48,071 nt of DNA from an uncultured bacterium (GTDB lineage Bacteria; Patescibacteriota; Saccharimonadia; Saccharimonadales; Saccharimonadaceae), in contig CAIPOF010000019.1 of NCBI GenBank assembly GCA_903866605.1, positions 1 to 48,071 of the forward strand. Reading direction: 5' to 3'. The first letter of the stretch is position 1. Every line of letters starts with the position of its first letter. Shown one piece after another: positions 1-48,071 of this stretch. The notes below the pieces were generated by a model, which saw nothing but the letters and a program-made list of their open reading frames with translations, did not search any database and was not told the origin of the DNA. The translations under genes and the position numbers were made by a program.

Positions 1-178
1 TCTGCGAGCAGATTTCATATTCTCAGTTTAGCATAAGTAATATTTTCATGTCTAGATATAAGGGATTCGGATGTTCGGATCCTGACCACAGCAATAAAAA
101 TTGAGCCCAAAAGAACTCAGTTTTTATTTGGCTGAACATATGGGTCTGATACCTAAATCTTAATTACACGACTTCATA

Positions 179-664
179 TTAGTCGTCTTTTTTTGTGTAT
201 TCAAGCACAGAATCCCAGTTATCAATAACTATGATTTCATCATCAATTATATTGTTTTCGTGGTTTGATCCACCTGTAAACAGAATCCGATTTGCAACAA
301 TATCTTTCATGGCATCAAGCACATCAATACGATCATCTATAAAGTAAGTCAATTGAAGTTGTTGTGCAATAGGTGCTTTATCTGCTCGTTCACGACAAAA
401 ATATACATTTGACCGATTAAAGTCAATCTCATTGAAAAATTTTTGATTATCTAACCATTGAAGTATCACATCTTCGGCATACTCAGGACATCTTGAGATA
501 ATAAAAATGTTATCATTTCCAAATAACTTGACTAAACTTTTGATAGTTTTGAATGCACTTCCGAGCGGCTCAACAGCAAGGTATTCATCAACAGTTCTAG
601 ACTTAGCTGTCTTACTGCGTATCACACCTTCAATGTCGATTCCTATTCTTGATATATGATCCAT
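179..664 (-). CDS. HAD-like hydrolase / 5'-nucleotidase-type protein
   Basis: ORF with early acidic motif (GIDIEGV) and late FIDDRIDVLDAM motif typical of the HAD fold. Confidence 0.5.
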   Translation of the reverse strand: MDHISRIGIDIEGVIRSKTAKSRTVDEYLAVEPLGSAFKTIKSLVKLFGNDNIFIISRCPEYAEDVILQWLDNQKFFNEIDFNRSNVYFCRERADKAPIAQQLQLTYFIDDRIDVLDAMKDIVANRILFTGGSNHENNIIDDEIIVIDNWDSVLEYTKKDD

Positions 665-744
665 ATACTATATGATATCAAATTACACTTCGTAATGATT
701 TAGATAGTGTGACTACATGTTTGACTTTAGTTCGAATATATACT

Positions 745-819
745 TGGCTGGGATGGAGAGATTCGAACTCCCGAATGCCAGGACCAGAACCTGGTGCCTT
801 ACCACTTGGCCACATCCCA
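745..819 (-). tRNA. tRNA-Gln (CUG anticodon), 3' CCA encoded
   Basis: Minus strand TGGGATG-TG-GCC..GGC-A-CCAGG-TTCTGGT-CCTGG-CATTC-GGGAG-TTCGAAT-CTCTC-CATCCCA-G-CCA folds as a full cloverleaf; anticodon CTG. Confidence 0.95.
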
Positions 820-928
820 ATATGTTTTATTCTATAACACCCTTCCCTCGCTGTACAGCAAATATTTATATTAATGTATCTATATAAATTTTACAAAATA
901 TCTAAATGGTCTGCTATTATTATGATGT

Positions 929-1966
929 ATGGCTAACCTAACCCTTGTTGCAGAATTTATTACTTTTAGTCTAATTGTTTGGTTCGCCGGAGTTTGGATC
1001 ACCCGGACAACCGATGCAATTGATACCAAATATAAGCTAGGTAGTGCTTTCGGCGGTTTGCTAATTCTGGGGATTGTAACGAGTTTGCCAGAAATAGCCG
1101 TAGTCGTTACAGCTGCAATGCAGCATCACTTTGATATAATAATCGGAACTTTGATTGGTGGAATCGCTTTGCAGACTGTTGTTTTGGCTATCTTGGATTT
1201 TAGAAGTGGTTCAAAACGGGCTCTGACTTTTTCGGCGGCCTCATTAACACTGGTGCTAGAAGCAAGTTTTGTCGTTCTTGTTACGGTCGCATCATTATTA
1301 GCTATTAAAACCCCATTGGTAATTACTGGTACCTCAATTAGTTTAGCCTCAATATCAATTGTCATACTTTGGCTGGTTGGACTTTGGATTGTCTTCAAAG
1401 CAAGGAATGGTTTGCCATGGATTGCCGAGGCAATTAATGCATCACCTGGACGTAAACACCATGAACGTCGGGCTGTAATAAATCACCCATCGCTAAAATC
1501 TGCCAGTATGATCAAAGTTTTTGGTATTTTATCGATTGCAAGTATAGCCACGCTTATCGCAGGTTATGGACTGGCAACAACTGGTAACGATATCGCAGTC
1601 GCTTTTCATATCAATGGAGGTCTATTTGCAGCAACATTTATTGCCCTGGCTGGGGCTTTGCCAAACATTAGTACTGGACTAGCATCAATAAAGATTGGCG
1701 ATTATAGCTTGGCAATGAGTGATATATTTGGTGGTAATGCATTTATGCCAGCACTTTTTATTGTCTGCGATATTATTGCTGGCGGCGTGGTTCTTAAGTA
1801 CGCATCTTCGGTTGATATTTGGTTTGCGGCTCTTGGAATTCTTTTGACAATTATATATGCTATTGGCTTAATCGTTCGTCCGAGACACATTTATTTTCGT
1901 CTGGGGGTTGACTCATTATTTGTAGTTTTGATATATATTGTTGGCGTATCGATAATAACTCTTTAG
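929..1966 (+). CDS. CaCA-type sodium/calcium exchanger-like membrane protein
   Basis: Two hydrophobic halves; alpha-repeat-like motifs VTSLPEIAVV and ALPNISTGLASI. Confidence 0.7.
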   Translation: MANLTLVAEFITFSLIVWFAGVWITRTTDAIDTKYKLGSAFGGLLILGIVTSLPEIAVVVTAAMQHHFDIIIGTLIGGIALQTVVLAILDFRSGSKRALTFSAASLTLVLEASFVVLVTVASLLAIKTPLVITGTSISLASISIVILWLVGLWIVFKARNGLPWIAEAINASPGRKHHERRAVINHPSLKSASMIKVFGILSIASIATLIAGYGLATTGNDIAVAFHINGGLFAATFIALAGALPNISTGLASIKIGDYSLAMSDIFGGNAFMPALFIVCDIIAGGVVLKYASSVDIWFAALGILLTIIYAIGLIVRPRHIYFRLGVDSLFVVLIYIVGVSIITL

Positions 1967-2028
1967 CTGAAAAAGCTTATGTACATAATTGAGTCTAGTT
2001 GTAATTTTATTATTGCATTAGTATACTA

Positions 2029-3342
2029 ATGCACTGGATGGTTGATGTAATTATTGGACTTCAGCGAGGCGACGAGGGTAAGGGTCGTTTTGTTGATATG
2101 CTTTCTGAAACCCACGATATTGTGGCGCGATTTAACGGTGGTAATAACGCTGGACATACGGTAGTTTTGCCCGATGGTCGTGATTTAGCGCTGCATTTGG
2201 TACCATCTGGAATTGCCCATCCGCATGCAATGAATATTATTGGTAACGGTACATTGATAAATCCGGTGAAACTTAATGAAGAGATTGCTGACATTCGCAG
2301 CAAGGGTATTAATGTGTCACGGGATAATTTAAAGATTAGCTCGGCGGCCCATTTGATACTTCCCCATCACATTTATGACGACGAAATTCGTGAATCCGGC
2401 AAGGGAGGTCAAGGCAGTACCAAAGCCGGAATTGCTCAAGTTTCATCTTATAAAGCAATGCGAACTGGGTTAAGAATCGAAATAATTAAAAATAACCTTA
2501 AAAAACTTGAAACTATTATATTCGAAAGCCTAATCGCCCAGCAGCCGATTCGTAAGGCAGTCGGGCTACCAGATATTGATGAAAAAGAAGTAACTGGAAT
2601 TTATATCAAAAATGCGAAATTATTGGTTGAGTTTATCACTGATACGGTTTTTTATTTAAACCAAGAATTACGCAAACCAAAACCAGCCAGAGTTTTAGCC
2701 GAAGGCGCGCAGGCATTCCTGCTGGATATAGATCACGGTATGTATCCATATACCAGTTCATCATCGACGACTTCTGGCGGAGTATCGACTGGTCTGGGAG
2801 TGCCACCATCCTATATCGATAAAGTATACGGCGTCGCCAAAGCTATCCAATCACATGTTGGGGGTGGCCCATTTGTTACTGAAATTACAGATGAAAAACT
2901 TTTGAAACAACTGCATGGCGATATGAGGACAATCGATGCAGAAAAAGGCACAACTACTGGTAGAGTAAGGCGTTTAGGTTTTTTTGACTTACCTCAAATT
3001 CGACGAGCACAAATGGTTAACGGTGAAGAGGATAAACAAACAATGGCCCTATCGAAATTAGATTGGGTTCAAAGGTTTGGAGAAAAAATTCCAATATGTG
3101 TGGCTTACGAACGAAACGGCAAAATTCTTGAAATTGCACCAGATGCGGCCTATAAACTTCAACAAAGCACACCGCAATATGAATATCTCCCTAACTGGCA
3201 AGAAGACATAAGAGAGATTAGAAAGTTTGATAAGTTGCCAATAAATGCCCAGAAATATATTGAATATATTGAAAAAAAAACTGGGGTAACAATATCTATG
3301 ATTGGTGTCGGGCCACAACGAGATCAAGTAATTATCCGTTAG
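2029..3342 (+). CDS. purA: Adenylosuccinate synthetase
   Basis: GDEGKGRFVD, FNGGNNAGHTV, GKGGQGSTKAGI, TTTGRVRRLGFFD motifs; start may be the internal ATG (MVDVIIGLQ). Confidence 0.93.
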   Translation: MHWMVDVIIGLQRGDEGKGRFVDMLSETHDIVARFNGGNNAGHTVVLPDGRDLALHLVPSGIAHPHAMNIIGNGTLINPVKLNEEIADIRSKGINVSRDNLKISSAAHLILPHHIYDDEIRESGKGGQGSTKAGIAQVSSYKAMRTGLRIEIIKNNLKKLETIIFESLIAQQPIRKAVGLPDIDEKEVTGIYIKNAKLLVEFITDTVFYLNQELRKPKPARVLAEGAQAFLLDIDHGMYPYTSSSSTTSGGVSTGLGVPPSYIDKVYGVAKAIQSHVGGGPFVTEITDEKLLKQLHGDMRTIDAEKGTTTGRVRRLGFFDLPQIRRAQMVNGEEDKQTMALSKLDWVQRFGEKIPICVAYERNGKILEIAPDAAYKLQQSTPQYEYLPNWQEDIREIRKFDKLPINAQKYIEYIEKKTGVTISMIGVGPQRDQVIIR

Positions 3343-3430
3343 TAAAACACTAGAAATTTTGTCTAGGTTGTAGTATAATTAGTATGATAAGTATGAAATT
3401 ATTATATATCCGAAAGAGAAACAATTATTC

Positions 3431-5170
3431 ATGAAGCATTTAGTTAAATATTTTAAACCATATATATTTTTGCTGATTATTTTGCTTTTTTTGGTTTGGG
3501 GCCAGGCATTTGTTAATCTGTCGTTACCGGACTATATGGCAAAGATTATCACTGACGGTATTGTCAAAAAAGATTTAGCGGCTGTCTGGAGCAATGGTGC
3601 TTCTATGTTATTACTTACCCTTTTGGGTGGTGTCTTTACTATTTGTGTCGGGTTTTTGGCTGCCAGGATATCTACAGGTTATGTCCGTCGACTACGAGAA
3701 GCAGTTTTTATGAAGGTGGAGCGGTTTTCGTTAAATGAGTTCAATAGTTTTTCTTCATCATCTTTGATTACTAGGTCAACAAACGATATGCAGCAAATTC
3801 AAAATGTCATGGCAATGGTCCTGAGGATGGCACTTTTGGCACCTTTTATGGGTGTGGGGGCAATTATCAAGGCCTATCAATTGGCTCCATCGATGACATG
3901 GATTATGCTAGGCGCAATAGGCGTGATGGTACTGATGATAATTTTATTATTTCTGGTTGTCATACCAAAATTTACAACTATTCAAAAACTTGTCGATAAA
4001 TTGAGTTTGCAAACTCGAGAAATGTTAACAGGCGTTAGGGTCATTCGAGCCTACAATAACGACGAAGCTCAACAAGAAAAGTTTGACAAAACCAACGTGG
4101 AATCAACAAGGTTAAACATTTTCGTAAACCGTGTCATGACACTTATGATGCCAATTATGACACTTGTCATGGGGCTGGCATCGATGGCTGTTGTTTGGCT
4201 TGGGGCATATTTAATAAATGACGGAAGTTTGCAAGTCGGAAGTTTATTCGCATTAATGCAATATGTTATGCAAACGATTTTCGCCTTCCTAATGATTTCG
4301 ATGATATTCATTATGGTGCCTCGGGCTGCGGTGTCGGGTCGACGTGTCAATGAAGTCCTGGCGACAGAGCCTACGATTGTTGAGTCACTATCCCCTTCTC
4401 ATTTGCCAGAAAAAATAAGCGGCGTAGTCTCATTTGATAAGGTCAGTTTTGGCTATGTTGGATCTGAACAACCAGTTTTATCAAATGTCTCATTTACCGC
4501 CGAATCAGGTCAAACAACGGCAATAATTGGTGGTACCGGTAGTGGCAAATCAACAGTTATAAATCTTATACCTCGTCTTTATGATGTTTCGAGTGGCTCT
4601 ATCACGATTGATGGCTTTGATGTTCGCAATTTGCCTCAAGCCGAACTGCATGATCATATCGGTTATATTCCGCAAAAAGCATCACTATTTTCTGGAACTG
4701 TCGGAAGCAACATCGCCTATGGACAACCTGGAGCAGATGAAAATCAACTAAAAAAAGCGGCGGCTACAGCCCAGGCTAGTGAGTTCATCAATGATTTGCC
4801 AAAAGGGTTAGATAACCCAATCTCTCAGGCTGGCAGTAATATATCTGGTGGACAAAAACAGCGTTTATCAATTGCCAGGGCACTTGTTAAAAAACCTGAA
4901 ATTTATTTGTTTGATGACAGCTTTTCGGCACTTGACCTTAAAACTGATTCTGCCTTACGCGCAGCGCTAGAAAAAGAAATATCAAAGGCAACCTTGATAA
5001 TTGTGGCTCAGCGCATCAGTACGATTATGCATGCTGATAAGATAATAGTTCTAGATATGGGAAAAATAGTTGGCATCGGAACACATAAAAAGCTTCTGAA
5101 AACATCCTCAGTCTATCGAGAAATTGCACAGTCGCAGTTGTCGGCCGGTGAACTTCAGGGAGAAATTTGA
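3431..5170 (+). CDS. ABC exporter half-transporter, degenerate-NBD subunit
   Basis: TMD plus NBD; Walker A GGTGSGKST, signature ISGGQKQR, Walker B LFDDS, H-loop position is Q (VAQRIST). Confidence 0.88.
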   Translation: MKHLVKYFKPYIFLLIILLFLVWGQAFVNLSLPDYMAKIITDGIVKKDLAAVWSNGASMLLLTLLGGVFTICVGFLAARISTGYVRRLREAVFMKVERFSLNEFNSFSSSSLITRSTNDMQQIQNVMAMVLRMALLAPFMGVGAIIKAYQLAPSMTWIMLGAIGVMVLMIILLFLVVIPKFTTIQKLVDKLSLQTREMLTGVRVIRAYNNDEAQQEKFDKTNVESTRLNIFVNRVMTLMMPIMTLVMGLASMAVVWLGAYLINDGSLQVGSLFALMQYVMQTIFAFLMISMIFIMVPRAAVSGRRVNEVLATEPTIVESLSPSHLPEKISGVVSFDKVSFGYVGSEQPVLSNVSFTAESGQTTAIIGGTGSGKSTVINLIPRLYDVSSGSITIDGFDVRNLPQAELHDHIGYIPQKASLFSGTVGSNIAYGQPGADENQLKKAAATAQASEFINDLPKGLDNPISQAGSNISGGQKQRLSIARALVKKPEIYLFDDSFSALDLKTDSALRAALEKEISKATLIIVAQRISTIMHADKIIVLDMGKIVGIGTHKKLLKTSSVYREIAQSQLSAGELQGEI

Positions 5171-7011
5171 TCATGGAAAAGAAACAACCACAGAAACAAC
5201 CGATGATAGGCCTTAGGGGTGGTCCTATGAGAATGGGCGGCAAAGTCGAAAAACCCAAAAACTTTAAAAAGACAATGCTAAAAGTACTTAAATACCTTCG
5301 TCCATATTGGATATATATGGCCTTTGTCGCAATATGCGCAATTATTAGTACTGCATTTGCGATTGCCAGTCCTAAGGTCCTAGGCAATATGACTGATGAG
5401 ATTATAAAAGGGTTATTTAGTCCATTCGGTATTAATTTTGGAAATATATCAGTAATTGGATTCTGGCTAATTGGTCTGTATCTTGTCAGCGCAATATTTA
5501 GCTATATTCAAAGTTGGATAATGACATCAATCTCCCAGAAAATTACTTACAAATTCCGTCGAGACATATCAGAGAAAATAGGTAGATTGCCTTTGCGCTA
5601 TTTCGATAGACATGAAAATGGAGATATCGTTAGCCATATTACAAATGATGTCGAGACAATCAGCCAAAACTTGAATCAAAGTATGACGCAACTTATAACT
5701 TCGGTGATTATGATCGTTGGAATTCTTGTCATGATGCTTTCAATCAGTTGGCAGTTAACATTAATTGCTGTCCTAGTCTTACCAATTAGTATGGTACTGA
5801 TAACTATTATCGTTAGGCGATCGCAGCGTTATTATACTAAACAACAGGCTGCTTTAGGTGAAATTGATGGCCATATCGACGAGATGTTCTCAAATCACCC
5901 CATTGTAAAAACCTACAATGGCGAGAAACAAGCAATTAAAACCTTTAATCATATTAATGCAAAGTTGCATGATAGCGGTTGGAAGTCACAGTTTTGGTCT
6001 GGTTTGATGATGCCGATTATGCAATTTATCAGCAACCTCGGTTATGTTGCAGTGGCAATAGTTGGTGGTTGGTTAGCCATAAATGGTAAAGTTACCATTG
6101 GTGATATTCAGGCTTTTATACAGTATATGAATCAATTTACTCAACCAATTTCACAAACAGCAAATATTGCAAATATTCTGCAAGCAACGGCTGCTGCTGC
6201 AGAACGTATATTTGAGTTTTTAGATGCAGATGAAGAAAAAAAGGAAGAATCCAGACAATTAATAGCGCCAGAATCTGTTAAAGGCGAAGTTGTGTTTGAT
6301 AAGGTCTATTTCGGATATGACAAAGATCAGCCAATTATTAAAGACTTTTCTGTTCAAATCAGGCCAAAACAAAATGTAGCAATCGTCGGTCCGACTGGTG
6401 CGGGCAAGACAACGATTGTCAACCTACTGATGAGGTTTTATGATATTGACAGTGGCGCAATCAAAATTGATGGCGTTGATATCAGCACGATGAATCGTCA
6501 TGATGTCAGGGGGATGTTCGGGATGGTATTGCAAGACACTTGGCTGTTCCAGGGGACAATAGCAGAAAACATTGCTTATGGAAGGCCAGACGCATCACAT
6601 AAAGACATCGTCGCTGCTGCCAAGGCTGCCCATGTCGATCATTTAATTAATACCTTGCCAGAAGGCTATGAAACTATTATTAGTGAGACGGCGGACAGTA
6701 TCTCGGCTGGCGAGAAACAGCTTCTCACTATTGCCAGGGCCATTTTAGCTGATTCACCGATGTTAATCTTAGATGAAGCGACAAGCTCGGTCGACACACG
6801 TACAGAACTTCTAATTCAATCAGCTATGGGTAAATTGAGTCATGGGCGAACAAGTTTTGTCATTGCTCATCGCCTGTCAACGATTAGAAACGCTGATGTC
6901 ATTCTGGTTATGCGAGACGGAAATATTATTGAACATGGAACGCATGAGGGCCTCTTGAACCAAAAGGGCTATTATGCGGATCTTTATAATAGTCAATTTT
7001 CGAACGAATAG
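5167..7011 (+). CDS. ABC exporter half-transporter, partner subunit
   Basis: TMD plus NBD; Walker A GPTGAGKTT, Walker B LILDEATSSVD, AHRLST; 4-nt overlap with previous gene. Confidence 0.9.
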   Translation: MIMEKKQPQKQPMIGLRGGPMRMGGKVEKPKNFKKTMLKVLKYLRPYWIYMAFVAICAIISTAFAIASPKVLGNMTDEIIKGLFSPFGINFGNISVIGFWLIGLYLVSAIFSYIQSWIMTSISQKITYKFRRDISEKIGRLPLRYFDRHENGDIVSHITNDVETISQNLNQSMTQLITSVIMIVGILVMMLSISWQLTLIAVLVLPISMVLITIIVRRSQRYYTKQQAALGEIDGHIDEMFSNHPIVKTYNGEKQAIKTFNHINAKLHDSGWKSQFWSGLMMPIMQFISNLGYVAVAIVGGWLAINGKVTIGDIQAFIQYMNQFTQPISQTANIANILQATAAAAERIFEFLDADEEKKEESRQLIAPESVKGEVVFDKVYFGYDKDQPIIKDFSVQIRPKQNVAIVGPTGAGKTTIVNLLMRFYDIDSGAIKIDGVDISTMNRHDVRGMFGMVLQDTWLFQGTIAENIAYGRPDASHKDIVAAAKAAHVDHLINTLPEGYETIISETADSISAGEKQLLTIARAILADSPMLILDEATSSVDTRTELLIQSAMGKLSHGRTSFVIAHRLSTIRNADVILVMRDGNIIEHGTHEGLLNQKGYYADLYNSQFSNE

Positions 7012-7028
7012 AATAGGTATTTAATTCT

Positions 7029-7063
7029 TACCAGCAATCAATTGATTGTCAATAATGCTGGTA
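7029..7063 (+). terminator. Possible hairpin after ABC exporter operon
   Basis: TACCAGCA...TGCTGGTA 8-bp stem; no strong U-tract. Confidence 0.3.
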
Positions 7064-7094
7064 TATATTAGATAATATGGTAATCTAAAATTGA

Positions 7095-7919
7095 ATGAAA
7101 GAAATTATTAAATCTAGTCATTCAAAATTATATTTCATCATCTGTTGCATATCAGCAACTATTATTTGTACATTTTTGTCATGGATTCTTTTTGCACACC
7201 CATTAAATAGTGACAAAACATTCAAAATTAAGAAATTCCCAAAACCAACCACAGTGACAAATTTGGCTGTTACTAGACGGCCAGAAGTAATAAAGGCCAA
7301 TATGATATTAGCCCCAGACTATTCGCTGCCGCCGATTCAAAATGACATGGCGCCTGTCGTTTATAGGCTTTTGACTAATCAAAAGATTGTTTTTTTGGGT
7401 ATTGACGATGGAATGTTCAAAGACCAGTCTGTTATTGACATTATGCAACAGAATAATATAAAAGCCTCCCTGTTTTTAACTAAGTCGGCTATTTCAGGTA
7501 ACCCTGATTTTTTTAAGCAATTGACGGCTCAGGGTTCATTTGTTGAAGACCATACCATCAGTCATGATACTAAAATGGTCACTGACGAAGACTATAGCCA
7601 ACAAAAAGCTGACATTTGTGGCATGGCTGATTACGAAGAGCTACATTACGGTCGTCGTCCAACATTATTTCGTCCTCCTGGTGGCGCATATTCTGACTCT
7701 TTGCGACAAGCTGCTGCTGATTGTGGTATGAAAGCTATCATAACGTGGGTCGCCAAAGCCAACGGCGGTTTAATGCAGTATCAAATAGGTGACAAACTAC
7801 GACCTGGCGATGTTGTCTTGATGCATTTTCGCCCAGAGTTTGCATCGGATATGAAGTCATTTGTTGAGGCTATGAAAAACAGTGGGCTTCATACTGCCCT
7901 TCTTGAAGACGCAATATAA
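7095..7919 (+). CDS. Polysaccharide deacetylase (NodB-like), membrane anchored
   Basis: N-terminal TM; LGIDDGM, HTISHD, RPTLFRPPGGAYS, PGDVVLMHF motifs of the CE4 fold. Confidence 0.8.
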   Translation: MKEIIKSSHSKLYFIICCISATIICTFLSWILFAHPLNSDKTFKIKKFPKPTTVTNLAVTRRPEVIKANMILAPDYSLPPIQNDMAPVVYRLLTNQKIVFLGIDDGMFKDQSVIDIMQQNNIKASLFLTKSAISGNPDFFKQLTAQGSFVEDHTISHDTKMVTDEDYSQQKADICGMADYEELHYGRRPTLFRPPGGAYSDSLRQAAADCGMKAIITWVAKANGGLMQYQIGDKLRPGDVVLMHFRPEFASDMKSFVEAMKNSGLHTALLEDAI

Positions 7920-7964
7920 CGAGAATCTACAAATCCTATAACAAAAAACTTTTTTTGTTTTTCT

Positions 7965-8247
7965 ATTGACTCGTGCAGTTGAGCGCATTGTATACTAGAT
8001 ATAGTCATGTGGGTACTGGTGCAAACCTTTCCACCTTCAGGCTTAAAAGCCCACCATAAACGTTGTTATACTGCCTAATTGCAGTCACTAGTAAACGAAA
8101 AATATAATACTGATTGTCATCTGACAAACAGCAACAGATCATCGATTGAACGGTCTCGATCTTCTAAATGATTTTTTCAACCAATCCGTTCGCTGGTTAT
8201 TTATAAAATACCAGTATAGTTATTAAAATTATTTTTTGGAGGTGGAT
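7965..8247 (+). promoter_or_regulatory. Promoter-like region and long structured leader upstream of a small ORF
   Basis: TTGACT...TATACT and TTGCAG-N18-TATAAT promoter-like boxes; several stem-loops; strong SD GGAGGTGG at the end. Confidence 0.4.
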
Positions 8248-8499
8248 ATGGCTAATAAAAAAATTAATGAAAAAGTCACAGTAACGTCCCTAGGTTTTAG
8301 GAAAAATTTAAATGTCTATCCTCGTTGCATGGAGTTTAATGGTAAGACCTATAAATTTATTGATTCCGGTTTAAGCTACTTAGTCAGATATGGTGAACGT
8401 TTAGCAGAGTTTATCACGTTATCCGATGGCAAGGCTGATTTCTATTTGCGAAGTGATAATCGGGGTGCAAGTTGGACTTTACTTAGCATTTGCTCATAG
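8248..8499 (+). CDS. Small conserved-looking protein of unknown function (83 aa)
   Basis: ORF track begins at TTG 8236; ATG at 8248 is preceded by GGAGGTGG. Confidence 0.6.
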   Translation: MANKKINEKVTVTSLGFRKNLNVYPRCMEFNGKTYKFIDSGLSYLVRYGERLAEFITLSDGKADFYLRSDNRGASWTLLSICS

Positions 8500-8500
8500 T

Positions 8501-8980
8501 CTATGTGATACGGACTAGTTGGTAGTAATTGGTCGTGTTTCCGCTTCCCCATCTTACTGTGTCTTTGACGGTTTTACCTAGCAGATTTTGCCCTAGCGGA
8601 CTCAAGGTTGATATCCGTCCGTCGCTTGGATCGGCCTCAACGCTGTTAACGATCTTGAATCTGAAAAAGTGCCCCCGTCTGTCGATCAAATCGACAACTG
8701 AACCTATTGCAACTTGGAAGTGGGTTCGTTTTGTTGGCAACAATTTGGATGTTGATAGTATCATTTTTTTATCGTCTAGTTTAGACTCTATAATATCCAA
8801 ATCTGCTAAGGCCTCTATACGACTTAACCTCTCGTCTCGACCCATCGTTTTGTCCAGCTCACGTAATGATTGCAAAACTTTTTGTTTATCATTTTCAAGT
8901 TGTATGATATTCTTTTTTAGTTCTTTCATTCCCTTTTTGCTAAGAAGGGTAATTTTGTCTTTGCTGATGGTGGTGTTCAT
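8501..8980 (-). CDS. greA: GreA/GreB family transcription elongation factor
   Basis: N-terminal coiled coil (MKELKKNIIQLENDKQKVLQSL) and C-terminal GreA motifs (IGSVVDLID, ISTLSPLGQNLLGKTVKD). Confidence 0.75.
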   Translation of the reverse strand: MNTTISKDKITLLSKKGMKELKKNIIQLENDKQKVLQSLRELDKTMGRDERLSRIEALADLDIIESKLDDKKMILSTSKLLPTKRTHFQVAIGSVVDLIDRRGHFFRFKIVNSVEADPSDGRISTLSPLGQNLLGKTVKDTVRWGSGNTTNYYQLVRIT

Positions 8981-9105
8981 AATGAATCCTCCTCTTTTAT
9001 TGTTTGTATTACAATTATGACACTATAAACTGAAACAAAGCTTAATAGTCATCACTCTATAATGTGGCTATTATTAATTAAAAACTTTATAATAAAAAGG
9101 AATAA

Positions 9106-11430
9106 ATGAAAGATATTTTAGTAATTGTAAAACGAAATTTTCTATCACCTATTGTGATAGCAATTTTGATTTTAGCAACGATTTTATTGATATTAAATGA
9201 GCCACGTGACGCCTGGTTTTTGTCTATTGTCATTGCACTTAATACTTTTTTGGCAATTGTTCAGGAAATTAGGGCAGAACGGGCTTTAAAAAAGCTGGAA
9301 CTTATGAGCGCTCCATTCGCCCATCGTTTGCTATCTGATGGCACGTCAGAAGAAATATTGTTTGATAAACTGGCTGTTGGTGATGTAGTCTCCTTACGTT
9401 TAGGGGACGAAGTACCGGCAGATGGCGAAGTTATCTCAAGCGAAGGCCTGGAAACTGATGAAAGTATCCTAACCGGTGAATCTGCATCAGTTGAAAAACC
9501 AATAAAATCAATTATTTATGCAGCTAGTGCTGTCATCGCAGGCGGGGCAAAAATGAAAGTGATAGCCGTTGGTCCGGATACCAAAATTGGTATGATGTCG
9601 TCGACGTTGAAGCGATACAAACCAGAGCTGACACCTATCCAGCACTCTATAGCTCGGGCTATTTCATTTTTAACTTTTGGTGCTCTTGGACTAGCAGTAT
9701 TAATCTTTGTTGTTTATTATTTTTCAGGCAAGGACGCAGTCTTAATTTTTAAAACAATCACCTCTGCGGCAGTTGTAATAGTACCAGAGGGTTTATTACT
9801 AGCAAGTTCCTTACTTTTAGCCTATGGCTCATTGAAGCTTGCGCAGGCCAAGGTTTTACCTCAAAAATTAGCGGCAATAGAAGCTATGGCGTTACTGGAC
9901 ATATTATGTGTTGATAAAACCGGTACATTGACAAGTGACAAGATAAAATTTGAAAATTTTGAGAAATTCGAAAAAACTGGCATGCCATTAAATGAACTTA
10001 TTGGCATCGTTGCCAAAGAAACAAGTAGTGGCAGTGCCACCGGTGAAGCAATCATAGAAGGACTTGGTACTCCGAATGAATACCAGGTATTGCAAATATT
10101 AGCTTTTTCATCAAGTCGAAAGTTGAGTGGAGTCAGGGTGTCATTCAAGGGGAAGAAGTATAGTATTATAGCCGGCGCTCCCGAATTTGTAAGTAAACTT
10201 GCACCAATATCAAAAGACCACATGCGTAGAATTGAACTGCTGGCTGGTGAAGGTAAACGTGTTTTATTAGTCGCAAATTTTAAAGAAACTGGTTTATCGC
10301 TTAAATCGTTAAAAGAAAATTCCGGAGTAGCATTGGGTATAGTGGTGCTATCCAATGAGCTTCGCAATGGTGTTGAGAAGACAGTAAATTATTTACAAAG
10401 AAACGGTGTTAGCTTGCGTGTAATTAGTGGCGACAATCCAAGTACAGTCAAATATGTTGCAAATCAAGCTGGCATATTAAATACCAATAATATCTTAACA
10501 GGCACTGAGATTCAGAAAATCTCAGATAAAGACTGGGGCAAAACTATTGCCAGCACCACAATATTCGCTCGGGTTTTACCTGAACAAAAAGAACGACTAA
10601 TCGAAACATTTCGAAATTTGAATAATTTTACTGGAATGGTTGGTGACGGTGTCAATGATGCATTAGCTTTAAAAAAAGCCAATCTTGGCGTAGCTATGTA
10701 CTCCGGTGCCGTAGCCACCAGACGAGTTGCCGATATAGTGCTACTTGATAATTCATTTAATTCTCTTCCCTTAGGAATGCGTCTTGGCAATAAAATTATG
10801 CAGGCAATTGAAATCATTGCCACATTATTTTTTCATAAAATTATTTTTGGCCTAGTACTAATTCTGGTAACACTGGCCTTTGGCATAGTCTATCCGTTTG
10901 AGCCTCGGCACATTACTTTTATGAATATTTTCCTGGTAACATTACCGACAATTATGTGGACCTTGTCTGCCCCATCGCCACTTCATCGATTATCTCCACG
11001 GCATTTTTGGAAAAATACACTTTTTGCAGTTGCACCAATTGCAGTGCTATCAGGAATAATGATAACCTCTGCCTATGCGTTGCTCCATGTAATGCACCCG
11101 TCTGATCCTAGTGGCGTTTCGACAACGACTGTGATTATCGCTACGTTCTTTGGCATCTATTTGGTTTTTTTGGTGCCTCGTATGTTTGATGTCAGGAATA
11201 ATCGAAAAGCGCAATTGGCGCGAATATTATACATACTAATGGTTTTACTAGTTATTATCCCAAGCTTTGGTATAAGTTTTATTCGAGATTTCTTTGATTT
11301 TTCTATGCCAGCTGTGCAAAATACATGGCCATTATTAATTATGATTTTTGGCACAGCAATCTTGCAATGGATAATTGCCGACAGGGCTGGAAGACGACTC
11401 AAAAAAAGAGAACATAATAATCCTAAGTAA
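9106..11430 (+). CDS. P-type cation-transporting ATPase (CtpE/MgtA-like)
   Basis: LTGES, DKTGTLTSDK, MVGDGVNDALALKKA motifs and TM segments. Confidence 0.9.
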   Translation: MKDILVIVKRNFLSPIVIAILILATILLILNEPRDAWFLSIVIALNTFLAIVQEIRAERALKKLELMSAPFAHRLLSDGTSEEILFDKLAVGDVVSLRLGDEVPADGEVISSEGLETDESILTGESASVEKPIKSIIYAASAVIAGGAKMKVIAVGPDTKIGMMSSTLKRYKPELTPIQHSIARAISFLTFGALGLAVLIFVVYYFSGKDAVLIFKTITSAAVVIVPEGLLLASSLLLAYGSLKLAQAKVLPQKLAAIEAMALLDILCVDKTGTLTSDKIKFENFEKFEKTGMPLNELIGIVAKETSSGSATGEAIIEGLGTPNEYQVLQILAFSSSRKLSGVRVSFKGKKYSIIAGAPEFVSKLAPISKDHMRRIELLAGEGKRVLLVANFKETGLSLKSLKENSGVALGIVVLSNELRNGVEKTVNYLQRNGVSLRVISGDNPSTVKYVANQAGILNTNNILTGTEIQKISDKDWGKTIASTTIFARVLPEQKERLIETFRNLNNFTGMVGDGVNDALALKKANLGVAMYSGAVATRRVADIVLLDNSFNSLPLGMRLGNKIMQAIEIIATLFFHKIIFGLVLILVTLAFGIVYPFEPRHITFMNIFLVTLPTIMWTLSAPSPLHRLSPRHFWKNTLFAVAPIAVLSGIMITSAYALLHVMHPSDPSGVSTTTVIIATFFGIYLVFLVPRMFDVRNNRKAQLARILYILMVLLVIIPSFGISFIRDFFDFSMPAVQNTWPLLIMIFGTAILQWIIADRAGRRLKKREHNNPK

Positions 11431-12091
11431 TGATTTTTCCATCTTTTAGTTTGAATGTTCGATCTGTTTTGCCTGCTATATCCATATCATGAGTGACCGC
11501 CAGAATAGTTGTGTTTTCACTTCTAGACAAGCTATGCAATAGATCAAAAATCTTTTTACCAGTTTCGCTATCAAGGTTCCCGGTTGGTTCATCGGCTAGA
11601 ATAATTGAAGGATGATTAGCCAGGGCTCTCGCAATTGATACACGTTGCTGTTGCCCACCACTCAGTTTATATGGTTTTCGTAGCATTTCATCGGGTTTGA
11701 TCCCAACCTCGTTTAACAATTGCTCTGCTTTGCCTTTTCTTTTTCGTGCGGATACACCACCGAACTCAAGGGCTAACATGACATTTTCAAGTGCGCTTAA
11801 GTTGGGAATTAAATTATACTGTTGAAACACAAAGCCAATTTTTTTAGCTCGATAAACAGTTTGTTTTTTCGATGACAATTTAGAAATATCTTTGTCATCA
11901 ACCATGATAGTCCCGCTTGTCGGAGTGTCTAGAGCTCCTAGCATACTGAGTAATGTGCTCTTACCGCTACCGGAATTACCGATAATGCTAGCAAACTCTC
12001 CAGTTTTAATAGATATATTGACGTCTTTTAGGGCCGTAACGTTGCCACCTGGGCTGTTGAATGTTTTGGAAAGATTTTTTACTTCTAACAT
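11423..12091 (-). CDS. ABC transporter ATP-binding protein (LolD/MacB type)
   Basis: Walker A GNSGSGKST, LSGGQQQRVSIARAL, ILADEPTGNLDS. Confidence 0.92.
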   Translation of the reverse strand: MLEVKNLSKTFNSPGGNVTALKDVNISIKTGEFASIIGNSGSGKSTLLSMLGALDTPTSGTIMVDDKDISKLSSKKQTVYRAKKIGFVFQQYNLIPNLSALENVMLALEFGGVSARKRKGKAEQLLNEVGIKPDEMLRKPYKLSGGQQQRVSIARALANHPSIILADEPTGNLDSETGKKIFDLLHSLSRSENTTILAVTHDMDIAGKTDRTFKLKDGKIIT

Positions 12092-12100
12092 ATTAAACTC

Positions 12101-13480
12101 CTATTCCGCCCTCAGCACTTCGGCTGGGCTAATTCTTGCGATAAACCAGGCTGGAATGGCGCTTCCAATAATTGCAATCAATAATGTGATTGCAACGGCT
12201 GAAGCAAACACTCCTGGCGTTACACTACTTGTCACTTGAGTAATATTTGAACCAATTCTATTTATTCCCCCCCTAAATAATGCTCCTCCAGGACCAGCTG
12301 CCGCTCTAGTACTCGATTGAGTCGATGAACTGTTCTGGCTGTTGCTTACAAGTGAACTAGTCATTGGTCCACTTACTAAAATCCCTAAAGTCAGCCCAAC
12401 AATCGAACCAACAACGGTTATAGTCAATGCTTCAGCAACAAATTGTGCCATAACTTTTTTGTTTGTTCCACCAATTGCTTTTATCACACCTATTTCTCGT
12501 CGACGTTCGCGGACAATCATTATCATGGCTAGCAAAATTATAACTGAACCCGCAATTGCCGCACCGATAACACTTGTTAATGCTAGTCCTGAAATACTTT
12601 GTAACGATGATACGCTATCGGTCGCTTGTTGAGTCTGGCTGACGATATCAGCCTTGCTACCAAGCGTAGACTTGAGTGACGTTACAGTAGCGTTTACATT
12701 GTCGCTGCTATCAACTGTAGCAATTACACTGCTAACCTCACCCGATTGTCCGGACAGTGTTTGGATAGTTGCTAGTGGCATAATAATTCCACTATCTTGG
12801 AACGTATTGCCAGTGGTATAAATCCCGCTTACCGTAACAGTTCCTCCATATGCCGTAAAAGTTTTACCAACAACAAGATTATTCTTGGTGGCAAGGTCTT
12901 TACCGACCAGGGCAACATAACTATTACTATTGCCATCGATAGTTTTTCCGCTTGTGATAGACAGACTACCACCATTCGTCGAGATAGAATTTGGGTTTGT
13001 GGTTCCAGTCACCGTAGTGTGTGGAGTTGGAACTGGTCGTGATGCAAATTCCGAGTTGGCAGAACTACTTGAAGATGTAGATGTTGATCCAGAACTATTA
13101 GAGCTTGAGTTATCTAATCTTGCTTGCCTAGCGCCAAAATTGCCCAAAGTTAATGACGGAGTTAAATTCGTGTCAGTTGCAGCCATCTGGTCACTTAGTG
13201 TCGCTGATGTGGTCGCAATATGTGCAGTTTTACTGATTTGTGTGACTTGTGTGCTAGTTAGGTTATTGCCACCCCCATCGAAACCAAATACTCCCGCCGG
13301 GCTAATTGTGATATTTGTTCCAGCTGCCGATTTGACTTGGTCTATCTTGGTATTAACACTGCTTCTGGCAACCAACATACTTAGTATTAGTCCAATACTA
13401 ATCGCCAGCATTAAAATTATTGCGCCAGACCGCATCGGGCTACGGAAGGCATTTTTAACTCCTCGCGAAACTACATTCAT
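12101..13480 (-). CDS. FtsX/MacB-type ABC permease
   Basis: N-terminal TM, Ser-rich extracellular domain, C-terminal FtsX domain (RRREIGVIKAIGGTNKKVMAQFVAEAL). Confidence 0.88.
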   Translation of the reverse strand: MNVVSRGVKNAFRSPMRSGAIILMLAISIGLILSMLVARSSVNTKIDQVKSAAGTNITISPAGVFGFDGGGNNLTSTQVTQISKTAHIATTSATLSDQMAATDTNLTPSLTLGNFGARQARLDNSSSNSSGSTSTSSSSSANSEFASRPVPTPHTTVTGTTNPNSISTNGGSLSITSGKTIDGNSNSYVALVGKDLATKNNLVVGKTFTAYGGTVTVSGIYTTGNTFQDSGIIMPLATIQTLSGQSGEVSSVIATVDSSDNVNATVTSLKSTLGSKADIVSQTQQATDSVSSLQSISGLALTSVIGAAIAGSVIILLAMIMIVRERRREIGVIKAIGGTNKKVMAQFVAEALTITVVGSIVGLTLGILVSGPMTSSLVSNSQNSSSTQSSTRAAAGPGGALFRGGINRIGSNITQVTSSVTPGVFASAVAITLLIAIIGSAIPAWFIARISPAEVLRAE

Positions 13481-13524
13481 AAATTCTCCTAGTTAATATT
13501 TAATTTATGTATATAGTGTATTGG

Positions 13525-14571
13525 TTAATTCTTAGTTTTTGCTTGAGCTTTCGAATGTAAAGGCAGTAGAAGTGTAAAAACTGTTTCTTTGTTCGGCATA
13601 CTCTCGCAAGTAATCTTGCCCTCGTGGTGGTCAACGATACTCTTGGCAAGAGCTAATCCCAGGCCATAGCCCTTGTGTTCTCCGTTCGTGCGTGATGAAT
13701 CGGCTCGATAAAATCTATCAAAAATATGTGGCAACTTGTCTGGGTCGATGCCTGGACCAGAGTTTGTTATCACAAATTTACCACATTCATCGTATTTTGA
13801 GATATCAATTGTAATAGTTGATTCAGCCGGGCTATATTGTAATGAATTATCTATCAAAATTTTTATTAAGTCCGATACAGCTGTTTCATTGCCATGTATC
13901 AATTGTTGGCCCTCGGACTTAAGGATTATCCGATTTGATGGCTGACTAAAGTTTTTTATTGTATCGCGAGTTATTTTATTTAAATTAACTGGACCGAGTG
14001 GTAAATTAACGCTATCAAGTCTAGATAGGCTAAGTAGCATTCCGGATAATTTAGTCAATTTATCGACTTCTTCAAGATTACTTGATAAAACTTCTTTTAG
14101 GCCATCAATCGTTGCGGTATTGTCGCGCAAAGCTACTTCAAGCTCTGTTTTCATAACAGCGAGTGGGGTCCGAAGTTCATGGCTAGCATCACTTGTAAAT
14201 CGTGACTGTTCATCATGGGCTTTTTCAATTGGCAACAAGCTACGTCGGGCAAAGAAATAGCTGCCAAAACCACCGATAACAAGCACGACAAGATTTAAAT
14301 AGAATAATTCAATTGATAGGTTCGCCGATGCTTTGCCAGCTTCATTGGCTCGGACGTCTGACATTATCATTATAGGTGGCTGATTGGGTAGATTTGATTT
14401 TTGCAGACTCGTTTGAAGCCCCTCAAGTCGGGTTTCTATTTCATTAGATGCAACTTGAAAAATTATTATACTAAAAGCAAGACTTAGCAGCATTAGTGTT
14501 AGTAAATACCAACCGGTAAGACGGAGTGTTGTTGATCTAAAAACAGTAGTTAAATTCTTATTTTGCTTCAA
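13525..14571 (-). CDS. Sensor histidine kinase
   Basis: H-box FTSDASHELRTPLAVMKTELE, HATPase motifs; ORF track start 14628 overlaps the response regulator, TTG at 14571 gives a short overlap. Confidence 0.88.
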   Translation of the reverse strand: MKQNKNLTTVFRSTTLRLTGWYLLTLMLLSLAFSIIIFQVASNEIETRLEGLQTSLQKSNLPNQPPIMIMSDVRANEAGKASANLSIELFYLNLVVLVIGGFGSYFFARRSLLPIEKAHDEQSRFTSDASHELRTPLAVMKTELEVALRDNTATIDGLKEVLSSNLEEVDKLTKLSGMLLSLSRLDSVNLPLGPVNLNKITRDTIKNFSQPSNRIILKSEGQQLIHGNETAVSDLIKILIDNSLQYSPAESTITIDISKYDECGKFVITNSGPGIDPDKLPHIFDRFYRADSSRTNGEHKGYGLGLALAKSIVDHHEGKITCESMPNKETVFTLLLPLHSKAQAKTKN

Positions 14572-15250
14572 TTTTGTACCCAAAACCCCTAATCGTTTGA
14601 AGGAGATGAGTTTTGAACGGATCGTCAATTTTTTGGCGCAGGTATTTCATGTAGACTTCAACCGTATTAGGCAATACATCTGCGTTGTAATCCCAAACAT
14701 GACTAATTATTGTATCTTTATTACTGGGCCTTCCTTGATTACGAAGCAAAAATTCCAGTAATGCAAACTCTTTGCCAGTTAGATTTATCATTTTATCGCC
14801 ACGTTTTACCTCAAATGTGACTGTATTTAATGTCAGATCTCCAGCAGTTAAAACTGTTTGTTGCACCTCAACCGGGCGTCGCAATAAGGCACGAACTCTG
14901 GCCAGTAATTCTTCTAATGCGAAAGGTTTGACTAAATAATCATCGGCTCCAGAGTTAAGTCCAGTTGTGCGATCAGCAATGGTGCCTTTCGCAGTTAATA
15001 GCAGTACAGGTGTATGAATTTTTTCTTTGCGCATTGCTTTTACAATTGCGAGTCCATCATACTCTCCTGGTATCATCCAATCAATAATATTCAAGTCATA
15101 TGGTTCAGTAGTTGCCATCGCATAACCATCATCGCCATCGTATGAAACATCAACGGCATAATTTTCCTGTTGTAGGGCTTTTTTCAATGCTTGGGCAATT
15201 TTGTGTTCGTCTTCTATTATTAATATTCTCATGTTCCTACTATACACCAT
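14558..15250 (-). CDS. OmpR/PhoB-family response regulator
   Basis: Receiver domain (IIEDEHKIA, LLTAKG, SGADDYLVKPF) and winged-helix DNA-binding domain. Confidence 0.93.
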   Translation of the reverse strand: MVYSRNMRILIIEDEHKIAQALKKALQQENYAVDVSYDGDDGYAMATTEPYDLNIIDWMIPGEYDGLAIVKAMRKEKIHTPVLLLTAKGTIADRTTGLNSGADDYLVKPFALEELLARVRALLRRPVEVQQTVLTAGDLTLNTVTFEVKRGDKMINLTGKEFALLEFLLRNQGRPSNKDTIISHVWDYNADVLPNTVEVYMKYLRQKIDDPFKTHLLQTIRGFGYKIEAK

Positions 15251-15364
15251 ATATAGCTTAGAGAATGCTTAAGAATGCTATATTATTTACATATTTTAAT
15301 ATTTAACTTAATATTAAGTGTTAAATTTAATTATCAGTCTAAAATTTAGTGTATAATAAACTTT

Positions 15365-16432
15365 ATGAAAGTAAAAATAGATATAGACACACGAACATTT
15401 GTCCGCTTTTGGTTGGTAGTAATCGGCTTTGCCTTATTGGCACTAGTTATCTACAGTGCCAAGACGGCATTAATAATAATTGGGGCTTCGTTCTTTTTTG
15501 CTATTGCTCTAAGCCCTTCGGTTAATTACTTAGCCAAAATACTACCTAGCAAAAGTCGAGTTTTAAGTACTGCCCTGGCTTATATTGTTGTTGTTTTAGC
15601 ACTAAGTATGATTGTGTTTCTTGTAATCCCACCAATTGTTGAACAAACGGCCAAATTCATGCAAAATATACCAAACATGATTAGTGCGACAGCTAGTCAG
15701 TCGACGAGTATCAGTAAACTTATTGACTACTACCACCTTCAACCTGAAGTCGACAGCGTTCTATCGGTTGTAAAAAATAGTGCATCTCAATTTGCATCTG
15801 GTATTGGACCATTTTTATTAAATGGCATTGGCTCTGTACTGGCAATTATCACAGCGACTATCCTTATACTGGTCCTAACATTCTTGATGCTTGTAGAAGG
15901 GCCAATGTGGATGACTAGACTTTGGGGGATTTATACAGATAAAGTACGTATGAAAGCTCACAGAAATCTAGTAAATCGTATGTACAAAGTGGTAACAAGT
16001 TATGTGACTGGACAATTATCGGTTTCAGCCATTGCTGGTTTTGTGGCTGGACTTGCAGTTTTTGTCTTGAGCTTGTTCTTTGATATCCCTTCTAGCCTAG
16101 CTATTCCATCGGCTGCGATAGTATTCGTGCTTTCACTCATTCCAATGTTTGGTGCAATGATTGGTGCAATATTTGTAAGCATATTTTTGGCAATTAATAA
16201 TATCACGGCAGCCGTTATTTTTATGGTATTCTTTATTTTATACCAACAGCTTGAAGCTAATTTTATTTCACCCAAGATCCATTCAAGGCGAAATGATTTA
16301 TCTGTCCTAACTATACTTATTGCTGTGACTATTGGGATTTATCTATTTGGAATAATAGGAGGCATTATATCGATACCAGTTTCTGGTTGTATCAAAATTT
16401 TAGTAGATGAGCGTCTAGCCCGAGCGAAGTAA
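15365..16432 (+). CDS. AI-2E/PerM family transporter
   Basis: Multi-TM; LSLIPMFGAMIGAI and QQLEANFISPKIHSRRNDLSVLTILIAV motifs. Confidence 0.85.
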   Translation: MKVKIDIDTRTFVRFWLVVIGFALLALVIYSAKTALIIIGASFFFAIALSPSVNYLAKILPSKSRVLSTALAYIVVVLALSMIVFLVIPPIVEQTAKFMQNIPNMISATASQSTSISKLIDYYHLQPEVDSVLSVVKNSASQFASGIGPFLLNGIGSVLAIITATILILVLTFLMLVEGPMWMTRLWGIYTDKVRMKAHRNLVNRMYKVVTSYVTGQLSVSAIAGFVAGLAVFVLSLFFDIPSSLAIPSAAIVFVLSLIPMFGAMIGAIFVSIFLAINNITAAVIFMVFFILYQQLEANFISPKIHSRRNDLSVLTILIAVTIGIYLFGIIGGIISIPVSGCIKILVDERLARAK

Positions 16433-16466
16433 AATAATCTGTTTGTTATTAATTAGTTAATGTAAG

Positions 16467-18008
16467 TTATTTATATTCCCAAACAGATTGACTATCGCTG
16501 TCACGAAGAATTATTCCTGAGCCTAGAAGTTGGTTTCGTAATTCGTCAGCTTTGGCCCAATCTTTTTGATCACGAGCAGTATTTCTTTCGATAATTACAC
16601 GTTTGTTATCATCTGATATGTCAGGTGTTGATTCGATAAGTTGCAGTCCCAATAAATTGTCAATTGTCTCAATAATTTGCATTAAGGATTGCTGGTTAAC
16701 ATTTTTTAACTGCGTGCTTAATATATCGGAAAATGTATCATCAATGATTTTGAGAGCTTCGGGTGTGCCCAGATCATTATCTATGGCTTCAATGATTGCT
16801 TGTGGCGTCGCATATGAAGGTATAATTTTATTCGTTTGGTTCTTTTCTTCATCATTTTGAATAGTGTCATGCGTTTGATGACGAAAAGCCGCGATATTAC
16901 GCCAGTTGTGAAGACGGTTCTTGGCTGAGGTTAAGGCATCAAATGTAAAATTACCCTCGCTTTTGTAATGTCCCTGCAAAATAAACATACGAAAATCAAG
17001 TGGTGAAAAATTCTTTTCATGCAAATCACTGATTGTGTAGCCATTGCCCAGAGATTTACTAATTTTTGTCCCATCGACCTTCAAAAAATTATTATGGAGC
17101 CAATAATTGCTAAACCTAACACCGGTTGCAGCCTCGGATTGCGCAATTTCGTTAGTGTGGTGAACGGGTATATGGTCAATGCCACCAGTGTGAATATCAA
17201 GTGTATTCCCCAGTATATTCATGGCGATTGCAGAACATTCAAGATGCCAACCAGGAAAACCCATGGTTGGTAGATTATGGATTATAGATTTTGGATTATG
17301 GGGGTTAGGTTCAATTGAGCTATGAGATTGCAATTTGCTATAATCTATAATCGATAATCCATAATCTACTAGATCTCCTGGCGTTACCCACTCCATATCT
17401 CGTTTGGTGTCTGTTGGAGTAAACTTCCATAGTGCAAAATCACTTGAGTTTCGTTTTTCTGGGTTAAATTCAATCCTAGCACCGGCTCTTTGCGCATTTA
17501 TATCTATATGTGCAAAATCTGCATATGTTGGAAATTTTGATGTATCAAAATATATACCGTCATTAATTTGATAAGTATAGCCTTTATCTTTAAGCTTGCG
17601 AATTAAATTAATTTGATCAGGTATATAGTCAGTCGCCTTGGCAATATATTGGGGCTTAATCATACCAAATTTTTCCATGCCAATTATAAAATCATTTGTA
17701 TAAATTTTTGCAATTTCCCATGAGGTTTTACCTTCGCGTTTAGCTCCTTTTTCAAGCTTATCTTCGCCATCATCAGCATCACTAGTCAAATGTCCGACAT
17801 CGGTGATATTTATAACCCTTGTGATTTCGTAGTTATTTGCCATCAAAATCCTAACAAGCGTGTCCCAATATATATAACTTGCCCAATTTCCAATATGCAA
17901 ACTGTCGTAAACCGTCGGTCCGCAGGAATATATCAGGACTTTGTTAGTTGTTTGAGAGACAAACTCATCAACTCGACCAGTCAATGTGTTATGAAATTTT
18001 AGTGTCAT
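16467..18008 (-). CDS. cysS: Cysteinyl-tRNA synthetase with in-frame repeat-derived insertion
   Basis: YSCGPTVYDSLHIGNW, GFPGWHLECSAIAM, HTGGIDHIPVHHTNEIAQSEA, KISKSLGN. Confidence 0.95.
   Translation of the reverse strand: MTLKFHNTLTGRVDEFVSQTTNKVLIYSCGPTVYDSLHIGNWASYIYWDTLVRILMANNYEITRVINITDVGHLTSDADDGEDKLEKGAKREGKTSWEIAKIYTNDFIIGMEKFGMIKPQYIAKATDYIPDQINLIRKLKDKGYTYQINDGIYFDTSKFPTYADFAHIDINAQRAGARIEFNPEKRNSSDFALWKFTPTDTKRDMEWVTPGDLVDYGLSIIDYSKLQSHSSIEPNPHNPKSIIHNLPTMGFPGWHLECSAIAMNILGNTLDIHTGGIDHIPVHHTNEIAQSEAATGVRFSNYWLHNNFLKVDGTKISKSLGNGYTISDLHEKNFSPLDFRMFILQGHYKSEGNFTFDALTSAKNRLHNWRNIAAFRHQTHDTIQNDEEKNQTNKIIPSYATPQAIIEAIDNDLGTPEALKIIDDTFSDILSTQLKNVNQQSLMQIIETIDNLLGLQLIESTPDISDDNKRVIIERNTARDQKDWAKADELRNQLLGSGIILRDSDSQSVWEYK
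17271..17368. repeat. Heptamer inverted-repeat element (family 1) inside cysS
   Basis: Left arm TAGATTATGGATTATAGATTTTGGATTATGG and right arm CTATAATCTATAATCGATAATCCATAATCTA; arms about 27/31 complementary; period 7. Confidence 0.9.
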
Positions 18009-18987
18009 TTTCGTGTTCCTTCATGGCATCATTTGTAACTTTGATAAGCTCAGGCAAAATTGTATCAATGGCTTCATAGATACGAAAACCAGCCGCGTAT
18101 TCATGTCCTCCTCCACCGAAAAAACCGGCAATAGTTGCCGATATTGGCATGTTGCTTCTAAGTTTACCGGTCAGTTTTCCGTCTGGGTATGTCTTGATGG
18201 CTACGCCAACCTCAACTCCTTCGACAAGTCTCATTTCGTCAAGTACTAAAACGCTGGGGTTATATTGATCGCTATATTTTTGAATTTCTTCCCATGGAAT
18301 TCGAATTAAAGCTAGTTTGCCATCTAGGAAATATTCGATTCTTTCCAACAATTCTCCTTTATACTTTAATATTTCAGGCGACTTTTTCATATACTCTCGG
18401 CGTCGCTTTTCGATTACAGAATTACTGGCGCCAAGCTCAGTCAATTTGCCTGCAATATAAAAAGTTCGTGGAGAAACACCTTGAACAGTTAAACCTAGAC
18501 TGTCGCTCATAATTGCTACAAGCAAATTTTCGGCAGATTGTTGGTTGATTGGCCACTTTGAACTGGTCGATAATTCGTAAATAATCTCGCTTGTTGCGAC
18601 TGCTTCGGCGGTTAGTGGCGTATGATTAAAACTTAAATTTGAGTTAGTTGTGTGATGGTCCACTGCTAGCACAGGATGAGTCTCAAGAAAATGTCTGACT
18701 CCAGGTGAGTCAAGAACTTTTGTTAATAAAACATCGGCCATCGTATCGATGATTATCGCTAGATCATATGATGTATCGAATTGGCTCACAACCCTGTCCC
18801 AGCCTTTGATGTATCGCAAATATTTTGGGATTTCGACTGGGCAATATAAAATAATTTCTTTGCCAATATCGCCAAGTATTTCCTCTAGCGCAAGTGAACT
18901 TCCAAGAGAATCACCATCTGGATTTTCGGCCTGAACAATAATGATTTTTTGAGCAGAACCTATTAATTCACGGGCTTTATCGTACAT
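17989..18987 (-). CDS. DHH/DHHA1 phosphoesterase (NrnA-like)
   Basis: ENPDGDSLGSSLAL, IDTMAD, AVDHHTTN, GGGGHEYAAGFRI motifs. Confidence 0.9.
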   Translation of the reverse strand: MYDKARELIGSAQKIIIVQAENPDGDSLGSSLALEEILGDIGKEIILYCPVEIPKYLRYIKGWDRVVSQFDTSYDLAIIIDTMADVLLTKVLDSPGVRHFLETHPVLAVDHHTTNSNLSFNHTPLTAEAVATSEIIYELSTSSKWPINQQSAENLLVAIMSDSLGLTVQGVSPRTFYIAGKLTELGASNSVIEKRRREYMKKSPEILKYKGELLERIEYFLDGKLALIRIPWEEIQKYSDQYNPSVLVLDEMRLVEGVEVGVAIKTYPDGKLTGKLRSNMPISATIAGFFGGGGHEYAAGFRIYEAIDTILPELIKVTNDAMKEHENDTKIS

Positions 18988-19602
18988 TTAAAATAACCTT
19001 CTGCCTTCTAGGGCATGTGACAATGTAATTTGGCCTGCATATTCAAGGTCAACTCCCACAGGTATTCCACGAGCTAATCTGGTCAATTTTACATCTATGC
19101 CGGCATCAAGAATATTTCGTTGCAAAAATAGTGCTGTCGATTCGCCTTCTACACTAGCATTAGTGGCTACTATTACTTCCTTGGCCTTGTCTTTTACAAT
19201 ACGTTTTAATAGTTCTGGTATATGAAGTTGTTCGGGCCCAACTCCATCAATCGGGCTTATTGCCCCACCCAAAACATGGTAAGTTCCGTTAAATTGTCCA
19301 GTTCTTTCCAGTGCAATAATATCAAGCGGTTCTTCGACTACTGCAATCAATGTTTTGTCGCGCGTCGGGTCGCTATAAAGTGCAGAAGCAGTCTCATTGG
19401 AATCAATTAGTGCAAATGTGATTGGACAATTTTTTACGCCACTATGGAGTTTCAGCAATGAGGTTGAAAGTTTTTCGCTGATATGTTTGTCTGAGCGCAA
19501 CAAAAAATATGCGTATCTTTCTGCTGTACGCGATCCAACACCAGGTAAGCTGCCTAGATCATCGATAGCGTCAACGAGGGCTGATGGTAATAGCTGAGTC
19601 AA
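18988..19602 (-). CDS. recR: Recombination protein RecR
   Basis: LPGVGSRTAERYAYFLL, VVEEPLDIIALERTGQFNGTYHVLGGAISPIDGVGPE, TNASVEGESTA. Confidence 0.92.
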   Translation of the reverse strand: MTQLLPSALVDAIDDLGSLPGVGSRTAERYAYFLLRSDKHISEKLSTSLLKLHSGVKNCPITFALIDSNETASALYSDPTRDKTLIAVVEEPLDIIALERTGQFNGTYHVLGGAISPIDGVGPEQLHIPELLKRIVKDKAKEVIVATNASVEGESTALFLQRNILDAGIDVKLTRLARGIPVGVDLEYAGQITLSHALEGRRLF

Positions 19603-19611
19603 TTTATTGTC

Positions 19612-19902
19612 CTATAATCCTAGATTTCCTAGGCTCCCCATAAGTGGTTTCATTTTTTCGGCCGCAACTTCTTGGGCTTTGGCAAGACCGTCTCGAAGTG
19701 CAATTTCCAGCCAATGCTCTAGCTGTTCGATATCGTCGGTATCAATTTGTTCTGGGTCAATCGATATTTTTTTAACCTTCAGCTCACCGGTGACTTGAAC
19801 AACTACAGCTCCATCACCTGCTTCAACTTCAATAATCTCTTTCTTAAGTTCATTTTGTGCCTTGCGCAAATTATTCATCATTTTTACTTGATCGAAAGCC
19901 AT
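19612..19902 (-). CDS. YbaB/EbfC nucleoid-associated protein
   Basis: MNNLRKAQNELKKEI...; small protein next to recR. Confidence 0.85.
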   Translation of the reverse strand: MAFDQVKMMNNLRKAQNELKKEIIEVEAGDGAVVVQVTGELKVKKISIDPEQIDTDDIEQLEHWLEIALRDGLAKAQEVAAEKMKPLMGSLGNLGL

Positions 19903-19943
19903 ATATTTATTCTCCTTTGAATGATTGTATTATCTACTAGTAT

Positions 19944-19974
19944 ACCCGACTTAGGCAAAATCGTCATCAGACAA
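19944..19974. repeat. 31-bp exact direct repeat, copy 1
   Basis: ACCCGACTTAGGCAAAATCGTCATCAGACAA, identical to 20108-20138. Confidence 0.95.
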
Positions 19975-20107
19975 GCTATATATGATCGTGCGAAAACTAT
20001 TTTATCTGAATAAGGTGTAACAATGTATACATCGAATGAAGAAAAATTGTTTGCAGCCGACTATATATAGTTTGCTGATTGAAGATTTTTTGCGTAAATT
20101 GGGTATG

Positions 20108-20138
20108 ACCCGACTTAGGCAAAATCGTCATCAGACAA
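20108..20138. repeat. 31-bp exact direct repeat, copy 2
   Basis: Identical to 19944-19974. Confidence 0.95.
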
Positions 20139-20168
20139 ACCGAGTTTGGTTAAGAATGAACTGACCTA

Positions 20169-21593
20169 TTATTGATTTTTGTTATAAACGTATAATCTGT
20201 CGCTATTAAAATAAGCAGACGATGTAATGATTTTTGAAATCTGATACCCAATGATTGATTCTTTAGCTGCTCGGGTTGCCAGGAAAGTATCACTTATGGG
20301 CATTGTTGATACAATCAATTTTTTATTATATTTTGATACTACTTGATAAAATGGCATTTCATTATCCGAAACAACTAAATTATTAGTTTTAGGCGGTATT
20401 AACAATAGATCTTTATTGAAATTGGAAACCATATTTGGGCTATATCTGTATTCATAGACATATCTGTTGATTCCTGAAAAGACTAGCGCTGTTACTAATA
20501 TAACAACTGGAATTAAACCACCAATGCGGGCATATGGGTTACGTGGGAATAATTCATACCATTGGGCAAGAAGTCCATTTAATCCCGAAGCAAGTAGTAG
20601 GACTAGAGGTAATAATGTGATAGTAGTATAGTTTGGGTTAAGGATAATAATTGGAATTAGACAAATGATCCACAAAATAACTAAATAATTTTTAGCTGTA
20701 AATCTATTTTTAATAACAAAGTAGGCTCCCAGCGCGATCAACATCACTGATCCAAGTTCAAAAAATGGTGTCATCATTGTTGTCCCACCAGTGTTCGCAA
20801 AACTAAAATACTGGTTAAATAGTGATGACAAGTTTGAACCGATATTTGGCCATGTCGAAGGAAATCCTAGTAGAGTAAAGCATAAACTCGGTGCTTTATA
20901 GATTGCATACATTAATGGAGAAATTAGTATTAATGCAATAATAATACCGTTTATCAATTCCGATCGTGACAAGTGCTTGATCAGATACCTCAGATGAGGA
21001 TGTATCGCAATTGCACCGACTATTACCAGGATTACATATATGCTTAGCGGAGTATATAAACTTAGTGTAGCTAGAATAAAAAATGCTGCTATAAACAATT
21101 TTCGAAATTTTTTCATTGTCGGTATGAGACTTGCAAATAGTATTATCCAAACAGGCCAAAACAGATAAAGAATGTCCGATGTGCCGTTTTGAGCTATAAA
21201 TAGAAACTGGCTAGTAGTGATGGCGATTAACGACGCTAGAACTGCTATATTTGTCTTGAACCACTGCCTCAGTAACAAGATTAACCCTAAGGCTGACAGG
21301 AATGCTAATATAATTGAAGGGAGTTTAACACTAAAAATTGAAACACCAAAAAAATGAAAACTTGTATGTTGCAGTAAGTGATATGGAAGGTTAACAACGT
21401 CCATGGACCAGTATTTTAAAACATAAATTGAATTACTCTTTAGAACAGATTGAATTTCTTGATTTGTGATACCTCCTGGTAAAAATAAACCAATAAAAAC
21501 AAGTGTAGCAATTAATCCTACTGCTACTAAAATATATCCAATTAGATTCCGTCTTTTATATATAAAAAAATCAGATATTTTATATTTATTCAT
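20169..21593 (-). CDS. Glycosyltransferase family 39-like integral membrane protein
   Basis: Multi-TM protein with early acidic residue after the first TM (YWSMDVVNLPYHLLQHTSFHFFGVSIFSVKLPS), typical of GT39/ArnT-type proteins. Confidence 0.6.
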   Translation of the reverse strand: MNKYKISDFFIYKRRNLIGYILVAVGLIATLVFIGLFLPGGITNQEIQSVLKSNSIYVLKYWSMDVVNLPYHLLQHTSFHFFGVSIFSVKLPSIILAFLSALGLILLLRQWFKTNIAVLASLIAITTSQFLFIAQNGTSDILYLFWPVWIILFASLIPTMKKFRKLFIAAFFILATLSLYTPLSIYVILVIVGAIAIHPHLRYLIKHLSRSELINGIIIALILISPLMYAIYKAPSLCFTLLGFPSTWPNIGSNLSSLFNQYFSFANTGGTTMMTPFFELGSVMLIALGAYFVIKNRFTAKNYLVILWIICLIPIIILNPNYTTITLLPLVLLLASGLNGLLAQWYELFPRNPYARIGGLIPVVILVTALVFSGINRYVYEYRYSPNMVSNFNKDLLLIPPKTNNLVVSDNEMPFYQVVSKYNKKLIVSTMPISDTFLATRAAKESIIGYQISKIITSSAYFNSDRLYVYNKNQ

Positions 21594-21620
21594 ATCTATA
21601 AATAATTATATCACGTAGCC

Positions 21621-22970
21621 TTAATCATCATGCTTACTATCAAGTGATGTAAAGCGTAGGCGCTCTGGGTGGAAGTATAACTCAACTTTACCAGTTGGTC
21701 CGTTACGATGTTTGGCGATGTATAAATCTGTTATATTCTCGCGTTCGGTTTCGGGGTTATAGTAGGCTTCACGATAGATAAACATAACAATATCTGCATC
21801 TTGTTCGATTGATCCTGACTCACGCAAATCAGCTAGTTGAGGTATTTGCGGGCTTCGCGACTCGACTGAACGTGATAATTGGCTGAGGGCTATAACTGGA
21901 ACATTTAATTCACGAGCGATTAATTTAAGTCCTCTGGATATTTCACCAACTTCTTGGACACGATTACCGTTATCGCGACCATTGCCTTGCATCAATTGCA
22001 AGTAGTCAACTATCACAAGCCCTAATGGTTGTTCATGGTTAGCACGACGAGCTTTGGTGCGCATTTCTAAAACAGATAGCCCAGGCGTATCATCAATAAA
22101 TATTTGGGCTTCGGCCAATTCGCCCATTGCTTCTGATAATTTACTAAAATCATCATCAGACAAATTTCCTGTTCGTATATTCCAGGCATCAACACCGGAC
22201 GCATCAGCTAACATACGATCAACCAATTGCTCTTTGCTCATTTCTAGGCTAAAAAACAGTACTGGCTGTTTAGCAGCGGTTGCAATATTATATGCCAGAT
22301 TTGTTACAAGTGTAGTTTTACCCATGGCAGGACGTGATGCTAAAATAATTAAATCACTTCTTTGCAATCCGGCTGTCATAGTATCCAGATCGCGATAGCC
22401 GGTTCTAACACCACGCAAGGCTCCCTTGTTGCGATGTAATTCTTCCATACGGTCAAAACTTTCGGTCAGAATGCTTTCGATACTAACTATGTCCTGTTTG
22501 AGTGATTGGTCACTGACGGAAAATAATTCCGCTTCGGCTTTTTCCAGTAACTCTTGAGTAGTGGTTTCTTCATTGTAGCCAAGTTCCGAAATTTCACTGC
22601 TGGCTTTGATCAATCGACGTCGAATAGCCTTTTGGGCAACTAATTCTGCATAAGCTTCGGCGTGTGCCGAGGTAGGAACGTAATTCGTCAAATCTGTTAA
22701 ATAAGCCGAACCACCAATAATGTCTAATTCTTTTTTGCGCTTTAATTCGTCCGTTAGAGTTAATAAATCGACAGGTTTATGTTTTTCATACAAGTTCATC
22801 ATGGCACCAAAAATAGTTGAATGGCGCTTTTCGTAAAAATCTTTAATTGTGACATGTTCAGAAATATCAGCCAGTGTTTCTTCGTCTATTAAAACAGCAC
22901 CCAGCAAACTTTTCTCGGCATCTAGATTTTGTGGTGGTATTTTCCCCGCAGTTACTTCCTTGTTAGCCAT
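21621..22970 (-). CDS. dnaB: Replicative DNA helicase DnaB
   Basis: PPQNLDAEKSLLGAVLID, SRPAMGKTTLVTNLAYN, FSLEMSKEQLVDRMLA, DYLQLM, AKHRNGPTG. Confidence 0.95.
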   Translation of the reverse strand: MANKEVTAGKIPPQNLDAEKSLLGAVLIDEETLADISEHVTIKDFYEKRHSTIFGAMMNLYEKHKPVDLLTLTDELKRKKELDIIGGSAYLTDLTNYVPTSAHAEAYAELVAQKAIRRRLIKASSEISELGYNEETTTQELLEKAEAELFSVSDQSLKQDIVSIESILTESFDRMEELHRNKGALRGVRTGYRDLDTMTAGLQRSDLIILASRPAMGKTTLVTNLAYNIATAAKQPVLFFSLEMSKEQLVDRMLADASGVDAWNIRTGNLSDDDFSKLSEAMGELAEAQIFIDDTPGLSVLEMRTKARRANHEQPLGLVIVDYLQLMQGNGRDNGNRVQEVGEISRGLKLIARELNVPVIALSQLSRSVESRSPQIPQLADLRESGSIEQDADIVMFIYREAYYNPETERENITDLYIAKHRNGPTGKVELYFHPERLRFTSLDSKHDD

Positions 22971-22976
22971 TTGCGT

Positions 22977-24422
22977 CTATATGGACTCTAATGAGACCTC
23001 TTCTCCTCCACCCATAATAACAGCAACTGCTGCTGCCTGACTACTGCTTGGTGGAGTGGATGTGGGAATAGTGTGGACATTAAGTTCATAAGGCCCTATT
23101 TGTTGGATGCACTTATTGAGTAATAAACTATGCTTACTGTCATCAAGTTTGTTTTTGTAAAATTTATTGTGCGTATATATGGTTAAATTATTGTTTTCCA
23201 GCTGATGACCACATTTTGACAAAACACTGTATAAGGCAATATGATTTTGGCGTGTAAATTCGATTAGCTTTGACCAATCAAACGATTTAACATTATTTAG
23301 AAGGTCACCTTTTCGGTTAAAATTTTTCGTAACATTGCTTCGCTCCAGGTCTGAACGCGAATCAATCGGTTTTTCCTCTGTAGCTTGTTTTTCAAGTTCG
23401 GCTATCGTTGCGCTAAATTCGAATGGTTGGGCTAGAAGTGCAGCAGATTTGGTTGGTAGTTTTGGCATTGCAGCCAAGCCAAGTACACTCAGCAACTTTA
23501 ATTGAGGTTGTGGGCTTTTGGGAACATCAATAAGTGAGTCAAGTAGAGTCAAAAGCTGTGGCTTTTCGATTAAACTATCACGAATTTTGCCAGATAATTG
23601 AGCTGTTATTACGCTACTATTTACGCCTGAGTTAAATGATTGATCTAATAATTCAACTATTTTTTTTACATTTCGATTTTCAACAGCTTCCAATAATTGG
23701 TCGATAACTTCATTTGGTGCTAATCCCAGCATATCCTCAATTAGTTTTACAGAAATTTCATTGTCTTTAGTATTAACTAATCCAGAAAGTTGATCAAGCA
23801 AACTAATACTATCACGAAAACTACCATCACTACGCAATGCGATTAGTTTTAGGGCTTCATCAGATATGTTAATGCCCTCAGATTTAGCAATGTATGCCAA
23901 ATGCTTGACGGCGTCATCGACGCTAATAGGCCGAAAACTATACCTTTGTACCCGGCTGATAATCGTGGCCGGTAATTTCTCGGCATTAGTGGTTGCCAGT
24001 ATAAAAACAATATGTTCTGGTGGTTCTTCGAGAGTTTTTAAGAGTGCATTAAAGGCAGCCTTGGATAGCATATGAACTTCGTCAATAATATATATTTTTT
24101 TATCTGCTGAAAACGGTGCAATTTGGACTTTTTCGCGCAGGTCACGGACATCTTCAACGCCATTATTACTAGCAGCGTCAATTTCGATAATATCTAGATT
24201 GGTATTTTCTTCATCATAGGACAAACCATTAATTTCGTGTGCCAAAATTCGAGCAACTGATGTTTTTCCAACACCACGTGGTCCAGATAATAAATAGGCA
24301 TGCGAAATGTGGCCCTCTGATATAGAACGAGACAATATATCTGTTATATGCTTTTGTCCAATTACCTCGCCAAGTGATTTACTGCGATATTTTCGATACA
24401 ATGCCAGACTCGACTTACGCAT
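22977..24422 (-). CDS. dnaX: DNA polymerase III gamma/tau subunit
   Basis: LYRKYRSKSLGEVIGQKHI, GPRGVGKTSVARILA, IEIDAASNNGVEDVR, IIDEVHMLSKAAFNALLKTLEEPP. Confidence 0.95.
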   Translation of the reverse strand: MRKSSLALYRKYRSKSLGEVIGQKHITDILSRSISEGHISHAYLLSGPRGVGKTSVARILAHEINGLSYDEENTNLDIIEIDAASNNGVEDVRDLREKVQIAPFSADKKIYIIDEVHMLSKAAFNALLKTLEEPPEHIVFILATTNAEKLPATIISRVQRYSFRPISVDDAVKHLAYIAKSEGINISDEALKLIALRSDGSFRDSISLLDQLSGLVNTKDNEISVKLIEDMLGLAPNEVIDQLLEAVENRNVKKIVELLDQSFNSGVNSSVITAQLSGKIRDSLIEKPQLLTLLDSLIDVPKSPQPQLKLLSVLGLAAMPKLPTKSAALLAQPFEFSATIAELEKQATEEKPIDSRSDLERSNVTKNFNRKGDLLNNVKSFDWSKLIEFTRQNHIALYSVLSKCGHQLENNNLTIYTHNKFYKNKLDDSKHSLLLNKCIQQIGPYELNVHTIPTSTPPSSSQAAAVAVIMGGGEEVSLESI

Positions 24423-24531
24423 GATATTGTTTGTTTCCCCTTGCTCTATTTATACATTGATTATACGCAATTTATTTGCTATATAATGCCGTATTTTTTA
24501 CCTTTTTGTTTTCACCTCTGTGAATAGTTCT

Positions 24532-24559
24532 AGTATAACGCTTTTGCTAATAGTGTCAA
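24532..24559 (-). promoter_or_regulatory. Promoter for dnaX-dnaB
   Basis: Minus strand TTGACA-N16-TATACT upstream of dnaX. Confidence 0.6.
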
Positions 24560-24603
24560 CAAAAAACTTGCAGCTAGTTCTAATTGTAAGTCGTTAATAT
24601 CTC

Positions 24604-25185
24604 TTACGAGCATGTGTCGAGTTGTGTTGGAATGTGGTATTTTGTGCAAGCTGCTTCCGATTCTGACGTGGGTGCTTGTCCACCAAACAATTGAGTCCAC
24701 TTGTCGCTCGCATACATGGCAGTCAGGATATAACCTCCCGTTATAGCGCCGTATGGTGATACTGAACAGCTACCAAAATATTGATCATTTTTGCCGTTGG
24801 TCATACCGTTTGATAATGTAGCAAAACCTACGTTTTTATTATCAGTTTTGCAAAAATTCACCAGCGATTCATACAGGCCAGAGCTTACTGATTGCTGGGT
24901 TGTTTCTGGTGTTGTAGCCTTTACTGCAACTTGAGTTTCTAAACTTTTCACATTTGATTGCAAGCTAACTATCTTTTTATCTTTAGTGACAACTAGTGAG
25001 TTTAATGACTTACTATTGTTGTCATTTTGATTTGACATATATGTCCAAACCGAAATTCCCGATAAAGCAGCTGCTAAAACAGCTACTGATACGAACAGCA
25101 TCAATTTTTTCCAATTAAACCCCTTTTTTGATGATGGGTTCACTAAACCGCCATTAAAATGTTGAGATTCTGATTCAGGTTGCAT
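24604..25185 (-). CDS. Hypothetical single-TM exported protein
   Basis: N-terminal cytoplasmic segment, TM (LMLFVSVAVLAAALSGISVWTYM), coiled segment, C-terminal domain with Cys. Confidence 0.65.
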   Translation of the reverse strand: MQPESESQHFNGGLVNPSSKKGFNWKKLMLFVSVAVLAAALSGISVWTYMSNQNDNNSKSLNSLVVTKDKKIVSLQSNVKSLETQVAVKATTPETTQQSVSSGLYESLVNFCKTDNKNVGFATLSNGMTNGKNDQYFGSCSVSPYGAITGGYILTAMYASDKWTQLFGGQAPTSESEAACTKYHIPTQLDTCS

Positions 25186-25261
25186 TATTCCCCCTTAACT
25201 ATTTCTTAACAACATAATAGCAGCTTATGCTAATAATTTCTACATATAAGTGATTGATCCT

Positions 25262-25780
25262 CTATAAAGCTGCTTCGACTGCAGCCCAGACAGCATCTGG
25301 ATTTTCGGCTGGGACAATGACTGTGACTTGATCACCGACATTAATTCGGAAATATGTAACACTGGCAAGCAGTATTCGATATTCGCGGCCATTCACTTCT
25401 ACGTAATAGGCGCCGTCATGTTGGACTAATGTCCCGATAATTTGTTTACGTTCGATTGGGCTAATTTGTTTATAAACAAACCCACCATCATCAGTGATTG
25501 TAAGTTTCAAAATATCGCCTTCGACCAATTTTGACTTACTGGCGTAATTAGCAGGAACTGGATACTCTTTGCCATCTGGTCCAGCCATTTTTTGGCCATC
25601 AAATACGCCCTCGATGACTTTGCCTCTAGCATCGTCCATGCTACTGGTTTTAGGCGTTATTGAACTGCCGTCATCTCCAGTTATGCTGATAAGTAATTCC
25701 CTGGCTGCTGCTAAGTTTGTTTCAGCTTCTTGCATTAAACTATGCAGACGCTTTATTTGTTTTTCAGGTAGTTCAGACAT
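25262..25780 (-). CDS. Conserved hypothetical protein, possible OB/beta-barrel-like domains
   Basis: Intact ORF; ATG at 25780 (MSELPEKQ) is a likely start. Confidence 0.6.
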   Translation of the reverse strand: MSELPEKQIKRLHSLMQEAETNLAAARELLISITGDDGSSITPKTSSMDDARGKVIEGVFDGQKMAGPDGKEYPVPANYASKSKLVEGDILKLTITDDGGFVYKQISPIERKQIIGTLVQHDGAYYVEVNGREYRILLASVTYFRINVGDQVTVIVPAENPDAVWAAVEAAL

Positions 25781-25919
25781 GGTAACTCGCAATTTCCTTT
25801 TGTCTATTTTTGGATGATATTACCCTATATATATCAATTATCAATGATAATGTCAAGAATACATCAAAGTTTTCCACATAATTTTATGGGATAATGATTT
25901 ATTTGTTGTATATTTTGAT

Positions 25920-25955
25920 TACAAAAAATACCGTTCGCTAAACACAAACGGTATT
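25920..25955 (-). terminator. Intrinsic terminator after rplL
   Basis: AATACCGTT-loop-AACGGTATT stem followed by a U-tract on the minus strand. Confidence 0.8.
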
Positions 25956-25993
25956 AATTGTATTTTACAATGTGTGGTCGATTTTTTTAAAAC

Positions 25994-26395
25994 TTATACT
26001 AATTCTACTGTGGCGCCAGCTTCTTCAAGTAGTTTTTTGGCAGTGTCAGCTTCTTCTTTATTGGCTTTTTCTTTAACTGTTGAGGGAACGCTATCAACTA
26101 TTGCTTTGGCTTCACCCAAACCTAGTCCTGTGATTTCTTTTACTGCCTTGATGACAGCAACTTTTTGAACGCCGGCTTCTTTTAGGTTAATTGTAAACTC
26201 TGTTTTGCCTTCTTCGGCAGCAGGTGCAGCGTCGGCAGCAGGTGCAGCCACAGCGGCAGCAGGTGCAGCAGAGCTAACGCCCCACTCACCTTCTAGGTGT
26301 TTTACGATTTGACTTAGTTCGATAGCTGAAAGTTTATTCAGTTCATCAATGATTTTTGTTTGTGATGCGGATAGCTTGATTTCTTTATCAGCCAT
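25994..26395 (-). CDS. rplL: 50S ribosomal protein L7/L12
   Basis: [39 protein letters not shown], Ala-rich hinge. Confidence 0.97.
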
Positions 26396-26412
26396 GGTTA
26401 AATCTCCTTTAG

Positions 26413-26500
26413 TAGATTTTAGATTTTAGATTTTGGATTATAGCATGAGGAGTCGGACTTAGCGTCTGAGATTCTTCAATAATCTATAATCCATAATCTA
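26413..26500. repeat. Heptamer inverted-repeat element (family 1), intergenic rplJ-rplL
   Basis: TAGATTTTAGATTTTAGATTTTGGATTATAG ... AATAATCTATAATCCATAATCTA; period 7 arms; shares TAGATTTTGGATTAT with the cysS and prepilin copies. Confidence 0.85.
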
Positions 26501-26530
26501 TTTTCTTCTGTTATTGAAATGGTTACAGAA

Positions 26531-27058
26531 TTAGATTGATTCAGTATGCGCAGATAATACTTGCGTAAATCCTCGTTGTACGCCGTTTGCAACATTAAGG
26601 AATCCTGTAAGTGGTGCTGCAATTACGCTGACTAATTGACCACGAAGCTGATCCTTAGTTGGCAAAGCAGCCAGTGCTGTGACCGTTGCTGTATCGTGTG
26701 TTGAGCCAGTGTCGTCAAAACCAACAATCAGTTTTAAGGCTGGGTGTGTTTTGGCAAATTTAGCTAGTATCTGAGCTGGAGCAACCTCATCTTCATCCGA
26801 AAATGCATAAACTAATTGTCCGGATAACAAACTAGTTTCAGCTGATTTAAACTTAGCATTAGAGCCAAGCGCTACTCGTACTAAACGATTTTTTGCAACT
26901 TTGATAGTAACATGGTTCTCGCGAGCCAATCCACGAAGTCCTTGCATATCAGCTACGCTAAGTCCGGTATAGGTCGCACCGACTGAACCTTTCGCCGAGG
27001 CAAATAATTCAGTTAATTCTGCAACCAAAGTGTTCTTTTTATCGCGTGTAATTGCCAT
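26531..27058 (-). CDS. rplJ: 50S ribosomal protein L10
   Basis: MAITRDKKNTLVAELTELFASAKGSVGATYTGLSVADMQGLR; start at 27058, the longer ORF runs through the leader. Confidence 0.93.
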   Translation of the reverse strand: MAITRDKKNTLVAELTELFASAKGSVGATYTGLSVADMQGLRGLARENHVTIKVAKNRLVRVALGSNAKFKSAETSLLSGQLVYAFSDEDEVAPAQILAKFAKTHPALKLIVGFDDTGSTHDTATVTALAALPTKDQLRGQLVSVIAAPLTGFLNVANGVQRGFTQVLSAHTESI

Positions 27059-27141
27059 AAAAATCCTTTCTTTGATTGATATTTTTTGTAAAGTTTCATC
27101 CGACCATATTGTAAATGTTCTAGACAGTTGCAAGACCAAAA

Positions 27142-27176
27142 TAAAAAAGTCTTTGGGCCTCGCACTGCCAAAGACT
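27142..27176 (-). promoter_or_regulatory. Attenuator terminator hairpin in the rplJL leader
   Basis: Minus strand AGTCTTTGG-cagtgcgaggc-CCAAAGACT followed by TTTTTTA, between promoter and rplJ start. Confidence 0.7.
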
Positions 27177-27273
27177 AAAATCGAAAAATGTATTGTATAC
27201 ACAATCCTAGGTAGTAAATTAAGTCGTTCGGTTATACTCACGACAGCTACTGTCTTTGGTAATGTCTGCAGGC

Positions 27274-27303
27274 AGTATAACAAATTTGTTCAGTCAATGT
27301 CAA
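27274..27303 (-). promoter_or_regulatory. Promoter for rplJ-rplL
   Basis: Minus strand TTGACA-N18-TATACT. Confidence 0.7.
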
Positions 27304-27324
27304 TACATGTAAATTATTATTTAA

Positions 27325-27361
27325 AATTAAATTGGCCAGGGATGTTTGCGCATCCCTGGCC
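27325..27361 (-). terminator. Intrinsic terminator after the 27391-27942 gene
   Basis: Perfect 11-bp stem GGCCAGGGATG-tttgcg-CATCCCTGGCC followed by a U-rich tract on the minus strand. Confidence 0.75.
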
Positions 27362-27390
27362 ATGTTGTACTCCTCCCACTCGATGAGACT

Positions 27391-27942
27391 CTAGAGTTTC
27401 GCCTGAAAATCGGCGAGACTCTGAGTCTCCCAGCCGTAGCCGAGACCAGCCTGAACGGCTGACTCGACTTGGGTCTTGAGGACCGTAAACCGCTGACTAG
27501 CGGCGGAGTGGCCCTCAGGCCCCAGTTGGGCCATCGCTGAGAGAGCGCCCAAAAGCTGCTCTCTCAGGTCGAACGGCCAACTTCGATATGAGTGACCAAA
27601 GTTCTGGGTCGCCATCATATCATAATTGGCCTCCCAGAAAAGAAGCCCCCGACGAAGATCTGCAACTCGATTCTGAAGCGTACTGACCTGAGACCTCTGG
27701 TCCCAGTAGGTACTCTCCAATTTTTTGACCTTCTTGACCAACCGAGCAGACTTTTGCTCGGCCGACTTGACATCACTCTTTAGCAGCAGATCATTGCTCT
27801 GCAGAGCGATGTTCTTGGCCTGGAGAGCCTTGTTCTGGCTCTCCAGCTTGTAGTTCCTCGTCAATTCGACGAGAAAGGCTACAGACAACACCGTTGTTAG
27901 TATCAACCATGCTACTATGCAGATTTTTTCGAGCTTAGACAT
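27391..27942 (-). CDS. Hypothetical single-TM coiled-coil protein (GC-rich island 1)
   Basis: ATG at 27942 with SD GGGAG; TM then long coiled coil; composition differs from flanks. Confidence 0.7.
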   Translation of the reverse strand: MSKLEKICIVAWLILTTVLSVAFLVELTRNYKLESQNKALQAKNIALQSNDLLLKSDVKSAEQKSARLVKKVKKLESTYWDQRSQVSTLQNRVADLRRGLLFWEANYDMMATQNFGHSYRSWPFDLREQLLGALSAMAQLGPEGHSAASQRFTVLKTQVESAVQAGLGYGWETQSLADFQAKL

Positions 27943-27984
27943 TTCTACTCCCTGATAATGTGAATGAACGAATACAACTCGCAT

Positions 27985-28013
27985 ATAATAGCACTAAAGC
28001 GATAATAAGTCAA
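27985..28013 (-). promoter_or_regulatory. Promoter of the island 1 gene
   Basis: Minus strand TTGACT-N17-TATTAT. Confidence 0.6.
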
Positions 28014-28017
28014 GTGC

Positions 28018-28641
28018 TTATGGTTTAATATGTTCCCATATTTCACCGGCCATTTCATCAATAGTTTGATTAGCCGAAATTATTGGAATATTACGAGATT
28101 TTGCAATTTTCAGATAGGCATTTCTTACTTTTGTTTGAAAATCATTATCTTTAGATTCAAATGTATCAGGGTTATCCAGTTTACCTCTAGTATTAATCCG
28201 TTTGACTCGCTCTTTTTCGTCATCCATATCCAAAATTATGGCAATATCTGGGTTCATATATCGATTATCAGTAGATTGAAGAGTTATATTCTCAATAGTT
28301 TTTAAATCTAATCCTTCGCCATATCCTTGATAGGCCAAAGTTGAATAGTAATTACGTGACGCAACGACCCATTTGCCTTTTGAAAGTTCATTTACTGCCA
28401 ATTTTTGCCATATTTCGTGTCTGGCAGCACTGAATAGCAACAAATTCGTCATAGAATCACGATCTAGGCTACCATTTTTTATAACATTTCTAATTGCATC
28501 AGCCATGAGACTGCCGGCTGGTTCATGAAATTCAATCGAATCAATATTGTGTTGTAGCAACCTTTGTCGGATCAGACCAACTTGAGTTGATTTACCTGTG
28601 CCATCATGGCCTTCAATAACAATGTATTTACCGGTTAACAT
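28018..28641 (-). CDS. tmk: Thymidylate kinase
   Basis: IEGHDGTGKSTQVGLI, ASRNYYSTLAYQGYGEG. Confidence 0.88.
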   Translation of the reverse strand: MLTGKYIVIEGHDGTGKSTQVGLIRQRLLQHNIDSIEFHEPAGSLMADAIRNVIKNGSLDRDSMTNLLLFSAARHEIWQKLAVNELSKGKWVVASRNYYSTLAYQGYGEGLDLKTIENITLQSTDNRYMNPDIAIILDMDDEKERVKRINTRGKLDNPDTFESKDNDFQTKVRNAYLKIAKSRNIPIISANQTIDEMAGEIWEHIKP

Positions 28642-29361
28642 TTATTTTGTGCCTTTGGGAAGACCTTTAATAATTACGGGCGATTGACGTTTATCCTTAT
28701 AGGCACGTGGTAACATTTGGTCGGGCGACCATGTTTTGATGAGTTCGTCCAGATCATTTGTGTGTTGATATTTACCGCTTACTCCATTTCGCCCGTCACT
28801 ATAATCACCCTCAACTGGTCCAGTCTTATGAAAAATTAATTGTCCTATTCTTTCACCGACTGGCAATATTACTGATTCATGTTGGTTCAGGTTGTATATT
28901 TCTAGCGTCAAACGATTAATATACCCAGGGTCAACCCAACCCGCATCAAAACAAACAGCAACACCGTTGCGTCCCCAACTACTTCGTGACTTAACCTCAC
29001 AGGCACCTCCGCGAGCCCGAATACCAATAAATTCATGGGTGTGGGCAAGAATTCTTTCACCGGGCCTGAGGACAATGACAGGATGGTCAGGCGGAACATT
29101 GGCAAATAGTTTATAGCCATTTTCTTTACACCACTCTTTATGTGGGACTGCGGCTAGAGGCCCGTTGAAATATCGCTTGACCTCACTTTTGTCAAATGGA
29201 TTGTAAACACGGGCACTGTCAAGGAATTCTTGCTTGTAGTAATTATGTCCTAATGTAAAATCCAAACTAGCCTCTGAAACGTGAGATTCATCATAAGGAA
29301 CAGATACAATTACGCCATCGGCAATAGCTTGTTTAATCTCAATATTACTGTAGACTCCCAT
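28642..29361 (-). CDS. dcd: dCTP deaminase / dUTPase-family protein
   Basis: VKSRSSWGRNGVAVCFDAGWVDPGYINRLTLEIYN, PVGERIGQLIFHK. Confidence 0.82.
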   Translation of the reverse strand: MGVYSNIEIKQAIADGVIVSVPYDESHVSEASLDFTLGHNYYKQEFLDSARVYNPFDKSEVKRYFNGPLAAVPHKEWCKENGYKLFANVPPDHPVIVLRPGERILAHTHEFIGIRARGGACEVKSRSSWGRNGVAVCFDAGWVDPGYINRLTLEIYNLNQHESVILPVGERIGQLIFHKTGPVEGDYSDGRNGVSGKYQHTNDLDELIKTWSPDQMLPRAYKDKRQSPVIIKGLPKGTK

Positions 29362-29424
29362 AATTTCCCTCTCTTATTCAGTGATTTATTGTAGCATAGT
29401 GCGTATATCTGATACCATAAATAT

Positions 29425-29922
29425 ATGAAGATTATTATTGTAGCATATGATAAAAACAACCTTATCGGTGGAAAAAATTCAATGTTATGGCAAGGCGAGA
29501 TGAAGGCCGATATACGTCATTTTCAAGACATCACGACTGGTAATGTAATTGTTATGGGCCGAAAAACATTTGAATCTATCGGTTCTCCACTGGCAAATAG
29601 GCAGAACATTGTAATTACGCACCAACCCTTGCAGATTAAGGGTGTCCAAATTGCCCATAGCCTGTCCGATGCCTATGGGTTGGCAGAACCCGACAAGGAT
29701 ATATATATTATTGGTGGTGGGCAAATCTATAAGCAAGCAATAGGTGGAGTCGACAGAATAATAGCAACCGAAATTGATTCAGTATTTACAGGTGATGTGT
29801 ATTTCCCTAAAATTTCAAGTGAATGGATTGAGATAGAACGCGAAAATCATTATGCAGACGAAGAAAATAAATATGACTATTCTTATGCCACATATTCTTT
29901 AAAACGTCCTAAACGGCAATAG
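29425..29922 (+). CDS. folA: Dihydrofolate reductase
   Basis: [60 protein letters not shown]. Confidence 0.93.
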
Positions 29923-30826
29923 GAGCTTTAATCGCAGGATGTGGATGATAGTCAGATAGTTTAAAATCGTCAATCGTAAAGTCAAAAATTGATTTTACGT
30001 TAGGATTTATAGTCATTTTTGGTAATTTTTTTGGTTTTCGTGATAATTGAAGATTTACTTGATCGGTGTGATTCAGGTAAATATGTGCATCCCCAAATGT
30101 ATGGACAAACTCACCCAATTTTAGCCCTGTTACCTGTGCCACCATCATCGTAAGAAGTGCATAAGATGCAATATTAAAAGGCACCCCTAGCAGTGTGTCA
30201 GCACTTCGTTGATACAGCTGACTGCTTAACTTGCCGTTTATCACATAAAATTGGAATAAACTATGACAAGGCGGCAATCCGGCTTTGGCCATCTCTTGAA
30301 TGTCAGCAACATTCCAGGCTGAGACGATAATTCTACGTGAGTCTGGATTATTTTTTAGATTATCGATTGCTTCTTGAATTTGATCAATTTCACCACCTTT
30401 GCCATCTGGCCAATGACGCCATTGATAACCATAGACTGGACCTAAATTACCGAATCTCAATGCAAATTTATGATCTGTTTTAACTTTTTTGATAAAATTT
30501 TTTAGACCTGATTGCCACTCATCTGAACTAGTAGCAGGGATTTTTTTACCATTTATTTTTAAATACGCTTTATATGGCCACTCATCCCAAATATGAACAT
30601 CATTTTGAACTAGGTATTCAATATTGCATTCACCTTGTAAAAACCAAAGCAGTTCATGAATTATGCCACGAAGAAATAGTTCTTTTGTCGTGACTGCCGG
30701 AAAGCCTTTACTCAGATCAAATCTAATTTGACGTCCGAATACACTCTTTGTGCCAGTCCCCGTTCTGTCTGATTTAGTCGAACCGTTTTCATTTATGTCT
30801 ATTAACAAATCTAAATATTGCTTCAC
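29909..30826 (-). CDS. thyA: Thymidylate synthase
   Basis: [61 protein letters not shown]. Confidence 0.97.
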
Positions 30827-30867
30827 TTTGCCTCCATGTATATAAATAGTATGACAGGTTTTAGATT

Positions 30868-31899
30868 TTAATTAACTACGTTTTCAACTTTTATCCCGGG
30901 ACCCTGCGTGGTGCTGATTGAAGTGGTTTTTACATAGGCACTTTTAAGTCCAGTTGGTTTTTGAGATTTTAGACTGTCAAAAAAAGCATTCGCGTTTTCT
31001 AGCAGTTTTACTGCACCAAATGAAACTTTTCCTATGCCTAAGTGAACAATAGATTGTTTATCGACACGATATTCAACTTTTCCGGCTTTGGCTTCTGTCA
31101 CGGCCCCTGCAACATTAGTTGCAACCGAACCACTCTTCGGGTTAGGCATCAGACCGCGGGGGCCTAATAGACGTGCATATTTACCAAGTTTAGGCATATA
31201 TTGAGGTGTTGCAACCAGAATATCGAAATTAATTTCTTCTTTATCAAGTTGTTTTAGAAAGTCTTCATCGCCAACAACATCAGCACCAGCATTTTTGGCT
31301 GCTGCGTGTTCGCTGTCGGGCGCAAATACAGCGACACGAACAGTTTTACCAGTTCCATTTGGAAGTGATACGGTTGCACGAATATTTTGATCAGCCTGAC
31401 GTGGGTCTACACCTAGGCGCACGTGGACTTCTACACTGGCATCAAATTTACTCGGATTAGTTTTAACTGCAATTTCAAGTGCTTCTTTCAGGTTGTAGGT
31501 AATTTTTTTATCAACCAATAACGCAACTTTTTGATATTTTTTGCCACGTCGTTCAATTAATGGACGAGTAACTGGCTTTGCTCCTTTTTTAACATGCGCT
31601 GTTTTTTCTTCGGACGTAGGCGTTGTGTCACCTTTCTCTTTGCGTTCTTCTTTGGCAATTTTTTCTGACACTTCCTTGATTGCCTTTTCACTGCGTTTAC
31701 CTGATTTAGCTAATTTTACATCTGTATCAGAAATTTCAGCAGTTACTGCTGTCTCTTTCTCGATTTTTGCAACTTTTTCAGGTTTTAGGGATGCTTCGGC
31801 TACGCCAATTGCCTTTTCAATCTCTGAAATAGTATTTTTGCTAGTTACTCCTAATTTAAGTTTTTTTGCTTTTTCAAGCAATTCTGGTTTTTTAGCCAT
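30868..31899 (-). CDS. rplA: 50S ribosomal protein L1 with ~110-aa N-terminal extension
   Basis: [42 protein letters not shown]; charged extension with a short helix-extension-helix-like segment at the N-terminus. Confidence 0.95.
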
Positions 31900-31992
31900 T
31901 TGGTGAACCCTTTCTGTGGTACAAACCCATATAAACTATATGGTCCCAACATTGATTTATTATCTTTACTATAGCATAAATTTAGTAAAATA

Positions 31993-32415
31993 CTAAACTA
32001 CTTCAACGCCCATTGAGCGGGCGGTGCCAGCAATGACTTTAACACGACCATCCATGTCAATGGCATTTAGCTGGTCTTTTTTGATCTCGGCAATTTCTTC
32101 TAATTGAGAACGAGTAATTTTGCCAACTTTTTCAAGGTGTGGCTTGCCACTTCCCTTTTTGATGCCAGTTTTTTCACGAATCAAATCATCGACTGGTTGT
32201 CCAAGTGATTCCCAAGTAAATGTGCGGTCTTCGTAAACTTGCAGATGAACGATAACGTCTTTGCCCATTAGGCCTTTGGTGGCTTCGTTAAATGGATTAA
32301 TAAAGTCCATCATATTTAATCCCCATTGCCCAAGCGTTGAACCAACAGGAGGACCGGCAGTTGCACGTCCTGCAGGAATACGTAATTTCAGATTTCCAAT
32401 AATTTTTTTTGCCAT
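31993..32415 (-). CDS. rplK: 50S ribosomal protein L11
   Basis: KLRIPAGRATAGPPVGSTLGQWGLNMMDFINPFNEAT. Confidence 0.97.
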   Translation of the reverse strand: MAKKIIGNLKLRIPAGRATAGPPVGSTLGQWGLNMMDFINPFNEATKGLMGKDVIVHLQVYEDRTFTWESLGQPVDDLIREKTGIKKGSGKPHLEKVGKITRSQLEEIAEIKKDQLNAIDMDGRVKVIAGTARSMGVEVV

Positions 32416-32438
32416 AATATTTATAATTCTCCGAATTT

Positions 32439-32527
32439 AGTAGGTGGTATATGGTAGGTGGTATATGGTAGGAGGTTATGCGCTGGCTTGAAGCTTGCCA
32501 ACTACTATCTACTATTTACTATCTACT
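32439..32527. repeat. Heptamer inverted-repeat element (family 2), upstream of rplK
   Basis: AGTAGGTGGTATATGGTAGGTGGTATATGGTAGG ... ACTACTATCTACTATTTACTATCTACT around TGGCTTGAAGCTTGCCA; period 7/14. Confidence 0.8.
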
Positions 32528-32556
32528 GCGACGTAGTCGCCTATGTAACTGGGGTA

Positions 32557-33102
32557 TTATACCTTACGAACCTGTAGGGCGTCAAGTTCAACTGACGTGT
32601 CGCGACCAAACATACTGACCATCACTTTGACCTTGCCTTTTTGCGTGTCAATTTCTGAGATAGATCCGTCGAACCCCTTAAATGGCCCATCGGTTATGCT
32701 AATAACCTCACCTAACTCAAAATCAATATTATGCTTAGGGTCTTCGACGCCCATGCGTCGCTTGATTTTGACTATTTCAGATTCAGAAACTGGTGTTGGC
32801 TCAGTACCAGTACCAACAAAACCGGTTACACCAGGGGTATTACGAATAATATACCATGTTTCATCCGTTAATTTCATCTCGACTAAGGCGTAACCTTGAA
32901 AAATTCGTTTTTCAACAACTTTACGTTTGCCATTCTTGATTTCAATCTGCTTTTCCTTGGGCACCATAACATCAAAAATCTTATCAGCCATATCAACTGC
33001 ATTTATTCGTTGGCGAATGCTTTCAGCAACCTTTTCTTCATAGCCACTATAGGTGTGAATTGCATACCATTGACGTGATGAATCGTATCGATTTTTTGAC
33101 AT
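32557..33102 (-). CDS. nusG: Transcription termination/antitermination factor NusG
   Basis: QWYAIHTYSGYEEKVAESI, FQGYALVEMKLTDETWYIIRNTPGVTGFVG, ITDGPFKGFDGSISEID. Confidence 0.97.
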   Translation of the reverse strand: MSKNRYDSSRQWYAIHTYSGYEEKVAESIRQRINAVDMADKIFDVMVPKEKQIEIKNGKRKVVEKRIFQGYALVEMKLTDETWYIIRNTPGVTGFVGTGTEPTPVSESEIVKIKRRMGVEDPKHNIDFELGEVISITDGPFKGFDGSISEIDTQKGKVKVMVSMFGRDTSVELDALQVRKV

Positions 33103-33110
33103 AATTTCCT

Positions 33111-33398
33111 TTATTTTATGATTAATTTAAATAACAAGTTAAATACCCAATCCAGGAATACAATAAGTGCAACAAAAAAACCAGTAAACATTACGACTGC
33201 GGCAGTCATTCCCCATGTCGCTCTGCGATTTGGCCATCTAACTTTTCGCAGCTCTTGCCAGGAACCTTTGAAATATCTACCCATAAAAATTATGGGCGCA
33301 ATAAATTTGTTAACAGGTTTTTCAGGCTCAACGACCTTTGTTACTATTGTTCTGTTCGACTTTTTGATCTTGTCGGCCACCGTATTACGCTCCTTCAT
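33111..33398 (-). CDS. secE: Preprotein translocase subunit SecE
   Basis: SWQELRKVRWPNRRATWGMTAAVVMFTGFFVALIVFLDWVF next to nusG. Confidence 0.92.
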   Translation of the reverse strand: MKERNTVADKIKKSNRTIVTKVVEPEKPVNKFIAPIIFMGRYFKGSWQELRKVRWPNRRATWGMTAAVVMFTGFFVALIVFLDWVFNLLFKLIIK

Positions 33399-33445
33399 CT
33401 GGCGATGAAATTAAATAGTCTGCTCGTGGCAGACTGTCAAGTATT

Positions 33446-33474
33446 AATATAGTCGAATTGACGCTAATAGTCAA
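33446..33474 (-). promoter_or_regulatory. Promoter of the secE-nusG operon
   Basis: Minus strand TTGACT-N17-TATATT. Confidence 0.6.
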
Positions 33475-33482
33475 TGGCATAA

Positions 33483-35114
33483 CTAATCATTATCTGCTTG
33501 TAATGTAAAGCTAAAGGTAGAGCCGAAGTTTAGACGACTGGTTAGAACAATTTTCGTGCCTATTTTATGGGCAAGTTTGCTAGCGACATAAAGTCCTAGC
33601 CCAGTCCCACTAGTTTCTCGTGTTCTAAAATCTTCGCTACGATAAAATTTGTCAAAAATCTTTAATCGATCTGTTTTACTAATTCCTATGCCGGTATCCT
33701 TAACAGCAAAAGTAATTATATTTGACTTTTGTTTGATAATAATTGTTACACTACCTTTTTTTGTGTACTTAATTGCATTAGTGATAAAATTTTGCAACAA
33801 CTCCTCTAGATACAATCGACTAACATGAATTTTTCCAATCTTGGGTGACATATCTAAGTTCAAATGGATACTTTTTACTTTGGCATCACTAGAATATTTT
33901 TTGTGCAGTTCGTGGGCCAAATCACGAACATCAATTTCTTCGGCATCATTTGAAACGCCTCGTTCGGCACGTGATAACGTGCTAAGGTCATTTACCATAC
34001 TAGCTAGAAACATAATTTGTTCATGAGCTGTACCAACTGCGTCACCTAGCATTTTTTTTGTCGCATCAGGGTGCTTCATCATTACTTGAAGGTTAGATAT
34101 ACTGCCTTCGGCAATTGTTATAGGGGTTCGAAGCTCGTGGCTGATGACACTAATAAATTCATCACGCTCTTCTTCAAGGCTCTTGGATTTGGTGATATCG
34201 CGCATAATGATTATGTTGCCGTCGTGTGTCTGGGACTTTTTAGAACGACTATAGCTACTCCGAATTGGAGAGTAAGTAATTTCTAGTCGAATTTTGTCAT
34301 CATCACCGAAAACATAATAAAGATCATCACGTTTAGTAACTTTTTTTGTATTCATTAATTCAGTATATAGACTGACTTCTTTGTTATTGGCATCAAATAA
34401 GTTTAAAATCTCATCTATATGATGTCCGTTCAGGCTGGTATTTGTATCTAACAGGTCTAAGCTGGCGGCGTTATAAACTCTAACTATGCCTTTCATATCT
34501 GTACTGATTACAGCATCCGCCAGGTTGTTGACGATTGTAAGAACTCGATCACGCTGTAGCGACTCTTGAATCTTGCTATCAGTCAATTCTTTAGCTGTGA
34601 TTTCTTGAAATTTAAATACATTTATGATTATTAGCCCGGTTATAAATATCACTCCTAACGAAATCAAATCGTTTGTTATTAGCATTCCATTTGTTCTGTT
34701 AGAAAAAAGTATATTTAGTCCGACAAGGAGGGACAAGAATATAATATTTAGTTGAAACCCACGTTTTGGATAATATACATATGTAGCGATTGATAAAATT
34801 AGCCAACAAACTAAAATAGGCGATGAAATTCCTGAAATAAAAATTAAATACGAACCTGCCAACAAGTGATATGCAACAAGCCTTAGGTAGGAATCTAACT
34901 TTGTCTTGCTGGGAAATAAAAACTGTAATGCTGATAAATATAACCACCAAAATGAGAACATTAAAAAACCGAAGTTATCAAAACTAAAGTTATTTTGTAT
35001 ATAACCTGACTGCACACTCACGCCGTATATGATTAAAATTGACGGTAAAAGTAGAGCGGCATAGCTGAAAACAGTTGCCGAACGAGGTTTATGAACTTTT
35101 CCACCCTCATACAT
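33483..35114 (-). CDS. Membrane sensor histidine kinase with PAS-like domain
   Basis: Multiple TMs, PAS-like ADAVISTDMKGIVRVYN, H-box ISVISHELRTPITIAEG, GTGLGLYVASKLAHK. Confidence 0.9.
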   Translation of the reverse strand: MYEGGKVHKPRSATVFSYAALLLPSILIIYGVSVQSGYIQNNFSFDNFGFLMFSFWWLYLSALQFLFPSKTKLDSYLRLVAYHLLAGSYLIFISGISSPILVCWLILSIATYVYYPKRGFQLNIIFLSLLVGLNILFSNRTNGMLITNDLISLGVIFITGLIIINVFKFQEITAKELTDSKIQESLQRDRVLTIVNNLADAVISTDMKGIVRVYNAASLDLLDTNTSLNGHHIDEILNLFDANNKEVSLYTELMNTKKVTKRDDLYYVFGDDDKIRLEITYSPIRSSYSRSKKSQTHDGNIIIMRDITKSKSLEEERDEFISVISHELRTPITIAEGSISNLQVMMKHPDATKKMLGDAVGTAHEQIMFLASMVNDLSTLSRAERGVSNDAEEIDVRDLAHELHKKYSSDAKVKSIHLNLDMSPKIGKIHVSRLYLEELLQNFITNAIKYTKKGSVTIIIKQKSNIITFAVKDTGIGISKTDRLKIFDKFYRSEDFRTRETSGTGLGLYVASKLAHKIGTKIVLTSRLNFGSTFSFTLQADND

Positions 35115-35205
35115 CTTGTGGCTATTATACTCGTTTTATTATTAATCGTCACCATTATTCTTTAAAAACAATTTTGTATTATCAAGAACTTTTCGACAAA
35201 ATATT

Positions 35206-35901
35206 TTAGATTGATGGGGTTAGCTTTTTTAAAGTACGACGATGCAATTTGTAATTAGGATCGGCCGACTCAACTAGTGACCAAAAAACCTTGCCATGAT
35301 TCATCTGCTTGGTGTGTGAAAGTTCATGAATGATGATGTAATCAATCAATTCAAAGTCTAATTTCATCAATGCAATATTTAAACTGACTGTTCCGTTGCT
35401 GCTATAGCTTCCCCAGCGTCCGCTAGCATGAGAAAATCTAACCTTTTTATATGAGTAGCCATATTTTTGAGCCAAGAATAATAATCGATTTGGTAAATAG
35501 CTTTTTGCCTCGATTCTGAGGGCTGAAATCACACAATCACGTATTGCACGTGATACGTCTGGGTCGGACAGCTTTTTACTGGTTGGTAAATTGACGACTA
35601 TCTTTTGCCCTTGTCGTTTGACGACAAGTTCTTGGTCCATTGAGGGTTGGATAATCAGCGTATGGCTTTTTCCTATTTGGACTCCATGTTCAAATACATA
35701 TTCCGGTTTTGATTTGTCTAATATTTCCCGAAGCTCATTTCTGGATTTTTTTAGTAAGTGTTTTACTAAAAATATGGGCGCATGCATTGGTAATGATGCA
35801 TGTAATGACCCGTCTGGCGCAACTCTAACTCGAACTTGAGTTGCAATAGGGCTTCGCCGAATTGTCACTTTGCCAAATTCTTTATCTTGAATTACAGGCA
35901 T
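35206..35901 (-). CDS. YgjP-like (DUF45) metallopeptidase-family protein
   Basis: HELSHTKQMNHGKVFW, RWGSYSSNGTVSLNIALMK. Confidence 0.85.
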   Translation of the reverse strand: MPVIQDKEFGKVTIRRSPIATQVRVRVAPDGSLHASLPMHAPIFLVKHLLKKSRNELREILDKSKPEYVFEHGVQIGKSHTLIIQPSMDQELVVKRQGQKIVVNLPTSKKLSDPDVSRAIRDCVISALRIEAKSYLPNRLLFLAQKYGYSYKKVRFSHASGRWGSYSSNGTVSLNIALMKLDFELIDYIIIHELSHTKQMNHGKVFWSLVESADPNYKLHRRTLKKLTPSI

Positions 35902-35913
35902 TAATACTCTTTT

Positions 35914-36507
35914 CTAACGAATCAAATAATTTCTACGTTTTGGTGGTTGGACTAGTGTATTTTGTTGACTATCATTTGGATGTGTTTGAATCATATGTTT
36001 TAAAACAATTTTTAATTGGCTAGCATAAGTATGTTTGCCACTAATAACAATGGCTTTTTCATGTATTTTTGGATCACTAAAGTGTTTTAGACTATTATTA
36101 AATTCCTCAGCACTTAGGGCTGGTTTCTCTAGAGATGATTTTAGGGAACGTTTTTTTGCAGATACTAGTTCGGTTTGAACCCAAATATACAATGGTTCGT
36201 AACCAGCTTTACGTGCAGTTTTTGAAATTGTTATACGATCAGATTGAAGACTGGTCCGACCTTCATAAATGACTGTCCGTTTTGTTTTTAAAACTTCATC
36301 AAGAATATAATTTGAAACTTTTAATAATATTTTATCTTCTTCGTCGTTGTACAATGGGTTCGTAAATATTTCTTTTCGTAATTTATCGAAGCTAATAATT
36401 GGAGCTTTGAAGGTTTCTGCAAAATGCTCTGCAAAAAAACTTTTTCCAGATCTTGGTATCCCTACCATTATTATCATATGTGGTTTTGTTGTGTCTTTTG
36501 CTTCCAT
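35914..36507 (-). CDS. P-loop kinase-like protein (zeta toxin/AAA_33-like)
   Basis: MIIMVGIPRSGKSFFAEHFAETF; likely ATG at 36507. Confidence 0.75.
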   Translation of the reverse strand: MEAKDTTKPHMIIMVGIPRSGKSFFAEHFAETFKAPIISFDKLRKEIFTNPLYNDEEDKILLKVSNYILDEVLKTKRTVIYEGRTSLQSDRITISKTARKAGYEPLYIWVQTELVSAKKRSLKSSLEKPALSAEEFNNSLKHFSDPKIHEKAIVISGKHTYASQLKIVLKHMIQTHPNDSQQNTLVQPPKRRNYLIR

Positions 36508-36640
36508 ATAAGACAGTATAACAAATGTGTTGCCAAATAAATACACAGCTAAATGTAGTAACACTAAAAATATATGCTATGAATATTTATAAACATATAG
36601 TATGCTAGCAGTATTAACATAAGTGTTTTTACAGAAAAAA

Positions 36641-38023
36641 ATGACGAAAAAATCTAGCAAACTAAAAAAATTTACTCGAGAATTTTCTTCTATTGAGAAA
36701 CATGCCAAAAAAAATATTCTAAAACGGATGATACGTAGAAAACAATTTAGTAGATTCTTACATATATTGGGTCCTGGTATAGTAACTGGTGCAGCCGATG
36801 ATGATCCTTCAGGAATTGCAACCTATTCTCAGGCTGGAGCAGCCTATGGATATGGGTTTTTATGGACTTTTCCAATTATGCTGCCACTTATGGTCGCAGT
36901 GCAGGATTCATGTTCTAGAATAGGTGCTGTAACTGGTAAGGGACTTGCGGCAGTTATTAAAGATAACTATAGTAAAAAATTACTATACATGTCTGTTGTA
37001 CTGGTAGTAGTAGCTAATACGGTTAATATTGGATCGGACTTAGGCGCGATGGCTGCAACGACTCAACTATTTGTTGATTTGCCCTATTTCCTATTAGCAT
37101 TAATGTACGCCGTTGTTATCATTTTCTTAATTATATTCGTAAGCTATAAAAAGTATGTAAAAATTCTTAAATGGTTAGCTATTGCACTGCTAGCTTACCC
37201 AGTTACGGCTTTTATGGTAGGTCAGAATTGGTCAGAATTAATTCGAAACACTTTTTTTGTTATTCCAACAATTAATTCTACGACAATATATATTTTAGTT
37301 GGCATACTTGGGACAACTATTTCTCCATATTGCTTTTTTTGGGATACGTCAGAAACTGTCGAAGAAGAGATTTCGCATCATCGCTTGGCTGCACTTGGAA
37401 ATATTCCTAAAATAAGCAAAAGATTCCTAAAAGATGTTCGACTGGATAATTTAATTGGTATGAGTTTATCAACGATTATTGCATGGTTCATTGTAGTAGT
37501 ATGCGCATCGGTATTATTTCAAAATGGTGTACGTGACATTAGCACTGCGGCTGACGCCGCTCGTGCTCTTCAGCCACTGGTTAATGGATTCCCATACGCC
37601 GGATTAATCGCTAAATTTATATTTTCATTTGGTATTATTGGAATCGGTTTGCTAGCTATACCGACACTGGCTGGCTCATCAGCTTATGCTATATCAGAAA
37701 CATTGGGATGGAAAGAAGGTCTATATCGTAAATTTAGTAAGGCGATTGGGTTTTATGCCGTAATCATTACGGCTACAGTCGTTGGATTGGTAATAAATAT
37801 ACTGGGTATCAATCCCATCCAAGCATTGATATTTACAGCCGTTTTTAACGGTGTTGCCGCAGTACCCCTAATTTGGATGATTGTTAGAATTGGGAATAAT
37901 TCACAAATTATGGGTGAATATAAAAATGGCGTGGTATCAAACATTTTTGTAAAGATTGCTCTTGTTGTAATGACACTGGCAGTATTGGCATTATTCTTTT
38001 TTATGGCAGTTGGAAAAGTTTAG
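36641..38023 (+). CDS. Nramp-related divalent cation transporter with noncanonical metal-site motifs
   Basis: GPGIVTGAADDDPSGIATYSQAGAAYG and GTTISPYCFFWDTSETVEEE; ATG at 36641 or upstream GTG at 36623. Confidence 0.85.
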   Translation: MTKKSSKLKKFTREFSSIEKHAKKNILKRMIRRKQFSRFLHILGPGIVTGAADDDPSGIATYSQAGAAYGYGFLWTFPIMLPLMVAVQDSCSRIGAVTGKGLAAVIKDNYSKKLLYMSVVLVVVANTVNIGSDLGAMAATTQLFVDLPYFLLALMYAVVIIFLIIFVSYKKYVKILKWLAIALLAYPVTAFMVGQNWSELIRNTFFVIPTINSTTIYILVGILGTTISPYCFFWDTSETVEEEISHHRLAALGNIPKISKRFLKDVRLDNLIGMSLSTIIAWFIVVVCASVLFQNGVRDISTAADAARALQPLVNGFPYAGLIAKFIFSFGIIGIGLLAIPTLAGSSAYAISETLGWKEGLYRKFSKAIGFYAVIITATVVGLVINILGINPIQALIFTAVFNGVAAVPLIWMIVRIGNNSQIMGEYKNGVVSNIFVKIALVVMTLAVLALFFFMAVGKV

Positions 38024-38148
38024 TTAGTTTAATGTAAAAATTAATGACTGAATGAAACAGGCGAGACGTACAAATCATCTTTTAGCACCTATCATTACTA
38101 TTTACAAATAATCATAAGTATGTTATGCTATTAATAATTTTAGGAGTT

Positions 38149-38172
38149 ACATAAACACTATAGTTTTTATGT
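38149..38172. promoter_or_regulatory. 24-nt dyad, candidate operator upstream of the GGDEF gene
   Basis: ACATAAACACTATAGTTTTTATGT, symmetric at 22 of 24 positions. Confidence 0.5.
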
Positions 38173-38229
38173 TATGTTAAAATAGATAACTACAAACCAG
38201 ATATTCATTATGTAATAAATTGGAGATAA

Positions 38230-39363
38230 ATGATGATAAAGTCAAATATTGAACAAAATAGTATTCAAGAAATAGCAGAGATTGCTAGGCTTATTAACAA
38301 TTTTGAAATGGATTATGCGTCTCGAGAGCATGCGATAAAAAGACTGACCGAAATTGCACTACGTCTGGCAAGTACTGAACATAAAACTGATCAACAGGCA
38401 GAACAATCAAGAACAGACCTAGAGATTGAGTATTCAGTTATGCCCAGAACTCGTGATGAATCTGAAAAAGCCATCGATCAATTGAATAATGAAAGACGAA
38501 ATTTAAATCAATTTATTGAAGCTGCCGGTGCTGGTACGTGGAAATGGGATGTAAAGAACGATGTAGAATGGGTTGATTCTAGAACCCTATTAATGCTAGG
38601 TTATACGCCAGATGATTTTAATGGCGATAATCCACTGAATTTGGATGATATAACGGATCCTACTGACAAAAAAAGATCTGATGAGTTATTGAAAATGATC
38701 ATTAATGATCCGTCAGTAGATAATTACATTTGTGAATTATGGATGAAATGTAAAGACGGAACAAAAAAATGCTTTGAAGATAAGGGTAAGGTTGTCGATA
38801 GGGACGAAAATGGCCTCGCACTGTATGTCGCAGGTACAACTATAGATATCACCGAGCGTAAATTGATGCAAGAAGAGATTATTGAGCTGTCATTAACGGA
38901 TGAACTAACTGGTCTTGGGAATAGGCGTTATTTAAAAAATGAACTTGAAAGATTTAAAAAAAGTGGTCGAAAAAATCCAATAACAGTAATTAGTTGGGAT
39001 GTTGCTGATTTTAAAACGATAAATGATACATTAGGTCATGATGTTGGCGATAGAGTGCTTAGACTGATTGCTGATATCTTGAAGAGAGAGCTTAGATCGG
39101 ATGATTGTATCGTTCGGATGGGTGGAGACGAATTTATAGCACTCCTACCACTGACGGACGAGCAAACAGCAAGAAACATACAACAAAGAATTGAAGAAAG
39201 CTTAGCCAAAGAATCAGACATACTACCACTAAGAATTTCGGCGGGAATAGCAACATCGTATGATAAAGACGAAAACCTGAATGAATTACTAACATTAGCA
39301 GATATAAAAATGTATGAGCATAAGAAGGCTCAAAAAAACGGTGGCGTGATAATCAAGTCATAA
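38230..39363 (+). CDS. PAS-GGDEF diguanylate cyclase-like protein
   Basis: PAS domain (GAGTWKWDV...) then LTDELTGLGNRRYL, RSDDCIVRMGGDEF with intact GGDEF and RxxD I-site spacing. Confidence 0.9.
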   Translation: MMIKSNIEQNSIQEIAEIARLINNFEMDYASREHAIKRLTEIALRLASTEHKTDQQAEQSRTDLEIEYSVMPRTRDESEKAIDQLNNERRNLNQFIEAAGAGTWKWDVKNDVEWVDSRTLLMLGYTPDDFNGDNPLNLDDITDPTDKKRSDELLKMIINDPSVDNYICELWMKCKDGTKKCFEDKGKVVDRDENGLALYVAGTTIDITERKLMQEEIIELSLTDELTGLGNRRYLKNELERFKKSGRKNPITVISWDVADFKTINDTLGHDVGDRVLRLIADILKRELRSDDCIVRMGGDEFIALLPLTDEQTARNIQQRIEESLAKESDILPLRISAGIATSYDKDENLNELLTLADIKMYEHKKAQKNGGVIIKS

Positions 39364-39457
39364 CACTTAAAAAGTAAATATTTACTAAACTATGTCAGAT
39401 TACTATATTTATTGGCTTCTAGCCTTCAACGCTAAGGTTGGTTAACCCATGCACATC

Positions 39458-39853
39458 CTAGTCTATCGATTTATTGCTACTTCTTTGTTCCATGCCTGTC
39501 TTTGGCAACGAGACCACGAACGTAGTGCCCATGCCCTCTTTTGAATGAAATGTAATGTTTCCACCTGCTTCCGTCAAAATTGATTTTACTATATACAGCC
39601 CAAGACCAGTGCCCTCGGTGTCTTTTTCTCGGATATTATCAGCTCTAAATAATTTTGAAAATATCTTCTCTTTTTGGTCATCTGGTATGCCAAACCCATG
39701 ATCTGAAACTTCAATAATATATGTTGATTTAATATTTTTTGGGTTATAAGAAAATTTAATGAGTATTTCGCTGTTATTAGGTGAATATATGGCACATTTT
39801 GAATATAACTTGTCGACATGGACAAAAAATATACTAGTTGTTTTGACGGGCAT
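39458..39853 (-). pseudogene. Truncated histidine-kinase ATPase domain
   Basis: VSDHGFGIPDDQKEKIFSKLFRAD and GTGLGLYIVKSILTEAGG present; no H-box or sensor; degenerate N-box region. Confidence 0.6.
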
Positions 39854-39879
39854 GGATTATAATTAAGTATTTTATTAAT

Positions 39880-39917
39880 CACAATTAAAGAGCTCGGTTC
39901 GGAGCTCTTTAATTGTG
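39880..39917. terminator. Perfect 16-bp stem hairpin between convergent ends, terminator of 39928-40239
   Basis: CACAATTAAAGAGCTC-ggttcg-GAGCTCTTTAATTGTG. Confidence 0.7.
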
Positions 39918-39927
39918 TTCTTAACTT

Positions 39928-40239
39928 TTATTTTTGATCTTTGGTTGTAACGACAATTCCGCCAGATGCCATGGACACTAGGTTAAAGATTACAGCCTGG
40001 ACAAATCCAACAACTGCGCCGATAACTGCATACATAACAGTTACGAAAAATACTTGGACCAATCCAGCTGTGATACCGAATACCAAGCCTTTTAGAAGAC
40101 TTGCTGTTTCGACACCAAAGTGAAGGCTAGCTGACATTGCATAAAGCAAGCTTACGATGAAACCTACGATACCAAATCCGGCTGCATAAAAACCTGCAAG
40201 TGAGCCGAGTCTTACTTTTACTATATTTAAATCTTTCAT
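39928..40239 (-). CDS. Small hydrophobic membrane protein
   Basis: Two or more TM segments; likely ATG at 40239 (MKDLNIVKVRLGS). Confidence 0.65.
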   Translation of the reverse strand: MKDLNIVKVRLGSLAGFYAAGFGIVGFIVSLLYAMSASLHFGVETASLLKGLVFGITAGLVQVFFVTVMYAVIGAVVGFVQAVIFNLVSMASGGIVVTTKDQK

Positions 40240-40311
40240 ATTCCTGATCCTTCTCCCACCACAAAATATTACTAATTTAAATATATACCTTTTATAATAA
40301 AAAAACAATAA

Positions 40312-40370
40312 AGCAAAAAGCTCCACGTACATCAACGCGGGCTTTTTGCCCAGCGGACGTTGTGGAGCTG
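40312..40370 (-). terminator. Long branched hairpin terminator after the macro-like gene
   Basis: AGCTCCAC...GTGGAGCT outer stem with inner GGGC-ttttt-GCCC; followed by TTTTTGC on the minus strand. Confidence 0.7.
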
Positions 40371-40841
40371 TCAGACGCGCCAGAGTTCATCGTCAAGGAT
40401 GAATTTGTCGTCAGAGTTAGAGACGACAATAATTATCTCCTCGATCGGTGGTTTGGTCTTGATGAAATCGGCAATGGCTTTTGCCAACTCCAGCAGATCA
40501 CTCACATCGGCATCGAATGTTGGGATGCAAACGCTAGCAACCTTATACTTGGTCGAGGCAGCCAGGGCCAAGCTGACTACCTTGTAGACCGACTTTGACT
40601 CGTCGGCGACAAAAATCACAGACTTGTTCAGTCCACCATGTGGAATAAGTGCTTCCACGTAGAGAACCTGGCCTGATCGCAAGGGCATTTCTGCCTCTGC
40701 CAGCGCGTGGAACAGGTTGCCTGAGCGACTCTTGATTTGCTCGTGCAACTTGCCAACGCACTTCTTGGGGTTGATAACTGCTACCAATGCGTCTGTTTTG
40801 ATAGCAGTTACCTCACCCTCTACGACTCTGATTTTAGCCAA
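40371..40841 (-). CDS. Macro-domain-like protein (GC-rich island 2)
   Basis: IKTDALVAVINPKKCVGKLHEQIK..., VASVCIPTFDADVSDLLELAKAIADFI pattern resembles the macro fold; apparent TTG start after SD GGAGG. Confidence 0.5.
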   Translation of the reverse strand: MAKIRVVEGEVTAIKTDALVAVINPKKCVGKLHEQIKSRSGNLFHALAEAEMPLRSGQVLYVEALIPHGGLNKSVIFVADESKSVYKVVSLALAASTKYKVASVCIPTFDADVSDLLELAKAIADFIKTKPPIEEIIIVVSNSDDKFILDDELWRV

Positions 40842-40896
40842 CTATCCTCCAATATGTTCGAATGTTGCCCAATCAAATCCAAATGGATTCATTATT

Positions 40897-40925
40897 ATAT
40901 TAAAACATTACGCAATATAAGTCAA
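40897..40925 (-). promoter_or_regulatory. Promoter of the island 2 gene
   Basis: Minus strand TTGACT-N17-TAATAT. Confidence 0.6.
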
Positions 40926-40969
40926 TTGTTTATACGATAACCATTAAACCTAGTTTTCATCATACGCTG

Positions 40970-41887
40970 TTAATTTAACATATCTCTCATGATTGACGCG
41001 TTTTTATCATTTTTTGTTAATGGATTTAAATCCCAAAGATATTCAATTGTTGCTAGTATTGAGTAATGATTATATGGTTCGACAGATATATATTTTTTCC
41101 TAGCTGCTGAACCCAAAAAAAGTGTCAATACCCTGCTATCCAATCGATCTCCTTCGTCCCAAGTGATAATTAGAAGTGAGTTTTGCTTTGTAAATGCCGA
41201 TGAAGATAAGATTTTTGGCACATTTTGAGATAGCCATTTATCACCAATGCCTACCTGGCAATTATGCATATCATTACATAAATTTGGGCTAATAAAGGAA
41301 TAGTTTGGTAAATTTGAATTGTCTATGTCTTTTTTCAGATTACTGAAAGGTACAATTTGACTTGAGCACTGAGTATTATTGCTACTTATACTCTTATAAT
41401 ATATAAACGGGTTATGCCTGGTAGCATATTTTTTTGTGTCTTTGAAGTCGCAACTAATTGGCATACTCTCAGCGTACATTTTCCAGGTTCTTCCCGAGTT
41501 TTCTATCTCGTCTGTGATATTAGCGACATGAGCCTGACAAAAATGTTTTTTTGGGTTACAACTATTTGATATATTTGTTGAAGAGCCACTAGTCAATGCG
41601 ATATAGGGGTTTTTCGAAACCGCATGATAGTTTGTTGCAACGGCACTGGTTTTGATTAGTTTATTTATATATTGTGCATTTGAGTTGTTGAATAGTGAAT
41701 CCAGTGATTTATTTTCATCAACTATTATCACAACATGGTCAATTATTGGGATATCAAATAAACTAGCAGTATAAACTTTATTGTTTTGATTATATAATTT
41801 TGAGTTAACAGTTGATACAAATATTACTAGAATTAGAGAAATAATTGTTATAGAAATAATTATAATTTTTCGTATTTTGCGTAGCAT
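40970..41887 (-). CDS. Exported phosphoesterase-family protein (AcpA/phospholipase C-like)
   Basis: N-terminal TM; VVIIVDENKSLDSLF, YHAVSKNPYIALTSGS, LLIITWDEGD motifs. Confidence 0.75.
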   Translation of the reverse strand: MLRKIRKIIIISITIISLILVIFVSTVNSKLYNQNNKVYTASLFDIPIIDHVVIIVDENKSLDSLFNNSNAQYINKLIKTSAVATNYHAVSKNPYIALTSGSSTNISNSCNPKKHFCQAHVANITDEIENSGRTWKMYAESMPISCDFKDTKKYATRHNPFIYYKSISSNNTQCSSQIVPFSNLKKDIDNSNLPNYSFISPNLCNDMHNCQVGIGDKWLSQNVPKILSSSAFTKQNSLLIITWDEGDRLDSRVLTLFLGSAARKKYISVEPYNHYSILATIEYLWDLNPLTKNDKNASIMRDMLN

Positions 41888-41957
41888 TACTATGCTATTA
41901 TAATCAAATCAGATAAAAAAACTATAAAATTGTTTCGAAGTTGCATACATGAATTTT

Positions 41958-43220
41958 TTATTGGAATAGATAACGAATGACAACAATTCCAGAGCCACCC
42001 GCGCCAGAAATATATCCCTGATTTGCACCACCGCCACCGCCACCGGTATTAGGGATTGCAGAAATTGCATTAGAATCACCGGGACTATAGCCACCACCAT
42101 GGGTTCCTGTACTAGAGGGTCCATACATAGCACCACCACCACCGCCACCTGCATACCCAACGAAAGTACCACTTTGAACAATATCACTATTTATACCAGC
42201 ACCACCGTCACCGGCATAATATTGATTAGGGTGACCGCCTGGGGCACCTGGCAATCCGCCAGATCCTGCGGCACCACCACCACCACCACCACCATATAAC
42301 AAGTTTCCAAGCCACATTAGAGAATCGCCTCCGGCATGGCCTTGTCCACTTGTGCCTAAACCTCCAATTGTTCCCCAAGAACCACCACCTCCACTACCCC
42401 CGAGATTTCCAGCAGATACCAATCCGCCCATGCCTCCTCCAACGGCCGTTTGACCAGCGAATGATGAATCCCCCCCATTAGCTGGCGAGCCGCTATTATC
42501 TGCTGGTTGTGCTGGACCACCACTACCTACAACGACATTCATTGTACCCGAAATAGTAACTGTAGTTGCGATTAGACCACCGGCTCCTCCTCCACCGCTA
42601 CCCGTTCCGCCAGCGTTTGACCGTCCACTGCCACCGCCGGCGACAATTAGAACTTGAGCACCGGTTATACTACCATTACATGATAGTGTACTCGTTCCAA
42701 CCGTAGTAAATTTATGAACTTTGTATGAACCGTCGGTTGTTATTGTCCCACCAGTGCAAATAACAGGGCTATACGCAACGGGTGCAGTACTATTGGTATT
42801 TCGGTAGGCGGTTGTACTAGCAGTATTCGTGGCCGTTAAAGTATAACTTGAATAAGGCGATAATGAACTATAGTCTAGTGTGTTGCCAGGACTAGCTGTA
42901 ATACAGTATCTAGTATCAACTGGTATTGTTGGACAATAGATTCGACTACCAGTTGCAGTTTCAGCCATTCCTTGTGGATATTGACTATTATCGACTTGGT
43001 ATAGCTTTAATTTATTAGAAGCATTATTTAGATCTGATTGTAATGAAGCAGCTGTAGCTTTGGAACTAATACCGGTAAAAGCAACGATAGTAATGGCAGC
43101 TAGAATACCAATAACAACTATGACTACAAGGAGTTCGACAATGGTAAAGGCAGAGGCTTTGTTTGTTTTTTTAATCATCTTTAAGAATTTTAACATAAAC
43201 GAATTATAATTGTAAATCAT
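41958..43220 (-). CDS. Type IV prepilin-like protein with glycine-rich C-terminal domain
   Basis: Prepilin motif ASAFTIVELLVVIVVIGILAAITIVAF; C-terminal region dominated by Gly. Confidence 0.85.
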   Translation of the reverse strand: MIYNYNSFMLKFLKMIKKTNKASAFTIVELLVVIVVIGILAAITIVAFTGISSKATAASLQSDLNNASNKLKLYQVDNSQYPQGMAETATGSRIYCPTIPVDTRYCITASPGNTLDYSSLSPYSSYTLTATNTASTTAYRNTNSTAPVAYSPVICTGGTITTDGSYKVHKFTTVGTSTLSCNGSITGAQVLIVAGGGSGRSNAGGTGSGGGGAGGLIATTVTISGTMNVVVGSGGPAQPADNSGSPANGGDSSFAGQTAVGGGMGGLVSAGNLGGSGGGGSWGTIGGLGTSGQGHAGGDSLMWLGNLLYGGGGGGGAAGSGGLPGAPGGHPNQYYAGDGGAGINSDIVQSGTFVGYAGGGGGGAMYGPSSTGTHGGGYSPGDSNAISAIPNTGGGGGGANQGYISGAGGSGIVVIRYLFQ

Positions 43221-43256
43221 TATTCCGATAAAATATTTTAAATATATAATTTTTAT

Positions 43257-43949
43257 TCATATGCCTGCAACCTTAAACAGCTTGCCTATTGAGAATGTTA
43301 TCGCCATAGCTATAACGCCACACGCTACGACTCTGAGTATCGATTTAATTTTGTTTGACCTACTAGCTTTTGCACTAATGTATCCTGTCAAGATCAGCGC
43401 AAATATAACAGAAATGAATGTTAGCGGTATAGACAATGCCCCAGTTGGCAACATGATAGCGATTAGTGGAATAGTTGCGCCTGATGTATACGACAGTGCT
43501 GAAGCAAATACCGAATGCCAAGGATTTGTTAAATGCTGGGGATCAATGTTCAGTTCCATTGCAGAATGCGCCAGTAAGGCGTCTGTTGATGTGAGCTCTT
43601 TCGCAACCGCCAGTGCTGTATCAGGTTTTAGGCCTCTATTTTTGTACAATGTGGCTAGTTCATTCAGTTCATATTGTGGTCTATCACGAAGTTCAAGATC
43701 CTCTTTATGTAATAAAGCTTGTTCGTTATCTCTTTCAGCACTAACTGAAATATATTCACCTGCAGCCATAGATATTGCTCCAGCTGCAATTCCAGCCAAT
43801 CCGGCTGTTAGAATAAAAATCTTTGAACCACCAGCACTTGCAATACCGATAACTAACCCTGATATTGACAGAATCCCATCGTTTGATCCCATAACGGCTG
43901 CTCGTAGGCGATTAGATTTTTTGTTTTTGTTAGATAATTTATTAGCCAT
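43257..43949 (-). CDS. VIT1/CCC1-family transporter
   Basis: GSNDGILSISGLVIGIASAGG, AGAISMAAGEYISVSAERD. Confidence 0.9.
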   Translation of the reverse strand: MANKLSNKNKKSNRLRAAVMGSNDGILSISGLVIGIASAGGSKIFILTAGLAGIAAGAISMAAGEYISVSAERDNEQALLHKEDLELRDRPQYELNELATLYKNRGLKPDTALAVAKELTSTDALLAHSAMELNIDPQHLTNPWHSVFASALSYTSGATIPLIAIMLPTGALSIPLTFISVIFALILTGYISAKASRSNKIKSILRVVACGVIAMAITFSIGKLFKVAGI

Positions 43950-44013
43950 AACTTAATTTTAGCATAATCATTAAAGACAAAAATAGTTCTGGAATAATAG
44001 CGTTGATCTAACT

Positions 44014-44910
44014 TTATGACTTTGCGTCATTGTAAATACTTGAAACTGCCACAGCACCTTCTGCTGCTGATGTAATGATTTGTTTAAATTTGCCAGAATT
44101 GGTTGTAATATCGCCTGCGGCCCAAACATTTTTAATATTTGTTTTTTGATTATTGTCAACAATGATATATCCACTATCATCGGTTTCAAGGCCTAATTCG
44201 CTGATTAAAAATTCTGAAGGAGTTGATCCAACTTCAATGAAGATTCCGTCAATATCGAGTTTCCTGCCGTCACTACAAATAACATGATTGACTTTTGTAG
44301 TGCCTAATATTTTTTTTGGCATGATTGTAGGTAGTATTTCAATCTTGGGGTTAGTATTAACTTGGTCAATCCATATCGGCTCAGCTTTTAGACTACTGCT
44401 TCTATACATTAAATATACTTTTTTAGCGATTTTACTCATAAAAACAGCACTCGTGCAAGCACTATCTCCACTGCCGACAACAATAACATCCATGTTTTTG
44501 TATTTAGGGCCGTCGACTGCCGTGCTGTACGAGACACCCTTACCAAAATATTTTTCCTCTCCTGGGATTCCTAGTTTCTCTTTTTGCGTACCAACCGTAA
44601 ATAAAATACGTTTTGCATCGAAGCTATTTTTACTGGTTGTAACATGGAAAAAGTCGGTTTTATTTTCGATTGATTGAACGTAATCGTCGGCTAGTTCTGC
44701 TTTGACGTGTTTTGCGTGGTCATATATCTTTTGCGATAATTCACTACCTACAATACTTTTTTCACCTGGCCAGTTTTCAACGTTATGGGCATGATTAATT
44801 TTACCGCCATATTCAGGCGAAATGGTTATGGCTTTCATTTTATATCTGACGGCGTAAATAGCTGCTGTTAGGCCCGCTGGACCACCGCCTATAATTGCAA
44901 TATCGTGCAT
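44014..44910 (-). CDS. TrxB-like FAD/NAD(P) oxidoreductase lacking the CxxC
   Basis: IIGGGPAGLTAAIYAVRY, VVGSGDSACTSAVFM, VWAAGDITTNSGKFKQIITSAAEGAVAV; STAVDG at the usual CATCDG site. Confidence 0.88.
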   Translation of the reverse strand: MHDIAIIGGGPAGLTAAIYAVRYKMKAITISPEYGGKINHAHNVENWPGEKSIVGSELSQKIYDHAKHVKAELADDYVQSIENKTDFFHVTTSKNSFDAKRILFTVGTQKEKLGIPGEEKYFGKGVSYSTAVDGPKYKNMDVIVVGSGDSACTSAVFMSKIAKKVYLMYRSSSLKAEPIWIDQVNTNPKIEILPTIMPKKILGTTKVNHVICSDGRKLDIDGIFIEVGSTPSEFLISELGLETDDSGYIIVDNNQKTNIKNVWAAGDITTNSGKFKQIITSAAEGAVAVSSIYNDAKS

Positions 44911-44982
44911 AATATCCTTTGTTTATTAATTGAATTGTAACACACTATAACATAATAACTACTGACGAAAACTCAATAAAAC

Positions 44983-45438
44983 CTACATATCTGTATCGGA
45001 TTCTAAAAATATTTCACCGATATCGTTAAACGTTTTACGTTTCGATAGATAGTCAACTACTTCATCAATTCTTGTCCAATCCTCATCATTCAATACAGTT
45101 AGTCCAAGTTCTTGCTGAGCACTTTTCCAATTTTCCATTTCTTTATCACTAATTTCGTCTGGATACACAACAACTGAAGAGTCGAATGCACCATCTGCTG
45201 TTGGGTCTATACATAACTCAAATTCTTCGAATCGTCCGTCAAAATCTTCTCTACAGGCCCAAAGTGCACGTGGGTTATACATATCGACTATATTTGAACC
45301 AAATTTACCACCCTTTAATACCCATGTTGATCCATCCAAATCAAATTCTACCCAGTCTTTTTCAATTTCATCGTACAGACCACGTAAAGTATTAATTCGC
45401 TTTTTGTTGTCTATTCTCGCAAGATGGTTCTTTTTCAA
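44983..45438 (-). CDS. Hypothetical acidic protein
   Basis: Intact ORF, no recognised motif. Confidence 0.55.
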   Translation of the reverse strand: MKKNHLARIDNKKRINTLRGLYDEIEKDWVEFDLDGSTWVLKGGKFGSNIVDMYNPRALWACREDFDGRFEEFELCIDPTADGAFDSSVVVYPDEISDKEMENWKSAQQELGLTVLNDEDWTRIDEVVDYLSKRKTFNDIGEIFLESDTDM

Positions 45439-45540
45439 TCATTAGGCATACTATAACATAAAAATAAATTATATGTATTGTTTGTAATAAATATATGCGT
45501 GACTGGTCCTCTTATACGATTCTAGGACATGTAATATTCA

Positions 45541-45966
45541 TTATTGTATAAATCGAGAACGGATATTTGTGTAGTGTGATTTGACGACCAATATCCATCC
45601 AGCCACTGCCCAAAATAATGCATATAAAGATATAAAGGCGCCAACGTTGAATGGAAAGTCATGGATGATGGTACTTTTAATAACAAAAACAAACAAACTC
45701 AACCCTACAAACAAGAAAACAACACCCAAGGCAAATTTTACGATATTAATCGTCGTGATTGCGCTTTTTTTGGGATAAAAAATAAAGGTTGTGTATGCAA
45801 CAACTATAATCAATAGAAATATTATATTTAGAGACCATACTTTGATTAAATTAATTTCCAGTACGCCGAATACAAGAATGATTGACAATATTCTGATAAT
45901 TAAATAGGATTCAGGAATATTTCGTTTTCGTTTTTTGATGATTCGGTCATTATTTTGTCTTGCCAC
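45541..45966 (-). CDS. Small multi-TM membrane protein
   Basis: Four hydrophobic segments. Confidence 0.6.
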   Translation of the reverse strand: MARQNNDRIIKKRKRNIPESYLIIRILSIILVFGVLEINLIKVWSLNIIFLLIIVVAYTTFIFYPKKSAITTINIVKFALGVVFLFVGLSLFVFVIKSTIIHDFPFNVGAFISLYALFWAVAGWILVVKSHYTNIRSRFIQ

Positions 45967-46046
45967 TCGGTAATTATATCATGAATATAGTGAGCATAAA
46001 CGTGTCAGTCGCTTGTGGATGATTTAAGAACTTTAAACGATCAAAG

Positions 46047-47093
46047 TCAATTACCTACACAGCGCACCGAAAACCCGTAGCCCTTGGCGCCCGCACTGCG
46101 GTACACCGTCGCGTAACCCGAGTTCAAGTAGCGCCCCCAAGCATTAGCGCTGGACTCCGAACTCGACCACAAGTGCGCGTCCGACAACAGACTGCCGAAG
46201 GACCCGTCAGTACTGCGGTAGCCGGCAAGCGGCATGCTTAGTCCTGAAGAACCAGCTGGTTTGAGTTGAGTGCCTTGGTCAGTCCCGCGCCAACCAGTAG
46301 CGTCGGCTGCTGCCTGAGTCATACCTAGTTGCATTTCTAGAGTTTTGTATTCAGCATCAGTTGGTATATGGCTGCCAACTGGACAAATGCCTTGCGCACC
46401 GGCGGTTATGACATATTGCATGGCTTCGTCCCATTGGTAAAGTCCTCCATAGGTTGTGCAGTTGGATTCAGTATTACCGTAACAGTATTTTTCTAATGTT
46501 GAATTGTTTGTTTGGGCTGTGACGCCTGTCACCATGGTACCGACATTTAGATTGGCTTTAGCCCAGACTTGGGTGCCGATAGCAAGCCAGTTAGTTGGGT
46601 CTGTGGCTACTAGTGAAGATATTGCTGTTGGTGATGAGTTATTGGTAATACTATAGACTGTACTGCTAGCTGTGTTTGTATTAGTTAATGTATATAGTGA
46701 ATTAGGACTTGCTAATAAATAGTCAAATCTATTCCCAGAGCTTGATTTAAGACAGTATTTAGTATCAGTTGTAGGAGTTGAGTCACGTGGGCATTTATTG
46801 GTATCAAGATCAACTGGATAAGCTCCATGGTCAATATAGTATAGGGCTATTTGTTTTTTGGCACTAGATAGATCAGACTGTAGGGCTGAGACAGTGGCTT
46901 TGGATGAGATGCCTGTGTAGGAGACTATGGTTATGGCGGCTAATACTCCTATTACTACTATGACTACTAGGAGTTCGACTATGGTGAAGGCTTTTTTGTA
47001 GATTATAGATTTTGGATTATCGATTATAGGAAATTTCATCCTGTTAGTAACTTTATTAATAAATGATAAATTCATATGTGTAAATACCCACAT
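46047..47093 (-). CDS. Type IV prepilin-like protein with C-terminal FISUMP/C-type-lectin-like domain, putative DGR target
   Basis: KKAFTIVELLVVIVVIGVLAAITIVSYTG; C-terminal LWSSSESSANAWGRYLNSGYATVYRSAGAKGYGFSVRCVGN; true start probably MKFPIIDNPKS. Confidence 0.85.
   Translation of the reverse strand: MWVFTHMNLSFINKVTNRMKFPIIDNPKSIIYKKAFTIVELLVVIVVIGVLAAITIVSYTGISSKATVSALQSDLSSAKKQIALYYIDHGAYPVDLDTNKCPRDSTPTTDTKYCLKSSSGNRFDYLLASPNSLYTLTNTNTASSTVYSITNNSSPTAISSLVATDPTNWLAIGTQVWAKANLNVGTMVTGVTAQTNNSTLEKYCYGNTESNCTTYGGLYQWDEAMQYVITAGAQGICPVGSHIPTDAEYKTLEMQLGMTQAAADATGWRGTDQGTQLKPAGSSGLSMPLAGYRSTDGSFGSLLSDAHLWSSSESSANAWGRYLNSGYATVYRSAGAKGYGFSVRCVGN
46050..46240 (-). other. Putative DGR variable region at the 3' end of the prepilin gene
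   Basis: A-poor, GC-rich stretch in an AT-rich gene; codons at predicted Asn positions are NNC/NNT (AGT, GGC, GAC, CAC, AGC, TAC, GCC). Confidence 0.6.
46999..47030. repeat. Single arm of heptamer family 1 in the prepilin leader-coding region
   Basis: TAGATTATAGATTTTGGATTATCGATTATAGG; shares TAGATTTTGGATTAT with the other copies. Confidence 0.85.
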
Positions 47094-47284
47094 TTATGAT
47101 TGAGATTTCTGACAGGATTCATAGATATAGTTTAGCATAAGTTTGGTATACATTGTGTTATCGACTATAAGATTAAAACATAAGACCTGCATAGACGTTT
47201 TCATTGTGCTTATGCTCGGCAGGCCATCCTTGACGATGCTAGAACTATATTGAAGATAGGTATATGGATACCTGAAACTGAAGC

Positions 47285-48071
47285 CTACAGCCCCCAAATT
47301 GCATCTAAAATCTTAATTCTGACGGACTGGAACGCTGGAACAAACGATGAAAACAGCGTGACAGCAGATAAGATTGTTGCATTCTGAATCATTGCGCCTT
47401 GGTTGACAAATAGAGTTACATAACCGTACGGGAACTTAAAGGGATGCTGAACTACAATTGGGGCTAGGACATATAGAAACACGAGTGCGCCAATACTGAT
47501 ACCGATCATTGCAAAAAATGCCGATTTTAATAGATAGTTGCCGATAATTGCCTTTGACTGTATACCTATCGCGCGCTCTATACCGATCTGTTTCCTTTTA
47601 TTGATCAAATCAACATATGTGACTATAAAGACGGTTATCGCGGCTACTATTAGCGAGATTATTTTTAGTATTTGATTTATTAGATCGAATGTTTTTAATT
47701 GATCTCTCACAGGTCCTGCTAGATCATCTGATGTTTGATATTTTATTCCGGGTTGTTCCGACACTAAGTTATCACCTAGACTTGTATTACTCTCAGTGTT
47801 TTTAGATTTTACATAGACCGAAGTCGAGTGATTTTTCGTTATTGGTAGCAATAAATTGGCATCCTTTTGAGATATATAGGCCTTTTGGTCAGATTGAAGG
47901 AAGTTATTATTGAAAATTCCTTTCACTTTAAAGTCATGTGTTTTGCCATTTATCAAACTGACTGTTACCGTGTCACCAGCGTGTACGTTTTTCAATGAAA
48001 TAGCGTATCCTTGCATATTTGTCTGTCCTGCCCCTGCAATTTCCACCCCCAATACTGTCGAATCCGTATCA
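47285..48071 (-). CDS. FtsX-like permease, partial (runs off the window)
   Basis: Reading frame stays open to the window end; FtsX-like C-terminus NKRKQIGIERAIGIQSKAIIGNYLLKSAFFAMIGISIGALVF. Confidence 0.8.
   Translation of the reverse strand, partial: DTDSTVLGVEIAGAGQTNMQGYAISLKNVHAGDTVTVSLINGKTHDFKVKGIFNNNFLQSDQKAYISQKDANLLLPITKNHSTSVYVKSKNTESNTSLGDNLVSEQPGIKYQTSDDLAGPVRDQLKTFDLINQILKIISLIVAAITVFIVTYVDLINKRKQIGIERAIGIQSKAIIGNYLLKSAFFAMIGISIGALVFLYVLAPIVVQHPFKFPYGYVTLFVNQGAMIQNATILSAVTLFSSFVPAFQSVRIKILDAIWGL

Follow-up and report, generated by a model that had tools for sequence, protein, structure and literature searches.

The question raised by this locus is what a hairpin built of tandem heptamers is doing between rplJ and rplL. 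The window, that is the whole stretch of 48,071 nucleotides analysed here, had earlier been read from its letters alone, and that sequence-only reading placed inverted heptamer arms in the rplJ-rplL spacer and gave them a possible part in L10:L12 stoichiometry. The arms are indeed there, at 26412-26500, when the sequence is read, and the locus is laid out as follows.

26412-26443, + strand: left heptamer arm, reading inward, G/T-rich (GTAGATTTTAGATTTTAGATTTTGGATTATAG; from the sequence)
26444-26477, no strand: loop of 34 nt between the two arms
26478-26500, - strand: right heptamer arm of the same hairpin (AATAATCTATAATCCATAATCTA; from the sequence)
25994-26395, - strand: rplL (L7/L12), the downstream neighbour (Pfam)
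26531-27283, - strand: rplJ (L10) reading frame (Pfam and Rfam)
27133-27277, - strand: L10 leader (RF00557; Rfam, 49.8 bits against a gathering score of 44)

The rplJ-rplL hairpin and control of the L10:L12 ratio

Folded as RNA, the hairpin is strong and stable (z = -4.8), and a ribosome-binding site is situated just outside it. The search of the window against Rfam returned the L10 leader and one tRNA as its only matches, with none for the hairpin family. As the 5' part of the rplJ frame overlaps the L10 leader, the true start of rplJ probably lies further in than 27283.

Both the fold and the ribosome-binding site would suit a functional control element, acting as an RNase III site or a translation gate that sets the L10:L12 ratio, as would the spacers of two relatives: that of G002 holds a GATT-word hairpin like the one in the window's own genome (G000), and that of G007 a different heptamer hairpin (GGCTATT) at the same position. 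Against this, most relatives with a readable rplJ-rplL spacer are without the hairpin, the spacer being short in G008, G017, G003, G013 and G005. Given this mixture of short spacers and of hairpins that differ in word, the hairpin is not a conserved regulator. Furthermore, the L10 leader, the usual autogenous regulator of rplJ-rplL, is already present upstream of rplJ, and the same element occurs in cysS, in tsaD and in the leader of a pseudopilin gene, where it has no such role. A control function is thus very unlikely, and the suggested role in L10:L12 stoichiometry is not supported.

Set beside the window's hairpin, the hairpin loops of G002 and G007 (L084, L082) have a similar stretch in common (ATTAAGCC..ATTCC), from which a single old hairpin with a changed arm word may be read. 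In G012 and G009 (L079, L081) the spacer carries a conserved insert of ~130 nt with long complementary segments (GAGAGCCCAAG...CTTGGCGCGGAGTC) and no Rfam match.

A dispersed family of heptamer arms

The 15-mer TAGATTTTGGATTAT occurs exactly at 17285, 26427 and 47006, the positions named beforehand, and at no other place within the window. With up to two mismatches there are 8 matches in the window against 0.46 expected, a count reached in 0 of 100 shuffles. Searched genome-wide, as had been proposed, the 15-mer has one more exact copy (contig C31:2194), the reversed control pattern having 0 matches, while (GATTATN)3, a looser pattern searched with one mismatch allowed, has 20 matches at 11 sites and 0 in controls. 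About nine further arm sites lie outside the window in a genome of 0.81 Mb, which bears out the idea of a dispersed, non-random family. Its limited size, like its gene content, points to a member of the Patescibacteria (CPR). The arms in the window other than those already listed are given below.

17270-17299, + strand: left arm of the second hairpin, which lies within the cysS frame
17338-17369, - strand: right arm of the cysS hairpin (RNA fold z = -5.1)
16467-18008, - strand: cysS, interrupted in frame by the element (Pfam)
46998-47029, + strand: single GATT arm in the leader region of a pseudopilin-like gene (46047-47093)
32440-32476, + strand: left arm of a second word-family (GTAGGTG GTATATG), nusG-rplK spacer
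32502-32527, - strand: right arm of the second word-family (CTACTAT units; weak RNA fold, z = -0.4)

The three 15-mer copies are therefore correctly placed, with the one at 17285 lying within the cysS frame beside its own inverted partner and that at 47006 being a single arm. Their reported common orientation relative to minus-strand genes is uninformative for the paired copies, since the reverse complement of an inverted pair is the pair itself.

Reading the sites of the looser pattern gives the arm consensus (G)TAGATT-(WTNGATT)2-3-ATAG. About half of these arms have GTAG outermost, and unit numbers vary from arm to arm. GATT arms are either single or in inverted pairs with 16 to ~430 nt between them, and are located in intergenic spacers, in frame in cysS and in a gene which we take, from its translated sequence, to be tsaD, and in the pseudopilin leader. 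A third word-family, of GGCTATT units, is found elsewhere in the genome. Across 307 kb of the genome 24 arrays have a period of 7, against 1-3 each for periods 4, 5, 8, 10 and 11, and 13, 9 and 9 for the codon-related periods 6, 9 and 12.

The cysS arm pair adds ~30 residues to a variable loop of CysS, which is short in several relatives. Same-genus relatives are missing the insert, their loop being either short or occupied by other species-specific inserts. In G023, G019 and G041 (L043, L044, L054) the inserts in this loop are rich in G+C, differ between species and contain a recurring peptide of the type RVA.SGA; they may belong to another repeat family. Elsewhere in the window's genome (L039:1488-1970, G000:C52) a heptamer pair encloses a 127-aa gene that has no Pfam match and is flanked by an ABC permease gene and serS; an arm occurs at the corresponding position in G002 and G013 (L011, L014).

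Empty and filled sites

Empty sites in relatives, an earlier proposal for comparison, were found both as short rplJ-rplL spacers and as cysS genes missing the insert. A third site, between a sugar transferase and a glycosyltransferase gene, measures 14-16 nt from stop codon to conserved core when empty, as in the window's genome and no fewer than eight relatives, and 440-472 nt when filled, as in G003, G007, G004 and G018, where an element of ~426 bp carries a gene for IVP, the 23S-rRNA intervening-sequence protein also termed S23p (PF05635). The site is 94 nt long in G019, a short remnant that looks like the 3' end of the element, and in G034 and G056 the equivalent site holds elements with other words. 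The IVP proteins at this site are 48-82% identical among themselves, and their arm words differ, being TTGGCTA/TTGGAAT in three species and GGGAATA-like in one. With similar IVP and differing arm words at one site, the arms have therefore been rewritten in concert while the gene stayed. No target-site duplication is evident by eye at the rplJ-rplL or sugar transferase-glycosyltransferase sites, which are too diverged for a clean empty-site join. Among the genomes compared neither a transposition event nor a strain-level polymorphism was seen, which counts against a mobile element.

Arms that change word in concert at one site, together with unit numbers that differ between arms and the published indels, in steps of 7 nt, that separate close strains (PMC4679880), would also be expected from replication slippage combined with hairpin-templated copying (snap-back, quasipalindrome correction), a process that needs no mobile element and in which IVP would be carried along as a gene tolerant of hairpins. 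Slippage leaves the empty sites for whole elements unexplained, however, and further observations bear on it below.

Association of the arms with the IVP gene

In the window's genome the same arms bracket a PF05635 gene at C31:3745-4201 (arms L036:3745 and 4171-4201, gene 3788-4159, inverted score 42). The gene is identified as S23p/IVP by both Pfam (PF05635, 4.7e-37) and NCBIfam (TIGR02436, 7.6e-34), and the element is not in 23S rRNA; it lies between what we take, from translated sequence, to be the EF-P gene and an rpsR/ssb/rpsF region. S23p/IVP has mostly been described from rRNA inserts, as an uncharacterised ORF, and we know of no catalytic activity for it. Among PDB sequences it matches only 2GSC, a Xanthomonas protein that is itself uncharacterised.

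The arm word TAGATTA/TAGATTT is common to the C31 element and the dispersed hairpins, and the motif TGAGATT, at 26467-26473 in the rplJ-rplL loop, recurs at the inner end of the IVP element's arm. An inner AATCTC motif is likewise shared by the IVP element and the dispersed arms (6 of 26 arms, both window pairs included, against a background of 0.7%), although it is not fully independent evidence because it partly overlaps the inverted heptamer unit.

More widely, inverted 7-periodic arms, called at an inverted score of at least 22, surround 34 of 43 IVP genes. Among control ORFs the count is 44 of 1102, and among genes for Avd, a related DGR protein, it is 0 of 9. Within the order to which the window's bacterium belongs the figures are 9 of 16 against 24 of 512 control ORFs, and several of the cases below threshold still show arms by eye; in other phyla, whose genomes were selected for heptamers and whose control ORFs come from the same loci, they are 25 of 27 against 20 of 590. 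Both flanks are 7-periodic for 37.5% (order) and 74% (other phyla) of IVP genes, compared with 0 and 4.2% of controls. Arm-bracketed IVP genes occur in the order, where the bracketing arms use varied words, and in Cyanobacteria, Chloroflexi, Acidobacteria, Bacteroidetes and others.

In a set of plasmid IVP genes not chosen for heptamers, 8 of 12 have inverted arms and 3 are variants (L396, L397, L399), with direct heptamers in Pseudanabaena galeata and octamers in Picosynechococcus and Gemmatirosa. The plasmid genes are often inserted between operon genes (nrdB and nrdA, cas10 and cmr3, cas6 and cas4). Conversely, when genomes were picked by a heptamer hairpin, IVP scored over the cut-off in 28 of 30, and in 0 of 14 named controls. 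In G007 one word is common to the IVP arms and the rplJ-rplL hairpin, and words show only a roughly twofold excess in the genome that carries the matching IVP, a weakly positive result that for G000 is confounded by locus choice. A full IVP match was not found in G002 (only 89% complete), G008 or G013 despite their GATTAT arms, nor was IVP found in the phage collection; the GATT hairpin pattern occurs in 2 viral contigs and the permuted control pattern in 0.

On this evidence the hairpin at 26412-26500 is probably non-autonomous, a gene-less copy within a family of small selfish elements of the IVS type. A RAYT/REP-type transposase or another mobiliser had been put forward as the partner to look for, and what turned up is a candidate of the second sort, the PF05635 IVP gene. 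Mobilisation of the heptamer hairpins by a RAYT (Y1 transposase), as REP/REPIN-like elements, could draw on the presence, in the window's genome, of three Y1 genes 196-208 aa long, and on the many arms that begin GTAG, a tag also borne by some known REPs (PMC3733652). This start is absent from arms of other words, however, and RAYT was rejected as mobiliser when heptamer arms were found at 0 of 6 Y1 genes inspected in four genomes, most of which have palindromes of their own; such a role is highly improbable. The palindromes near the Y1 loci L106, L107, L109, L110 and L111 (G000, G002, G008, G013), for example TTGCAAGG...CCTTGCAA and TTAGAAGG...CCTTCTAA, together with the RAYT-like genes, are apparent REP systems in these small genomes.

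Breadth, periodicity and polarity

The inverted pattern GATTWTRGATTWT...AWAATCYAWAATC is present in more than 117 public-genome stretches, a minimum counted among the matches listed, from Cyanobacteria, Chloroflexi, Acidobacteria, Bacteroidetes, Planctomycetes and others, where ~0.1 would be expected by chance (specified bases counted, even base composition). The same listed stretches contain 193 period-7 arrays of other words, and period 7 accounts for 440 arrays against 29-39 for periods 6, 8, 9 and 12 in these loci, which were chosen for a heptamer. The G-rich arm is on the left in 43 of 47 scorable pairs of words other than GATT. As an inverted pair reads the same on either strand, neither the direction of replication nor that of transcription can be the source of this polarity.

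Slippage with hairpin-templated copying does not account for the dominance of period 7, for IVP being bracketed far more often than other ORFs, or for the polarity (43:4 in words other than GATT, unchanged by strand swap), and is considered unlikely as the origin of the arms. Convergent G-rich polarity would result if G-rich heptamers were added to both ends of a break by templated, telomerase-like 3'-end addition and the ends then joined head to head, and the existence of single arms would fit. No enzyme for this was identified, however, and in G004 an IVP element is present with no match to a reverse transcriptase; this origin is considered very improbable. A reverse transcriptase as arm source was rejected, as the genome's one reverse transcriptase adjoins an Avd-like gene and Avd loci are without arms (0 of 9). 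This pairing, seen in G000:C5 (L333) and in relatives, is probably a diversity-generating retroelement.

Proposed working of the element

For the preferred explanation, a selfish element of the IVS type with gene-less copies, the following working is proposed. The element would insert where a hairpin is tolerated, namely at gene junctions inside operons or, in frame, in variable protein loops, and its arms may supply ribosome-binding and start signals, or keep them intact, so that neighbouring genes remain expressed. IVP would recognise and bind the hairpin of heptamers, in the form of RNA or of single-stranded DNA, and promote its spread or upkeep by helping to copy or maintain it, in the way that RAYT does for REPINs. 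Heptamer units could spread along and between both arms, such that the word would drift in concert and come to differ between species at one site.

More broadly, it is conceivable, if somewhat doubtful, that IVP/S23p elements are widespread and largely unrecognised mobile elements with rewritable heptamer (sometimes octamer) hairpin arms of fixed polarity, mobilised or maintained by IVP, and that the heptamer repeats long reported from Cyanobacteria, Xanthomonas, Beggiatoaceae and others are gene-less copies. The literature searched, largely outside subscription journals, held no statement of a general link between heptamer repeats and IVP. Linking the two would give each a partner and make both testable, and would account for hairpins within operons and essential genes as selfish insertions that the cell tolerates, not as regulators.

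Comparison with known systems

RAYT-REPIN systems serve as a working analogy only, in that a gene is flanked by hairpin repeats and accompanied by many gene-less copies; they differ in their Y1 transposase and hairpins, and occur separately in the same genomes. The Rickettsia palindromic elements are hairpins inserted in frame in essential genes, as is the cysS copy; to our knowledge they are not built of heptamers.

Heptamer repeats are over-represented in bacterial genomes and have received little detailed study, with no agreed origin (PMC4692102). Several published ones, namely those of Nostoc trnL P6b, Xanthomonas GGGAATC and TAACTGA, may be of the same kind as the arms described here. TAACTGA repeats, known from Beggiatoaceae, Cyanobacteria and Bacteroidetes, resemble them in being heptamers across distant phyla, in ribosomal protein operons and sometimes inside ORFs, and a repeat-binding protein has been speculated to be the mobile element; unlike the present arms they are mostly direct and have a proposed translational role (PMC4679880). 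The P6b stems of Nostoc trnL are built of TDNGATT or NNTGAGT heptamers, the one kind having repeatedly taken the place of the other (PMC4476775). The Class I stems (TDNGATT) share with the present family the kind of heptamer (TTRGATT), the inverted stem pairs and the alternative words at one site; of the units found here TTAGATT and TTGGATT fit TDNGATT, while ATAGATT and ATGGATT do not. They differ in lying within a group I intron, and no IVP link was found in the passages of PMC4476775 consulted. In Xanthomonas, GGGAATC forms 70-75 convergent inverted pairs in each of two genomes, a likeness in both heptamer and arrangement, whereas these repeats and the Nostoc GGGGA(C/T)T heptamers are discussed as G-quadruplex formers that are generally not associated with mobile elements (PMC4692102). 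The only solved IVP match (2GSC, XCC0516) comes from Xanthomonas campestris (organism named in PMC4990558). The contrast drawn by the sequence-only reading, in which cyanobacterial heptamer STRRs are direct and the present ones inverted, falls away, as published heptamer repeats also pair inverted (PMC4476775, PMC4692102).

The 23S rRNA IVS of Leptospira and Coxiella are likewise elements with an S23p/IVP gene. That of Coxiella is described as a selfish element of 428 nt, compared with ~426 nt here; it contains an ORF for S23p, ends in inverted repeats that form a hairpin and has, beside the ORF, tandem GACAGAT heptamers in numbers that differ from strain to strain (PMC4990558). The published IVS reside in 23S rRNA and are excised by RNase III, whereas the elements described here lie between or inside protein genes and are accompanied by dispersed, gene-less hairpin derivatives.
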